From NCBI RefSeq assembly GCF_020696975.1, contig NZ_JAJGBK010000029.1, positions 124,001-188,000 of the forward strand: DNA of 64,000 bases. The letters run 5' to 3'. Position 1 is the first letter of the stretch, and each line of letters begins with the position of its first letter. Shown here piece after piece: positions 1 to 64,000 of the stretch. Below the pieces are notes generated by a model. It ran no database searches. It was not told the DNA's origin and was given only the letters and a program-made list of their open reading frames with translations. Both the position numbers and the translations under genes were made by a program. Source of the DNA: Methanoculleus sp. GTDB lineage: Archaea > Halobacteriota > Methanomicrobia > Methanomicrobiales > Methanoculleaceae.

Positions 1-244
1 AGGCACGCCACTCGGGACCGCGATCGATGAACTCCTCGTCAAGGACAAGACCGCAGTTCTGACATACAAGTTCGGCACGCTCGTAGTCGTGGACGAGCTG
101 CCGGCTGCCGCACTCGGGACAGACAGACTGAACGCTCTCTTCGGTACGCTTCTTCTCCGTCTCCTTGACCTTCTGCTGCTCCCCTCTCTTCTTCAGGGCC
201 TCACGCTGCAACTGCAGCTGTTTAAGTTTCTCAACTTCTGCCAT
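1..244 (-). CDS. tfb: Transcription initiation factor IIB (TFB), N-terminal part, truncated by window edge
   Basis: Reverse translation from ATG at 244: [85 protein letters not shown] zinc ribbon CPECGS...CQNCGLV. Confidence 0.93.
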
Positions 245-255
245 CGATAATACAC

Positions 256-480
256 CTATTTTGCAAAGATCTTCTCGCCAACCTGCACTGAACAGCCATT
301 GTAGCAGAGGACTACGGCATAGGGAGATGATATATTTCCAAAGATGTCGACTACTTTCCCTACGGGTTTTAACCGGCGATCGAGAGCCTCGCCATAGAGG
401 CGAGGCAACTGTGCGGCATCGCATCGCAAGATTAACAAGCGATTACCGCAAACACTTACAGAACGTCCGATTAACCGCAA
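256..480 (-). CDS. gar1: H/ACA RNP protein Gar1
   Basis: 74 aa, Gar1-like core ([21 protein letters not shown]); directly upstream of tfb, a common archaeal arrangement. Confidence 0.85.
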
Positions 481-582
481 ACTGCAACCTCTAGGGGATC
501 CTATAGTAGGATGTATTTAGTAACATATATATATTGACCCTGGAAGTATAAAAACATTTTGCTAAATTATAAATACTCCATC

Positions 583-1227
583 TCACTTCTGAAGGATACG
601 ATTTATATCCAGGAAAAGAGCTTTCCGGGATTCCGCCTCTGTCAACCCGGCACCGAGCGCGACCGCCCGCCGTGCCTCCTTTGACATCAGATCAGACGGC
701 GCATGCGTATCGGAATCGACCGTAAGAAGACAACCGGCCTCCCGTGCCACGCGCACCACGTGACCATTGGTCCGGTTGTGTCCCCCCCGGGAGGTGATCT
801 CGAGCGCCATTCCGCGCTCTGCCGCTATCCGCGCATCCTCGACCTCTATGAACCCCGGGTGGGCGAGCACGTCCACGTACTCGCACGTGCAGGCAGCGTG
901 GTTTGTTCCCGGGGCGACCGGTTCGACCACCGTCTCACCATGGACCACAACGATATCTGCACCGCGCCGTTTTGCATCGCGCGCAAGCGCCGGGATCAGG
1001 GACGGCGGAACATGGGTAAGTTCCACCCCGACGAGGAGTTCCACGCCGTAACACTCCGCCGAATCCCGGACCCCGGCAACCGACTCCACCAGGCCCGCGA
1101 GGTTGGAAGCGTCCGCGTGATCGGTGATGGCAAGGGTATCGTAGCCGAGCACGGCAGCCCGCCGGACGAGTTCTGTCGGGAGGAGTTCACCATCGGAGAG
1201 GATGGTGTGGGTGTGCAGGTCGTACAT
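583..1227 (-). CDS. PHP domain phosphoesterase (histidinol-phosphatase-like)
   Basis: MYDLHTHTILSDGELLPTELV...AITDHAD...DVLAHPG...DSDTHAPSD; PHP metal-binding motifs. Confidence 0.85.
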   Translation of the reverse strand: MYDLHTHTILSDGELLPTELVRRAAVLGYDTLAITDHADASNLAGLVESVAGVRDSAECYGVELLVGVELTHVPPSLIPALARDAKRRGADIVVVHGETVVEPVAPGTNHAACTCEYVDVLAHPGFIEVEDARIAAERGMALEITSRGGHNRTNGHVVRVAREAGCLLTVDSDTHAPSDLMSKEARRAVALGAGLTEAESRKALFLDINRILQK

Positions 1228-1229
1228 GG

Positions 1230-1502
1230 TCACTTCCGCCCGGGGAGATTGCGGGCGACCTTCCGGATCAGGTCTTCTTTGCTCCCTTCCCATTCCGCGA
1301 CGATCCGGCCTTCACGTTCCGCCCACCGGGCGGGGTGGTGGTGCTCCTCCACCCGGTGCGGGACCTTCATCCTCCGCAGCACCGCCTCGATGGCAGGAAG
1401 TTCCGGGGACTTCACGCCGAGATTTTTGGGGACGCGACGCCCTTCCCGCCGCTCCAGCGTGGCGTCAAAGTAACAGGGGTACAGGATGCGTTCTGCGCTC
1501 AT
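1230..1502 (-). CDS. srp19: Signal recognition particle SRP19
   Basis: 90 aa MSAERILYPCYFDATLERREGRRVPKNLGVKSP...; characteristic SRP19 N-terminus. Confidence 0.92.
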   Translation of the reverse strand: MSAERILYPCYFDATLERREGRRVPKNLGVKSPELPAIEAVLRRMKVPHRVEEHHHPARWAEREGRIVAEWEGSKEDLIRKVARNLPGRK

Positions 1503-1556
1503 TACCGTAGAGTTTGAGTGTTAACCTATAAACAGATCATGATCACAGTACTTACC

Positions 1557-2204
1557 ATGCACCATATCGACGTCCATGTGGAGAAGGACATCTACGACGT
1601 CAACAACCGCATTGCTGACGCCAACGCGAATCTCCTCAAGGAACACGGTATCCGGGCGTTTGACCTCCTCGGTGCCATCGGGTCCGGGAAGACCGCCACG
1701 ATCGAGCGGCTCGTGCCCCTGATCCGGGAGCGGGGGCTCCGTGTCGGGGCCATCGCCGGGGACGTCTACGGGGATGACGATTTCCAGCGGATCGTCGCCC
1801 TCGACGTCCCGGCCTACAACGCGAACACCGGAAAGGAGTGTCACCTCGACGCTCACCTGGTGGAGCACGCCATCGAGCACCTGCCGCTTGACGAGATCGA
1901 CATTCTCTTCATCGAGAACGTAGGCAACATGGTCTGTCCGACCGACTTCCGGCTGGGTGCCGAGAAGAGGATCGTTGTCGTCAGTTCCACCGAAGGGGAC
2001 GATGTGGTAAACAAGCACCCGATGATGTTTAGGAGCAGTAACATCGGCGTCATCAACAAGGTTGACCTCGCCCCGCTCATCGGCGCCAACCTGGACCGGA
2101 TGGAGCAGGACATGCACCGCTACAACCCGGAGATGCAGGTCTTCCGGACGAATATGAAGACCGGAGAGGGGTTGGACGATCTGCTGGATGCGATCCTCGC
2201 CTGA
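1557..2204 (+). CDS. hypB: Hydrogenase nickel incorporation GTPase HypB
   Basis: GAIGSGKTATIERL P-loop, FIENVGNMVCPTDFRLG, NKVDLAPLIG. Confidence 0.95.
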   Translation: MHHIDVHVEKDIYDVNNRIADANANLLKEHGIRAFDLLGAIGSGKTATIERLVPLIRERGLRVGAIAGDVYGDDDFQRIVALDVPAYNANTGKECHLDAHLVEHAIEHLPLDEIDILFIENVGNMVCPTDFRLGAEKRIVVVSSTEGDDVVNKHPMMFRSSNIGVINKVDLAPLIGANLDRMEQDMHRYNPEMQVFRTNMKTGEGLDDLLDAILA

Positions 2205-2308
2205 TCAGCAGAGTTAAATATCCAGGTCTCGAATAGTTATAGCACTTTAACGAGAGATTGCTATCCCTTGAGGGTATCGCGTCCTCAACAGAGTATTTCG
2301 GTGGTCAC

Positions 2309-2686
2309 ATGCAGTGGCAAGGAAGATCAGTAAGGAAGCCGTCGGGTGGACGCTACCACACCTCCCAGGGCAAGAAGAGGTCGGAGATCGGAAGAGCTCC
2401 GGCAGAGACGCATATCGGTGAAGAACGCAAGAAGGTTGTCCGCACCTACGGCGGCAACCAGAAGGTCCGGGCACTCCGGATCGACTATGCGACGGTCTCA
2501 AATCCCGCAACCGGCGAGACCCGGAAGGCGAAGATCGAGACGGTCGAGGCAAACAGCGCCGACCCGAACTATGTCAGGCGGAAACTCCTGACAAAGGGCG
2601 CCATCATCAAGACAGACATAGGGCGCGCCCGGATCGTCAGCAGGCCGAGCCAGGACGGCGTCGTCAACGCTGTCCTGATCGCATAA
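2309..2686 (+). CDS. rps8e: 30S ribosomal protein S8e
   Basis: MQWQGRSVRKPSGGRYHTSQGKKRSEIGRAP...; canonical S8e. Confidence 0.96.
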   Translation: MQWQGRSVRKPSGGRYHTSQGKKRSEIGRAPAETHIGEERKKVVRTYGGNQKVRALRIDYATVSNPATGETRKAKIETVEANSADPNYVRRKLLTKGAIIKTDIGRARIVSRPSQDGVVNAVLIA

Positions 2687-2696
2687 TACCCTTTTT

Positions 2697-3035
2697 TTAC
2701 GGCCGGATGTAGTACCAGCCTTCCGCCTGCCTGAGAACCAGTTCCACGACGCCCGACGGGACGGTCTCCATGTAGTCGGGGAAATCCCCTGCGGTCAAAC
2801 CCCGGGAACGGAGGGTATTCTCGCAGAGAACAAACCGGACGCCATGCCGCGCAAGCAGGTCCATAAGCGTCGCCTGCGATCCATCAGTACGGAGCCCCTC
2901 GACCCCGCCGGCGTGGGCCACCACCTTCACCTCGACCGCCTCGAGACCGGCGATGATATTCTTTGCATTGTTCAGGGCGAGCGGTGTCTTTTGAGCCTCG
3001 TCCAGGTGGATGACAACACGGTAGGTGAGTGTCAT
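2697..3035 (-). CDS. DsrE-family protein
   Basis: MTLTYRVVIHLDEAQKTPLALNNAKNIIAGL...VKVVAHAGGVEGL...FVLCENTLRSRGL. Confidence 0.75.
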   Translation of the reverse strand: MTLTYRVVIHLDEAQKTPLALNNAKNIIAGLEAVEVKVVAHAGGVEGLRTDGSQATLMDLLARHGVRFVLCENTLRSRGLTAGDFPDYMETVPSGVVELVLRQAEGWYYIRP

Positions 3036-4471
3036 ATCGCCGTCACGCTCCCGGAGAGGTCAGCGCTGGCAGGTCCTTTCGCGAGATAACGTTCGAGCGC
3101 CTCGACCGCCCGGATATCGAGGTCCTGCCGGTTCCTCCCGTACTTCGCCGGCACACCCTGGCCGGTGACGAACGCCGCGCGGTAGACAGCGCCCGGATCG
3201 AGCCTTTTGCCGGCCGCAAAGAACTCCTGGATCCGGAGATCGGGCGGATTTTCGAGTCTGCAGTAGAGGGTGACCCCCATGCAGCGCTTCATGTAGCCGC
3301 CCATCTGATCGTAGGGGTCGCGCGCGAATGTCCGCTCCAGGTTCTCCTCCATCATCGCCCGGAGCTCACGGCCCGTGATCTCGACCGTCGAGACCGGAGG
3401 GTTGACCGGTATGATATTCCAGAGGTCGTTTACCGTGATCGGACCCGGCGGCACCGGAGCGCCGTAGCGCCAGCCGTTCGAGAAGGCCATCTCTGCGCCG
3501 GTAGCGTCGATGAGCGCCTGAAGCAGGAGGTTGTCCATCGTTGCCTCAAGGACCGTGTTTCGGTTGAGAGGGGTCCGGGTCTCCCCGACGACCCGGGAGA
3601 GGCACTCACGGTGCGGGTCCATGACCCGCCCGACCATCTCCTCGACCTCAGGCTCGGGCCGGATCTCCTCCCCGACGACGATGAGTTCGTGGTCGAAACG
3701 CTTCACCCGCCGATTCTCCACCACGAGATCGAGACGCCCGAGGAAGGAGCCGTGGCAGCCGGACTGGATGATGATGGTATCGTTCACGACCGCCGGCTCA
3801 AAAAGGCGGTTGTGGGTGTGCCCCGAGAGGAGGACGTCGATCCCATCCACCTCCCCGGCAAGTTTCACCTCCTGAGGAAAACCAAGGTGCGATATCACCA
3901 CGACAAGATCTACACCCTCCTCGTCGCGGAGGTGAGCGATCAGATCCGGGAGTTCGGCATTGCCAAGAGAGAAGTGGACCCCCTCCGAGAAGGATTTCGG
4001 CATCACCTTATCGATGATCGTAGCGGCGATCCCGATAACGCCCACCTGCAGATCCCGGGTCTCACAGACCGTATACGGGGGGAAGACAAGATCACCGGTC
4101 GTGTCGTCGTAACAGTTGTCGGCAAGAACCGGGTAGTCGAGCCTCCTGGCCACCTTCCGGAACTGTTCTGGCCCGTATGCGAACTCCCAGTGGGCGGTCA
4201 TGGCGTCGAACCCGAGAGCATTGAGGATCGGGACGAAGGCCTTGCCCTCCGATTGGACGGCAGGGTAGGTCCCGTGGATGGTATCACCGCAGTCAAACGC
4301 GAGCGCCCCATCCGGCCGCGCATCGCGGATCTCCTCCATAAGCGTGGCTATCCGTGCATAGCCCCCTGCCATCCGGTAGCGAGGCGGGCCGGAGGCGTAG
4401 AAGAATTCCTGGTGCGGCTCCAGATACCCGTGCGAGTCGTTCATCTGCAGGAGCGTGAGGTGAGCAGCCAT
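3032..4471 (-). CDS. Metallophosphoesterase / 5'-nucleotidase family protein
   Basis: LLQMNDSHGYLEPH, FDCGDTIHGTYP, ISHLGFPQE, LSGHTHNR; UshA-like two-domain architecture; 4-bp overlap with downstream DsrE gene. Confidence 0.88.
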   Translation of the reverse strand: MAAHLTLLQMNDSHGYLEPHQEFFYASGPPRYRMAGGYARIATLMEEIRDARPDGALAFDCGDTIHGTYPAVQSEGKAFVPILNALGFDAMTAHWEFAYGPEQFRKVARRLDYPVLADNCYDDTTGDLVFPPYTVCETRDLQVGVIGIAATIIDKVMPKSFSEGVHFSLGNAELPDLIAHLRDEEGVDLVVVISHLGFPQEVKLAGEVDGIDVLLSGHTHNRLFEPAVVNDTIIIQSGCHGSFLGRLDLVVENRRVKRFDHELIVVGEEIRPEPEVEEMVGRVMDPHRECLSRVVGETRTPLNRNTVLEATMDNLLLQALIDATGAEMAFSNGWRYGAPVPPGPITVNDLWNIIPVNPPVSTVEITGRELRAMMEENLERTFARDPYDQMGGYMKRCMGVTLYCRLENPPDLRIQEFFAAGKRLDPGAVYRAAFVTGQGVPAKYGRNRQDLDIRAVEALERYLAKGPASADLSGSVTAI

Positions 4472-4560
4472 GGGTGCAGGAGGGAGAGAGGCTGCCAAAA
4501 ACCTTTGGATCTCTGGCGGGATCATATCCTTTTTACGTTCCGCAGACCTCAATTTTAGTG

Positions 4561-4983
4561 ATGCGCAGGATATATCATCGCTTTCCCCAGTCGATCGACC
4601 TCGATTTCGAACTCTCCCGACCGTTTCGCGAAGTTCTTAATTGCATAGCCCGTATGCACGACACCCATACGACTGTCCGGGGGGCCGACGGTCTCGTCAA
4701 AGAACGGATTCTCTTCGAGATCGCGGACGGACGGACGCAGTTCCAGGACCTCGGCGCTCTGCTGCCGCTCTCCGGGAACGTCAGCGAGGTGGCGGATCTC
4801 CGGGTCGACCTGCAGAAGACCCTTCTTACCCCGGAAAAACGGCTCCCGGTCTCCGAGAACGTCTTCTTCCTCAGAATCGTCGACAAGGGCCCGGTGACGG
4901 AGTGCTATATCGCAAAGGATGGCCGCCTTGGCGACCTGGATGCGATGGACCTGCGAAGAATCCTCAAGGGTGCCTGCGAGTGA
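4561..4983 (+). CDS. Conserved hypothetical protein (140 aa)
   Basis: Good ORF; ATG at 4561; stop overlaps GTG start of the next gene. Confidence 0.65.
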   Translation: MRRIYHRFPQSIDLDFELSRPFREVLNCIARMHDTHTTVRGADGLVKERILFEIADGRTQFQDLGALLPLSGNVSEVADLRVDLQKTLLTPEKRLPVSENVFFLRIVDKGPVTECYIAKDGRLGDLDAMDLRRILKGACE

Positions 4984-5447
4984 GCGTCAAGATTGCGGTT
5001 GCCGCGCCGTTCAAACACATGCGAAAAGAGCGGCTGCAGAGGAGCGAATTCGTCTTCTACATCGCCATCGACCGGAAATGGATGAACAAGGAGCAGGCGA
5101 ACCAGCTCCTGGATAAAGCGAAAGCGGAAGGGCTCATCGAGTTCGACGGAGGAGGGATCCGGCCGCTCTTTGACGTCGCGGAGGTCTCGATACCCCTCGG
5201 GTTCAAGCCCACCTCCGATGTCCTCGCGGCGGCGGAGAGCCCCTATGAGGAATTGATCGGGCGGATCGCCGCCGCGACCGGGAGATCGCCGCAGGAGATC
5301 GTTGCCGAACTCCACCGGATCGTCACCGACAACTTCGACGGCAACCTCCGGGTGGAGGCGGCAGTGGTCATCCTCGCAAAGAAGTACGGGGTGGCCTTCG
5401 AGGACAAACTGCCCGCCCTGCAAAAGTCAGTCGCAAAGAAGCGATAA
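4980..5447 (+). CDS. DUF2240-like archaeal protein
   Basis: GTG start MSVKIAVAAPFKHMRKERLQRSEFVFYIAIDRKWMNKEQANQLLDKAKAEGLIE; overlaps previous stop (coupling). Confidence 0.75.
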   Translation: MSVKIAVAAPFKHMRKERLQRSEFVFYIAIDRKWMNKEQANQLLDKAKAEGLIEFDGGGIRPLFDVAEVSIPLGFKPTSDVLAAAESPYEELIGRIAAATGRSPQEIVAELHRIVTDNFDGNLRVEAAVVILAKKYGVAFEDKLPALQKSVAKKR

Positions 5448-5571
5448 ACGGGGAGGGCACACCCTCCTCTAACGTTAGAACCGAACGGCGACTCTTTGAG
5501 GGGGTGCAGCAGCCTGACCGCGATCTCTCGCCCGCTCTGAAGCGAACGCTTCTGAAGAAAAGGGGTGCTGA

Positions 5572-5970
5572 TTATTCAGCTGCCGCCTCGGGCTGGCTGA
5601 AGTATTCGGCTAATGGTTTTGCACCGCTCGTCTTCACGGCGGCGTTGATCTGGACGAAGTCAGCGCTGATCTCGTTGCCCCGCACCGACTTCCTGCGGCG
5701 TTCCCCGTCCATGACAGGGTGGAACCCGACACCCTCGGAGAGGAGAAGCCTTCTCCGTGCCGGTCCGGGAAGGTCACGGCGTGCGGGGATACCGGTCTTG
5801 TCCGTCCCGCCAGTGATCTTGATCGTGTAGCCCGCAAGGCCGAGGATGCCCCCGTCGATCTCGTCACCGACGCGCTTGCCGATGAGCGCTCCTGCGGCGG
5901 GGCCGGTCGCATCAACCTTATATGAACGCCCGGTCTCCGGGTCTGATAGGATAATTTTAAAATCAACCAT
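5572..5970 (-). CDS. rps6e: 30S ribosomal protein S6e
   Basis: MVDFKIILSDPETGRSYKVDATGPAAGALIGKRVGDEIDGG...; canonical S6e. Confidence 0.95.
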   Translation of the reverse strand: MVDFKIILSDPETGRSYKVDATGPAAGALIGKRVGDEIDGGILGLAGYTIKITGGTDKTGIPARRDLPGPARRRLLLSEGVGFHPVMDGERRRKSVRGNEISADFVQINAAVKTSGAKPLAEYFSQPEAAAE

Positions 5971-6086
5971 GTTGACGACTCCTTCGAAAGTACCTATACA
6001 ATTTGAGAATATGGTATTAAAAGTCTACCTTTGCGGGGCTGAGGGAAAAGGTTGATCGGGAGAAGCCCCATCCCCGGCAGGGTGGT

Positions 6087-7868
6087 TCACTTACCCCAGA
6101 AGGGATCTTCCCGGCGCCTGAGAGAGGTGAACTCCTCCAGGATCTCCCGCATACTCGGGCTCAACTGATTGATCATCTCCCGCTCGATCACCTTTACGTG
6201 CCGCTCGGGGACGTCCACGTAGAGGTCATCGTCGACGTTGATCTGGCGCCCGACCGTCGGCCCCTCGATGGAGATTGCCACCTCTTTTCCCGCCTCCGCC
6301 TCCTGGACCGTCTCGTTCTTGGCCTGGATCTGCTTGAGACGGCCGATTTTTTTGCCGTTCGGGAGGGCAAGGTCGACACCGCTCTGGAGTTTCCCTCCAA
6401 GGACCCGGACACCGACCACCGCAGGGTTGCTCTGCCGGAAGACGCAGTTTGGGAGGATACGGATTTTGGCGGGCATAATCAGTTTCTCGAACTGCTGCCG
6501 CTCGAGTTCCTGCTTCTTCTCGTCACGCCACTCGACGTAGTCGTCGAGGAGCTGGTAGATGACCCCCCCCTCGAATATGCTGACGTGCGACATCGCGGCG
6601 TCCGCAAGAGCGTCGATCGCGTCCGGCAGGACCGGTGTGTTGAAGGCGATGATCGCGCTGTACAGGGGGTCGCGGATCGTCCCCGCCTCGATGACGTCGT
6701 GGCGGGTGACCGGCCCGACAGCGGCCCGCATGATCTGGATCTGGTGGCCCTCAAGTTCTTTTGAGAGGGCTTCAAGAGCCCCGATGGTGTCCGCCCGTAT
6801 GATGACGCCGATGTCGGAGAGATTCACCTGGATATCCTGGATCTCATGCCGGACCTGCTCGACGACCTCCTCCCTGTTGCCGCCCCGGATGACCCGGAGG
6901 GGGGAGCCTGCGATGACCCCGTCGAGTTTCGGGGCCGCGACCTTGATCCCTGCAGCGGCGGTGATCGACTTGACCCGCTCGAACCGCTCCTCGATCAGGA
7001 TCTCCTTCATCGGGCGGGGTTTTAGGAGGGAGCGCACCTTGGCCTCGATGATCTGGTCGTTCCCCGCGACGACGATCTCATCCCCGACCTTGAGGGTGCC
7101 ATCGTAGAGGATCACGTCGAGCGTCATCCCGAGCCCGCGCTCCTCCTTCACCTCAAGGACGGTGCCGGCGCCGGGACCGTCGGCGCTGACCCGGAGGCTC
7201 TCGCTCATGTAGCGCTGGGCGAGCCCGATGAGGACCATGAGTATGTCGGGAAGGCCTTCCCCGGTGAGGGCGCTCGTCGGCACGATGCAGATGTTCCGCG
7301 CAAAGTCCGAGACCCGGTCGAACCGCTCGGAGTTGAAGCCCAGGTCGGAGAGTTTCCCCACGAGCTCGTAGACCTTCGTCTCGAGCGTGCCCTGGACGCG
7401 CTCGTTCTGCTGGGCAAACGTCTTTAAGAACGGCTGACCCTCCTGGACGCGCCAGCCGTGGATGCGGTCGATCTTGTTTGCCGCAATCACGAACGGCGTC
7501 CTGGAGTTGCGCAGGATCTGGAGTGCCTCGATCGTCTGGGGGCGGAACCCTTCGTTGATATCCACCACGACGATCGCCATGTCGGCGAGTGCACCGCCGC
7601 GCGCACGCAGCGTGGTGAAGGCATGGTGTCCGGGGGTGTCGATGAAGAGCAGGCCCGGGACATTGACGCTGACCTTGCTTAAGGCTCCGCCCATCCGGGT
7701 GATCGCATCGATGGGGACGAGCGTGGCGCCGATGTGCTGCGTGATCGCGCCCTCTTCGGTCGAGACCACCGATGAACCCCGGATCCTGTCCAGGAGCGAT
7801 GTCTTGCCGTGGTCTACGTGGCCCATCACGCAGACGATGGGGGTCCTGATCGTTGATTGTTTTGCCAT
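6087..7868 (-). CDS. infB: Translation initiation factor aIF5B/IF-2
   Basis: MAKQSTIRTPIVCVMGHVDHGKTSLLDRIRG...FIDTPGHHAFTTLR...ANKID; full-length archaeal IF-2. Confidence 0.96.
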   Translation of the reverse strand: MAKQSTIRTPIVCVMGHVDHGKTSLLDRIRGSSVVSTEEGAITQHIGATLVPIDAITRMGGALSKVSVNVPGLLFIDTPGHHAFTTLRARGGALADMAIVVVDINEGFRPQTIEALQILRNSRTPFVIAANKIDRIHGWRVQEGQPFLKTFAQQNERVQGTLETKVYELVGKLSDLGFNSERFDRVSDFARNICIVPTSALTGEGLPDILMVLIGLAQRYMSESLRVSADGPGAGTVLEVKEERGLGMTLDVILYDGTLKVGDEIVVAGNDQIIEAKVRSLLKPRPMKEILIEERFERVKSITAAAGIKVAAPKLDGVIAGSPLRVIRGGNREEVVEQVRHEIQDIQVNLSDIGVIIRADTIGALEALSKELEGHQIQIMRAAVGPVTRHDVIEAGTIRDPLYSAIIAFNTPVLPDAIDALADAAMSHVSIFEGGVIYQLLDDYVEWRDEKKQELERQQFEKLIMPAKIRILPNCVFRQSNPAVVGVRVLGGKLQSGVDLALPNGKKIGRLKQIQAKNETVQEAEAGKEVAISIEGPTVGRQINVDDDLYVDVPERHVKVIEREMINQLSPSMREILEEFTSLRRREDPFWGK

Positions 7869-8242
7869 GATTATCACCTTCCGGTATATGCAGGACGAAT
7901 AATCCCGAAAAATCTGGAATATTGGCCGTTTTTCTTGAATCACGCCATATGAGGGCTGCCGCCCCTACTCCGGGGGCGTCGCTCGGCGCCCGGAACGCTG
8001 GTACGTTATAGAGCACCGGGTCTATTAATGATTCTGCCCGCTGTCCGTCACGCACCTCCAGTGTCCGGACCCGTTCGCCTTCAGGAGAGGCATCTTCCGC
8101 GCCGGCCCCGGCGGCAGAGACGAAGCCGCGTCCCGGCCGGATGCCCGGCAGATCGTGAGACTGCCGGCAATCCCGGCGGGGGTGCGGACGTGGTGAAGAG
8201 ATACCTTAATCAAATCCAACCACCAACTATAATGAGCACCTT

Positions 8243-8315
8243 GCCAGGGTGGGGTAGTTGGTTATCCTAAGGGACTGTGGATCCCTCGACCCGGGTTCGA
8301 ATCTCGGCCCTGGCC
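8243..8315 (+). tRNA. tRNA-His (anticodon GTG)
   Basis: Cloverleaf: acceptor GCCAGGG/CCCTGGC, anticodon arm AGGGA-CTGTGGA-TCCCT, T-arm CCGGG-TTCGAAT-CTCGG, C73. Confidence 0.95.
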
Positions 8316-8636
8316 TTCTTATTCTCTCATAAACCGCTTATCGTGATTCTACAGGAGATAATCATCCGGCGTCTAGATTGCCCTGAGCCGGCTATTCCTC
8401 AAGGATGCCTGCCGTTTAACCATCCGACCGGCCTTTAACGACTGCTGAATCTCGACAGGAGTCCCTTACTTTCGTGAACAGATCACCCATTGGCGCCCGA
8501 GTGGGCCCCGGATCCGAACGACTCCGGCTCCGATGATGACAGAGAGTACAATCCCAGGATGTTCAGGATCGAGAGGTTTTATGCACCATCTTTTTTTATA
8601 ATTGTGAGATCCAACCCGCAGGAGTACCGGCGTAAA

Positions 8637-11228
8637 ATGAATCCACCCCAATGCTCCTCGTCAGAATTGCTCTCAGCATCGGTCATTCTTGATGCGCTCG
8701 TCGAGGGAGTGCTCCTCATCGATCAGAAAGGCCGGGTGGGCTGGATCAACCGCCCGCTTGAACGCCTTCTCGGCGTCGACCGGAATACCCTCCACGACAG
8801 CGATGCGGATAGGTTCGTGCGCCGGCACCTTGGATTGTGCATCATGGAAGAGGAGTGCACGGAGAAGATAGCGGCCTCGCTCTCCGCGCAGGCCGAGAGC
8901 ATCGATATTACCTGCACGCTCCTGTCACCGGACGGCCGGGAGCGCCGGGTCATCGTCTCAACCATCCCCGTCGAGGACGAACCGTTCCGGGGCATGCACC
9001 TCGTCCGGTTCCAGGAGACCACCCGGCAGAAGCAGGCGGAAGATGCCCTCCGGGAGAGCAAAGAGAGATACCAGCAGGTCTTCGCATCGATGGGAATGGG
9101 CTTTGCGCTCAACGAGATGGTCTACGACAGCGGGGGGCGGCCCGTCGACTATCTCGTCCTCGACGTCGATCCTGCCTATGAGCGTGCTATGGGATCGCGC
9201 CGCGATCGGATCGTGGGCCGGAGGTTCACCGAGATCTACCCGGGCACCGAGCCGCTCTGGCTTGAACGCTACGACAGGGCCCTTCGCACACAAAAGCCGG
9301 TGCGGTTTGAGGAATACAACCCGAAGTCCGGCCGGTGGCACGGTATCGATGCCTATCCGATGCGGGAGAAGAACCGGTTCGCGGTCATCTTCACCGACAT
9401 CACCGAATGGAAGCGGGCCGAAGAGACGTTGCAGGAGAGCGAAGAGAAGTACCGCACCCTCTTTGAGAGTGCAAGCGACGCTTTCCTCATCCACGACCTC
9501 GACGGAAGATTCCTTGACGTGAACCAGGCAGCGATCGAGCGCCTCGGCTACTCGCGGGAAGAACTGCTGACGATGAACCTCGCGGAGATTGTCCCGCCGG
9601 AGTTTGCCGCTCTCGTGCCCGACCGTATCAGGAAGGTCGCAGAGATCGGCCACATGGTCTTCGAGTCAGCCCATCTCACCCGCGACGGGAGGCGCATTCC
9701 GATAGAAGCCTCGTCACGGGTCTTTCCATACCGGGGAAAAACGGCTATCCTCGCCATCTCGCGGGACATCACGCGCCGGAAGCGGGCAGAAGAGAATCTG
9801 CACCATCAGGCGGAGATGTTCCAGCGGCTTGTCGATACAATACCGGTCATGATCGCCATCTTCGACCCGGAGTTGCGGCAGTTCCGGTTCAACCGGGCGC
9901 TCCGCGAGATCCTGGGCTGGACGGAGGAAGATGCTGCCGGCCGTGACTTCATGACCATGGTCTACCCTGACCCGGACTACCGGGCAAAGGTTGCAGAGTT
10001 TATGCAGTCGCTTGAACCCGGATGGCGGGAGTGGAGAGCGACGGCAAAAGACGGCAGCATCGTCGAGAGTTCCTGGGCGAATATCAGCCTCTCGGATAAC
10101 ACCTTTATTGGCGTCGGCATCGATCTCCGGGAGCAGAAACGGGCGGAAGAAACGCTTCTGGCGAGCGAGAAACGCTTTCGGCTGCTCACCGAGAACGCCT
10201 CGGATATCGTCCTCATCTTTGATGCAGAAGGGAAGATATCGTATGCGAGCCCTTCGGTGAGATCGGTCGGCGGGTACGCGCCAAAAGACCTCATCGGGAG
10301 GCGCATCCTCGATATGGTCCATCCCGGGGATCTGCCGCGGGTCCAGCACGCGCTGCGGCATGCTCTCGCCCGGCCCGGGGAGAGGACTTTCCTTCAAGTC
10401 CGGGTTCGGCACCGATCGGGAGACTGGCTGTATCTCGATGCGACCGGCATCAATCTCCTGGGCGAGCCGACCATCCGCGGCCACCTGGTAAACGCACGCG
10501 ATGTCACCGAGAGGAAGCGGTCGGAGGAAGCCCTCAGGCGCCGGACAGATGACCTCGTCCGGAAGAGCAAGGACCTTGAAGCAGCCCGGGACGAGGCGAA
10601 TATCTACCTTGACATCATGACCCATGATGTGCGGAACGCGAACAACGTCTCGAGCATGTACGCCGACCTCCTGACGGACCTCGCCGACGGCGACCTGAAG
10701 ACTTATGCGGAGAAACTCCACGCCAGTATCGATCGGAGCACCGAGATCCTCAAGAACGTAGCCACCATCCGCCGGGCTCACGAGGAGACGGGTCTCGTGC
10801 CGGTGAACCTCAACGCGGTCATCAGGGAAGAGATAGCAACCTTCCCCGATGTGGCAATCCGATACATCGACCCGGAGATCAGCGTGCTGGCGGACGGTCT
10901 CCTCCCTACGGTCTTTGCCAACCTCATCGGCAACGCTGTCAAGCATGGCGGACCACAGGTCGAGATCACCGTCCGGGTCGAGGAATGCGATGGTGAGGTG
11001 CTTGTCTCGGTCGAAGACACCGGTCCGGGCATTCCCGACGAGGTGAAACGAAAACTCTTCACCCGGTTTGAACGGGGCATGGCACGGGGGAGAGGCCAGG
11101 GGCTCGGGCTCTTCATCGTCCGCACCTTAGTCGAGCGCTATGGTGGGCATATCCGGGTCGAGGATCGGATAGAAGGCATGCCGGAGGAAGGGGCGGCCTT
11201 CCGGTTCACGCTCAGAAAAGTCGGGTAG
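8637..11228 (+). CDS. Multi-PAS sensor histidine kinase
   Basis: Repeated PAS/PAC segments (EETLQESEEKYRTLFESASDAFLIHDLDGRFLDVN...), C-terminal ATPase motifs (NLIGNAVKHGG, VEDTGPGIPDEV, GQGLGLFIVRTLVERYGGHI). Confidence 0.92.
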   Translation: MNPPQCSSSELLSASVILDALVEGVLLIDQKGRVGWINRPLERLLGVDRNTLHDSDADRFVRRHLGLCIMEEECTEKIAASLSAQAESIDITCTLLSPDGRERRVIVSTIPVEDEPFRGMHLVRFQETTRQKQAEDALRESKERYQQVFASMGMGFALNEMVYDSGGRPVDYLVLDVDPAYERAMGSRRDRIVGRRFTEIYPGTEPLWLERYDRALRTQKPVRFEEYNPKSGRWHGIDAYPMREKNRFAVIFTDITEWKRAEETLQESEEKYRTLFESASDAFLIHDLDGRFLDVNQAAIERLGYSREELLTMNLAEIVPPEFAALVPDRIRKVAEIGHMVFESAHLTRDGRRIPIEASSRVFPYRGKTAILAISRDITRRKRAEENLHHQAEMFQRLVDTIPVMIAIFDPELRQFRFNRALREILGWTEEDAAGRDFMTMVYPDPDYRAKVAEFMQSLEPGWREWRATAKDGSIVESSWANISLSDNTFIGVGIDLREQKRAEETLLASEKRFRLLTENASDIVLIFDAEGKISYASPSVRSVGGYAPKDLIGRRILDMVHPGDLPRVQHALRHALARPGERTFLQVRVRHRSGDWLYLDATGINLLGEPTIRGHLVNARDVTERKRSEEALRRRTDDLVRKSKDLEAARDEANIYLDIMTHDVRNANNVSSMYADLLTDLADGDLKTYAEKLHASIDRSTEILKNVATIRRAHEETGLVPVNLNAVIREEIATFPDVAIRYIDPEISVLADGLLPTVFANLIGNAVKHGGPQVEITVRVEECDGEVLVSVEDTGPGIPDEVKRKLFTRFERGMARGRGQGLGLFIVRTLVERYGGHIRVEDRIEGMPEEGAAFRFTLRKVG

Positions 11229-11507
11229 CGTCGGTGCTGCAGAAGAGGTGCAGCACTCCCCTTTCATTCAGCCTGCGCATCCTCTCGTTCTCCCCCATGG
11301 CCGCGCAGGTGCCGGTTGCCCCTCCCCATGACCTCTCCCGTCAACATCACAGAGCAGCCGGGCAACCGCGACAGGGCGGGGAGGCGACCGGCCCATCCTG
11401 AAGTTCTCCGTTGTCTCCGTATCGACAACGAGGCAATCTCCAGGGGGCACCGGTACTGTGATGCGGAAAATCCCGCCCGATAGCACGGGGCAGTCCACCC
11501 ATACGAC

Positions 11508-11930
11508 CTACGCGATCCGCGTTCCTGCTGCCTCGAGGCGGGGGGTCTGGTCGTAGATCTCTTCGACCGTGAGGACGACGGCTGCCATCCCTTCTATGCG
11601 GGCCGCGAACTCATCGCTGTGTCCGCCCCAGACGCTCCTGTCAAGCGCCGCTGTCACGTCGTCGTCCCTGTGGATCACGACCCTCCCCTTCACCTTGTAC
11701 GCTGTAAACGGTGGAGTCCATTCCCAGACACAGAGCGACGCGACAGGGTGCCGCGTGAGGTTCTCGTAGGTCTGCATGAAGTAGAGCTCGCCCCAGACGA
11801 GGGTCTCGAGATCCCTGACCATAACCGACTTGGCTGCAACATTGGGCATCCCGTCGGCTCCGACAGTCGCGACGGGGACCGAATGCCAGTCTTTGAGGAG
11901 CGCAACGAGGGTATCGGGCATTACCACCAT
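11508..11930 (-). CDS. Pyridoxamine 5'-phosphate oxidase family (flavin-binding split-barrel) protein
   Basis: LLKDWHSVPVATVGADGMPNVAAKSVMVRD...YFMQTYENLTRHPVASLCVWE; split-barrel FMN fold pattern. Confidence 0.8.
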   Translation of the reverse strand: MVVMPDTLVALLKDWHSVPVATVGADGMPNVAAKSVMVRDLETLVWGELYFMQTYENLTRHPVASLCVWEWTPPFTAYKVKGRVVIHRDDDVTAALDRSVWGGHSDEFAARIEGMAAVVLTVEEIYDQTPRLEAAGTRIA

Positions 11931-12166
11931 GGATCATCACACCGGAAACGGCCGCGCCCTGACAATGCCAGGACCGCGGGCAATCCCGGCCCTGTCTCAC
12001 GGGCATGCTCATAGGTATTCCGGTGCAGCACTCCGCTATCGCTCTGAGGAAACCCCCTCATGGCAGCCCGCAGCCGCAGCCTGAGAATACCTCCAACATT
12101 TTCCCCGGGATCCAGGTCGCCGGCGGCAAGACTTATGTATACCTGGACCGTGCAGGGCGTGGCACC

Positions 12167-13555
12167 ATGGCCGGCAAAGACGGGACTATCGTCCCCCCAC
12201 CCCCACGCGGGCGGGAGGCCCTCGCGTGGATGGGGCCCGCGATCATATGGATGATCTCCGCCATCGCGACCGGGGAACTCCTCTTCACCCCGCGGATCGC
12301 CTCACTCTATGGCTACTCCGTCCTCTGGACGCTCATCCTTGCGATATTCTTAAAGACGGTGCTCTCGATCGAGATCGGGCGCTACGCGGTCGTGACGGGC
12401 GGTTCGCTCCTCCAGGGGATCAAGAACCTCCCCGGGCCGGCGAACTGGGGCATCTGGGTCATCGTGATCCCCCAGTTCCTCGTCGCAGCCGCGACCATCA
12501 CCGGGATGGCGGGCTCCGCGAGTTCCGCCATCATACTTGTCCTACCCGGGAGTTTCACAGCATGGGCGGCGATTGTCCTTCTCGTCTCGCTCGCTCTTGT
12601 CTTCTTTGGGAGGTACCAGGGCGTAGAACGCGCATCCATTGTGATGGCACTCGCCATCATCATCGCCCTGGTGACCACCGCGGGTTTCGTCTTCCCCGGC
12701 ATCGTGCCGCTCGCCGCCGGCCTCGTGCCGACCCTCCCGCCCGACGTCGTCTTCGCCGAACTCCTCCCCTGGCTCGGGTTCGTGATGTCCGGTGCCGCGG
12801 GCCTCATCTGGTACTCCTACTGGCTCACGGCCCGGGGCTACGGCGCCGCCTACTACACGGTGCACAGGCAGGGTGGGGAAGAGAGGGTCATCGAGGAGGA
12901 AGACCTGCCGGATATCACGCACCTCTCCCGGGGCGAGAAGGAGGAGATGCGGGGCTGGCTCCGGCTCATGGCCATATCGACGACCATCGCCGCGGCCATC
13001 GTCCTCCTCCTGCTCATCGCCCTCCTCATCCTGGGGACCGAACTCCTCCGGCCGGAGGGCCTTCTCCCGGAGGGGCCGGAAGTGACCGCAGTCCTCTCGG
13101 TCCTCCTCGGGGAGGTCTGGGGGCCGCCGGGAGCCTGGCTGATGATCCTCGCTGCGTTCTTCGCCTTCTGGAGCACCCTCGTCGCCAACCTGGACGGCTG
13201 GACCAGGATGCTCGGCCAGGGGTCGATCTTCATCGCCCGGCAGATGAGGGCAACGGGGCGCTGGGTCTCGATGCGGTTCTATCGCTACATCTACCTGATC
13301 GGGCTGATGGGCATCCTGCCGCTCATCTTCGTCCTGGTGCGGCTCGAACCGGTGACCGCCCTCGCCATAGCCGGGATCATCGAGGCGATCCAGATCCCGG
13401 CGGTAGCCTTCATGACGATCTACCTGAACCGGCGGACGCTCCCGGCCGAGTTCCGGCCATCCCTCTTCGTCGCCGCCCTGACGTTTGCCGTGGGCGTATT
13501 CTTTGCGGCCTTCTCGGTCTACTACATCTACATCGAGGTCCTGGGATTGGCGTGA
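12167..13555 (+). CDS. NRAMP-family divalent metal ion transporter
   Basis: MGPAIIWMISAIATGELLFTPRIASLYGYSVLWTLILAIFLKTVLSIEIGRYAVVTG; about 11 TM segments. Confidence 0.82.
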   Translation: MAGKDGTIVPPPPRGREALAWMGPAIIWMISAIATGELLFTPRIASLYGYSVLWTLILAIFLKTVLSIEIGRYAVVTGGSLLQGIKNLPGPANWGIWVIVIPQFLVAAATITGMAGSASSAIILVLPGSFTAWAAIVLLVSLALVFFGRYQGVERASIVMALAIIIALVTTAGFVFPGIVPLAAGLVPTLPPDVVFAELLPWLGFVMSGAAGLIWYSYWLTARGYGAAYYTVHRQGGEERVIEEEDLPDITHLSRGEKEEMRGWLRLMAISTTIAAAIVLLLLIALLILGTELLRPEGLLPEGPEVTAVLSVLLGEVWGPPGAWLMILAAFFAFWSTLVANLDGWTRMLGQGSIFIARQMRATGRWVSMRFYRYIYLIGLMGILPLIFVLVRLEPVTALAIAGIIEAIQIPAVAFMTIYLNRRTLPAEFRPSLFVAALTFAVGVFFAAFSVYYIYIEVLGLA

Positions 13556-13637
13556 GTGAACCCGCGCTCACCGGTGCGGCACATTCATTATGCCCATGGG
13601 AGAGAGGGTGCGCCCCGGAGAGGGGGAAGGTGATAGG

Positions 13638-13901
13638 ATGAAACTCGACCTGAAAGCGTTCGCCCTTGCGGGCGGGCTGTTCTGGGGGATTGGGATCTTT
13701 AGCCTGACCTGGTGGCTGCTTCTCACGCGGGACACCCATGGAAGGGGCAGCCGATACGGGAAACTCATCAGGCGGATATACCCCGGTTACCGCGTCAGCC
13801 CGAAAGGGAGCGTCATCGGACTACTCTGGGGGTTCATCGACGGACTTGGCGCAGCAGCCATCTTCGGGCTGCTCTACAATACGCTCGCAAAAGAGAAGTG
13901 A
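13638..13901 (+). CDS. Small two-TM membrane protein (holin-like annotation possible)
   Basis: MKLDLKAFALAGGLFWGIGIFSLTWWLLL...GSVIGLLWGFIDGLGAAAIFGLLYNTLAKEK. Confidence 0.65.
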   Translation: MKLDLKAFALAGGLFWGIGIFSLTWWLLLTRDTHGRGSRYGKLIRRIYPGYRVSPKGSVIGLLWGFIDGLGAAAIFGLLYNTLAKEK

Positions 13902-13995
13902 ACCGGGGGGTGCAGGCGCAGATACGCTTTAAATACCCAGAGATCCAGTCTGCCCACCGGTTCGCAGGAGACGAACCGGCACGGAGGCGGCATCG

Positions 13996-14970
13996 ATGGC
14001 AGAATCAACGGTGACGGTCGGCTACCACGCATCGCACGAGCAGTTTCCTCCCGGGGTGCTTCTAAACCTTGCAAGGAGCGCTGAGAGGGCCGGGTTTCGG
14101 GGCATACTCTCTTCAGACCACTTCAACCCCTGGACCCCCGCCCAGGGGGAGAGCGGGTTCGCGTGGTCGTGGCTCGGCGCGGCGCTCCAGGCGACAGCGC
14201 TTCCGGCCGGGGTGGTCTGCACGCCGGGCTACCGCTACCACCCGGCGATCCTCGCCCAGGCGGCGGCGACGCTCGCGGAGATGTTTCCCGGCAGGCTCTT
14301 CGTCGCCGTCGGGACCGGCCAGGCCCTGAACGAGAGCATCACAGGCGAGGTCTGGCCCTCAAAGCCGGAGCGAAACGACCGGCTCCTCGCCGCCGCCACC
14401 ATCATCCGAAGGCTCTGGGCGGGGGAGACAGTCACGGCCGACTTCCCGGTCCGCACAGTCAACACCCGCCTCTACACCCGTCCGGCCGAGCCGCCGCTTC
14501 TTCTCGGCGCCGCCCTGACGTCCGCGACCGCAGAATGGGTCGGCGGATGGGCCGACGGCCTCATCACCGTCGCGATGCCAAAAGACAAACTTGCAGAGGT
14601 TGTCGGGGCGTTCCGGCGCGGGGGAGGGGAGGGCAAGCCGATGTACCTCAAGGTGGACCTCTCCTACGCGCGGGAGGACGATGAGGCTCGAGCCGGCGCA
14701 TGGGACCAATGGCGGGCGAACATCTTCCCGGCAGCTGTGCTCGAGACCCTCCGGGAGCCGGGAGAGTTCGAGGCCATGGGGGAGTTCGTTGAGCCTGAGA
14801 AGGTCTGCGAGAAGATCCGCGTCTCGGCGGATCTGCAGGAGCACGTCCGATGGCTCAAAGACGACATCGATCTCGGCTTTTCGCACCTCTATCTCCACAA
14901 CGTGAACCGGGGACAGGAGGAGTTTATCGAGGACTTCGGGCGCGAGGTCCTCCCGGAGGTAGCAGGGTGA
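13996..14970 (+). CDS. LLM-class flavin-dependent oxidoreductase (resembles the non-F420 TIGR03885-type family)
   Basis: TIM-barrel LLM features: VGYHASHEQFPP, SDHFNPW, PGRLFVAVGTGQALNE. Confidence 0.85.
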   Translation: MAESTVTVGYHASHEQFPPGVLLNLARSAERAGFRGILSSDHFNPWTPAQGESGFAWSWLGAALQATALPAGVVCTPGYRYHPAILAQAAATLAEMFPGRLFVAVGTGQALNESITGEVWPSKPERNDRLLAAATIIRRLWAGETVTADFPVRTVNTRLYTRPAEPPLLLGAALTSATAEWVGGWADGLITVAMPKDKLAEVVGAFRRGGGEGKPMYLKVDLSYAREDDEARAGAWDQWRANIFPAAVLETLREPGEFEAMGEFVEPEKVCEKIRVSADLQEHVRWLKDDIDLGFSHLYLHNVNRGQEEFIEDFGREVLPEVAG

Positions 14971-15046
14971 CCGTTCACGGAAGGACAACTGCAGACCCCG
15001 AGCGATAGCGCTACGCATAACAATCCCGGGTGCCATATCGCTCTTT

Positions 15047-16360
15047 ATGAACGGAAGGATTAGCGGCCTGCCCCTTCTCGCAGGCCTCATCGTGATCGGC
15101 TGCATCGCTGCCGGGTGCACCGATACGCCGCAAACAACAACTACCGGCCCCACTTCACCTCCCGGGGGGAATGAGCCGATGAATAGCCAGACAGCAGCAG
15201 AAGTCACCGGCAACGTCTCGGCGGGGAACAACCGGTTCGCGGCCGACCTCTACCGGCACCTCGCAAGCGACCCGGGAGCCGCGGGCAAAAACATCTTCTT
15301 CTCGCCCTACAGCATCTCCTCGGCCCTGGCAATCACCCACGAAGGCGCCCGCGGCACAACCGCCGATGAGATCAGTGCGGTCCTCCACCTCCCGGAGAAC
15401 ATGAGCCTCCTGAGAGCCGGGTTTGCCGGGCTTGACGCCAGCCTGAACAGCGGGGACCAGAACTACACCCTCCGAACCGCAAACGCTCTCTGGGCAGAGG
15501 AGACCTACCCGTTCCTCCCGGAGTACATCGACGTGGCCGGACGGTGGTACGGGGCGAACGTAACAAACCTTGACTTCGTCAACGACTCTGAGGGATCGCG
15601 GCAGACGATCAACCGCTGGGTGGAAGAGAAGACCGAGGATAAGATCCGCGATCTCCTCCCCTCCGGCACGATCGATCCCCTGACCCGGCTCGTGATCACG
15701 AACGCGATCTACTTCAAGGGTACCTGGGCCATGCAGTTCGACCCCGAAGAGACGACGGAGGAAGAGTTCCGGGTTGCTCCGGGCGAAGCAGTGCAGGTCC
15801 CGATGATGCACCGGACCGATGAGGACGCGATCTATGGATACGCGGAGACTGACAGTCTCCAGGTGCTCAGGATGCCGTATGCGCACGCTGACGGAGCCGG
15901 ACTCTCGATGCTCGTCCTTCTTCCGCGGGAAGAGAACCTGACGGCGGCGGAGGAGGCTCTCGACGCCGGGACGCTCACGGATATCCGGGATTCACTGACC
16001 GACCGGCGCGTCAGGGTCGTCTTCCCGAAGTTCACGCTTGAGACGACGTACAGCCTCCCGCAGGCACTTGCGGCGATGGGGATGCCGACGGCGTTCTCTG
16101 ATGCCGCCAACTTCTCGGGGATGGATGGGACAGAGGATCTCTTCATCAGCGACGTCGTCCATAAGGCGTTTGTGGACGTGAACGAAGAGGGCACCGAGGC
16201 CGCGGCGGCGACCGGCGTCGTCATGAACCTGGCGAGCGCACCCCTTGAGGACAGAACGCCCGTCTTCCGGGCTGACCACCCGTTCGTCTTCCTCATCGTC
16301 GAGGAGGATTCCGGGACGATCCTCTTTGCAGGGAGGGTCGTAAACCCGGAGGGGCAGTAA
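15047..16360 (+). CDS. Serpin (serine protease inhibitor) with lipoprotein signal
   Basis: Lipobox IAAGC; NNRFAADLYRHLA, NIFFSPYSISSALAITHEGARGTTADEI; hinge VNEEGTEAAAATGVV; ADHPFVFLIVEEDSGTILFAGRVVNP. Confidence 0.95.
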   Translation: MNGRISGLPLLAGLIVIGCIAAGCTDTPQTTTTGPTSPPGGNEPMNSQTAAEVTGNVSAGNNRFAADLYRHLASDPGAAGKNIFFSPYSISSALAITHEGARGTTADEISAVLHLPENMSLLRAGFAGLDASLNSGDQNYTLRTANALWAEETYPFLPEYIDVAGRWYGANVTNLDFVNDSEGSRQTINRWVEEKTEDKIRDLLPSGTIDPLTRLVITNAIYFKGTWAMQFDPEETTEEEFRVAPGEAVQVPMMHRTDEDAIYGYAETDSLQVLRMPYAHADGAGLSMLVLLPREENLTAAEEALDAGTLTDIRDSLTDRRVRVVFPKFTLETTYSLPQALAAMGMPTAFSDAANFSGMDGTEDLFISDVVHKAFVDVNEEGTEAAAATGVVMNLASAPLEDRTPVFRADHPFVFLIVEEDSGTILFAGRVVNPEGQ

Positions 16361-16390
16361 GGAAGGGACCGATCAGGCGGCCCTCCCCCC

Positions 16391-17146
16391 TCATTCCTCC
16401 GCGAGCCTCTCGACGATCGTCTTCTGCAGGTAGCCGATGATCGGCATATCCGAGCCGATCACCGCATACTGCCCGGATCCGGCCGTAGCAATCGCAAAGA
16501 AATCCCGGCCGTCGACCAGGATTGCGCACTCGTCCTTTCTCGCGCCTTCCATCACGGACTCGTTCACCGGCCGGGCATCCATGAGGTCAATGACGGTTCC
16601 TTCCGCCTCGTAGATGGGGAGGTTAATCCCGGCATACTCCTCCTTGTTCCGCACGACCACGTAGAGATCGATCTTCCGCTCGAGGGGTTTGAGGGTCGTG
16701 CAGTACTTCCGGAGAAACCCGGGATTATAGCAGAGGATCACCATGCTCTTCTTCACCCGGCGGAAGAGCGCGGAGATATGGTTCTCGATTGCCCAGCCGC
16801 TCCGGAGGATGAAGAACGAATCCGGGGAAAGGCGCGGTTTGACCGAGAGGCTCTTTAACGCCTCGCGTGTCTCCTCAAGAGACCGGATGTAGTCATCTTT
16901 GAGCCGGTCGAAGACGACATCGATGTCGAGTATGTAGTAGGAGGAGGGAGAGCCTTCCTCAACCGCGATGAACCCACGCCGGGCCAGGTCGTTTAATATC
17001 TCGTAGATCCGTCCCCGGGGCACCCCGCTCACCTCATGGATGTCCCGGGCGGTCGCTTTCTGCAGCCCGACGAGTGTCGAGTAGACGCTTGCCTCGTACT
17101 CGTTCATCCCGACGGCCCGGAGCCCGGGAAGAATCTCAGCAGTCAT
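16391..17146 (-). CDS. TrmB-family transcriptional regulator
   Basis: LRAVGMNEYEASVYSTLVGLQKATARDIHEVSGVPRGRIYEILNDLARRGFIAVEEGSP. Confidence 0.87.
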   Translation of the reverse strand: MTAEILPGLRAVGMNEYEASVYSTLVGLQKATARDIHEVSGVPRGRIYEILNDLARRGFIAVEEGSPSSYYILDIDVVFDRLKDDYIRSLEETREALKSLSVKPRLSPDSFFILRSGWAIENHISALFRRVKKSMVILCYNPGFLRKYCTTLKPLERKIDLYVVVRNKEEYAGINLPIYEAEGTVIDLMDARPVNESVMEGARKDECAILVDGRDFFAIATAGSGQYAVIGSDMPIIGYLQKTIVERLAEE

Positions 17147-17528
17147 TGCACCTCTATTGAGTTGCAACAAACTTATGGTTTCCTGATAGAGACGGATATC
17201 TGCGAGAGAGGGGCCATCTCTCCTCGCAGACCGCGCCCACACGGCAGCCGCCTGCCAGAGGCCGGGCATACACCGTAAACAGACTCCACGCAAACGGGCC
17301 GGGATGCCCCTTCGAGAACGGCTGCACTGGAGAGCGGACGAGAGCAGCACGCAGAACGATACTTCCTGAACCAGCAGAACAATCCTCCGGCCTTAGAGCG
17401 GAGGGATCCGTCATCAACATGCTCTGAATGTATCCAGCGGCACCGGCGGCGGGCTCAGGCGTGGCTGAGCCGTCGCCCGCGCGCCCGTCACCCGATATGC
17501 CTTCTCGGGCAGCGGCCGGCTTCTGCCG

Positions 17529-18212
17529 TCAGTAGCCGGCAAGGAGCATGGAGATGAGGCGGGCCTCGCCCCGGCGCAGATGCTCAATCGCGGTGGTCTT
17601 GCTGATGCCCAGTTTTTCTGCGAGTTGCTGGCTCGTGATCTTTCGGGGATACTCGTAGTAGCCGTAGCGTTTCGCCGCGAGCAAGAGATCTCTTTGCCTC
17701 CGGGTGAGAGCCGAGAGCGGCCCGTTCTCAGAGAAGGTTGCCTCCTCGAAGATGACGTTCCGGACCTCGCCGTAGGTGGACAGGAGACGGAGAACTTTGT
17801 TCAGGTTCTCGGCATCGCCGATGCAGGTGTAGATGTGCAGGTCGCGGGACTTGTATATAGGCAACGTCCAGATGATGTCCAGGTCGAACTCACGCATCTT
17901 CTCCAGCAGGAACTCGTCCCGGATGACGATCCGGAGAAAGCAGGTATATGTTCTGCCGTCGACCTTGAGCACCTCAAGAGAACCGAGACTTTCCGGGAAC
18001 TCAAGGTCGTTCGCGGTGCATCCCACTTTCATTGTGATCTCGGCAACCACCGTTTCCTCACCCCGCTCAAAGTTCACCTTGAGCAACTCGAGGACTTTCA
18101 CGGATTCGATCCTGTCCAGGAGATCTTTCACCATCCAGTTGAGGAACGCAGTGTCAGGGGGCCTGCCCATTAACGGATCCTTCAGGCAGACTTCGACAAT
18201 CATCTTGCGCAT
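17529..18212 (-). CDS. Bacterio-opsin-activator-type HTH_10 regulator
   Basis: C-terminal LTRRQRDLLLAAKRYGYYEYPRKITSQQLAEKLGISKTTAIEHLRRGEARLI. Confidence 0.83.
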   Translation of the reverse strand: MRKMIVEVCLKDPLMGRPPDTAFLNWMVKDLLDRIESVKVLELLKVNFERGEETVVAEITMKVGCTANDLEFPESLGSLEVLKVDGRTYTCFLRIVIRDEFLLEKMREFDLDIIWTLPIYKSRDLHIYTCIGDAENLNKVLRLLSTYGEVRNVIFEEATFSENGPLSALTRRQRDLLLAAKRYGYYEYPRKITSQQLAEKLGISKTTAIEHLRRGEARLISMLLAGY

Positions 18213-18522
18213 ATGTTGTGTGGAACACCGCCCACATAAACCCCGTACATATACGGGAAAATCATGAATCCTCCAACTCCCCAATACAGATTGATATGGG
18301 AAGCATGAGAGAACCTGCTCCGGACAACTCCGTCCGGGAGCCGGACTGCGATACCTGCCCCTGTTCGGGTTGCAGTAAGTTCATATCCCGTCCCTTAAAA
18401 ACAGTAACTCCAGCAGATGAGTCATATATAAAGAGGAGAGACGTGAACTGCTCAATGACCTGTAATACCGGTTTTCACCGGCGATCCGGCGGATCGTCGC
18501 TCAAGAGACCGGCGCATCGTAA

Positions 18523-18862
18523 AATGTCCCATACAGAATCTTTCTATGAGGAGACCGACCAGGTATGGACCGAGGCCGGGTTCCTTCCCCCGGCGGACTA
18601 CCGGCGGGCCGTAGCCCTGCTGCACCGCCTCGCCATGGCCGAGGAGCCGGCGGCATCCCTGGTCTCGTGCGTTCTGACAGGAGCGGCAAGAACCGGTGAT
18701 GCCGGCCACAATTACCGGATCCTTGACTCTATAAAACTCCGTCGCACTGCTGAGGAATACGGCATTGACACCACCGAAAGAGACGATTGCGAGATAGCTC
18801 ACGCGGTGACCACGGCAATCATCGCCGAGTACGGGGAGAAGACTCCGGAGGAGAGGGCATGA
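18523..18862 (+). CDS. Small CooS/CODH-like protein (112 aa); true ATG at 18524
   Basis: YRILDSIKLRRTAEEYGIDTTERDDCEIAHAVTTAIIAEYGEKT resembles the CooS segment YxIKDxxKLxxxAxxLGIxTEG...; stop overlaps start of next gene (ATGA). Confidence 0.6.
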
Positions 18863-21117
18863 GGAACCCCTACGAGTGGCTCGCCGCCGCCGTCAACAAC
18901 CACACCTGGACCGTCGCCGGGGTCGCCCTGGCCATCTTCATCGTGGCGTGCTTCGGACTCTCGCTGGTCTCGATGGAGACCAGCGACGACGCCTACCTCG
19001 ACAAGACCACCCCCCGCGGCGCGCTCCTGAACCACTACGTCGAGACCTATGGCTCCGACGCGATCATGCTCCTCTACGAGACGGACAGCGTCCGGAGCCC
19101 CGAGATCCTCGAATACATCGACAACCTCCAGGAGGATCTCAGGAACGAGCGCTACGTCGATTCCGTCTCCGGCGTCGTCGATCTCTTAAAACAGGCGAAC
19201 GGTGGGACCCTGCCGTCGTCCACGGCGGAGATCAATGCGATCATCGGCCAGGCCCCGCCGGAGATGGTTGAACGGATGCTGCCTTCAGACCTCATGACGA
19301 TCAGCGTCATCGCCCTTGAACCCGGCGTCACCATGGAGGCGCAGCAGCAGGTTGTCGGGAACATCAAGTCCATCGTCGCCATATCGGAGCCCCCGGCGGG
19401 GCTCACGGTCACGGTCTCGGGCAACCCTGCGTTCTCGCTGGAGATGGGCGAGGCGATGGGATCCGAGACGGGCATGCTGATCCTCGTGGCCATGATCCTG
19501 ATGGTCTTCGCAGTGATGTTCCTCTTCTCCCATGTCCGCTACCGGCTTCTCCCGGTCGGGATTGTGGCCGTCGGCCTCATCATGACCTTCGGGCTCATGG
19601 GCCTCTTTGGTATTCCCATCAGCATGGTGGTGGTCGGGGCGTTCCCGGTCCTGATCGGGATCGGGATCGACTACGCGATCCAGCTCCACGCCCGGTTTGA
19701 TGAGGAGATCCGGCGCGGCACGATCCCGGAGGCCGTATGGGCCACCGTCACCCAGATGGGGCCCTCGATCCTGATCGCGATGTTGTCGACGGCACTCGGG
19801 TTCATCGCGATGTTCTTTGCGCCGGTGCCGATGGTGGCCGACTTCGGGATGGTCTGCACCATCGGGGTCGTCTCCTGCTACATCGCAGCGCTCATCATCG
19901 TCCCGGTCTTTGCAATCGTCACCCGCTACCGGCCGAAAAAAGAGGCCGTATCCGCCGGGACCGAACCATCGGGCGGGGAATCGCTCATCGAACGATACGA
20001 CCGGCTTCTCGGGCGGCTGGCCTATACTGTCGCAAAATACCCGATCCCTGTCATCATGCTCTTTGCAGTCGTCGCGGCAGGAGGCTTCTACCTCGACCAG
20101 AGCGTCCCCGTCAGTGCGGATGAGAAGACCTTCGTTCCCGGCGATATGCCCGCCCTTCTCTCCCTTGAGAAACTCACCCGGGTCATGGGCTCGACAAGCA
20201 CCATCCCGGTCGTCGTGCTCGCGGACGACGTCCTCTCACCGGAGACGCTCGCCTGGATTGATCAGTTCGGCGTCTACGAGCAGGAGCATAATGACAAGAT
20301 AACCGGGGTAACAAGTGTCGCGACCCTGATCCGGGAGTATAACGGTGGCGTGCTCCCCTCGACCGAGAGGGAGGTCGACGCCATCGTTGCCCGGATTCCG
20401 GAGTCGACCCTCTCCCGTTACCTCAACGGGAACCTGGAGGCGGTGCTTGAGTTCTCGACGGTCGATATGGAGATGAGCGTCGCCCGCGACCAGGTCGGGA
20501 GGATACAGAACGACGTTGCGTGGAACAACCCGCCGGCCGGCGTGACGGTGAGGCTCACCGGCCAGATGGAGATGTTCGCCGCTGTCATGGACGACATCAG
20601 TGATTCGAGGACATACATGACCCTGATCGGGTTCGTCTTCATCCTCGGCTTCCTGGTCCTCGTCTACCGGAAGTTCTCGGCCATCTCGCCGGTCATCCCG
20701 ATCGTCTTCATCGTGGGCTGGAACGGGGCGATCATGTACCTCCTCGGCCTCGAATATACGCCGCTGACGGCCGTCCTCGGGTCGATGACGATCGGCGTCG
20801 CGTCCGAGTACACCATTCTGATCATGGAACGGTGCGAAGAGGAACTTGCCCGGGGCATGGAGTTCCTGGATGCCGTCCAGACCGCCGTGCAGAAGATCGG
20901 GACAGCCATCACGGTATCGGGGCTGACGACGGTCTTCGGGTTCTCGGCACTCACCCTCTCGACGTTCAACATCATCAGCAACTTCGGGATCGTGACAGTG
21001 ATCTCGGTCGGGTTCTCGCTCGTGGGCGGGATCGTCGTGATGCCGGCGATCCTCGCGCTGATGTACCGCTTCAGCGGCCGCTCCCGGGTGCCGGCAGGAG
21101 CCGCTAACCCGGAATAA
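18859..21117 (+). CDS. RND-superfamily (HAE3/MMPL-like) exporter
   Basis: Two repeated halves each with 6 TM; GIGIDYAIQLHARFDEE in repeat 1 and TIGVASEYTILIMERCEEE in repeat 2. Confidence 0.9.
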   Translation: MRNPYEWLAAAVNNHTWTVAGVALAIFIVACFGLSLVSMETSDDAYLDKTTPRGALLNHYVETYGSDAIMLLYETDSVRSPEILEYIDNLQEDLRNERYVDSVSGVVDLLKQANGGTLPSSTAEINAIIGQAPPEMVERMLPSDLMTISVIALEPGVTMEAQQQVVGNIKSIVAISEPPAGLTVTVSGNPAFSLEMGEAMGSETGMLILVAMILMVFAVMFLFSHVRYRLLPVGIVAVGLIMTFGLMGLFGIPISMVVVGAFPVLIGIGIDYAIQLHARFDEEIRRGTIPEAVWATVTQMGPSILIAMLSTALGFIAMFFAPVPMVADFGMVCTIGVVSCYIAALIIVPVFAIVTRYRPKKEAVSAGTEPSGGESLIERYDRLLGRLAYTVAKYPIPVIMLFAVVAAGGFYLDQSVPVSADEKTFVPGDMPALLSLEKLTRVMGSTSTIPVVVLADDVLSPETLAWIDQFGVYEQEHNDKITGVTSVATLIREYNGGVLPSTEREVDAIVARIPESTLSRYLNGNLEAVLEFSTVDMEMSVARDQVGRIQNDVAWNNPPAGVTVRLTGQMEMFAAVMDDISDSRTYMTLIGFVFILGFLVLVYRKFSAISPVIPIVFIVGWNGAIMYLLGLEYTPLTAVLGSMTIGVASEYTILIMERCEEELARGMEFLDAVQTAVQKIGTAITVSGLTTVFGFSALTLSTFNIISNFGIVTVISVGFSLVGGIVVMPAILALMYRFSGRSRVPAGAANPE

Positions 21118-21227
21118 ACCCTTTTATCGCCCTCCGCTTCCGGCAACGGCTTCTCTGCATCACCAGATATGGCAGCCATATCAAGATTTATATAGTACCT
21201 ACAATATCCTTCCCCCGGTGGTATACC

Positions 21228-21926
21228 GTGGCAAATGAAGACCTCACGGCGCAGGTATTGGCGCCATTTGAGCCGGTTGAAGAACTGGCCCGCAATGTCA
21301 TTCTGTTTCTACCAAACGTCATTGCAGCGATCATCATCCTCATCATCGGCTGGATCCTCGGGCGAATTCTCGGCAGAGTCGTCTCCGAGGTTCTTGATCG
21401 CCTCGGTGTCGATGACGCGCTCAGGAAGACATCGGTCGGCCAGCAGATTGAGCGGTCCGGGACGAACATAAGTCGTCTCTTCGATCTCATCGTCCGCTGG
21501 TTCATCTATCTTATCGCAATCCTTGCAGCAGTCAGCGTTCTGCAGATTCCGGCACTCACACTGGCAGTCGCGGCCATCGTGGCCTACATCCCGAACATCC
21601 TCGCGTTCATTATCATCCTGGTCGCTGGATTCATCCTGATCGACTGGCTGATCGACCTCCTCACACATATGGGAGAGACGCAGCAGATCCAGGGCTTCGG
21701 ATTGATCGCGATGTTGCTCCGGGCATTTCTCTACTTCGTCGTCGCCATCCTCGCGCTCCAGCAGCTCCTGCTCGACCTCTCGATCATCTATGTCTTCATC
21801 GTCCCGATCGCATGGGGAGTCGGGCTCGGCCTCGGTGCGGCGATCGCCCTCATCGTCGGGTTCGGCCTTCGCGACCGCGCGCCGGAGATGATGGACCGGC
21901 TGATGGGCAGGATGAGAAAAGAATAA
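21228..21926 (+). CDS. Small mechanosensitive-channel-like protein (conserved TM-helix repeats)
   Basis: GTG start; NVIAAIIILIIGWILGRILGRVVSEVLDRLGVDDALRKT; TATA-like tttatatag about 40 bp upstream. Confidence 0.78.
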   Translation: MANEDLTAQVLAPFEPVEELARNVILFLPNVIAAIIILIIGWILGRILGRVVSEVLDRLGVDDALRKTSVGQQIERSGTNISRLFDLIVRWFIYLIAILAAVSVLQIPALTLAVAAIVAYIPNILAFIIILVAGFILIDWLIDLLTHMGETQQIQGFGLIAMLLRAFLYFVVAILALQQLLLDLSIIYVFIVPIAWGVGLGLGAAIALIVGFGLRDRAPEMMDRLMGRMRKE

Positions 21927-21947
21927 CCTCTTTTTCGGCAGGCGGGC

Positions 21948-22736
21948 TTACAGCCCGCCGTATTTCTGCACGTGCGCCCGGGCCCGGCGGCGTGGATCTT
22001 CACCACCGGCGGTTGTGGTCCGGCCGTAGTGCCGCCGGTCCTCCCCCACCGGGCAGACTTTGATGCAGATCCCGCAGGGGGAGATGTGGCGCCGGGCGAG
22101 TTCGGCGCTGTTTGCCGCACAGGACGCTTTATCGGTGAGGCCCCGGGGGTAGTCCCGCGCATCGAGCGCTCCTGCGGGGCAGGCACGGACGCAGAGCATG
22201 CACCGGGTGCAGAGGTCCTCCCCGAGCAGCGGATCGGGTGGGAGGTCCGCGGCGGTGAGGACCGATCCGAACCGGACCCGGGGACCGTACTCCGGTGTTA
22301 TGAGGGTGTTGTTCACGCCGAACGTCCCGAGCCCCGCAAGGAGGGCGGCGTGGCGGTGCGAGAAGAAGGCGACGGGGTTCTTCTGGAGTACCTCGATGCT
22401 CCCGTAGCCGTCGCGGGGGACGAATACCGAGGGGTAGCCGCAGGCATTGAGGAAGGAGGCGAGCCGGTAGGTATACTGGTCGAGCAGGGTGTTGACGGTC
22501 TTGTAGAGCTCGTGGTAGTAGATCGAGGGAGAGGTCTCGAGCACCGGGAGGTGGACGGGAAGACCGATGACGATCACCGACCGGGCTTCGGGAAAGATCG
22601 ACTGCGGGTAGAACTCTTCCGGCATCCAGGGCTGGAATGGGGGGTTCTTCCACCGGTCCGCGCTCGCGATCCCGACGAGCGGGATCTCCATCCTCCGGCA
22701 CCGGTCGAGAAGGGCTGCCTTCAGGTCGTCGTTCAT
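21948..22736 (-). CDS. Epoxyqueuosine reductase-like 4Fe-4S protein
   Basis: CTRCMLCVRACPAGAL and CGICIKVCPVG; HAALLAGLGTFGVNNTLITPEYG. Confidence 0.8.
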   Translation of the reverse strand: MNDDLKAALLDRCRRMEIPLVGIASADRWKNPPFQPWMPEEFYPQSIFPEARSVIVIGLPVHLPVLETSPSIYYHELYKTVNTLLDQYTYRLASFLNACGYPSVFVPRDGYGSIEVLQKNPVAFFSHRHAALLAGLGTFGVNNTLITPEYGPRVRFGSVLTAADLPPDPLLGEDLCTRCMLCVRACPAGALDARDYPRGLTDKASCAANSAELARRHISPCGICIKVCPVGEDRRHYGRTTTAGGEDPRRRARAHVQKYGGL

Positions 22737-22911
22737 CTACCGATCTCTTGCGCCCGGCAGGACAAAAGGTTCACCCGGGGCAGTGCCGGAAGGACGCAGC
22801 CGGCGTCGAGGTCTTCCGGCCCATTTATGCTCTTGATACCGCATCCCGGCCCTGCGCAAAGGCATCTTTCGCCGGGGTCAAACTTAACAACTGCTACCAT
22901 CAACAGGCCGT

Positions 22912-24096
22912 ATGAAGATCGAAGAGTGCAGGTCAGACTTCCCGATCACCCGGGACCTCATCTACTTAGACAGCGCCGCCACATCGCTCACCCCAAAGCC
23001 GGTGGTCGAGGCGATGGCCGAATACGATCTCCGGTACCGCTCGAACGTCGGGAGAGGCGTCCACCGGCTCGCCGCCGTTGCCACCCACCGCTACCGGGAC
23101 GCCCACGACGCCATAAAGTCGTTCATCGGCGGGGATGGGGGCACCCTCACAGTCACCCGGAACACCACCGAGGCGATCGGCATGGTCGCCGCCGGCCTCG
23201 CCTGGCAGAAGGGCGACCGGGTGGTGACGACCCTCCTCGAACACCACTCCAACCTCCTCCCCTGGCTCCGGCTCCGCGAGCGGGGGGTCGCGGTGGATAT
23301 CGTCCGGCCGGAGGCGGACGGTCATCTCGACCTCGCCGACCTGGAGGCAGCCGTCCGCGACGAGACCCGGCTCGTCGCCGTCACCCACGCCTCAAACGTC
23401 CTCGGCACCATCCTCCCCGTCCGGGATATCGCCGGGATCTGCCGTGACCGGGGCGCACGGCTCCTCATCGACGGCGCCCAGTCAGCCCCGCACATCCCGG
23501 TCGACGTTGCCGCCATCAGGTGCGACTACTTCTGCTTCTCGGGCCACAAGATGCTCGGCCCGACCGGGACGGGCGGGCTCTGGATGCGCGAGCCGGACCT
23601 CGAACCGCTCTTTGTCGGCGGCGGTTCGATCGAGAGCGCGACGGCGGAAGGCTACACCCTCGCTCCCGGCGAGGAGCGTTACGAGGCGGGAACGCCGCCG
23701 ATCGCTGGCACCATCGGGCTTGGACGGGCCGCGGCATACCTCCGGGAGATCGGGATGGAGACAGTGCGGCGGCACGAGGAGCGGCTCGCCGCGCGGCTGA
23801 TCGACGGGCTCGCGGCGCTTGATAGGGTTACGGTCGCTGGCCAGGATGCAGGGGCCGACCGGATCGGTGTTGTCTCGTTCACGGTCGAGGGGATGCACCC
23901 GCACGAGGTGGCGCAGGTCCTCGACGAGGCATCCGCCGTCCTGGTCCGGTCGGGACACCACTGCTGCCAGCCGCTCATGGAGCATCTCGACCTCCCGAAC
24001 GGGACGGTGCGGGCGAGCACCTATATTTACACCACCGATGAGGAGGTTGAGACGATGATAGCCACCGTCGAAGAACTCTCCCGGAGGGCGATCTGA
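22912..24096 (+). CDS. Cysteine desulfurase (aminotransferase class V)
   Basis: IYLDSAATSLTPKPVVEAM, DGAQSAPHIPVDVAAIRCDYFCFSGHKMLGPTGTGGLW, SGHHCCQPLM. Confidence 0.92.
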   Translation: MKIEECRSDFPITRDLIYLDSAATSLTPKPVVEAMAEYDLRYRSNVGRGVHRLAAVATHRYRDAHDAIKSFIGGDGGTLTVTRNTTEAIGMVAAGLAWQKGDRVVTTLLEHHSNLLPWLRLRERGVAVDIVRPEADGHLDLADLEAAVRDETRLVAVTHASNVLGTILPVRDIAGICRDRGARLLIDGAQSAPHIPVDVAAIRCDYFCFSGHKMLGPTGTGGLWMREPDLEPLFVGGGSIESATAEGYTLAPGEERYEAGTPPIAGTIGLGRAAAYLREIGMETVRRHEERLAARLIDGLAALDRVTVAGQDAGADRIGVVSFTVEGMHPHEVAQVLDEASAVLVRSGHHCCQPLMEHLDLPNGTVRASTYIYTTDEEVETMIATVEELSRRAI

Positions 24097-24875
24097 TGCT
24101 CTACCGGGAACTGCCAATCGTCAGGGTCGATGGCGAGACGTTCGTCGCCGGAACCCACCCCGTCGTCGAGGAGGTACCCCTCTCGGTGACCGTCAACGGG
24201 CGCCACGCACTCACCGCGATGACGAGCCCGACGATGCTCCGGGAGTTCGTCGCGGGGTATCTCTACACGGAGCGGATCGTCAAGGATCTCATGGAGATCG
24301 AGTCAATCCGGATCGAGGGGAATACCGCGAGCGTCCTCACCAAGAACCCGTTCGCGATCCTGACCTCGCACAAGACCGTCCTCTCCGGGTGCGGCGCAAG
24401 CACCTCGTTCCTCGATGCCGGGCGCCTCCCGACCATCCGCTCGGACCTCACCCTCGTGCCCGGGGCGATCCGGGCGGCGACGAAAGAGACCCTCGACTCG
24501 GAACTTCACCGGATAACCGGCGGCATCCACCTCGTCGGGCTCTTCGACGGAGAAGGGAAGGTGATCCGGGTCGCTGAGGATATCGGCCGGCACAACGCGC
24601 TCGACCGGGTCGTCGGCCACGGCCTTTTATCGGGGACCGACTTCTCGCGGACGTTTGCCGTCAGTTCCGGCCGGATCTCCTCCGAGATGGTCCGAAAATG
24701 CCTGGTCGCAAACATCCCGGTGATCGTCTCGCGGGGAGCGACGACCACCGCCGCCGTCGAGGCCGCGAAGACCGGCGGGCTCACGATCATCGGATTCGTG
24801 CGGAGCAGGAAGATGAATATCTACACCGGGCCGGAGCGGGTTCGCGGCGCTTCGCCAGCACCCGGTGGCGAGTGA
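24096..24875 (+). CDS. fdhD: Formate dehydrogenase accessory sulfurtransferase FdhD
   Basis: MTSPTMLREFVAGYLYTERIV, LSGCGAST, EDIGRHNALDRVVG, SSGRISSEMVRKC. Confidence 0.93.
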   Translation: MLYRELPIVRVDGETFVAGTHPVVEEVPLSVTVNGRHALTAMTSPTMLREFVAGYLYTERIVKDLMEIESIRIEGNTASVLTKNPFAILTSHKTVLSGCGASTSFLDAGRLPTIRSDLTLVPGAIRAATKETLDSELHRITGGIHLVGLFDGEGKVIRVAEDIGRHNALDRVVGHGLLSGTDFSRTFAVSSGRISSEMVRKCLVANIPVIVSRGATTTAAVEAAKTGGLTIIGFVRSRKMNIYTGPERVRGASPAPGGE

Positions 24876-24930
24876 GAGGCCCGGGAGATTATGCCGGTCA
24901 GGAAGAGCAGCCAGGGCTCTCACCCCTCAC

Positions 24931-25890
24931 TTATATCCTCCCAAGGACATCGCGCTGACTGAAGAACCGGTCCCAGTCCCAGGGCTCGTCGAGGACCTGC
25001 ACCTCGACGTCCCGGACGCCGCTCACGTCGAGGACCCGGCGCCGGACCTGCTCGGTGAGATGGTCGACGAGCGGGCAGGCCGCGGTGGTCAGGACCATCT
25101 CCACGAGCACCGATGAGTCCCGGACGGTGATCGCCTTGATCAGGCCGAGATCAACGACATCGATCCCGACCTCCGGGTCGATCACCTCTTTTAACGCCGC
25201 CCGAACACTCTCCTCAAGCGCGATCTCCTCCTGGCGTCTCCCGGCAACAAGTCCCGACCGCTCCACCGCCCGGAGCCGCTCCTCAATCCGGTTCTGCCTA
25301 TCAAGCATGCGGCTGACCACCCGGAGCATCGGGTCGGGGAGGTCGCCGCGACCGAGCCGCTCCTGGCCCCTCTGGCACTTCGGGCCGGCAAGCCTGCCCG
25401 GGACCCCGACGACCGTCGCCCCGGCGGGGACGGGGCGGACGACGACAGAACCCGCCCCGATCTTTGCCCCGCGCCCGACGGTGATGGGGCCGAGAACGCT
25501 CGCCCCCGACCCGATGACAACGCCGTCCTCGATCGTCGGGTGCCTTTTGGTCCGTTCGAGCGCCGTCCCCCCGAGCACCACGCCCATGTAGATCAGGACG
25601 TCGTCACCGACCTCCGCCGTCTCCCCGATCACGACACCCGACCCGTGGTCGATGAAGACCCGGCGGCCGATCTTCGCGCCGGGGTGGATCTCGATTCCGG
25701 TCAGCGCCCGGGCGATATGGGAGACAAACCTCGCTGGAAAGTAGAGCCGGCGGCGGTAGAAGGCATGCGCTATCCGGTGCGCCCAGATGGCGTGGAGGCC
25801 GGGGTAGCAGCAGATCGCCTCGATGGTTGACCGGACTGCCGGGTCTTTTGCAAAGACTGTCTGGATGTCTTCCCTGATGCCCACCGTCAC
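24931..25890 (-). CDS. cysE: Serine O-acetyltransferase CysE fused to C-terminal MIP18/DUF59 domain
   Basis: N-terminal CysE hexapeptide repeats ([34 protein letters not shown]...); C-terminal [30 protein letters not shown]...[20 protein letters not shown]. Confidence 0.92.
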
Positions 25891-25898
25891 TCCTCCGT

Positions 25899-26825
25899 TC
25901 AGTCAAATACGCCAGTGGAGAGGTAACGCCCCCCGGTGTCCGGGAGGATGACGACGATCAGTCTCCCCGCGAACTCCTTCCTTCGGGCAATCTCGCAAGC
26001 GGCGTGGGTCGCGGCACCAGACGATATCCCGACGAATATCCCCTCCTCACGCGCCAGCCGGCGGGTTGTGGCGAACGCCTCCTCCGACGTGACCCGGATG
26101 ACCTCGTCGACCAGGTCTGCCCGGTAATTTTGCGGGACAAAACCCGCCCCGATCCCCTGGATCCGGTGCGGCCCGGGTTTTCCACCCGAGAGGACCGGGG
26201 ACTCGGCAGGTTCGACAGCCACCGCCATAAATGACGGTTTTCGGGCTTTCAGCACCCCGGCAACGCCGCTGATGGTCCCGCCGGTCCCGACACCCGCGAC
26301 CAGGACATCCACCTCCCCGTCGGTGTCCCACCAGATCTCCTCGGCAGTCGTCCGCTGATGCACGGCAGGATTTGCCGGGTTCTCGAACTGCTGGGGGATG
26401 AAATAGGCGTCAGGCTCCTCGGCGGCGATCTCCGCCGCACGCTGGACCGCCGCAGCCATCCCCCCGGCGCCCGATGTCAGGACGAGCTCGGCTCCGAAAG
26501 CCCGGAGTATCCTCTGCCGCTCGATGCTCATCGTCTCCGGCATCACCAGCCTGAGCCGGTAACCCCGGACCGCACAGATGAACGCGAGGCCAATCCCGGT
26601 GTTCCCGCTTGTGGGCTCGACGATCACCGTCCCCTTCCGGATCTTACCGTCCCGTTCCGCGGCCTCGATCATCGCGACGCCGATCCGGTCTTTCACGCTC
26701 CCCATCGGGTTGAGCGCCTCGACCTTGGCCACGACGGTGGCCCCGGCATCTCCGACGATCCTGTTCAGCCTGACGAGCGGGGTATTCCCGACCGCCCACC
26801 CCATATCCCGATAGATGCGTCCCAT
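25899..26825 (-). CDS. cysK: Cysteine synthase A
   Basis: [16 protein letters not shown]...[22 protein letters not shown]...[21 protein letters not shown]. Confidence 0.95.
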
Positions 26826-26881
26826 GCGATCACATCCCCCGTTCTTCCATACCAGCGTAAAACCCTTGCTCTCCCTGTGGT

Positions 26882-27466
26882 TCACCCCGGGGAGGCCGGC
26901 AGGAGGAGGCGGACAAGCCCGATCGTCGCCGCCATGATCACGATGACCGCGATCACCCATCCTGCGACCATGCAGAGGAGGGATGGGATTCGCGGGTACC
27001 GGAAGAGCCACGAGACGACAGGGGTTCCGTAGAGGGCAATCCCGGGGATCCATATGGTCGGGATGAGCACCAGGACGCCGTATCGCCTCAGGGGATCAAT
27101 CCTCCCCGTCTTCGCATTGGTCTTCCGGATAAGCCGCCGGGCCAGCCGGGAGCGCCCGGCAAAGAGGTGGCAGACTTCAAGGACCCCGATCATGACCGCG
27201 ACCGCCACCGACGTGAGGAGGGCGAGCACGACCACAGGGTGCAGCCCGAGCGAGAGGCCGACGACGGCTGCGGTCGCCTGGAGGACGAGGGTCGATACGA
27301 TGAGGGTGAAGACCACCAGCGGGGACATCCTTGAGACGAGACCGAGGAGGAGCGGGACCGCCAGGAGGAAGAGGAAGACGAGCACAGCATCTCGCGCGAC
27401 CACAAGGCGGCAGTCCCCCGACGAGAGCGCTTGCTTGCATCTCCTGACAGCGGCAACCAGGTTCAT
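26882..27466 (-). CDS. Membrane protein, small multidrug export-like
   Basis: 194 aa with 4-5 hydrophobic segments; [24 protein letters not shown]. Confidence 0.6.
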
Positions 27467-27733
27467 GGGCCTCCACCTGTGCCCGGGGGATGATGAACCT
27501 GTCCGCAGGAGAGCCCCGGGCGGGGCTGGAGTGCCCGGCAGGGTCCCGGGGGCCGGATGGTGCCCGGCAGGTCTCGAAAAGCCCGGACCCCGCCCTGATC
27601 CCCGGCCTGGCATGTAACGCGCCGGGATAAGCCGATGCTACCCGACCTGTCCTCCGATCCAGAGGAGGAATTGGCCCGGGGGAGTGTGGTGTAAAAAAGC
27701 AGGTTTTTATCCAGGAGAGACCTATCACCGCTC

Positions 27734-28024
27734 ATGAGCGAGACTGAAGGTCGTTTTGAGCGGGGACGGTGGATCCCTCACCCTCCCCCTGCACCGGAGG
27801 AGGCGGAGCCCGCACCGGCTGCTCCTACCGTTGAAGAACGCATGCACGAAGCGTCCGAATCGGTTCGGAAAGCCGTCAACGATGTGATGAACGCAGGCCA
27901 CCACCTCCTCGGGACGCCCGAAGGGCATGAGCATATCGAGCAGGCGGCACGGAAGGCCGGAGAGGACCTGGAGCGGGCGATTAACGCCTGGGCGGAGTCC
28001 GCACGGCAGGCTCTCCGAAGATAG
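27734..28024 (+). CDS. Hypothetical helical protein (96 aa)
   Basis: Pro/Glu-rich N-terminus then amphipathic helices; 3' end overlaps convergent gene by 44 bp. Confidence 0.6.
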   Translation: MSETEGRFERGRWIPHPPPAPEEAEPAPAAPTVEERMHEASESVRKAVNDVMNAGHHLLGTPEGHEHIEQAARKAGEDLERAINAWAESARQALRR

Positions 28025-28853
28025 TGAGGTACTTCGTGACGCGGACGATGACCTCGGGATTTCTCGGCAGCATGGTGTGGCAGTAGTGCTCCGGGTGCCG
28101 GACGAGGTTTCCGGGGTCCGCCGGGAGGACGTCGATCCCCGCGCCGGGGAGGTAAGAATCGGTGTGGGGGACGATGCCGTCGCCGGCATACGTCGTCCGC
28201 CACTCCCCGTCCGGGGCGAGTTCCCATGTTCTGCCGTCGAAGGCCGGGAAGAACGCCGGGGTCCCGGTGCGGTTTGCGGCAAGGATGATCCGGTAGGCGA
28301 TGTCGTCGCGGGTCCCGGCGTGGCGGAGCGCCGCAACCGTCCGGCTCCCGGGGCGGAACTCCTGGACGATGGTATCCTCCCCGGGGTCGTAGTCCGGCGG
28401 GACGAAGACGCCGGCAAGCCGCCGGATCACTTCCGGACCCTGCTCGGGGTCGTTGAAGAGCTCGGCGAGGGCGGAGCCGTTGTTCGGCGGACCGATCCCG
28501 ACAAGCAGCCGGACATTCTCTTCCCGGTTGTTGTCGAGCACCTCGAGGAGGTAGCGGGCGATGCACGTCCCCATCGAGTGGCAGACAATATCGACCGGGC
28601 CGTCGTAGCCGGTCTCCTCCCGCTTTTCGTGGATGCAGTCCTGGAGAGCGAGGGCGATCGCCTCTGTCCCGGCATTCTGGATGCCTGTGTAATCAAACCT
28701 CCAGAAGGGCACCGCGGCATCGGTGAGCACGGGTGCGAGGCGGTTCCAGATGCCGGGATGGCTCCGCCACCCGTGGACCAGGACGGCCGGGAGCCTCTCA
28801 TTCGTCAGAATAGCGCCACGCCTCCCCTGCACCGGCAGCGGTTCATAACCCAT
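27981..28853 (-). CDS. Alpha/beta hydrolase (lipase-like)
   Basis: PAVLVHGWRSHPGIW, VCHSMGTCIARY nucleophile elbow, late His HPEHYCH. Confidence 0.83.
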   Translation of the reverse strand: MGYEPLPVQGRRGAILTNERLPAVLVHGWRSHPGIWNRLAPVLTDAAVPFWRFDYTGIQNAGTEAIALALQDCIHEKREETGYDGPVDIVCHSMGTCIARYLLEVLDNNREENVRLLVGIGPPNNGSALAELFNDPEQGPEVIRRLAGVFVPPDYDPGEDTIVQEFRPGSRTVAALRHAGTRDDIAYRIILAANRTGTPAFFPAFDGRTWELAPDGEWRTTYAGDGIVPHTDSYLPGAGIDVLPADPGNLVRHPEHYCHTMLPRNPEVIVRVTKYLTIFGEPAVRTPPRR

Positions 28854-28941
28854 AATCTGGCGCTCACCACGATGTAGGTTTCGGCGGGAGCCCCGCATCG
28901 CCCGGGGCGAAGACGGCCCCTCCCGGCATACGAGTTCCGGA

Positions 28942-29283
28942 TCAGTTCACTTCAACGCTGTACGTATATGTCCTGCCGACATCCCCGTCCAGCGCGAGAC
29001 TGACCTTCTTTGTCTCCCCCGAGGCGATGAAGACCACCGTCGAGACCTGATCCCGGACAAAACCCTTCTGCTCGTCGATCAGTTTCGCCGTCACGGTGAC
29101 GTCGCCGTCGCTCCCGTCGTTCTGGATCTCCGCGTTCACGCTATATCCGAGCCCTCTGGAGAGGCTGATATCCGGGGTCGCAGAGTCCTGCACGACCTTC
29201 GGGTCGGGGCCGGCAAGCCCCATACAGCCCGCAGCAAGGACAAAAGCCGCGACCAGGCCCAGAATGAGTATCGGTCTGCGCAT
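28942..29283 (-). CDS. Hypothetical lipoprotein
   Basis: MRRPILILGLVAAFVLAAGCMGLAG lipobox LAAGC. Confidence 0.7.
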   Translation of the reverse strand: MRRPILILGLVAAFVLAAGCMGLAGPDPKVVQDSATPDISLSRGLGYSVNAEIQNDGSDGDVTVTAKLIDEQKGFVRDQVSTVVFIASGETKKVSLALDGDVGRTYTYSVEVN

Positions 29284-29331
29284 GAAGAGGGTCAGCAAGC
29301 AGCGCTATATGAATTCGTAGGAACCGGCGGG

Positions 29332-30573
29332 TTATACGCATCGGTCTGAGGCGGGGTTCACGGCCGGTCCGGGCCTCCTGTCCGGATACCTTGACCGGGT
29401 CCTCTTCGGGAAGATAGTCTGCTGAAAGACCCACTCAAAGTAGCGGTCCGTCATCCCGGCGATGAAGTCCCGTGCAAGTTCCGCCGGCGCGGCGGTATCG
29501 GCATATGCACCGGAGACCCACGGGGCGCAGATGAGTTCTTCGTAGACCGGCGAGTCCTCGCGCTCCTCCTCGATATCCTCAAGGATACGGTCGAAGAGGA
29601 ACTCGAACATGAACCGGATCTTCTCCCGGTTATGAAGGAGCCTCGGGTTTTCGTAGATGTGCTGCATGTTGAACTCTTTGAAGGCCGCGACGCATGCCGA
29701 GGCTTCGGGCGAGAACGCGATGCAGTCGGCATCGTAACTCATCGCGACGATATCCTTGATCAGGACGTCGAGCACCCTCCGGTTGATCTCGGAAAAGTCC
29801 TCCCTCCCGGTGATACCGAAAAGAGCCGTGCAGTTCTCCGGGAACTCCGCAAGATCGTCATCGCCGATGACCCCGACCTCAAGGGCATCCGCAAGATCGC
29901 GGCCGAGGTAGGAGACGCTGTCGGCAATTCTCACGACACACCCCTCGGCGGTGAGCGGGAGGGCGTCGCCTCCGCCCTCGATCCTCTCCAGTTTCGCCGC
30001 AAACGAGCCCCATCCAGCCTCTCCCTCCACCGCAAGGCTTTGATCGTGGACCTCGCCATTGTGGCAGAGGATCCCGTCGAGCACCTGCAGCGTGAGGTCG
30101 CAGTCCTCGAGGGTATCAAGGAACCGGACGCTCTGGACGTTGTGCTGGAACCCTCCGCTCCCGTGCTCCCGGCAGAGGTCGTCGAGGAACCTCTCGCCGA
30201 GGTGGCCGTAGGGCACATGGCCGATGTCGTGGCCGAGGGCGATCGCCTCGATCAGGTCCTCGTTCAGGCCGAGGGGCCGCCCGATCGTCCTCCCGATCTT
30301 CGAGACGAGCTGGACATGGAGGACGCGGTGGGTGATGTGATCGTTCTCGACCAGGTAGAAGACCTGGGTCTTGTCGATGTAGCGCGAGTAAGCCTTCGAG
30401 TGGACGATCCGGTCGGCGTCCCGAGAGAACGGCGGCCGGATCACCGGCTCCTCGGGTTTATGGCCGGACCTCCTGATGTAGTCGCGGTTCCGGGTCGCGC
30501 GGGGCGAGAGGAACGATTCGCGGGCGGTCATGCTTTCGGCCATCCGGCCGGAGATGCTCTGCGGGATCTCCAT
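29332..30573 (-). CDS. HD-domain dGTP triphosphohydrolase-like protein
   Basis: RPPFSRDADRIVHSKAYSRYIDKTQV, THRVLHVQLVSKIGR, LIEAIALGHDIGHVPYGHLGERFL. Confidence 0.88.
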   Translation of the reverse strand: MEIPQSISGRMAESMTARESFLSPRATRNRDYIRRSGHKPEEPVIRPPFSRDADRIVHSKAYSRYIDKTQVFYLVENDHITHRVLHVQLVSKIGRTIGRPLGLNEDLIEAIALGHDIGHVPYGHLGERFLDDLCREHGSGGFQHNVQSVRFLDTLEDCDLTLQVLDGILCHNGEVHDQSLAVEGEAGWGSFAAKLERIEGGGDALPLTAEGCVVRIADSVSYLGRDLADALEVGVIGDDDLAEFPENCTALFGITGREDFSEINRRVLDVLIKDIVAMSYDADCIAFSPEASACVAAFKEFNMQHIYENPRLLHNREKIRFMFEFLFDRILEDIEEEREDSPVYEELICAPWVSGAYADTAAPAELARDFIAGMTDRYFEWVFQQTIFPKRTRSRYPDRRPGPAVNPASDRCV

Positions 30574-30727
30574 CGGGAATCCTCCGGGACGGTGCTCCTC
30601 CGGGGAGCCCTTCCGGTAAAGAGTTCTCGGCCGGGAGAAGGGATAGGGTTTTCCTTTCCGACAGGAGGGGGTCGGAGAAGACACGGATCCATGCGCCTTA
30701 TATCCCGGGCGTTCGTAACCTCCCGGT

Positions 30728-31393
30728 ATGTACCCGAAAGTCATCATCCACAACAGCGTGAGCCTGGATCACGCGGTGCGGGGCTTTGAGGTCGACCTCG
30801 GGATGCACTACGGCGCACTTCTCGCCTTCGAGCCGGAGGCGGTCCTCGTGGGTTCGGCCACGGCAAAGTCCGGGATCGAGATGTTTATGGATATCAACGA
30901 GCCCGAAGCGGAGGCCGACCGGCACCGGCCCGTGGTCCGGCCGGACGACCCAAGCCCCACCTCCGTCATCGTCGACAGCAGGGGCGTGCTCAAAGATCTG
31001 CTCCACTTCTACCGGAACATGGAGCATACAAAGGACGTCGTCGTCCTCGTTTCGGAGACGACGCCGGAGGACTACATCGACTACCTCCGCGAGCGCGAAT
31101 ATCCGTTCATCCGGTGCGGCAAGGGCCGGGTAGACCTTAAGGCAGCGCTCCGGGAACTCCGGGAGCGGTTCGGCATAGCACGGGTGGTCTCTGACTCCGG
31201 CCCCGACTTAAACGACGTCCTGGTCCGTGAGGGGATCGCGGATACGATCAGCCTGATCGTCCATCCTGTCATTGTCGGCGAGGGAGAGAAGAAACTCCTC
31301 GGCCGGGTCGGGAACCGGGTAACGCTGGAACTCCAGAAGGCCGGGCCGATGGGGCGGGGCACGGTCCACCTGGTGTATGCGGTGAAGAAGTAG
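30728..31393 (+). CDS. Diaminohydroxyphosphoribosylaminopyrimidine reductase-like protein (RibD C-terminal family, archaeal riboflavin pathway)
   Basis: PKVIIHNSVSLDHAVRGFEVD, LVGSATAKSGI, DSGPDLNDVLVREGIADTISLIVHPVIVG. Confidence 0.8.
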   Translation: MYPKVIIHNSVSLDHAVRGFEVDLGMHYGALLAFEPEAVLVGSATAKSGIEMFMDINEPEAEADRHRPVVRPDDPSPTSVIVDSRGVLKDLLHFYRNMEHTKDVVVLVSETTPEDYIDYLREREYPFIRCGKGRVDLKAALRELRERFGIARVVSDSGPDLNDVLVREGIADTISLIVHPVIVGEGEKKLLGRVGNRVTLELQKAGPMGRGTVHLVYAVKK

Positions 31394-31458
31394 AGGGCGT
31401 ACAGGTTCAGCACCCGGTCCCCCTCACCGGGGTTGCCGGTCGACCGGAGAATACGGTT

Positions 31459-31683
31459 TCATCTCCGGGTGAAGGCGGCAACACCGGTGAGAACGACCGC
31501 GACGGCGCAGATGACCAGACCGATGGTTCCGGTGCTGAATCCCGTCGGATCGGACCCGATGAAGTAGAAGCGCGTCGCCGAGAAGTGCATCAGGAATATG
31601 ATGCCAAGGAGATACATGGTGACCGCCAGCCTGCCGATGCTGTATTCCATGGGTTTCGTATCATGAATACGCGGCGATATCAT
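31459..31683 (-). CDS. Hypothetical two-TM protein (74 aa)
   Basis: MEYSIGRLAVTMYLLGIIFLMHFSATRFYFIG...TIGLVICAVAVVLTGVAAF. Confidence 0.55.
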   Translation of the reverse strand: MISPRIHDTKPMEYSIGRLAVTMYLLGIIFLMHFSATRFYFIGSDPTGFSTGTIGLVICAVAVVLTGVAAFTRR

Positions 31684-31911
31684 ATCCTTCTTTTGAATTG
31701 TCTTCCATGGGTCATTATATTGAGAAATGGAGGGAGGTCATCGGGATGGATCTTTCTTCGCGGGTATTCACGTACCGGTATCCGCGGTAGAGCGCCGGGG
31801 CATGAGCGGTATCCCTCAGCGCATCCAAATCGCCTTTTGCTGTTGCCCGTGCGGGTCTGAGGATCGGGAGGAAGACGGACTGCCGCCGGAGAGATTCCCG
31901 CATCTCTTGTA

Positions 31912-33984
31912 TCAGTGCAGCGAGAGTGTCCTCGCATTGATAGCGACGATGACCGTGCTTGCGCTCATGAGGATGGCACCGATCGCCGGAGTGAGCACCA
32001 GGCCAATCCCGTACGCCACCCCAGCCGCCAGAGGTATGGCAAACGTGTTGTAGCCCGTCGCCCAGAGCAGGTTCTGCATCATCTTTCTGTAGGTCTTCCT
32101 CGAAAGAAGGATGATGTCCGCTACGTCACGAGGATCGTTCCGAACCAGCACGATATCCGCACTCTCCACGGCCACGTCGGTCCCCGCCCCGATCGCGATC
32201 CCCACATCTGCCTGGACGAGCGCCGGGGCATCGTTGACCCCGTCACCCACCATGGCAACCCGGTACTGAGCCTGCACCTCCCGGATCTTCTCCGCTTTCT
32301 CGTGCGGCAGCACTTCGGCGAAGTAGGCATCGAGCCCGAGGTCTTCAGCCACCCACCTCGCAACGTGCCGGTTGTCCCCGGTCAGCATCATCGGCCGGAT
32401 CCCCATTCCCTTCAGCCGTGCAATCGCTTCCCTTGACTCACCCCGGATGATATCCGCAAGCGCGATCGCCCCGAGGGGCAGATCGTCCTTTAACAGAAAG
32501 ACCACGGTCTTTCCCTGCTGCTTCAACCGCTCGACCCGCTCATCGGCAGGTTCGGCTCCCGCTTCTTTCAGGTAGCCCGGGCTGACCACCTTCAGGAACG
32601 CATCGTCGACGGTTCCTTCGATCCCTCTCCCCGGGATGGCCCGGAACCCCGAGACCGGAATGAGTTGAAGCCCCTTCTCCTCCGCACTCCGCACGATCCC
32701 GCGGGCAATCGGGTGCTCGGAGTTGGCCTCCAGGGAGGCGGTGAGGCGCAACACCTCGAGTGGATCGGAGAGTGTCCGGAAGGGGAGCAGATCGGTCACC
32801 CCGAACCGACCCTCCGTGAGGGTTCCGGTCTTATCAAAGACCACTGCCTGCACATCCCTCGCCCGCTCGAACGCCTGCCGCTCCCGGATCAGGAGACCCG
32901 ACTGTGCCGCGAGGGCGGTGGAGACCGCGACCACCAGGGGCACGGCAAGGCCAAGGGCGTGGGGGCAGGTGATCACCATCACCGTCGCCGCCCGCTCGAT
33001 TGCAAACCCGGGTCCCTGCCCGAGGAGCAGCCATGCGACCAGGGTGATGAACCCAACGGAAAGGGCGATCACGACCAGATAGAAGGCGGCGCGGTTCGCC
33101 AGATCTTGAGCGCGGGATCTGCTCTCCTGTGCTGTGCGCACGAGTTCGACAACCTGGGCAAGGTAGGTCTCCTTTCCGGCCTTCTTCATCTCGGCCACCA
33201 GGGATCCCTCACCGTTGATCGAACCGCCCGTGACGGTATCTCCCGGACCTCTGGTGACCGGCGCCGATTCGCCGGTCAGCATCGCCTCGTTCACGGTGGA
33301 GACTCCGTCCACCACCACCCCGTCGACCGGCACCTTCTCCCCCGGGCGGATCAGGACGCGGTCCCCCACTCTCAGTCTCTCCACGGCCACATCCTCAGTC
33401 GAGCCGTTCCGCAGGCGGTGGGCCTCCGAGGGCATCACCCGGACCAGTTCTTCAAGCGCGCGGGAAGCCCCGAGCACCGACCGCATCTCGATCCAGTGCC
33501 CGAGCAGCATGATGTCGATCAGGGTGGCGAGTTCCCAGAAGAATCCCTCGCCCCCGACGAACCCGAAGACCGCGGCCGAACTGTAGACGTAGGCGACGGT
33601 GATGGCGACCGCGATCAGGGTCATCATGCCGGGCAACCGGACGCGCACCTCGTCGAGGATACCGTTCAGAAACGGATAGCCGCCGTAAAAGTACACAACC
33701 GTAGCCAGCAGGAAGAGGAGAAGGTTGGAGCCCGGAAAGACGAGTGTGAAGCCGAGAGCGGACTGGAAGATGGGGGAGAGTGCAAGGATCGGGATGGTGA
33801 GGATTGTCGAGACGATGAACCGCTGCCGGAAGTCCACCATCGCGTGCGTGTGGGCTCCCGGGTGGTGTTTGGCGTGGTGCTCTGCTTCCTTAACCTGTTC
33901 CCCGTACTGCTGCCCTTTGCCGGGCGTTTCTTCATGTACCCCCGCATGGTGCTGATGCGTGGTGCTCTCGTCTTCCCGATCCAT
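31912..33984 (-). CDS. copB: Heavy-metal P1B ATPase, CopB-like (CPH motif, His-rich N-terminus)
   Basis: VITCPHALGLAVPL, VFDKTGTLTEGRFGV, MLTGDNRHVA, VGDGVNDAPAL; N-terminal HQHHAG...HHAKHHPGAHTHAMVDF. Confidence 0.93.
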   Translation of the reverse strand: MDREDESTTHQHHAGVHEETPGKGQQYGEQVKEAEHHAKHHPGAHTHAMVDFRQRFIVSTILTIPILALSPIFQSALGFTLVFPGSNLLLFLLATVVYFYGGYPFLNGILDEVRVRLPGMMTLIAVAITVAYVYSSAAVFGFVGGEGFFWELATLIDIMLLGHWIEMRSVLGASRALEELVRVMPSEAHRLRNGSTEDVAVERLRVGDRVLIRPGEKVPVDGVVVDGVSTVNEAMLTGESAPVTRGPGDTVTGGSINGEGSLVAEMKKAGKETYLAQVVELVRTAQESRSRAQDLANRAAFYLVVIALSVGFITLVAWLLLGQGPGFAIERAATVMVITCPHALGLAVPLVVAVSTALAAQSGLLIRERQAFERARDVQAVVFDKTGTLTEGRFGVTDLLPFRTLSDPLEVLRLTASLEANSEHPIARGIVRSAEEKGLQLIPVSGFRAIPGRGIEGTVDDAFLKVVSPGYLKEAGAEPADERVERLKQQGKTVVFLLKDDLPLGAIALADIIRGESREAIARLKGMGIRPMMLTGDNRHVARWVAEDLGLDAYFAEVLPHEKAEKIREVQAQYRVAMVGDGVNDAPALVQADVGIAIGAGTDVAVESADIVLVRNDPRDVADIILLSRKTYRKMMQNLLWATGYNTFAIPLAAGVAYGIGLVLTPAIGAILMSASTVIVAINARTLSLH

Positions 33985-34280
33985 ACACTACACCTCTGGG
34001 TGGGGACCTTCGCGCGACACGTAACTCAGATCCCTGCTCACCCGGCCGGGACGCTACAGGACACCACGCAGAGAGTGATCCCGAACTCCAGATAGCAACG
34101 GATATTATCGCGAGTAAATTATCTTTATCATCCCCCTCGTTCACCGGGGATTTCCGGAGGGGAATACGGTCCGGGGCCGGGATAACGATGGATACATCAG
34201 GTCCCCGAAAGAACCTCGAGCAGGCACATGCGGATACGGAAGAATGCTCAAAATCGAGAAGAGACGTGAACCTGCAAAAA

Positions 34281-34352
34281 AGCCGCTGGAGGGATTCGAA
34301 CCCCCGACCTGCTGATTACGAATCAGCCGCTATACCACTAAGCCACAGCGGC
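34281..34352 (-). tRNA. tRNA-Thr (anticodon CGT)
   Basis: Reverse complement GCCGCTGTGGCTTAGTGGTATAGCGGCTGATTCGTAATCAGCAGGTCGGGGGTTCGAATCCCTCCAGCGGCT folds as cloverleaf. Confidence 0.94.
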
Positions 34353-34425
34353 AACTGCCTTATACTGTTGCACGTCCGGAATTAAAAAGGTATCACCTGC
34401 CGGGGACCCATCGGTCCGCTCCCGT

Positions 34426-34722
34426 TCAGGAGTACCCCCGGATGGTGACGTTGCTCTCCTGGTGCGGGGCGGCCTCCGGGGTGGTGATCGCGCCGAACTT
34501 CTGCTCGTAGTCCGCGACGCTCTTCGCGAGCACCGCGACCAGGTTCTTCGCGTGGCGAGGGCTGATCGAGACGATCGCCTTCCCTCGGGCCTGGTTCATG
34601 CCGGGGATCTCGTGCAGAAAGAGGAACGTGAACTCGTCCTCCTTGTAGGCAATCTGGATTCGGTTCGAGTAGACCGGGTCGAGGTCGCCGGGGATGTTGA
34701 CCGATATCTCGCGGTTAGCCAT
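34426..34722 (-). CDS. DUF3467-like protein
   Basis: ISVNIPGDLDPVYSNRIQIAYKEDEFTFLFLHEIPG...AIVSISPRHAKNLVAVLAKSVADYEQKFG. Confidence 0.78.
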   Translation of the reverse strand: MANREISVNIPGDLDPVYSNRIQIAYKEDEFTFLFLHEIPGMNQARGKAIVSISPRHAKNLVAVLAKSVADYEQKFGAITTPEAAPHQESNVTIRGYS

Positions 34723-34870
34723 ACCTTTCTTCTGTGATCCGCTCCGGCATAAGAGTTGGTCTTTGCCCGATCCCCACCCTCCTCCGGCGGCCGGGAAGAC
34801 CGCGCCGGTGCGGAGGGTATCCGGATATAAAGGGGGAAAGCGAACCTCTCCTCCAACGGACTCGCTGCAC

Positions 34871-35533
34871 ATGACCGACTACATCCCGGTATCCGCCGTC
34901 ATCGCCTGCCACATATGCCCCCGGCGCTACTACTTCGAGCGGTCGGAGGAGCGCGAAGAGTCGCTCCGCTACACCGTCTGCAAACAGGTCTCCACACACC
35001 TCGGCGAACTCCTTGATGAGGAGGAGATCTGGCGGGAGGTCCTCTGCGTCCTCCCCGAAGCACCGCCGGAGGCCCGGGACCTCCTCGACCAATGCGTCGC
35101 CGCCTGCCGGGAGACCACCTGGCAGACACCGGTCCAGACCGACCTCGCCGTCGAGTCGGACATCCTCGGTATCCGCGGGAGGGTGGACAAGGTCTTCTCC
35201 GACGGCACCTTCGCCATCGCCCGGTCGAGCACCGCGCCGAAGGCCGGGGCCTACGGCACCGATCGGCTCCGGGTCGCCTGCTACGTTGCCTGCCTGCACG
35301 AGACCCTCGGGAAACCTGTCACCGGCGGTTACGTCGAGTACGTCACAGGCGGGGCCTGCAGGTTCGTCGAGCCCCAGCCGCGCGACCGGCGAGAGATGAT
35401 CAAGGCGGTCCGGGCGGCAAAACAGGTTGTGGCCGGCGACGTCCCGCCGCGACCCCTCCGGGCCCCCTGCGAGGGCTGCCCGCACTTCGAGCGGTGCACG
35501 GCCGGCCCGCGGCGGCTCTCGGACCTTTTCTGA
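34871..35533 (+). CDS. Cas4/RecB-like PD-(D/E)XK superfamily Fe-S protein, solo (no CRISPR), catalytic motifs degenerate
   Basis: IPVSAVIACHICPRRYYFE; GIRGRVDKVFSDGTFAIARSS; DRLRVACYVACLHE; C-terminal CEGCPHFERC. Confidence 0.78.
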   Translation: MTDYIPVSAVIACHICPRRYYFERSEEREESLRYTVCKQVSTHLGELLDEEEIWREVLCVLPEAPPEARDLLDQCVAACRETTWQTPVQTDLAVESDILGIRGRVDKVFSDGTFAIARSSTAPKAGAYGTDRLRVACYVACLHETLGKPVTGGYVEYVTGGACRFVEPQPRDRREMIKAVRAAKQVVAGDVPPRPLRAPCEGCPHFERCTAGPRRLSDLF

Positions 35534-36463
35534 CTACCCTGCGTTCTCCAGCAGCGTCTTCGAGATGATGTACTCGCCCTTCGCCTCGCGGGTCGTCCCG
35601 ACGATCAGCCACCGCTCGTCGCCGTGCTCCTCGACGACGCCCCTGGCCTCGATGACCTCCCCGGCAAGCGCCTGGCCCGAGTAGGTATGGGTGAAGGAGA
35701 GCACCCGGGATATCTCGTCGTGGTCCACCGCGTAGACCGCCGGGCTGTCGAAGGAGAGGGAGGCGTCCGTGACCGTCGCCTCGATCGTCGCCCGGCCAAG
35801 AACCCCGCCCTTCCCGGCGGGGACTGCGTCCAGGTTCCCGTAGGCCCGGGTGTAGAGGAGGTCGAAGTAGGTCCCCTCGAACTCCCCACGGTTCCACTTC
35901 CGCTGCTCGTGGAGGACAAAGGCGTCGAACGATATCTCCGGAACCCTCTTGTCGTAGACCTTCCGCCACATCGCAGTGCTCATCCCCGGGATCACCCCGG
36001 TCTCGACGAGGCGCCGGAACTGGCGCTGGGCGGCAAACCAGGCGTCCCCGTAGACCACGAGATCGATATCGGAGGCGGCGTTCTCCAGGCCGCAGAGGAG
36101 CGACCCCGTGCATCCGAACGAGCCCGCCGGGAGGTCGAAGCGGGAGAGGAGCCTTCGGACCCGCTCGTTTCGGACCGCCACCTTCCCGATCTCCTCCTCC
36201 GGCTTGTAGACCCGGACGACGTCGGAGCGTGGCACCCGGTGAACCGAATCGAGGTACTCCGGTCTATGCTCCCGGACCCAGGCGAAGGCCTCTGAAAAGT
36301 CGTATTTCCGGTAGCGCCGGCCGGAGAGGCTCGTCCGCCCCCCGTCCGCGTCGGGGACGTAGCGGAGGATACACCCGATCCGGTCGGCGTTGTCGTAGTT
36401 TGAGACCGCGTAGAGGCAGCCCTCGCGATCCTCGATGAAGTCACGGAGTCGTATTGAGGTCAT
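35534..36463 (-). CDS. Predicted nucleotidyltransferase-domain protein
   Basis: GSFGCTGSLLCGLENAASDIDLVVYGD matches NTase GS...DxDL pattern. Confidence 0.75.
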   Translation of the reverse strand: MTSIRLRDFIEDREGCLYAVSNYDNADRIGCILRYVPDADGGRTSLSGRRYRKYDFSEAFAWVREHRPEYLDSVHRVPRSDVVRVYKPEEEIGKVAVRNERVRRLLSRFDLPAGSFGCTGSLLCGLENAASDIDLVVYGDAWFAAQRQFRRLVETGVIPGMSTAMWRKVYDKRVPEISFDAFVLHEQRKWNRGEFEGTYFDLLYTRAYGNLDAVPAGKGGVLGRATIEATVTDASLSFDSPAVYAVDHDEISRVLSFTHTYSGQALAGEVIEARGVVEEHGDERWLIVGTTREAKGEYIISKTLLENAG

Positions 36464-37038
36464 GGTTGCAGAGCCTCCAGGAACGCGCCCACCGCTTCCC
36501 ATTCCGCGCCCTTCCGCAGGATGCGCCGGGCGGGGAGGTCCACCACCGTGCTCGGCGTCCCGGGGAGTTCCCCGCCGTCGACCAGGTAGTCGTGGGGGAC
36601 AGAGACCTCCTCGGGCCGGGTCGGCGCGATGTCGTCGGATATGTTCGCGCTGGTGGCCGTGATGGGAGAATCGAGCCGGGCGATGATAGCGAGGGCGATC
36701 GGATGGTCGGGCCACCGGATGCCGATGAGACCGGTGCCGCCCGTGAGGATCTCCGGCAGGCAGGACTTCGCCGGGAGGATCACCGTCACCGGCCCGGGCA
36801 GGAACCGCTCGATGAAGGCCCGGGCAGCGTCGTCCACCACCGCGATGGCGGCAAGCATCTCCATATCCGAGACCGCAACCGATATCGGTTTACTGAGCGG
36901 CCGGTTCTTGGCTTCGTAGACGCGCATCACTGCGTCCTCGGAGAGGGCATCCGCCCCGAGGCCATAGACCGTCTCGGTCGGATAGACGATGAGCCCGTCC
37001 CGCGAGAGCACCCGCACAGCCATATCGATCGGATCCAT
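36460..37038 (-). CDS. L-threonylcarbamoyladenylate synthase (Sua5/YrdC/TsaC)
   Basis: GLIVYPTETVYGLGADAL, KNRPLSKPISVAVSD, GPVTVILPA, SPITATSANISD. Confidence 0.93.
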   Translation of the reverse strand: MDPIDMAVRVLSRDGLIVYPTETVYGLGADALSEDAVMRVYEAKNRPLSKPISVAVSDMEMLAAIAVVDDAARAFIERFLPGPVTVILPAKSCLPEILTGGTGLIGIRWPDHPIALAIIARLDSPITATSANISDDIAPTRPEEVSVPHDYLVDGGELPGTPSTVVDLPARRILRKGAEWEAVGAFLEALQP

Positions 37039-37715
37039 CAGAACTCACGCCCACGCACACGATTGATATCAAAGACTCCTTTGCCGCTGACGTGCATCAC
37101 GGCAAAGACCCCGGCCTGGATGGGATCGGTCACGACCAGGTCGGCATGCTCCGGGACGCTCCCGGCCATCTTGAGGGCAATCACCGGGATGCCCGCCTGC
37201 CGGACCCGATCGACGGCCCGCGAGACCTCGCCGCCCATCAGCGACCCCGCGAGCACCAGGATGGACGCACGGGGAAGCCGGGCAACCGCGTCCACGGCAA
37301 GCGCGAGGTTCTGCTCCCCGACAAGGGGGATCGTATCGACCGATATCCGCTCGCCGCGGATGTTGTGGCGGTCCGCTTCGTTCACGGCGCCGAGTGCCAC
37401 CTGCGCCACCTGTGCGCCGCCGCCGATGATGATCACCCTGCACCCAAAAATCCGGGAGAACGGCGGGTAGATCGTGACGTCGACGACCGACGGGACCCGC
37501 GCGAGATCGGCGATGAGCTCGCCGTGGTTCCCGCACTCCTCGAACTCGAAGTAGAGGTAGGCCTTCCCGGTGTTCGGGCCGGTGGTGATGATCGACTGCT
37601 GGATCATCTGGATGTTGGCCTGATAATCCGCCATCACCGTGGCCACGTCGCGCAGCACGCCGGCCCGGTTCTCGGTGATGATACTTAAGGCATACATATC
37701 GGTATCGGTGGTCAT
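37038..37715 (-). CDS. ACT-domain protein (DUF5612-like)
   Basis: MYALSIITENRAGVLRDVATVMADYQANIQMIQQS; C-terminal SIS-like segment. Confidence 0.78.
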   Translation of the reverse strand: MTTDTDMYALSIITENRAGVLRDVATVMADYQANIQMIQQSIITTGPNTGKAYLYFEFEECGNHGELIADLARVPSVVDVTIYPPFSRIFGCRVIIIGGGAQVAQVALGAVNEADRHNIRGERISVDTIPLVGEQNLALAVDAVARLPRASILVLAGSLMGGEVSRAVDRVRQAGIPVIALKMAGSVPEHADLVVTDPIQAGVFAVMHVSGKGVFDINRVRGREF

Positions 37716-37816
37716 GACCCTCCCTCGCCGGAGATCCGGGTACTCTCCAATCGTCTGCTGAACCGTAAAAATTCGGTCATATTCACGCTGATTGATAGAT
37801 TTTGGTCTCATAAGGG

Positions 37817-38875
37817 TTATAGGTTTTCGATGTGGTGGGGATCGGCCTCATTCCTCGCGGCAAGAGCGCCCGCAAGGAGGCCGAGAGGGATGTTGAGGTA
37901 GTAGAGGAACAGCCGCCAGAGGACGACATAGAGGCCGAGGAGGTAGGTGGGGACAACCCGATGGTAGAGCGTGGCGGCGCCGATCTCGGCGATCCCGGCA
38001 GAGCCGGGGATGAGCGGAATGGTCGCGACCATCTGGAGGATACCCTGAAAGAGGAGCGATTCCGCGAGCGAAGGAGGCAGGCCGAGCGCGGTGAGGAGGG
38101 CGGACGCCACGGAGAAGTAGAGGATCCACTCAATGACCGCGAGGAGAAGCGCGCCGGCGAGAGCCCGCCGGCCGGCCCGTGCAAACCGGGAAGAGCCCGC
38201 GACAAAGGTCTCGGTCTCGCGGCCGATCCGCTCCGCGAGGGTTTCCGCGCTCCGGGTGGCCGGACAGAACCGGAGCCAGCGCCGGCTCCGGCCGCACCGG
38301 TCGAGCACCCGGTCGGCGACGCCGCCGACCACCCGCTTCATGAGGGACGGGCGGCGGACCAGGACGACGAGCGCGGTGAGTAGGGCGAGGACGAGGAGCA
38401 GAAATGTCGCCACCGGGTAGAAGACGGTGGCGGCAAGGTAACTCCAGAGATGCCGGACGGCAAGGAGGGCGGCGAACGTGAGGGTGATAAAGACGGCAAG
38501 GTCCATGACCCGCTCGACGACGACGACGGCGACGGCATCCCCGACGGCGAGCCCGGCGCGCGAGAGCCGGTGGATCCGGACCGGCTCACCGCCTACCTGG
38601 CCGGGGGTAAGTGACCCGGCAAAGAGCGAGAGGAACTGAGCGGTCATAACGCTCCGAAACGGCACCGTGTAGCCGAGGCCGCGGCAGAGAATCCCGAGTC
38701 TCAGGATCCGGCAGAAGATTGCCCCGGCCCTGAGCCCCACGGGGAGGAGGAGGGCAGTGACGTTGACCTCTCCAAGGTAGGCCCACGTCTCGGGGGTGAT
38801 GGTCGCCGCGAGGAGGCCTGCGAGAGCCGCGCCGCTGACCAGGAGCGAGAGCGCGATCCAGCGCCGGCTCCTCAT
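37817..38875 (-). CDS. Lysylphosphatidylglycerol synthase TM / UPF0104 flippase-like membrane protein
   Basis: TAQFLSLFAGSLTPGQVGGEPVRIHRLSR; IPLIPGSAGIAEIGAATLYH. Confidence 0.87.
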   Translation of the reverse strand: MRSRRWIALSLLVSGAALAGLLAATITPETWAYLGEVNVTALLLPVGLRAGAIFCRILRLGILCRGLGYTVPFRSVMTAQFLSLFAGSLTPGQVGGEPVRIHRLSRAGLAVGDAVAVVVVERVMDLAVFITLTFAALLAVRHLWSYLAATVFYPVATFLLLVLALLTALVVLVRRPSLMKRVVGGVADRVLDRCGRSRRWLRFCPATRSAETLAERIGRETETFVAGSSRFARAGRRALAGALLLAVIEWILYFSVASALLTALGLPPSLAESLLFQGILQMVATIPLIPGSAGIAEIGAATLYHRVVPTYLLGLYVVLWRLFLYYLNIPLGLLAGALAARNEADPHHIENL

Positions 38876-38967
38876 GCCCGTTCCCCGCCCCCCTGCGGAT
38901 CACCTGTTCCGTGGAGCACCGTGGGGAAGAGGACGCAGACCATGATTACGTTTCCTCCCTTCAGATC

Positions 38968-39336
38968 TCATCCCCGGTGCCGGGCGAGACCGAAGAGTTC
39001 TCCAATCCTCGTGATCACAAAGGTCGTCGCCGCAAGAACGACCATCAAGGCGATGATCCTGAACGCGAGGGCGTGCCTCTCGAACGGGAGGGTCAAGTTC
39101 ATCCTGCGGTTGCTTTCCAGCAGAATCGCCAGGAGGAATGCGCCCTTCCGGTCGGTGGTGACTGCATACGCGCCTTCCGGATCAGGTCGGAGATCACGTC
39201 GAGGTCACGGGAGCAGGGTGATACAGACGGAGCCGTCAAGCCTCCTGACCCGGCCCAGCGCATCCGGGTCGAGGGCATCGTCGATGCAGCCCCGGGAAAT
39301 GCCGTATTTCCTGATTAAGTCCTGAAGAAAAGGATC
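38968..39336 (-). pseudogene. Decayed CorA-type Mg/Co transporter remnant with in-frame TGA and large internal deletion
   Basis: Minus strand, one frame: DPFLQDLIRKYGISRGCIDDALDPDALGRVRRLDGSVCITLLP*PRRDLRPDPEGAYAVTTDRKGAFLLAILLESNRRMNLTLPFERHALAFRIIALMVVLAATTFVITRIGELFGLARHRG*. Confidence 0.5.
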
Positions 39337-39562
39337 ATGCGTGGGAGAGCGACATAGGTGGTAAAAAAGGGTATCCGCCCGGGGAGTAGGTGGAGCGGGA
39401 TCTGGCGCGCGGCATGAAGAGTTTAGAGATAGGAGTGGTGATATCGCTCTCATGGACGGCAGGGCACCGGGCCGTGCCGCGTCCCCTCCGACTCCGGGCA
39501 CGCAGACCGGAGTCGCTCCCCCCGATCCCGGTTGGACGTGCAGTCCGGAGTTCGGGGAGGCG

Positions 39563-40783
39563 TCACCGTGACCGGATCTCCTGCGCCACCTTCCGGCCGA
39601 GTTCGTAGGCCCGGGCGATCTCGTCGCTGTCCGGCCGGTAATTCACCTGAAATCCGCCGTCGATCACCTCGATCCCGGCAGCCTTCAGGGCATCATTCGC
39701 CTGGGCGACCGCACCGCCCATGCCGCCGTGCGACCCGAACGCGCACCCGATCTTCTTCGTTCCAAGACGACCGGGTCGAAGCCCGCGGAGGTAACTGAGG
39801 AACCCGGCCACCGTGGGGAGGACCTCGTCCTGGAGCGTCGGCGACCCGACGAGGACCGCCTTCGAGTCGAGGATATCCGTGACGATCTCGCTCCGGTGCG
39901 TCCCCTCGTAGCGGCCGTCGGCGAGGAGGCAGACCCGGACATCGGCACCTTCGGCCATGACACCCTCGGCGATCGCCTTTGCCAGCATCGTGGTCGATCC
40001 GTGCATAGTGTCGTAGACGATCGTGACTTTGTCCTTCGAGACTCCCAGACTCCAGTCGGTGTAGGCCTTGAGGATATCCCCGACATGCGACCGCCAGATG
40101 ATCCCATGGCTCGGTGCGATCATCCGGATATCGATCCCGAGACCCCCGACCTCGTCGAGTTTCTTTAAGACCTTCGGTGCGAGCGGTATGATGAGGTTCG
40201 CAAAGAACTTCTGTGCATGCCCAAGCGCCGCGTCCCTTCCGAGTTCGTCGTCAAACCGGGCGGCGCTTGCAATGTGCTGGCCGAAGGCGTCGTTCGGGAA
40301 GAGGATAGCGTCCTCGGTGAGGTAGGTGAACATTGAGTCGGGCCAGTGGAGCATCGGCGCCTCAAGGAACGTGAGCGTCTTCCCGCCAAGGTCGAGGGTA
40401 TCCCCGGTCTTCACGACCCGGATGTTCCAGCCGCTGGTGTCGTAGTGGCGGGCGAGGCCGGCGCGAGCCCTCTCCGTGCAGTAGATCGGGAGATCGGGCA
40501 TCCGCCGGACGAACGCGGGCAGGGTCCCGGAGTGGTCCTTCTCGATGTGGTTCACGACAAGGTAGTCTATCGCGCCGGGGTCGCAGACTGCTCCGACTCT
40601 GCCAAGGACCTCGTTCTCAAACCCGGCATACGCGCCGTCGATCAGCGCCGTCTTCTCACCCCGGACGAGGTAGGCGTTATACGTCGTTCCCGGGAGGGTG
40701 TAGCCGTGGTACTCCCGGAGATTCCAGTCGATAGCCCCGACCCAGTGGACGCCGGGGGCGAGTTGTGTGGCCATCATTTTCAT
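39563..40783 (-). CDS. fprA: A-type flavoprotein FprA (F420H2 oxidase-like, diiron metallo-beta-lactamase + flavodoxin domains)
   Basis: NHIEKDHSGTLP, LHWPDSMFTYL, SHGIIWRS, YDTMHGSTTMLAKAIAEG. Confidence 0.93.
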   Translation of the reverse strand: MKMMATQLAPGVHWVGAIDWNLREYHGYTLPGTTYNAYLVRGEKTALIDGAYAGFENEVLGRVGAVCDPGAIDYLVVNHIEKDHSGTLPAFVRRMPDLPIYCTERARAGLARHYDTSGWNIRVVKTGDTLDLGGKTLTFLEAPMLHWPDSMFTYLTEDAILFPNDAFGQHIASAARFDDELGRDAALGHAQKFFANLIIPLAPKVLKKLDEVGGLGIDIRMIAPSHGIIWRSHVGDILKAYTDWSLGVSKDKVTIVYDTMHGSTTMLAKAIAEGVMAEGADVRVCLLADGRYEGTHRSEIVTDILDSKAVLVGSPTLQDEVLPTVAGFLSYLRGLRPGRLGTKKIGCAFGSHGGMGGAVAQANDALKAAGIEVIDGGFQVNYRPDSDEIARAYELGRKVAQEIRSR

Positions 40784-40793
40784 CCCTCAAATA

Positions 40794-40829
40794 GTTCGTT
40801 GTATTGCGAACGTTCTATTGTATCCGAAC
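40794..40829. promoter_or_regulatory. Two contiguous 18-bp imperfect palindromic operators GTTCGTTGTATTGCGAAC + GTTCTATTGTATCCGAAC
   Basis: Direct inspection; between divergent fprA and V4R regulator; followed by GATATATC TATA-like box. Confidence 0.7.
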
Positions 40830-40860
40830 ATTTGATATATCTTCCTTTCGATCTTATTCT

Positions 40861-41664
40861 ATGGAAGACGGGATCACCGGCAGGGGCAGGACCGGGCGGC
40901 TGAAGCCGGACCGGGAGATAGACCTCTACTCGACGCCGGGCGGGACACGGGCAGTCGGAAGCCCGGTCCGGCGGGCGATCCTTGCAGCACTCCGTGAACG
41001 CGAGTACACGTTCGAGGAGATCGTCGTCCTCGCCGGACGGGCCAAGTCGACGGTCTCGGTACACCTCCGGGACCTCGTGGCAGCAGGTGTGGTCGGGTCC
41101 CGGGCCGATCCGGAAGACTCCCGGAAGAAGATCTTCTTCCTCACCGGCGACCTCGTCGCGAGCCTCTCGCCGGAGGAACGGGTGGTCGATGACCTCGCCG
41201 CCTACGCGGGGGCATACCGGACCGGGTCCGGCGACCCGAACGCGTTCTACCGGCTGGCCTTCCGGACAATCCGGGTCTCGCTCATGCAGGAAGGGGTTCT
41301 CATTGACCCGCTCCTCACCCGGGCCGGGGAGCGGATCGGCGAGGAACTCTACCCGGCGGTTGCCGACCCGGAGACCGGAGAGTTCTGTGCGAAGATAGCA
41401 CGGTTCTGGGAGGAGCATCGCCTCGGCCGGGTCGAGGTCGCGGAAACGGAACCGCTCGTCCTCCTTGTCTACGACTGCTTTGAGTGCGCCGACCTGCCCG
41501 TAACAGGAAAACCCGCGTGCGCGTTTGACACAGGGATCCTCCGGGCGCTCTTCTCCCGCCACTACGGCCGGCCGACGGCGGCGGTCGAGACCCGGTGCTA
41601 CTCGATGGGGTTTGACCACTGCCGGTTTGAGATTGCCGTGGAGGACGAACCATCGGAACGGTGA
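40861..41664 (+). CDS. ArsR-like winged HTH regulator with C-terminal V4R domain
   Basis: VGSPVRRAILAALREREYTFEEIVVLAGRAKSTVSVHLRDLVAAGVV; C-terminal V4R features (FDTGILRALFSRHYGRPTAAVETRCYSMGFDHCRFEI). Confidence 0.87.
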   Translation: MEDGITGRGRTGRLKPDREIDLYSTPGGTRAVGSPVRRAILAALREREYTFEEIVVLAGRAKSTVSVHLRDLVAAGVVGSRADPEDSRKKIFFLTGDLVASLSPEERVVDDLAAYAGAYRTGSGDPNAFYRLAFRTIRVSLMQEGVLIDPLLTRAGERIGEELYPAVADPETGEFCAKIARFWEEHRLGRVEVAETEPLVLLVYDCFECADLPVTGKPACAFDTGILRALFSRHYGRPTAAVETRCYSMGFDHCRFEIAVEDEPSER

Positions 41665-41704
41665 GGGTTCACAGAGAACAGGGATACAAAAAACGGCGTT
41701 CGGA

Positions 41705-41775
41705 TGCGATAGCCGGGAATCGAACCCGGGCTAGAGGCTTGGGAAGCCCCTGTCCTACCGCTAGACTACTATCGC
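41705..41775 (-). tRNA. tRNA-Gly (anticodon CCC)
   Basis: Reverse complement GCGATAGTAGTCTAGCGGTAGGACAGGGGCTTCCCAAGCCTCTAGCCCGGGTTCGATTCCCGGCTATCGCA folds as cloverleaf. Confidence 0.94.
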
Positions 41776-41820
41776 ATCGGTACCATTACATGTTGACCCG
41801 CAAGGAGATAAAGATTCGGC

Positions 41821-44070
41821 TCACGCCGTCTCCGGGAGATACCGCTGCAGGGTGAACGTGACCGCGGCCCCCTCCTCCGGGTGGCCGGGGACCCGATCGC
41901 CCACCCGGACACTTCCCCCGTAGCGTTCCACAAGCATCCGGGCGATGTAGAGGCCGAGACCCTTCCCGCTCTTCTTCGTCTCCCCGCGCCGATAGCGTTC
42001 GAAGATGCGCGGTTTTGCGGCGTCGGGAATCCCGGGGCCGTTGTCGGCAACCGTCACCGCGACCATATCGCCCTCCTCCCGGACGCTGATGATGATCGCG
42101 ACCTCCGGCCCCCCGAACTTCCTGGCATTGCCGACGAGGTTTGCAAAGACCTCGCTGATGAGGTCGTCGGCAAGGACCGTTGCATCCGCTCCATCGCAGG
42201 TGATGCGGGCATCCGTGTGATACCTGCAGACCTCCCGGATCGCCGGCCCGAGCCTCACGGGGCCGAGGTCCCCCGAGCCGGATTTGAGCCTGCGGATCGT
42301 CGAGACGTTCCGGATGATCTCGCTGCTCTGGTAGACGGCCGCAAGCGACTTCCGGACAACCGCTCCGTCCGACGAATCGGCGGACTCGAGATACATCTGC
42401 AGGTAGCCCATCGCTGCAGTGTTCGCGTTGTTGATGTCGTGGGTGAGGATATCGACATAGAGGTTGACCTCAGTGGCAGCCGCAGTCGCCTCCTCAAGGT
42501 AACGCTTCGCAGAGGTGAGCGCCTCCTCCAGATCCTCCTGGAGCATCCCCTTCACGACCGCATTGCCGAGTTCATTCCCGATGCCGAGAAGAATCTCACG
42601 CTCGCTCCGGGGAACCGTCTTCCCCGTCCTGCTCCCGATCCCGATCCACCCCACCGGCCCATCATCGCCGGGGATGGATACCACGGCAAGAACCCGGACC
42701 CCGGAGCCGGGATACCTCTCCTCGAAGTCCTCAATGCAGCGCACCTCGCCCGGCGAAACGAAGTCCCGCCAGAAGGAACTGTCCCGGGGCACCGTCGCCG
42801 GCAGGGGCAGGTCAGCCCCTTCCCGCGCGCGGAGGATCGCCGTATCGCTCCCGGGGGGTATCAGGTAGAACGCCCCGATGTCGAACCCGAGCAGGGCAAC
42901 AGTCTTTGCAAGCGAAACCCGGAGGAGGTCATCGAGCCTGCGGGACGCGGTCGCGGCGGCGACGACCTCGTTGACGACCGTGAGATACCGGTGCTCCTCA
43001 CGCATCCTTTTTTCCGCCCGACGCCGTTCGGTGACATCCCGGATGGAGAGGACCAATCGCTCTGGAGCGTCGCCATCCCTTGGGAGGTGGGTGGCCGAGA
43101 CCTCCGCAGGCCACTCGCTGCCATCAAGCCTGCAAAAGATGCACTCAGCCGGCGCAGGCGTCTCACCGGAGAGGACCCGATCCCGGTAGGCCCGGGCAAC
43201 CTCACGGGAGCCCTCCGCAATCAGGTCTTCAGGATTCCGCCCGACCAGGTCTTCCGGCCCGGCCCCGCCGAAGAGCCGGACTGCGGCCGTATTCGTCTCC
43301 ACAATCCTTCTCCCCGGATCGGTGAGAATGATCCCGACGTCCGCGGTGTTGAGGATGACCCGGTAGGTCTCCTCCGAACGCCGGAGCTGGTTCTCCGCAC
43401 GCTTCTGCTCTGCCGTCCCGGTGATCGCCACGCAGACCAGGTCCTGGTCGGTGAGCGGGTTCGCCGAGAGAAGGACCGGGCAGGGTTCCCCGTCCCGTCC
43501 GGTGAGGGTGCAGTCCAGGCTCTCAATCCTCTTCACCTTCTGAACTCCCGCATACGTGGGCCAGATCGAGGCCACACCCGCCGACGGGATCGCGTCCCCG
43601 GGATACCCGAGCATCTCAGCGCACCTCCGGTTCATCTCCTCGATCTTCCCGGTCGCAGGCGAGAAGAGGAAGAGTCCCGCACCGGACGTCTCGAATATCC
43701 CGCGGTACCGGTTCTCCCGTGCCTGCAGGCGGGCGGAGAGTTGTGACACGACAGCCGCGACGACAAAGAATAACACAGCCCGGAGCAGGGCGTTTGCAAC
43801 CTCGAGTGCACCGGCAGAGGAGAGGGTGAGGACCTCCGCGATGTAGCCCGCGGCAAGCAGACCGGCAAAGACGATGCCCCGGTCGGGATAGCGATAGGAC
43901 ACAAGAACGATCGGGATATAGAAGAGGTGGGAGCAGACCACAAATATTCCTGCGGAGAGGCAGTATGCCGTGATGCCAAATGCAAGCAGGGTGGAGACGA
44001 CGATCCCGCAGGTGAGAAGATATGCCTTTGCAGAAGCATTCGCGGGACGGCAGCCCTGGCAATCTCCCAT
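41821..44070 (-). CDS. Membrane-associated PAS sensor histidine kinase
   Basis: N-terminal TM helices, PAS/PAC, GAF-like region, NLVGNARKFGG, VADNGPGIPDAAK, GKGLGLYIARMLVERYGG. Confidence 0.92.
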   Translation of the reverse strand: MGDCQGCRPANASAKAYLLTCGIVVSTLLAFGITAYCLSAGIFVVCSHLFYIPIVLVSYRYPDRGIVFAGLLAAGYIAEVLTLSSAGALEVANALLRAVLFFVVAAVVSQLSARLQARENRYRGIFETSGAGLFLFSPATGKIEEMNRRCAEMLGYPGDAIPSAGVASIWPTYAGVQKVKRIESLDCTLTGRDGEPCPVLLSANPLTDQDLVCVAITGTAEQKRAENQLRRSEETYRVILNTADVGIILTDPGRRIVETNTAAVRLFGGAGPEDLVGRNPEDLIAEGSREVARAYRDRVLSGETPAPAECIFCRLDGSEWPAEVSATHLPRDGDAPERLVLSIRDVTERRRAEKRMREEHRYLTVVNEVVAAATASRRLDDLLRVSLAKTVALLGFDIGAFYLIPPGSDTAILRAREGADLPLPATVPRDSSFWRDFVSPGEVRCIEDFEERYPGSGVRVLAVVSIPGDDGPVGWIGIGSRTGKTVPRSEREILLGIGNELGNAVVKGMLQEDLEEALTSAKRYLEEATAAATEVNLYVDILTHDINNANTAAMGYLQMYLESADSSDGAVVRKSLAAVYQSSEIIRNVSTIRRLKSGSGDLGPVRLGPAIREVCRYHTDARITCDGADATVLADDLISEVFANLVGNARKFGGPEVAIIISVREEGDMVAVTVADNGPGIPDAAKPRIFERYRRGETKKSGKGLGLYIARMLVERYGGSVRVGDRVPGHPEEGAAVTFTLQRYLPETA

Positions 44071-44316
44071 TATACATAGGAATCGCTCTAAAACATGATA
44101 AAGCCCCAGGCGTTGCACCGTCTCTTGAACTGTGCGTGCAGCCGATACCCTTAAGCCGTCTTCCGGCGACTGGTACTGCAGCACTGCATGTGCTGGCTAT
44201 GGTAAGTCCGACGTGCTCCCGGAAGCACTGCCTGCAAAGGCTTGGGATTACAGAGATTAGTCAGTAAAAAGACTCTTTTCTGGACTTAACATAGCATACT
44301 TAACGGAGGTGTATGA

Positions 44317-44775
44317 ATGGCAAGAATGTACGCTCGGCGTCGCGGAACCAGCAGTTCCGTCCGACCCTACCGGAAGGAAGCACCCGAGTGGTCCAACACG
44401 AACGTAACGGAGATCGAGAAGATCATTGTCGATCTCCGCAAAGACGGCATGTCAACCAGCCAGATTGGCCTTGCGTTGCGGGACAGGTATGCTGTTCCTG
44501 ACGTCAAGCTTGCCACCGGCAAGCGCGTAACCGAGATCCTCCGCGAGAAGGGCCTTGAAGCAGAGATTCCCGAAGATCTCCGGAATCTGATGCAGAAGGC
44601 TCTCGGGATGAGGAAGCACCTGGCGGAGAACAAGAAGGACGTGCACAACGCCCGCCAGCTCCAGATCGCCGAGTCCAAGGTGCGCAGATTGGTCAAGTAC
44701 TACGTCGGGTCCGGACGGCTGCCGAAAGGCTGGACCTACAAACCGGAGACCGCGGAGATCCTGCTCTCCCGCTGA
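44317..44775 (+). CDS. rps15: 30S ribosomal protein S15
   Basis: MARMYARRRGTSSSVRPYRKEAPEWSN...KYYVGSGRLPKGWTYKPETAEILLSR. Confidence 0.97.
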   Translation: MARMYARRRGTSSSVRPYRKEAPEWSNTNVTEIEKIIVDLRKDGMSTSQIGLALRDRYAVPDVKLATGKRVTEILREKGLEAEIPEDLRNLMQKALGMRKHLAENKKDVHNARQLQIAESKVRRLVKYYVGSGRLPKGWTYKPETAEILLSR

Positions 44776-44781
44776 GGACCC

Positions 44782-45999
44782 ATGTCGCTTGACGCCGCTG
44801 CTGCAGGTCTCGCCGACCACCTGCTCACGCAGGAGTTTGTGGAGGTGCTCGCGCACCACGATGCAGACGGCATAGCCGCTGCATCCATCCTCTGCCACGC
44901 CATGTTCCGCGAGGGCATGCAGTTCCGGCTGAGGATCCGCTCAGGCATCACCACAGCAGACGTCCCCGACGACAGCAGCGTGCTTCTCTGCGACTTTGGA
45001 TCATCACTTCCGGATCTTTCCGGCGACGTGATGGTGGTGGACCACCACCTGCCCCACTTCAAAGGCGACCACCACGTCAACCCGCGCCTCGAGGGAATCG
45101 ACGGCGACCGGAACCTCTCAGCGGCCGGTGCGGCCTACCTCGTCGCACAGCGTATGGGGGACAACCGCGACCTCGCAGGGCTTGCGCTCCTCGGCATCCT
45201 CGGTGACGGCCAGGATCTCGAAGGGCCGAACCGGGAGATCGTGAGCGAAGGCATCGCGAACGGGTTCATCACACCTCGCCGCGGCCTCCGTCTCGCGGGG
45301 AGGGGCCTTGTGGAGCAACTCGCCCTCGCCGTCAACCCCTATCTCACCGGGTTCTCGGGCGATCCCGAGACGGCAAGGACGCTCGTGGCAGCGGTCACCG
45401 ACGAGGACGATCTGGATACGGAGGCTCTCCTCTCGCGCATCGTCCTTGCGACCGCCCCGAAGGCGTCCCTCCCCGCACTCTGCGGGATCTGGGGAACCAC
45501 CTACAGCCTCGGGCGGGAGGTGATCGACGAGGCCTTAAACCTCGCCGCCGTTGTCGACGCCTGCGGCAAGGCAGGATGCGGTGATCTCGGTGCATCACTC
45601 TGCCTCCGCTCCACCCACGCGCTCCAGGAAGCCTGGGAGATCACCGCCCGCTACCGGCAGGCGGTCATCACCGGCATCCGGGGCGTGCGCCGCCTCGACG
45701 AGCGCGTCGCCCTCTTTGCGGTGGATGACGGGACGGTAACCAGCGACGTCGCGGATGCACTCGCAAACGATTTCGTCCAGGACGGCCCCGTCTTTGTCAT
45801 CGGAGAGAGAGGGGACCAGTATTTTATATCGGCACGCTGCCCTCCGGGGATCGACCTCGATCTCGAGGCGCTGATGCGGAGGGCCGCGGAGGCATGCGGC
45901 GGCCAGGGTGGCGGGCATCACCGGAGGGCCGGAGCCCGGATCGGCGCCGACCAGGTGGACCGGTTCAGGCAGGAACTCCAGGAGGCGGTGCCCGCATGA
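44782..45999 (+). CDS. DHH-family phosphoesterase (RecJ-like)
   Basis: VEVLAHHDADGIAAASILCHAM, LLCDFGSS, VMVVDHHLP. Confidence 0.9.
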   Translation: MSLDAAAAGLADHLLTQEFVEVLAHHDADGIAAASILCHAMFREGMQFRLRIRSGITTADVPDDSSVLLCDFGSSLPDLSGDVMVVDHHLPHFKGDHHVNPRLEGIDGDRNLSAAGAAYLVAQRMGDNRDLAGLALLGILGDGQDLEGPNREIVSEGIANGFITPRRGLRLAGRGLVEQLALAVNPYLTGFSGDPETARTLVAAVTDEDDLDTEALLSRIVLATAPKASLPALCGIWGTTYSLGREVIDEALNLAAVVDACGKAGCGDLGASLCLRSTHALQEAWEITARYRQAVITGIRGVRRLDERVALFAVDDGTVTSDVADALANDFVQDGPVFVIGERGDQYFISARCPPGIDLDLEALMRRAAEACGGQGGGHHRRAGARIGADQVDRFRQELQEAVPA

Positions 46000-46268
46000 T
46001 CCGGATCGAGGGCACGATCGAGACCCCGCACAACCATCCCGGCTGTGTGGCGGCGGCACTCGAACCCGACAACCTCACCCTGATCAGGACCAACCCAATC
46101 GAGGGTGGGGTGCGGGCCGAGATCGACGGGACCAGACTCCGGTCGATCATCGCCTCGGTGGACGACTACCTCATGAACCTGGCGATAGCGGAGGAGGTAT
46201 GCACCTGCGCTTCAAAACAACGGCAGATCCGGAGTGATGTAGCCTCATCAGGGCTGAAAAAGAGATAA
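45996..46268 (+). CDS. pcc1: KEOPS complex subunit Pcc1
   Basis: 90 aa; IEGTIETPHNHPGCVAAALEPDN...ASVDDYLMNLAIAEEV; overlaps upstream stop. Confidence 0.82.
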   Translation: MIRIEGTIETPHNHPGCVAAALEPDNLTLIRTNPIEGGVRAEIDGTRLRSIIASVDDYLMNLAIAEEVCTCASKQRQIRSDVASSGLKKR

Positions 46269-46286
46269 CCAGAAAGAAGTGATACC

Positions 46287-46880
46287 ATGGCAAGGAAGAA
46301 ACAGGTTGGAAGAAGGGTGGAAGGCTGGAAGGCCAAGAAGTGGTACCGTGTCTTCGTACCCGACGCCTTCGGCAAAGTTGAGATCGGCGATACCATCTCG
46401 GCCGACCCCGCGAACATGGTCGGCCGGGTTATGACCGCGACGCTCGGCGAAGTTGTGCAGGACTACTCAAAGTCCCACATCAAGATGAAGTTCAAGATCA
46501 ACAACGTGGCCGGCGACGCCGCGTACACGGAGTTTGTCGGGCACGAAGTGACCCGGGACTACCTCCGGTCGATGGTCAAGCGGCGGGCATCCCGCATCGA
46601 CACCGTCCACCCGATCGTCAGCAAGGACGGTAAACTCCTGCGGGTGACGGTCGTCTGCCTCACCCTCTCGAGGGCCGAGCAGAGCCAGGTCCACGCCGTG
46701 CGGCAGGCAATCTCGCAGGCTCTCGCCGCAAAGGCAGCGGAAAACGACTTTGAGACCCTGGTCAAGGATATCGTCTCCGGCGACATGGCCCGGGACGTCT
46801 TCAAGGTCGCAAAGGAGATCTACCCGATCCGCCGGGTCGAGATCACCAAGTCCAAACTGGAGCAGATAGCGACCGTATAA
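46287..46880 (+). CDS. rps3ae: 30S ribosomal protein S3Ae (S1e)
   Basis: MARKKQVGRRVEGWKAKKWYRVFVPDAFGKVEIGDTISADP... Confidence 0.95.
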   Translation: MARKKQVGRRVEGWKAKKWYRVFVPDAFGKVEIGDTISADPANMVGRVMTATLGEVVQDYSKSHIKMKFKINNVAGDAAYTEFVGHEVTRDYLRSMVKRRASRIDTVHPIVSKDGKLLRVTVVCLTLSRAEQSQVHAVRQAISQALAAKAAENDFETLVKDIVSGDMARDVFKVAKEIYPIRRVEITKSKLEQIATV

Positions 46881-47012
46881 GGCCGGTTGCTCCCTCAATT
46901 TTACATTTTTCCCCGTCTTACCTCATCTCGCCATACCGCAGACGGTGACGGCACGAAGGGTATATCACCTACGACCGGATATACCACCGCCGGAATGCGC
47001 CAGGAGGTGAAG

Positions 47013-47447
47013 ATGGTGACGGTCAAAGAGCGGCATGCAGAGATAGGAGAGGCAAAACAGGTTGTGCCGAACCAGGCGCCCCCACAAAAGCAGCAGAAGA
47101 TCGCCCGGGGAATCATCAGGAGGATGCTCGTCGAGTTCCACCGGGAGTGGACCGATCTCCGGAGCACGGAAGGCGGCGGGACTGGAGTTCTCACCGCGAA
47201 CGCGCTGCTGGACCGACACTCGCACCATATCTACGATGCCGTATGCGACGTGGAGGCGGTCGTCGGCGACGACCTCGCGGTGGAGATCCGATGCCTCTCG
47301 GTCGAAATGATCAAGGCGACGAATATCCTCATCATGATCGGCTGCGAGGAGGAGTGCTACCGGCGCGGGGACGCCCTCGCGAAGGAGGCGCTCCGCCAGG
47401 CGGAGCGGTGCCTGGCGTTGCAGAGAGTGGCCGATACAGCCCGGTGA
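47013..47447 (+). CDS. Conserved hypothetical protein
   Basis: 144 aa coding-like ORF, no recognised domain. Confidence 0.6.
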   Translation: MVTVKERHAEIGEAKQVVPNQAPPQKQQKIARGIIRRMLVEFHREWTDLRSTEGGGTGVLTANALLDRHSHHIYDAVCDVEAVVGDDLAVEIRCLSVEMIKATNILIMIGCEEECYRRGDALAKEALRQAERCLALQRVADTAR

Positions 47448-47506
47448 GCAGCCTCTTTCCTGCACACCGGGAAGAGTAATCAGGTTCGCGATCTCACCTG
47501 TTCTCG

Positions 47507-48742
47507 ATGATTGCTGACAAGGTGCTATTCCTGGTTCTGGACGGGATATCCGACCGTCCCTGTGAAGCGCTGAACGGATTGACCCCACTCGCGGCCGCAA
47601 AAACCCCGGTCCTCGATCGGATCGCGGCCGAGGGCATATGCGGCATCATGGACTCCGTTTCCCCGGGGATCCGTCCGGGTTCCGATACCTCCCACCTCGC
47701 CCTGCTTGGCTATCCCCCGCAGGAGTACTACACCGGCCGGGGCCCACTCGAGGCTGAGGGGACCGGGATCCACATGACCGCCGGGATGATCGGCTTTCGG
47801 TGCAACTTCGCCACGGTCGACGCTGACGGTCTCGTCACCGACCGCCGGGCCGGCCGGATCTCCGGGACCGCGCCGCTCGCGGAGGCGATCCGGGAAGGTG
47901 TGGACCTCTCACCTCTCGGCCTCGAGTTCAGGTTCGAGTCAGGCGCCGGCCACCGGGCGGCCCTCGCTCTTGTGGGAGAAGGCCTCGGGGATAAGATCTC
48001 CTCGAACGACCCGAAGAAAGAGGGGGCAAGACCGCTCCCCATCCGGCCCTGCACCGACGATCCGGCGGATGCAAAGACGGCTGCTGCCTGCAACGAGTTC
48101 ATCCGCCAGTCCGCAAAGATCCTCTACGAACACCCGATAAACGTCCGGCGGATGGAAGAGGGGCTCCCGCCGGGAAATCTCCTCCTGATCCGGGGGGCCG
48201 GGAAAATGGGCAAATTCCCTCAATTTGAGGAGCGCTACAGCCTTTCCGGGAGCGTCATCTCCGCTGCCACGCTCATATCCGGGATCGGGAAGGTCGTGGG
48301 GCTCGAGCATATCCCGGTGCCGGGGACAACCGGGTCGGTCGATTCCGATCTCAACGCCAAGGTACGGGCGGCACTCGGAGAACTTGACCGGAAGGACTTC
48401 GTCCTGATGAACATCAAGGGCGCAGACGAGGCCGGCCACGACGGAAAGGGGATCCAGAAACGAGACTTCATCGAGGTTATCGACACGGCGCTCGAACCGC
48501 TGCTCGATCTATCCAACACCCTGATCGTCGTCTGTGCCGATCACAGCACCCCCTGCTCAATCAAGGATCACAGCGCCGATCCGGTGCCGGTCGTCATCCG
48601 GGGTCCCGGAGTCAGGGTGGACCGGAACGTCCGGTTCGATGAAATTTCGTGTGCCGAGGGCGGTCTCCACCGTATTCGCGGCGGCGATCTCATGCCGATT
48701 GCCCTGGATCTAATTAACAAGAGTCATAAGTATGGCGCATGA
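47507..48742 (+). CDS. apgM: 2,3-bisphosphoglycerate-independent phosphoglycerate mutase (archaeal type)
   Basis: KVLFLVLDGISDRPCEALNGLTPLAAAKTPVLDRIAAEG...GADEAGHDGKGIQK...VCADHSTPCSIKDHSADPVPVVI. Confidence 0.95.
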   Translation: MIADKVLFLVLDGISDRPCEALNGLTPLAAAKTPVLDRIAAEGICGIMDSVSPGIRPGSDTSHLALLGYPPQEYYTGRGPLEAEGTGIHMTAGMIGFRCNFATVDADGLVTDRRAGRISGTAPLAEAIREGVDLSPLGLEFRFESGAGHRAALALVGEGLGDKISSNDPKKEGARPLPIRPCTDDPADAKTAAACNEFIRQSAKILYEHPINVRRMEEGLPPGNLLLIRGAGKMGKFPQFEERYSLSGSVISAATLISGIGKVVGLEHIPVPGTTGSVDSDLNAKVRAALGELDRKDFVLMNIKGADEAGHDGKGIQKRDFIEVIDTALEPLLDLSNTLIVVCADHSTPCSIKDHSADPVPVVIRGPGVRVDRNVRFDEISCAEGGLHRIRGGDLMPIALDLINKSHKYGA

Positions 48743-48758
48743 AGATTATACCAGGTAA

Positions 48759-49607
48759 ATGGAATCGACGGAAGACCACGACTGGATCAGGGCCTGTGCC
48801 CTTCCAGATCGCACCGAACTCCAGGAGAGGACGCTCAAGACCGGGCAGGATATCGTCATCGGTGAGAGATGCCGGATCGATTACGGTCTTTCGGGCAACG
48901 ACGTCGTGATATGTGAGTTCTGCAAGATCAACGGCAATATCATTGCTACCAGCGATGTCCGGATAGACAACTGGTGTGAGGTCAGCGGCGATGTCGTCGT
49001 GGAGGAGGACGCCTACCTCGGCGAGGGCGTGAAGATCCAGGGGAAACTGGTCGTCGGAGGAGACCTCGATATCGGGGACAATGTCCAGATCGAGCGCGGG
49101 TTTGAGGCGAAAGGCTGGATCTCGATCAGGAACCCGATGCCGGTCATCATATACATCGTGATGTACCTGGTGGCCGTCCTCGGGATCGAGAAGGAGGACG
49201 AACTGGATTCCGTCCTCCAGAAACTCTTCGGCGATGAGGAGAGACCCGGCGCCACCCCGTTGATGATCCCGGCCGGCGCCGTCCTCAACATGCAGACCTT
49301 CTCGGTCCCGGAGAGGATGGCCGTCGGGTCGGGGTGCCGGCTGCACGGGAACATCCGTGCCGGCTCGATCGCGGTCAGGGAGGAGACGACGATATTCGGG
49401 AGCCTGCATGCACGGGAAGGCGCGAGCGTCGCGAGAGGTTCAGTCATTCACGGCGACGTCCAGAGCGACGGCGACGTGGCGATCGAGCAGGAGGTGCATA
49501 TCCTCGGGAACGTCTCCTGCCGGAGCCTCACCCTGCACGAGGACGCTCGTGTGGACGGGGTCATCCGGGCGCCCGGGGGGCTCAAAATAGAGAGGCGAGC
49601 AGCATGA
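48759..49607 (+). CDS. Bactofilin-like polymer-forming / left-handed beta-helix protein with internal hydrophobic segment
   Basis: Short beta-helix repeats on both sides of NPMPVIIYIVMYLVAVLGIEKEDELD. Confidence 0.72.
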   Translation: MESTEDHDWIRACALPDRTELQERTLKTGQDIVIGERCRIDYGLSGNDVVICEFCKINGNIIATSDVRIDNWCEVSGDVVVEEDAYLGEGVKIQGKLVVGGDLDIGDNVQIERGFEAKGWISIRNPMPVIIYIVMYLVAVLGIEKEDELDSVLQKLFGDEERPGATPLMIPAGAVLNMQTFSVPERMAVGSGCRLHGNIRAGSIAVREETTIFGSLHAREGASVARGSVIHGDVQSDGDVAIEQEVHILGNVSCRSLTLHEDARVDGVIRAPGGLKIERRAA

Positions 49608-50440
49608 AGGTTGCAGATATCCTTGAGGTCGACGGGTGCCGGCTGGTTGAACCGTCGTTTGCGGAACTGACAGAAGATTCCTGTACGGCCCTGCTCTTCC
49701 AGGCCGTAGCGGACGAAGCCCGTCTCCTGGTGGACGATGATGAGGAGCCGCTCGCACTCGCGCTGCACGGTGACGGGGGCTGGCAGGCCGCATCGTTCCT
49801 CTTTCGGGATCCGACGCTTGCCGCCATCGAGTGCTTTGAAGCCGTCGGCGGCGATCTCTACCAGGAGAGCCGGGAGGTCTGGCTCTCGGCGGTCCGCGAG
49901 TATTACAGTATGGAACTCCAGGCAACCGTCCTCCCCGCCCTCGAAGACCTGCGTCCCGACCGGGAGGGGATGATTCGCGATCTCGTCAGGGAGGTCTGGG
50001 GCGACCGTGCGGGAACCCTCTGTCTCGACTGTTGCTGCGGGTCGGGCGTCGGCACCGCGGCTCTCCGGGCGGGCGGAGTACGGGCGCTTGCCTACGACAA
50101 CGACCCCGGACTCCTCGCACTCGGCCTCTCGAAGGGGCGTCTCGTCGCAGAAGACACCATGTGCATCGACGCACGCGAGGCTTCCCGCTACATCGCGCCG
50201 GTGCCACTCGGGGCCGCGTTCATGGCCGGGGAGATCTACTCCTACAACACCGACCTCTGGAGGCCGATCATCACCGATCTCCTCAATCTCACCGATGAAG
50301 CGCTGATCACCCTCGGCACCGAGGCCGAGGCGGGCCTGGTTGAAGGCTGGTGCGCCGGAGAGGGGTGGGATGCCGAGGTCTTCGAGAACCAGCGCGATCC
50401 CATCTACGACCGGTGGTACTGTGTCGCACGGCGGGCCTGA
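49604..50440 (+). CDS. SAM-dependent methyltransferase-like protein
   Basis: GTLCLDCCCGSGVGTAALRAGGVRALAYDNDPGLL resembles motif I/II; ATGA overlap with upstream gene. Confidence 0.65.
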   Translation: MKVADILEVDGCRLVEPSFAELTEDSCTALLFQAVADEARLLVDDDEEPLALALHGDGGWQAASFLFRDPTLAAIECFEAVGGDLYQESREVWLSAVREYYSMELQATVLPALEDLRPDREGMIRDLVREVWGDRAGTLCLDCCCGSGVGTAALRAGGVRALAYDNDPGLLALGLSKGRLVAEDTMCIDAREASRYIAPVPLGAAFMAGEIYSYNTDLWRPIITDLLNLTDEALITLGTEAEAGLVEGWCAGEGWDAEVFENQRDPIYDRWYCVARRA

Positions 50441-50558
50441 TCCCGGCCGGCGACCGGGCTAATATATAAGGCGGAGTACCGCCAACATTTTTTCCCGCAA
50501 TTGTGAAGCATCAGCCGCAGACCGGGGCCCTGCGGCATTGCTCTCAGGTGTAATCTCC

Positions 50559-51752
50559 ATGAATACAGCCAAACGGATTTATAACGTCTTATTTATCTCG
50601 GTCTTCGCCACCATGCTCGGGCTTGGTGTCGTCAGCCCTCTCCTCCCCATATACGCGGAAAACCTGGGTGCGACCGGCATCTGGCTCGGTATCATCTTCT
50701 CAGCCTTCGCGCTCTCCCGGTCGGTCTTCATGCCCATCATCGGGCGGATATCGGACCGGCGGGGGAGGAAGTGGATCATCCTCATCGGCATGTTTGCCTA
50801 CGCGGCCCTCTCGCTCACCTACCTCATCGCCGGCGATGTTTACTCCCTCACGGTCGTCCGCTTCGCGCACGGGGTTGCGTCCGCGATGGTCGTCCCGATA
50901 GCCATGGCCTACATCGCAGACCTCTCGGAGAAGGGAAAGGAGGGGAGCCAGATGGGGAACTTTTCCATATCGATGTTCCTCGGTCTCGGGATGGGGCCGC
51001 TGCTTGGCGGGTTCTTAAACGACGCGTTCGGGATGCCATCGGTCTTCTACGTCATGGCCGCGCTCTCGGCGTTTGCCACGCTCCTCGTCGCCATCTCCCT
51101 CCCGGAGGCGAAACCGGGCATGCTCACCCTCCCGGACGGACAACCCATCCCGATGCGGGAGATCTTCAGATTGCCAGTCATGCGAGGGGTTCTGATATTC
51201 ACCCTCATCAGCGCCCTCGGTCGCGGAGGCATGATGGTCTTCATCCCGGTCTTTGGACCATTCATCGCGATCAGCCCGACTGAAGTGGGGATCATCCTCT
51301 CCGTGAACACCTTCCTGATGGCGTTCCTCCAGGTGCCGGTCGGGAGGCTCACCGACACCGGGAACAAGGTTGCCCTGATCGTGATAGGGTCTGCGATAGC
51401 GGCGGTGGCGCTTGCGGTAATCCCTCTCTCCGGGTCGTTCTGGCCACTGCTCGTGATCACCTCCATCATCGGCGTCGGTGGCGCCATCCAGCAGCCGTCG
51501 ATCATGGCCCTGACGGTCGATGCAGGCCGGTCCATCGGGATGGGAACCTCAATGGGCGCCTATAACACGACCTTCGGGATAGGTATGATCGTCGCTCCAC
51601 TGATCGGGGGTGTTTTCATGGACTATATCGGCATTGACGCCGTCTTCTATGTGGGTGGGGCGATAAGCCTTCTGGCGACCGCGGTCTTTGCGGTGATGAT
51701 GCAGAGGAACGCCCGTCATGACGCCGGCAGAGATATACCGGAGTCTGGATAG
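50559..51752 (+). CDS. MFS transporter
   Basis: 12 TM pattern; GRISDRRGRKWIILIGMFAYA, VGRLTDTGNKVALIVIG. Confidence 0.92.
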   Translation: MNTAKRIYNVLFISVFATMLGLGVVSPLLPIYAENLGATGIWLGIIFSAFALSRSVFMPIIGRISDRRGRKWIILIGMFAYAALSLTYLIAGDVYSLTVVRFAHGVASAMVVPIAMAYIADLSEKGKEGSQMGNFSISMFLGLGMGPLLGGFLNDAFGMPSVFYVMAALSAFATLLVAISLPEAKPGMLTLPDGQPIPMREIFRLPVMRGVLIFTLISALGRGGMMVFIPVFGPFIAISPTEVGIILSVNTFLMAFLQVPVGRLTDTGNKVALIVIGSAIAAVALAVIPLSGSFWPLLVITSIIGVGGAIQQPSIMALTVDAGRSIGMGTSMGAYNTTFGIGMIVAPLIGGVFMDYIGIDAVFYVGGAISLLATAVFAVMMQRNARHDAGRDIPESG

Positions 51753-51787
51753 ATGGCCCGGGAGGGACCACCCTCTCCAATAAAACC

Positions 51788-53800
51788 CTACGACTGCTCC
51801 TTCTCCTCGGCGCACTCGAGTTCCGCGACGACCTCGGCCGCGTCGTCCATCCGCCGGACGAGATCCTTGATCTCGATCAGGCGCTCGGCGCCGATGAAGT
51901 GCTCGGCCATCACCCGGGCCATATCGGTGAGTTCGATACGCCCCGCCCGCCGCCGGACCAGCCCGTAGTCGAGGAGCGTCGGCAGGGCGGGCTCCAGCGT
52001 CCCGACCATCGAGTGAGTCATACGGATGACCTGCTGCTCGTCGCCGTTAGAGACAATAGCGTTCGCGACGAACTCCTCCGTGCTCTGCTCCATGTCGTAC
52101 TCGGGAGCCACCTCCTCCATCTCGCCCCGCAGGAGGCCGACGGCGACCTCTTCCTCGGTTTTCCCGGACGTCCGGGAGTAGGACCCGCCGGGCTCCGCCA
52201 TGATGACCACACGGCCGAGGTCGTGGAAGTCCGGCCGGCCTGCCCGGCCCATCATCTGGTGGAACTCCTGGACACTGAGCCACTGGATGCCCATCGCGAG
52301 GGCGTCGAAGATCACCTGGGACGCCGGGAAATCGACGCCGGCCGCAAGCGCCGCCGTGGTCACGACGGCGGCAATCTCGCCGTTCGCGAACCGCCGCTCC
52401 ACGTCCCGGCGCTCCTGGGAGGTCAGCCCCGCGTGATAGGGGGCGGCCTTCTTCCCGAGCGCGTCGGCGATGACGTGGCAGCGGGCCCGGGAGTTCGTGA
52501 AGACGATCGTCTGGCCCCGATAGCCCTTCGACGACCGCACCTTGTACTCCTCGGCGACCATCTGCTTGATGAACCCGATCTTTTTGGACCGCTCAACGAA
52601 GATGAGATGCCGCTCGAGCGGGACCGGCCGGTCTGCGTAGCGGACCAGGTTTGCCCTGAGTTTCTCCGCAAGCAGCCCCGGCATCCCGATCGTGGCCGAG
52701 AGGTAGAGGAACTGGGCGTCGGGAGCGACGTGCTTGAGCCGGGCGATCAGCCCGTCGAGGCGGTGACCACGCTCGGGGTCCTCGAGCATCTGGACCTCGT
52801 CGATGACGACGGTCCCGATATCCTTGAGCGTTCGCCCGGTCCGGAGAGCATGGTCGATCCCCTCGTAGGTCCCCACCACGACTGGAGCGTTGACGTCCCG
52901 GTCCCCCGCCGGACGGGTCTCGGGGAGGTTGAGGCGGCTCACCCCGGTCTGCAGGGTGACCCGGACAAGGTGGCCGTAGCGGTCACGGAACCGCTGGTAC
53001 TTCTGGTTCGCGAGCGCGACCAGCGGAACCAGGAAGAGCACCCTCCCCCGGCCTTCGAGGAAGTTCTTCATCCCGGCCATCTCCCCGATGAAGGTCTTGC
53101 CGCTCGCGGTGGCGGAGACGACGAGGAGGTGCTGCCCCTCCAAAAGCCCGTCCTGGACGGCGAGCTGCTGGACGGGCATCAGGTACTCGACCCCGGCAGC
53201 CTTCGCAAACGCGGGAGGCAGCGGCAGATCGGTGATATGAGCCGTCTTCTGGACCTCGTGTGCCTCAAGCCGGTCAAAGAGTGTCCGCGTCCGGTCGGGA
53301 TGATCGGGCCCCACCGACGCCAGCACCCGGTCGAGATCCCGGACCTGGACGAGGAGTTTCTCAAGATGCACGAGCACCGAACCACCGAACTTGCCCAGGT
53401 AGCCGAGCTCCCGGCGCATCTCGCGCTTCGCGCAGTCCATGCAGATCCACTCTCCGCCGTAGCGGACACCGGTAGTCTTATCGACGGGAACAAACCGGTC
53501 CTCGAGCTGGCAGAACCGGCAGATGTTGATCCTTGATGACGAGATCTGGAGGTCCGCAAGGAACGACTCAAACTCCGGGCTCTTCGCCGCAAGGAGGACG
53601 GAAGACCGGCGCAGCAGCGTGATGAGATCCCGGGTCGGGGTGGGCTTGAGTTGCTTGCCCCGCCTGCGCATCTTGAAGTTCTTGGGCCGCCGGCCCTTCG
53701 GGGTCGCAGTCAGGTCGACAAAACCCGAGCCCTCGACACGGCCGCCTTCAACAAACAACAGCTTGTATGTGCCTTTCTGGGGCTGGACGATAACCTTCAT
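51788..53800 (-). CDS. DEAD/DEAH-box (Ski2/Hel308-like) helicase with N-terminal zinc-binding segment
   Basis: VSATASGKTFIGEMAG, VVIDEVQMLEDPERGHRLD, YLSATIGMP, VTTAALAAGVDFPASQVIF, QMMGRAGRPDFHDLG; CRFCQLE...CMDCAK. Confidence 0.93.
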   Translation of the reverse strand: MKVIVQPQKGTYKLLFVEGGRVEGSGFVDLTATPKGRRPKNFKMRRRGKQLKPTPTRDLITLLRRSSVLLAAKSPEFESFLADLQISSSRINICRFCQLEDRFVPVDKTTGVRYGGEWICMDCAKREMRRELGYLGKFGGSVLVHLEKLLVQVRDLDRVLASVGPDHPDRTRTLFDRLEAHEVQKTAHITDLPLPPAFAKAAGVEYLMPVQQLAVQDGLLEGQHLLVVSATASGKTFIGEMAGMKNFLEGRGRVLFLVPLVALANQKYQRFRDRYGHLVRVTLQTGVSRLNLPETRPAGDRDVNAPVVVGTYEGIDHALRTGRTLKDIGTVVIDEVQMLEDPERGHRLDGLIARLKHVAPDAQFLYLSATIGMPGLLAEKLRANLVRYADRPVPLERHLIFVERSKKIGFIKQMVAEEYKVRSSKGYRGQTIVFTNSRARCHVIADALGKKAAPYHAGLTSQERRDVERRFANGEIAAVVTTAALAAGVDFPASQVIFDALAMGIQWLSVQEFHQMMGRAGRPDFHDLGRVVIMAEPGGSYSRTSGKTEEEVAVGLLRGEMEEVAPEYDMEQSTEEFVANAIVSNGDEQQVIRMTHSMVGTLEPALPTLLDYGLVRRRAGRIELTDMARVMAEHFIGAERLIEIKDLVRRMDDAAEVVAELECAEEKEQS

Positions 53801-54606
53801 GGTGCGATCAGGTCGTGGATCGTGTAGGTGAGCCCCACCGTCTCCAGTCGCTTGAGAAAATCGGTAAACTCCTCATCAACGATAAGTATTGCGCACTCCC
53901 GACCATGGAACGCCGCCTCGATGACGCCCTCCCGGGAGCCGAAGAACATATCCGGTTCGATATTCGCCTTTTTGAGGGCCACGTAAGATTCGAGGCCGAC
54001 GGCGCCCACCATCTCGACATTCTGGATAGCCTCCCGGAGAAGATCGATGCTGACCTGCCTTGAGCCGCCCCGCTCGACCCGCGGCACCTTGCAGACATGG
54101 ATAAGCCCTTCAGCGTGCTCGATGATCCCGTTCAACTGGGCAACACCGAGATCCTCCCCGGGCCCTGCGTCCATGGTCGCCCTGCCTGTTGCGCTCTGCT
54201 CCTCTTTCGTCGCATACAGCCATCCATCCTGCATGAAGACGCCGACGGTATCCCCCTTCTGGATCTCGTCACGGGCGATAGCCGTCCAGACCGCCACCTG
54301 CTGGATGATGTCCCGGTTGACATGGCGGGCATAGGATTCAAGCGCCTCGGCGTGCCGCAGAACCCACTCGATCCCGCCCTTTGTCACCTCATACCGGCCG
54401 CGGCCGTGAGCGGTGACCAGTCCTTCGTCCACCATCTCCCGGATGTACTCGGAGACAGCCTGGGGTGTCACGCCGAGTTTCCCGGCGATCTCCTGCTGGC
54501 GGATGGCAGGCTGGTGTTCGGCGATCTCTACGAGGATCTGGAACCGGGTAGCCTCCCGTTTGCTGCGCAGGATGACATAAAGGGGATCGTCAGTGAGGTC
54601 GGTCAA
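53797..54606 (-). CDS. Winged-helix transcriptional regulator
   Basis: ATRFQILVEIAEHQPAIRQQEIAGKLGVTPQAVSEYIREMVDEGLVTAHGRGRYEVTKGG; overlaps helicase start. Confidence 0.83.
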   Translation of the reverse strand: MTDLTDDPLYVILRSKREATRFQILVEIAEHQPAIRQQEIAGKLGVTPQAVSEYIREMVDEGLVTAHGRGRYEVTKGGIEWVLRHAEALESYARHVNRDIIQQVAVWTAIARDEIQKGDTVGVFMQDGWLYATKEEQSATGRATMDAGPGEDLGVAQLNGIIEHAEGLIHVCKVPRVERGGSRQVSIDLLREAIQNVEMVGAVGLESYVALKKANIEPDMFFGSREGVIEAAFHGRECAILIVDEEFTDFLKRLETVGLTYTIHDLIAP

Positions 54607-55102
54607 GCAACACCATTCCCTGCCCTTTCACGTCGAGACCGGGGATCCGTTTTGCCAGCCCCTTGATGAAGGTCGGACTGACGCCGTATTTCCGGGATAT
54701 ATCGCCGATCGAGGTGGTGCCCGCTGCAATCTCCTGTTCGACCGAGTCAACGATCGTACGGAGGCCCTCGTCGTTTGAGATGGCAATGTGCAGCAGGTCC
54801 CCGATATCGCCCATGGAACACTGAAAACTGGCCCGGAATTTGCTGTATGTTGTCCGGTATTCCTTCGTCGGTTTCTCTCCGGGCTTGGGCATCCGCCACT
54901 GCTCTTCGATCAGGTTTCCCTTCTTGAGGATGGAGAGACACTCGGTCGCCACCGAGGTCTCGACGTATGCTCCCAGTTCCTCCTCGGTAAGCCAGGCTTT
55001 GTTTAAGAGCTCGTAGATCTTTTTATAATCGGCATTATTGAACGTTATAAGAAGAGGAACCAGTTCAACTGGATCATTAAGAATTTTAATATGTCCCGTC
55101 AA
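54590..55102 (-). CDS. ArsR-like winged-helix regulator
   Basis: ADYKKIYELLNKAWLTEEELGAYVETSVATECLSILKKGNLIEEQWRMPKPGEKPTKEYRTTYSKFRA; overlaps downstream HTH gene. Confidence 0.78.
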   Translation of the reverse strand: MTGHIKILNDPVELVPLLITFNNADYKKIYELLNKAWLTEEELGAYVETSVATECLSILKKGNLIEEQWRMPKPGEKPTKEYRTTYSKFRASFQCSMGDIGDLLHIAISNDEGLRTIVDSVEQEIAAGTTSIGDISRKYGVSPTFIKGLAKRIPGLDVKGQGMVLLDRPH

Positions 55103-55159
55103 TGCGATACCCTATTGTTATATCGTTGTATAACTCCATAAATTTTTGCTGAAATTTCA

Positions 55160-57367
55160 ATGCGTACACGTGGCACCATTATCATCCGGGGCATCGTCCA
55201 GGGGGTCGGATTTCGCCCCTTTGTCTATGCAAAGGCCCGGGAATTCGGAATCACCGGGACCGTCAAAAACCTCGGGAGCGAAGTGGAGATCAATGCATTT
55301 GGGGACCGTTTTGAGGAGTTCCTGGCGGCTGTTTCCAGAGGAACACCGTTATCTCACATAGATTCCGTAGATGTCCGGAATTTGCATGGCAACCCACCCG
55401 ATACGTTCAACATCCTTGAGAGTGGTTCCGGAAGCCTCTCGGGGTTCATCCCGACGGATGTTGCCATATGTGACGACTGCATCGCCGACATTCTCACACC
55501 GGGTGGGCGATATGAGGGCTACTGGGCCACATCCTGCGTCAACTGCGGCCCACGATACAGCATCATCAATACTACCCCTTACGACCGGGAGCGGACGTCG
55601 ATGACGGAGTTCCCGGCCTGCGCCGCCTGCGAGAGCGAGTACACCGACCCGTCGTGCCGGCGCCATCATGCGCAGACGATCGCCTGTGCGGCCTGCGGGC
55701 CGCGTCTCGCCCTTCTCAGGACCGATGGAACGCCGGTAGCGGCAGATCCCATCCGGGAAACGGCGGCGCTCCTCGATGCCGGCTCGATAGTCGCGATCCG
55801 TGGGATTGGTGGATTCCATATCGCCTGCACCGAAGAGGCGGCCCCTGAGTTGAAGCGCCGCCTGGGCCGGACGGAACAGCCGCTCGCGGTGATGGCGACC
55901 CCTGCGGAGGTGGAGCGGATCGCGGTCGTCTCTGGCGAAGAGCGGGCGATCCTCAACTCCCGGGAACGGCCGATCGTCGTGCTCGATAAGCGGGACCCCG
56001 CTTCCCTCCCGGGGATCTCAAACCTCCACACCATCGGGTGCATGCTCCCCTACACCGGGCTGCACCACCTCCTCTTTGCAGAACTCGCCCACCCGCTCCT
56101 CATCATGACGAGCGCGAACCTGCCGGGCTACCCGATGACCACCGATCTCGCAACCGCTCTCGAGCGACTTCCCGGGCAGGTGGATTATATCCTCACTCAC
56201 GACCGCCGGATCGTCAACCGGTGCGACGACTCAGTCGTCCGGGACGGCTACATCATCCGGCTCTCCCGTGGTCTCGCCCCGAAGCGGGAGGCGATCGATC
56301 TCGGCAAAGGGTGCATCCTCGGCGTCGGCCCGGAACTGAACGCGAACATCTCCATCTACAAGAACGGCTTCTGCATCACCTCCCCGCATGTCGGAAACGT
56401 CAGGAACCCCCAGACGCTCGCCTACCTGCAGGAGACGACGGAGAGGCTCGGCACCCTCACCGGCGCACGCTATGACCGGATCGTCCACGACCTCCACCCG
56501 CAGTTCCTCTCGACCCGCTACGCGAGGGAGGTTGCCGAAGCGACCGGGGCGGAGCTCCTCGCCGTCCAGCACCACCGGGCACACATCGCCGCCGCGACCC
56601 GGGAGGAGTGCGTCGGGATCGCTATCGACGGGGTGGGTTACGGCGATGACGCAACGATCTGGGGTGGCGAGGTATTTGCGGGGAAGGTGCCCCACCTCGA
56701 CCGGGTCGCCCACCTCGAGGTCGTCCCGATGCCGGGCGGCGACCTCGCCACCCGGTTCCCGGAACGGATGCTCTACGGCATCCTCCCCACCGCCGAAGTC
56801 CGGGATCTCCTTGCATCGCGAGGGTGGAGCGATATCGAACTTGCGGTCCTCGTCCGGCAGGTGGAGCGGGGCTTAAACGTCGCCGCGACCTCGAGCACGG
56901 GGAGGGTGCTGGATGCCGCCGCAGCCCTCCTCGGGATCTGCCGGGAGCGGACCTACGACGGCGAGCCGGCGATGAAACTCGAGTCGGCGGCGCATGCCGG
57001 GAAGGCCTCGGCCTGGGATCTCGAGTTTCTCCGCGACGGTGATTGCGAGGTCCTCTCGACCCGTTCCCTCCTCGCGGAGGCCTTCCGGCGGGCCGCAGCC
57101 GGGGAGCGGGCCGAAGATCTCGCCGCATCGCTCCAGCACAACCTCGCCCGTGGCGTCGCCGCGATGGCCGTCCGGGCGGCAGAAGAGCGGGGGATCCCCC
57201 GGGTAGCGCTCTCGGGCGGGGTGGCGTACAACAAGGCGATCCGGGAGACGATCCGGGAGGCGGTCCGTGCCGCCGGGCTCGAGTTCGTTATTAACCGGGA
57301 GTATCCCCTCGGGGACGGGTGCATCAGCTTCGGGCAGGTGGTGTACGGGGGGAGTGTGGAGGAGTAA
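55160..57367 (+). CDS. hypF: [NiFe]-hydrogenase maturation carbamoyltransferase HypF
   Basis: Acylphosphatase N-terminus (IIRGIVQGVGFRPFVYAKARE), two CxxC zinc segments, YrdC-like and Kae1-like domains (HHRAHIAAA, ALSGGVAYN). Confidence 0.96.
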   Translation: MRTRGTIIIRGIVQGVGFRPFVYAKAREFGITGTVKNLGSEVEINAFGDRFEEFLAAVSRGTPLSHIDSVDVRNLHGNPPDTFNILESGSGSLSGFIPTDVAICDDCIADILTPGGRYEGYWATSCVNCGPRYSIINTTPYDRERTSMTEFPACAACESEYTDPSCRRHHAQTIACAACGPRLALLRTDGTPVAADPIRETAALLDAGSIVAIRGIGGFHIACTEEAAPELKRRLGRTEQPLAVMATPAEVERIAVVSGEERAILNSRERPIVVLDKRDPASLPGISNLHTIGCMLPYTGLHHLLFAELAHPLLIMTSANLPGYPMTTDLATALERLPGQVDYILTHDRRIVNRCDDSVVRDGYIIRLSRGLAPKREAIDLGKGCILGVGPELNANISIYKNGFCITSPHVGNVRNPQTLAYLQETTERLGTLTGARYDRIVHDLHPQFLSTRYAREVAEATGAELLAVQHHRAHIAAATREECVGIAIDGVGYGDDATIWGGEVFAGKVPHLDRVAHLEVVPMPGGDLATRFPERMLYGILPTAEVRDLLASRGWSDIELAVLVRQVERGLNVAATSSTGRVLDAAAALLGICRERTYDGEPAMKLESAAHAGKASAWDLEFLRDGDCEVLSTRSLLAEAFRRAAAGERAEDLAASLQHNLARGVAAMAVRAAEERGIPRVALSGGVAYNKAIRETIREAVRAAGLEFVINREYPLGDGCISFGQVVYGGSVEE

Positions 57368-57657
57368 GGAGGGCGGGTTCGGCTGCCCCGGACGATGGGT
57401 ACTGGTGGAGGAACTCCCTTCGACCATCGGCATCAGGCTCCTCCGCCATCACGGCGTCGGACGGGTGGGGACGGTCCGCCGATTGCGCACATCCCGGGAG
57501 GCGGCGCCGATCGCGACGTTTTGCCCCCGAAGGAGACGGTTCCGGCCTCCACGCCTCCTGCAGGGGAGATGCGATTAGAGTACGGGTTGCATGATTAGTA
57601 CGTCGCGGTGGCCGTAAAAGAGATATAGTAATTCTCGAAATTCCTCAACGATACGCT

Positions 57658-58131
57658 ATGAGACTGATTGGAATCGCAACAATTATCATGGTGGTCGTGG
57701 CGCTGCTGACCCCGGCCGTCGGAGCACAGGAGATAGAGAACGGCAACTACGTCGTGACCCCCGGGGAGACGACGTTCAAGGAGAGACTACTGCTCACGTC
57801 GACGAACGTCGGCGGCATCGTCATGCCGATGAACGCCGGCAGCATCAAACAGGGCGGGTCGGACTTGTACTCGTTCAACGTTCCCGTAGGCACGACGGAG
57901 CGCACCGTCGATCTGAACTGGGGCAATCCGTCCAACTCGCTTCGTCTGACGATTTTCACGCCGATCGCCACGCTCGGGCCGTACTACGACTCGGCCGACG
58001 GCACCGTGAACGGGAGGATATGCTTGAACATAAAGCACTCCTCCGGTGCGTTGCACCCCGGAACGTGGTACTTCGAGGTCTACGGCGACCGCGTGACCGG
58101 GACCCAGGGCTACACGTTCGTCTGGTGGTGA
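57658..58131 (+). CDS. Secreted hypothetical protein (157 aa)
   Basis: Signal peptide MRLIGIATIIMVVVALLTPAVGAQE; possible pre-peptidase-like beta fold (LRLTIFTPIATLGPYYDS...GTWYFEVYGDRV). Confidence 0.65.
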   Translation: MRLIGIATIIMVVVALLTPAVGAQEIENGNYVVTPGETTFKERLLLTSTNVGGIVMPMNAGSIKQGGSDLYSFNVPVGTTERTVDLNWGNPSNSLRLTIFTPIATLGPYYDSADGTVNGRICLNIKHSSGALHPGTWYFEVYGDRVTGTQGYTFVWW

Positions 58132-58171
58132 ATAGCAAAACGTTGAACACTTCTTCCGGCGATCATTCAGT

Positions 58172-58997
58172 ATGATGCGGTGGAGTCGGATCTTCTCCCT
58201 TCTTTTCGTCGCTGTGGTCCTCGCAAAGCTTGCACTCCCGGGCCACGGTAACCGCCGGTTACGAGATCGAACCGGGGAAGTACTCCAGCGAGGTACACGA
58301 CCTCACTGGCGAGAGGTATGACTTCGAGAAGAACATACTCTGGGACTTGCCGCTCTGGGCGGTGCTACCCTATGTCATGCTCACATTCTTCCCCGTGTGC
58401 TTCTTCCCCGGCGAATTTGTTTACTTTCTCTTCCTAACGTTCGGCTACCGACGGGTGACACAGCGCACAATTCTCGACGACGACCTCCGGCGTGACCTCT
58501 ACCGGCAGATCGCCGCCTATCCGGGCATCGAGACCGGGGAACTCAACGAGCTTACGGGTGTCTCGCGAAGTCGGCTCCGGTATCACCTCGCCATGCTCGC
58601 CAGGGAAGGAAAGGTGGCCACCGTCTGTCACCGGGGCCGCTACGGGCACTTCGCAAGGAACCAGAGGCACACCGCGTTTGAACAGCGCATCCAGATCGTC
58701 CTACGGGAGGAAATTTCCCAGGTGATGCTCGGGCGTCTCCTCGAATCCATGGAGGTGGACCGGAACGATCTCTCGGAACGGCTTGGAATCTCCGGTCGGA
58801 TAGCCTCGGATAGGATGCGGGAGTTCAAGGGAGACGGGATCGTCGTCACGGAGAGGGATGGACGGTTCGTCCGCTACCGGCTCTCCGAAGCTGCCCGGGA
58901 GTTCTTCGACAGGCATCCGGAAGCTCTCCGCCTCCCCGGCCATCCCGGCACGGAGAGTTATCCCGCCGAAATGGGTCGCGAGATCTCGTCGGGCTAA
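58172..58997 (+). pseudogene. Membrane-anchored winged-HTH regulator with apparent +1 frameshift after its signal peptide
   Basis: Frame from ATG 58172: MMRWSRIFSLLFVAVVLAKLALPGHG...; remainder (RATVTAGYEIEPGKYSSEVHDL...wHTH) is in the 58230 frame, which has only a TTG start. Confidence 0.55.
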
Positions 58998-59442
58998 ATT
59001 CCAGCGCGCGGGTCCGTATACCTGTCTTGCGGCCGTCACGCTCCGTCATCGAGATCCGATCTCGCATGAGAGGAAACCACTCGCAGTACCGCTTATCACG
59101 AACCCATCCCAAGAAAAGTCGTGGTTTTCACCTTCATCCCACCCATCGATGAGATAAGAAAATCCGGGTATAGGAGTGAGCTCGCATTTCCAATACCTTA
59201 ACGTGAATTGTCCTGCCCTGCGTATGCAGGAGAGCGTTTCCGCACTGCGCTTCTCTCCCACAAAATGTAAATAACGAGCATGGTAAGGAGACCCCTATCG
59301 GGCTTAGTTGCCAAGGACCATCCCACTGCAGGGAAATAATACCACTGTAACAGGGAGCCAGATCAGAATACCCAGGAGAGATCTTTTAAGCCCCCAATTA
59401 CACCACGAATGACTTCGAAACCACCTAATTCCCGCTGATACA

Positions 59443-59640
59443 TCAGGTAGTTCCCAAAGGAGACAAAAACATCATGGGGCCAATATAAAGCCAGTTAACG
59501 ACCGGATTTTGAATACCGTCTAGGTGAGGGAAAAAAGTACGTTCAACGAACCACAGAAGAACAATCCAGGCGATTGCCAATAGTACCCCGAGTACTGCTC
59601 CCCCTGCCCGGCTCGATTTTTCATTTGAATCGTTCTCCAT
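59443..59640 (-). CDS. Hypothetical two-TM protein
   Basis: MENDSNEKSSRAGGAVLGVLLAIAWIVLLWFVERTFFPHLDGIQNPVVNWLYIGPMMFLSPLGTT. Confidence 0.55.
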   Translation of the reverse strand: MENDSNEKSSRAGGAVLGVLLAIAWIVLLWFVERTFFPHLDGIQNPVVNWLYIGPMMFLSPLGTT

Positions 59641-59701
59641 TTGGTGTAGTGAAATCGTTCTATGGGCGAGGGTGTGCGTCAATTGTAGATAAGATGGCCG
59701 T

Positions 59702-60712
59702 TTACCCCCAGAAAATGATCCAGAACCCAAATCCAATCAGAATAATTCCGCTGGCGGCTTTAATGACATCCCGATATTCTCTGATTCTGCTTGACGAACC
59801 GTATCCCCCGAGGACTCCGACACCGACGAACGGCGTGAGCACCCCCGCCCCAAAAACGAGCAGAAGCGATAGATCCTGCACGGACCCCTCGATCAAGATT
59901 TTGCTCAGCAGGACGAGAATCATCGGTGCAGCACACGGGGCCTTGACAATCGAGAATATCATGCCCAGGACGAACAAGCCGACAAGGGTGGTCGAGTGCC
60001 GTTGTATAGCGGATCGGATATAACCGTCTGCAGAGAGCGGGAGCTGTATCAACCCAAGCAGGTTCAACCCGGTGAGTACCGTGATCAGTCCCGCCGCGAC
60101 GGCGAGGTACGGGCCGAAGCCGCCGAGCGACATCCCCACCAACAGGAAGCAGCACCCCATGACGATGTACGCGGCGACCAGCCCCAGGCCGAATATCATG
60201 GAGTTAAGGAGGCTGCTTCTCAAGCCATTGCCCGATCCGGTGGTATACACCAGTATGAACCCGAGTATCGCCATCAGACAGGGTGAAAAGCCGGAGAAAA
60301 GACCTAGAGAATAGGCAAATGAGATGTTCCAGTTTATCGGCGGCGAGTCCGTTTCCGATTCGGCTCCGGATAACGATATCTCGATCGCCGCCCTGATGCT
60401 CTCCTCGGTGATCTCCTCTTTGGGAATTTTAATAGTGCCGTTCACGACCACGGCCGGCACATTGGTAAAGTCATATTGGAGCCACCGATCCCATCCATCC
60501 GGTGTATTGACGTCGATCCGTTCAGCAATCAGAACATCATCATAGGTTTTCTCAAAGCCGACGATAATAGAATCGGTCTGTTTACATGGGGGACATCCAG
60601 GTGCATGAAAATATTCGATGTGAATAGCAGATGCACTGGCACAGGGGATCAGACCAATGAGACCTACCACAACCGTGACGGCAACTATTACATTCATTAA
60701 CCAGTGAGCCAT
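59702..60712 (-). CDS. Thioredoxin-like domain fused to CcdA/DsbD-type transmembrane protein
   Basis: Signal sequence, EYFHAPGCPPCKQTDSI (CPPC), FTNVPAVVVNGT, then TM domain with FSGFSPCLMAILGFIL and VKAPCAAPMILVLLSK. Confidence 0.85.
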   Translation of the reverse strand: MAHWLMNVIVAVTVVVGLIGLIPCASASAIHIEYFHAPGCPPCKQTDSIIVGFEKTYDDVLIAERIDVNTPDGWDRWLQYDFTNVPAVVVNGTIKIPKEEITEESIRAAIEISLSGAESETDSPPINWNISFAYSLGLFSGFSPCLMAILGFILVYTTGSGNGLRSSLLNSMIFGLGLVAAYIVMGCCFLLVGMSLGGFGPYLAVAAGLITVLTGLNLLGLIQLPLSADGYIRSAIQRHSTTLVGLFVLGMIFSIVKAPCAAPMILVLLSKILIEGSVQDLSLLLVFGAGVLTPFVGVGVLGGYGSSSRIREYRDVIKAASGIILIGFGFWIIFWG

Positions 60713-60891
60713 GATATCAAGGCCATTTGCCTGAGATCAGTATGCTGGAAAGTACTCTCAGATCTGTGTTTCCATGTCTATACATTCATTCGGTTCCCAA
60801 TCCGTCGATTACCAAGCTTATGCTCTCCGCTATGACAAGAGGGGGAAGCAACTGATGGTAGTTTCGTATCCTGCATGGAAAAAGCACAATA

Positions 60892-61389
60892 TCACCTTCT
60901 CTTTCTCCGACGGAACTTCAGAAAGATCAATAATACTCCCAATACTCCGATGATACCTATTATGTACCCAAGTGCATTTTCGATCAGATAGCCCAAGACT
61001 ATGATCAGCAGCGGTGGAGGTGGTCCACTGCGAATGGTCACGTTCAGAGATTTTTCCGCTTGGTTTCCGAGGTTATCGGTCGCTATGACCGTGATTTTGT
61101 TCTTCCCCGAAGAAACCGGTACAGGGCATGCGAACTCCATCCCGTTCCCACACGAAACCTCCCCTATTTCGCTCTGGATGACCACGCTCCGTATACCGGA
61201 AGGGGCATCGACCTCGCCATGAACCGTAACGTGAGGCGGAACGACGTCGATCCAGACTTCATCACCCTCTTTCGGGAAGGTGATGATGAGATTTATCTCC
61301 TCATCGCCGGGTACCGGGTTTATTGCAGGAAACGCAATGATCATCAGTACGGCAACAATCAGTACGGCAACAATCAAAGCTATGCGCAT
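60892..61389 (-). CDS. Membrane-anchored Ig-like/bacterial-adhesin-like domain protein
   Basis: N-terminal TM, ITFPKEGDEVWIDVVPPHVTVHGEVDAPSGIRSVVIQSE...NKITVIATDNLGNQAEKSLNVTI, C-terminal TM + RRRKRR. Confidence 0.65.
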   Translation of the reverse strand: MRIALIVAVLIVAVLMIIAFPAINPVPGDEEINLIITFPKEGDEVWIDVVPPHVTVHGEVDAPSGIRSVVIQSEIGEVSCGNGMEFACPVPVSSGKNKITVIATDNLGNQAEKSLNVTIRSGPPPPLLIIVLGYLIENALGYIIGIIGVLGVLLIFLKFRRRKRR

Positions 61390-61432
61390 AGCCGATCCAA
61401 TCCCAAAAATTGGTTGAGGATCAACCTCACGG

Positions 61433-62785
61433 CTATTTGAACGGGTCGAGAATCCCATTTCCATTCCAATCACCCCAACCAATGAAGTTCTTAGTTGATG
61501 GGCTCGGACCAGCGTTAAGAACAGAGTTCCTCATAATGAACATGTTTAACGGACTGCAACCCTCATGATGTTGATTCGTATATTTGTCGTGCATCGGGCT
61601 GACGGCAAGATCGCTGTACTGTCCACAGAATGAACTACCACTATATTCATCAAGGGCGCCATAGAGGTGGTATATCTCGTGCGCATAAACGCCAGATGGC
61701 GTTTGGGTAAGCGGAGTGTTAGGCAATCCTGGATACCAGTATGAAATCACGGCCATGTCTGCGTAACCCGTGCTAGTGCCTGTTGCATAACAGCCCTGAT
61801 TGTCATGCGTTAGGTAGACAATCACGACCTGATCTGCTCCAGCCCAGCTTTTAATCGATCTTGCCATTTGCTCAGTAGCAGCGTAGCCCGTACCAGTGTA
61901 GCCGAGGTTTCTTGCTGCTGTTACCATCCATCCATTCGGGCCCCAGGAGCTGGAATGATCGCCCTGATTCTGTCCAGAAACAGTTACGGTCAAGAAACCG
62001 CCGTCGTTGACAAGGTTAGCGGCCGCAGGCGCTTGGTTGCGAATTGCCGTTGTCGCGGAGCTTAAGCCGCTCAATGCAGCATTCCGATTCGATTGGATCC
62101 AGGTTCCCTGAAAGCCTGAGACCGGGGTCGTGAAGTCCACGAATATATATAAATAGTAGGCTTTTCCAGTCGCGTGGGGTGCTGATTGCGATGAAGGGCT
62201 GACATACGATGAAGGGCTGACATAGAGAGAGCTACCTGTAGAGCTATCTATACGGCTATCAAGCGCAGAAGCTCCTGCGATACCGAGATGGCCGTCCTGA
62301 ATAATTCTCGCAATTTGCTCTCTGTGCGCTCTGACGTATCGATCCACTTCATCAGCATTAAGTCCTAAAACAAGCCCCAACTCCTCTCCAAATTTGTCCA
62401 AGTTCGGTATTAGATAGTAACGATTGTCTACATCATAGTAATTGACCAACACCTGTTCTTCAAGAATTTGGGAATATTTCTTGACTTCCTCTTCAGATAA
62501 GCCCCACTTCAACTCTTCATTCCAAGAGCTCAGATAGCTTACCGTATCTTGGATAATCACTCTGTCATCGTGCTCCATCTCCATAGATTCTGCTTTTAGC
62601 AGTATCTCTAACGGTATCGGTTCCGGCGCGGGCACATCGACACCAACAATGAGGATTGGTCCCTCATCAATGTCGGTTGGACCCGCATATCTCCCATTAC
62701 TTGCACTCACCACCGGCACCATCGCAATACTTATCAACAGTACAGCAAAGAGTACGGAAAATGCTCGCATTCCAATTTTTTCCAT
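61433..62785 (-). CDS. Secreted protein with HExxH metalloprotease motif
   Basis: Signal peptide MRAFSVLFAVLLISIAMVPVVSAS; GVYAHEIYHLYGALDEYSG; C-terminal GDWNGNGILDPF Ca-binding-like loop. Confidence 0.7.
   Translation of the reverse strand: MEKIGMRAFSVLFAVLLISIAMVPVVSASNGRYAGPTDIDEGPILIVGVDVPAPEPIPLEILLKAESMEMEHDDRVIIQDTVSYLSSWNEELKWGLSEEEVKKYSQILEEQVLVNYYDVDNRYYLIPNLDKFGEELGLVLGLNADEVDRYVRAHREQIARIIQDGHLGIAGASALDSRIDSSTGSSLYVSPSSYVSPSSQSAPHATGKAYYLYIFVDFTTPVSGFQGTWIQSNRNAALSGLSSATTAIRNQAPAAANLVNDGGFLTVTVSGQNQGDHSSSWGPNGWMVTAARNLGYTGTGYAATEQMARSIKSWAGADQVVIVYLTHDNQGCYATGTSTGYADMAVISYWYPGLPNTPLTQTPSGVYAHEIYHLYGALDEYSGSSFCGQYSDLAVSPMHDKYTNQHHEGCSPLNMFIMRNSVLNAGPSPSTKNFIGWGDWNGNGILDPFK
62189..62224. 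repeat. 18-bp tandem duplication (2 copies of cgatgaagggctgacata)
   Basis: Direct inspection; encodes YVSPSS twice in the linker of the secreted protein. Confidence 0.9.
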
Positions 62786-63438
62786 TCATGTGACTTTCTC
62801 CTGTAACATCCCCGGAGGCAAAGGAGAAAATCCATAAATATGTGAAATACAAATATCTCCCTAGCCTTCGGGCCGTGGAGGGTTCATCCTATCCGTGCAA
62901 GGGCGGGTGAACCTCCACCATGGTGCGAACGCTATTTTGAGCATCCGCATGGGAACATCAACGTTCCGATAATTATAGATTACGGCCATAGCGGCGACAT
63001 GTCAGTCGGTCGTTTGCAAAAATGAGGGAATTCACCCGGGTGATGGGCGCAATTGCCGATGAAAAGGAGACATAGTTTTACGCTTACTCGAAAAAACGAC
63101 TGCAATATCCGTAATCCGATCCTGATGACAGACGTGCGCTCCGGCAAGGAACGAGAACTATCATCCCATTTTCCTGATATTTCTCCCGTGCAAATGCGAT
63201 ATCTCCGGATCGAGATCCGCAAGCATGGCTCCCCTCGCAGAGCTCCGCCGACCGGTCATCCCGAGGAGCCCATCTCCATCTCTCCCCGATCTCATTCCTA
63301 GGACTTCTTGGAAGATTTTACTGTCATGGGGGAGAACCGGCATGGATGAGAATGGCCACCGGAAAGAGGAGAGGATTGTGGAGGGGACTAATGGTAATGT
63401 TTCGCATACCCTCCAGATCCCCCATCACAAAAAGCCAG

Positions 63439-64000
63439 CTACTGGGGCTCCGTAGGGATGTTATATCTGTCCGCCAAGAGGGCATACCCGCCGTCGGTGG
63501 TCTGGATGACCGAGACCGCCCTGCCTATCGCGAAGGTGACGTTCAGTTCAATGTCCCACTCCTGGAGTCCGCCGGGATCGAGCTTCACGACGTGGGGGAC
63601 GCCTACCCAGTCGGAGAAGATCAAAAGCCGAGGTTCGCAATACCACGTAACAGGGGCGTATACATATCCTCCACCGGTCGTTTTGATGATCGGAACCGAC
63701 GCATTGAGCGCTCTCTTCTCGAGCACATTCCCACCCGGATCAAGGACAACCTCCTCCAGCGGTCCCAGCATTATGTTGCTGTAGATGACAGTACTTTTGC
63801 TTTCTGGACCTTCGCTCATGAAGTGCACGTCGTGGTAGAGTGGCGGCGTGCCGAGTGTCGTATCCCAGAGTAAATCGCCTGTGGCATTCAGTCGGAGTAT
63901 CCACACGTCAAAGCCGCCTCTGTCCGGAAGAGAGATCCGACTACCCACCAGGTAACCCCCGTCGGATGTCTGGACGATGATATCCTCAGAGGCCCTCCCG
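63439..64000 (-). CDS. Beta-propeller-like repeat protein, partial (runs off window)
   Basis: Open frame to window edge: ...SEDIIVQTSDGGYLVGSRISLPDRGGFDVWILRLNATGDLLWDTTLG...VIQTTDGGYALLADR. Confidence 0.75.
   Translation of the reverse strand, partial: GRASEDIIVQTSDGGYLVGSRISLPDRGGFDVWILRLNATGDLLWDTTLGTPPLYHDVHFMSEGPESKSTVIYSNIMLGPLEEVVLDPGGNVLEKRALNASVPIIKTTGGGYVYAPVTWYCEPRLLIFSDWVGVPHVVKLDPGGLQEWDIELNVTFAIGRAVSVIQTTDGGYALLADRYNIPTEPQ

Follow-up and report, generated by a model that had tools for sequence, protein, structure and literature searches.

A putatively permuted CooS-like mini-protein paired with HAE3-family exporters in Methanomicrobiales

Surveys of carbon monoxide dehydrogenases (CODHs) recognize clades A-H and a mini-CooS, and report associations of clade B with ABC transporters and of clade D with regulators (PMC6344411, PMC8776680, PMC13056359). 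The mini-CooS (Techtmann et al. 2012) is described in one survey as a clade G member with a complete cluster-formation motif (PMC8776680). Small proteins paired with transporters are also known: AcrZ is a membrane peptide paired with AcrB (PMC7267776), and GlnK, a soluble PII protein with known ligands, is encoded by a gene that is often paired with that of the transporter AmtB, in archaea too (PMC3831643, PMC3198391).

The window analyzed here, a stretch of 64,000 nucleotides from a 2.29-Mb draft genome whose named close relatives are Methanoculleus, encodes a small protein (hereafter, the mini) that resembles the Ni-CODH CooS (TIGR01702, PF03063) in that both of its halves are homologous to CooS, to residues ~96-157 and ~181-216. 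Unlike CooS, the mini carries these parts in swapped order, is ~100-140 aa long as opposed to ~630, is devoid of the cluster regions, and scores below both curated cut-offs. It is a small CODH relative with a name similar to that of mini-CooS but, unlike the latter, it is permuted and has no cluster motif. With AcrZ and GlnK it shares the pairing of a small protein with a transporter; neither of them is CODH-derived and the analogy is a functional one only. The neighboring exporter is an ordinary member of the HAE3 RND family (TIGR00921) whose mini partner is undescribed in the open-access literature searched, where we found no paper on a permuted cluster-free CODH domain and none on the pairing of a mini with an HAE3 exporter. 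No Pfam or NCBIfam family covers the mini, and the permuted family is previously unnamed.

The mini gene and its surroundings

The features of the locus are as follows (coordinates are those of the window):

16391-17350, minus strand: TrmB-family regulator (PF01978, 2e-20), the neighbor of the mini across the order
17529-18212, minus strand: HTH_10 regulator, bacterio-opsin-activator-like, divergent (PF04967, 2e-18)
18369-18384, plus strand: conserved DNA element GTTGCAGTAAGTTCAT, a candidate operator, found in the genus upstream alignment and followed by a TTAAAAA box
18443-18862, plus strand: mini gene, predicted soluble protein with a putatively permuted CooS helical segment (139 aa from GTG, 112 aa if from ATG 18524)
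18548-18638, plus strand: N-half of the mini (EETDQVWTEAGFLPP...LLHRLAM), matching CooS ~181-216, which lies downstream in the CooS segment
18639-18706, plus strand: variable linker joining the halves (dN/dS 0.57)
18707-18844, plus strand: C-half of the mini (HNYRILDSIKLRRTAEEYGI...IIAEYGEKT), matching CooS ~117-157, which lies upstream in the CooS segment
18859-21117, plus strand: HAE3-family RND exporter, 752 aa (TIGR00921, 512.2 bits; PF03176 MMPL, 8e-53)
21228-21926, plus strand: mechanosensitive-channel-type conserved-TM-helix protein (PF05552, 1e-19), located downstream and kept in several Methanoculleus genomes

Further upstream, an ORF with a lipoprotein-like start (15047-16360) encodes what we take, by its look, to be a serpin-like protein.

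The 112-aa ORF quoted in the first-pass annotation is encoded exactly as given (18524-18862, plus strand). We nevertheless take the mini to be 139 aa long, GTG 18443 being its most likely start, because this codon is conserved together with a GAGG Shine-Dalgarno sequence ahead of it (kept in all 29 genus members used in the upstream DNA alignment, the position being moved by short in-frame indels in a few of them), whereas ATG 18524 is not conserved across the genus alignment. The span earlier assigned to the locus, 18284-21117, has to be shortened: its part at 18284-18442 is conserved non-coding DNA preceding the conserved start. Since this stretch holds the conserved DNA element and the TTAAAAA box, its apparently cysteine-rich translation (CDTCPCSGCSKF) was ruled out as protein. 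The N-terminal NCxxTC of the mini was likewise ruled out as a metal site, its cysteines being missing in several family members. The only exact copy of GTTGCAGTAAGTTCAT in the genome is the one ahead of the mini, and near matches are no commoner than those of a reversed-pattern control, so that a role of this element as a regulon operator was rejected. The hydropathy profile of the mini contains no hydrophobic segment, and the protein is predicted to be soluble.

The mini gene is under purifying selection. The median Nei-Gojobori dN/dS is 0.35 for the mini core, 0.20 for the N-half, 0.37 for the C-half and 0.39 for the N-extension, and it is highest in the linker; protein-level constraint on the N-half is as strong as that on the exporter (0.23 over the first 300 codons). 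A match to the mini is present in 32 of the 40 genomes of the family, the one in G039 being a fragment of CooS, and none of the 26 near-complete genomes lacks it. The possibility that the gene is a relic kept by coupling to the exporter, raised earlier, is not supported for the window gene, because the gene is under purifying selection; with dN/dS of 0.20-0.35 and a match in every near-complete genome, neither relaxed selection nor patchy decay is seen.

Decay does fit a few lineages. L135 (2989-3249, minus strand) and L136 (6851-7108, plus strand) are from genus members with tandem HAE3 exporters, of which the first follows an intact mini and the second a decayed copy with an in-frame deletion. 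The mini copies of L129 and L203 (genus g17) are also shortened by in-frame deletions, and the decayed copies are still open up to the exporter start. At L127 (G050) it is the exporter beside the mini that is apparently broken, only a 106-aa matching fragment of it being found.

Relation of the mini to CooS

The resemblance to CooS pointed out in the first-pass annotation is weak but real when judged from the single sequence, and family profiles strengthen it. The Prismane profile PF03063 matches the mini with E=7e-4 (18.8-18.9 bits, below the gathering cut-off of 27 bits) and TIGR01702 with E=0.03 (12.4 bits, below the curated cut-off of 478 bits). When the PDB is searched, the best match of the single sequence is a CODH (E=0.0017); a profile of 23 orthologues retrieves CODH at E=1e-6 and nothing else up to E=10, while a diverse-family profile places CODH chains first (E=7e-10 to 1e-8) and has designed helical repeats as its best non-CODH matches (E=1e-4). 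In the best PDB chain, 6t7j, there are two matches in reversed order, profile positions 54-92 corresponding to CooS 118-156 and positions 5-40 to CooS 181-216. The upstream stretch that had been described as only weakly similar to a later part of CooS is therefore a real match. The linker partly aligns to CODH-II 96-115 with the diverse profile, positions 39-100 of which correspond to CODH-II 96-157.

The mini's match spans only CooS ~96-216, and the B-, C- and D-cluster ligand regions are absent, which agrees with the earlier statement that no catalytic C-cluster part follows. The designation "CooS/CODH-like mini-protein" thus holds as far as likeness to CooS is concerned and fails in so far as it implies a small CODH, since there is no cluster region; enzymatic activity is not expected of the mini. 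Type-I CooS of the same order keep the residues that correspond to the invariant T, W, P and H and to the nearly invariant G of the minis, and the invariant residues hold across distant families. Over 99 aligned columns, the window protein shares 36% identity with the CooS of L137 taken in permuted order; its identity to the CooS encoded in the same genome, a CooS of another type, is 21%. In a tree built on 136 columns the minis form one separate group with support of 100/100, so a single origin is not contradicted; the root of this tree is not fixed.

To compare the order of the parts, the family alignment was split into N-half and C-half, and the CooS segment was taken from ten type-I CooS of the same order. 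With hhalign, whose E-values come from a one-entry database and are uncalibrated, so that score contrasts were used instead, the N-half matched CooS segment 2 at 96.7%, as against 1.7% for segment 1, and the C-half matched segment 1 at 98.7%, as against 3.1% for segment 2. For the mini as a whole, the score was 104.0 over 94 columns with permuted CooS (99.2%) and 71.8 over 55 columns with the native order; the maximum was 17.8 for column-shuffled segments and 17.1 for permuted windows taken from other parts of CooS. Profile-profile similarity to CooS is thus significant. HMMER found the C-half in 10 of 10 type-I CooS at 29-45 bits (maximum in shuffled CooS, 5.3) and the N-half, also in 10 of 10, at 12-31 bits (shuffled maximum, 3.5). 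In each of the ten the C-half match precedes the N-half match, and in the mini this order is reversed (segment 2, then segment 1). Two AlphaFold2 models with nine close relatives as input were of low confidence (pLDDT 54.5 and 57); the top eight Foldseek matches of the second were all CODH, with E of at least 2 and over a partial chain only, which agrees with the sequence result and proves nothing. At the level of sequence, the homology of both halves to CooS is well supported, and so is the view that the mini represents a circular permutation of the N-terminal helical segment of CooS, from which the metal-cluster parts are absent.

Occurrence of the minis, their exporters and regulators

Family f1 (genera g1 and g3) and families f2 and f4 of the order have full-length permuted minis, and the permuted family was found only in Methanomicrobiales. 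Among 295 genomes sampled across the phylum, full-length CooS made up the matches from outside the order, apart from a small number of weak ones. Of the weak matches, two are TatA-like proteins with a SAP-like tail (L166, 2749-3084; L167, 2831-3172), in which a C-terminal KLEKVAKDLGVETEGRSDEEIARDI-type tail resembles the SAP-like motif of CooS. No relative of the mini was found in viral contigs, and a virus link was dropped.

A second family (type B, as opposed to the permuted type A) consists of 92-112-aa ORFs in CooS order, with the WxExGxxPPxxxxxVELLHR piece at the C-terminus after a partly eroded first segment. In some type-B loci (L154-L158, L163-L165) the gene that immediately follows is a different HAE3 paralog, with 44-47% identity; in others (L132, L159-L162) the mini is on its own. 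Since this CooS-order family retains the same piece, the N-half may be the functional heart of the mini, and the CooS order is suggested to be ancestral, the permuted form having arisen by duplication and loss.

The window exporter was correctly recognized earlier as an HAE3-type RND exporter: its TIGR00921 score exceeds the curated cut-off of 351.9 bits. The reported ATGA overlap is also there, the TGA of the mini (18860-18862) overlapping the ATG of the exporter (18859-18861). Such a stop/start overlap, ATGA or GTGA, is found in all 29 distinct loci of the genus that were examined and in the one examined locus of another genus. At many loci there is instead a gap between the two genes. In a tally drawn from listed best hits, which is a sample and not a census, 60 of 63 scored minis are immediately followed, on their own strand, by an HAE3 exporter, at a distance of -24 to +181 bases between profile-match edges. 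The pairing is kept in several families of the order and is thus not absent in relatives. In the same sample, 28 of the 88 exporter homologues tallied have no mini; therefore, members of this exporter family can function in its absence. Twenty unpaired exporters, inspected with the profile and by reading the upstream ORFs, have no intact mini before them and one decayed copy (L203).

Of 36 type-A loci from outside Methanoculleus, 35 have a TrmB homologue nearby, in most cases as the adjacent, divergent gene. In the window the HTH_10 gene stands between the TrmB gene and the mini; among the loci examined, this HTH_10 regulator was seen only in Methanoculleus. Five type-A minis lie beside TrmB with no exporter (L114, L124, L128, L169, L170), and in two of these loci (L128, 3892-6534, and L170) they adjoin genes for SBP_bac_11 solute-binding proteins of ABC transporters. 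Of 13 type-B loci, 12 have a TetR regulator as a neighbor, and five of these lack an exporter.

Possible roles of the mini

The reading that we favor, and to which we give about an even chance, is that the mini, derived from a permuted cluster-free CODH domain, is a cytosolic subunit of the HAE3 exporter with an accessory or regulatory function. It is favored because of the gene overlap, the shared strand and the fixed order with the exporter. The mini and the exporter would be made together from their overlapping genes, presumably by co-translation, under the control of a TrmB-type regulator in most lineages; the soluble helical mini would then bind the cytosolic face of the exporter and may tune or assemble it in the way GlnK acts with AmtB or AcrZ with AcrB, a ligand and the direction of control being part of the conjecture. 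The best reading of the module is regulator, accessory protein and exporter. The exporters without a mini and the five type-A minis beside TrmB without an exporter count against an accessory role. The proposal of the first-pass annotation that a rearranged CODH-derived accessory domain operates in a transport or sensing operon is borne out by the reversed-order homology, the purifying selection and the pairing with HAE3 and TrmB. A stronger version, which we consider doubtful, makes the permuted cluster-free CODH domain a dedicated sensor or regulator joining TrmB and the RND exporter in one signaling-export unit, with CODH modules placed next to HAE3 exporters both as a permuted form accompanied by TrmB and as a CooS-order form accompanied by TetR.

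It is possible, though on balance rather unlikely, that the true partner of the mini is the adjacent regulator, TrmB for the permuted and TetR for the CooS-order form, with the mini acting as a co-regulator or ligand sensor and the exporter being a mere output. This idea draws its strength from the persistence of minis beside TrmB or TetR at loci without an exporter, and clade D CODHs are themselves tied to transcription regulators (PMC13056359). It fits less well with the gene order, in which the exporter overlaps or directly follows the mini while the regulators are divergent or elsewhere, and with the difference in regulator type between the two mini families. Moreover, a divergent local regulator is common for efflux genes. 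A role mainly in cis, whereby ribosomes translating up to the ATGA would be passed on to the exporter gene and the mini itself would be of little importance, could account for the overlap kept in the genus and for the decayed copies of L135, L136, L129 and L203 that reach the exporter start. It is improbable for the window gene because of the protein-level constraint, equal to that on the exporter, and it also sits badly with residues invariant across distant families, with the gaps at many loci and with minis that have no exporter at all.

The derivation of the mini from CooS might point to an adaptor for CODH, a copy of the CooS surface that binds partners or maturation factors of CooS and links CO metabolism to export. 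Such a link is very improbable because genus members without a detected CooS (e.g., G008, G013, G016, G026, G027 and G028) keep the mini; in addition, minis are not generally found at CooS genes, and the nearest CooS type differs from that of this genome. We find it equally hard to believe that there is no homology, i.e., that the C-half merely has a SAP/Rho_N-like helical motif of a generic kind and the likeness of the N-half is due to chance. Rho_N does reach E=0.06 in 2 of the 23 members, TatA tails of other families match weakly, and designed helical repeats appear with the diverse profile; yet each half independently matches its own piece of CooS far above shuffled controls, and CODH chains rank first, being the sole matches up to E=10 with the genus profile.

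If the mini is what its sequence suggests, an enzyme domain has been naturally cut out, circularly permuted and stripped of its metal clusters, and a whole methanogen order retains it for a different function. Automatic annotation will call the minis hypothetical or misread them as CODH, and surveys of CO metabolism should exclude them from CODH counts. The mini is a named candidate partner for archaeal HAE3 exporters and, since the overlapping gene pair is easy to co-express, the partnership is directly testable.
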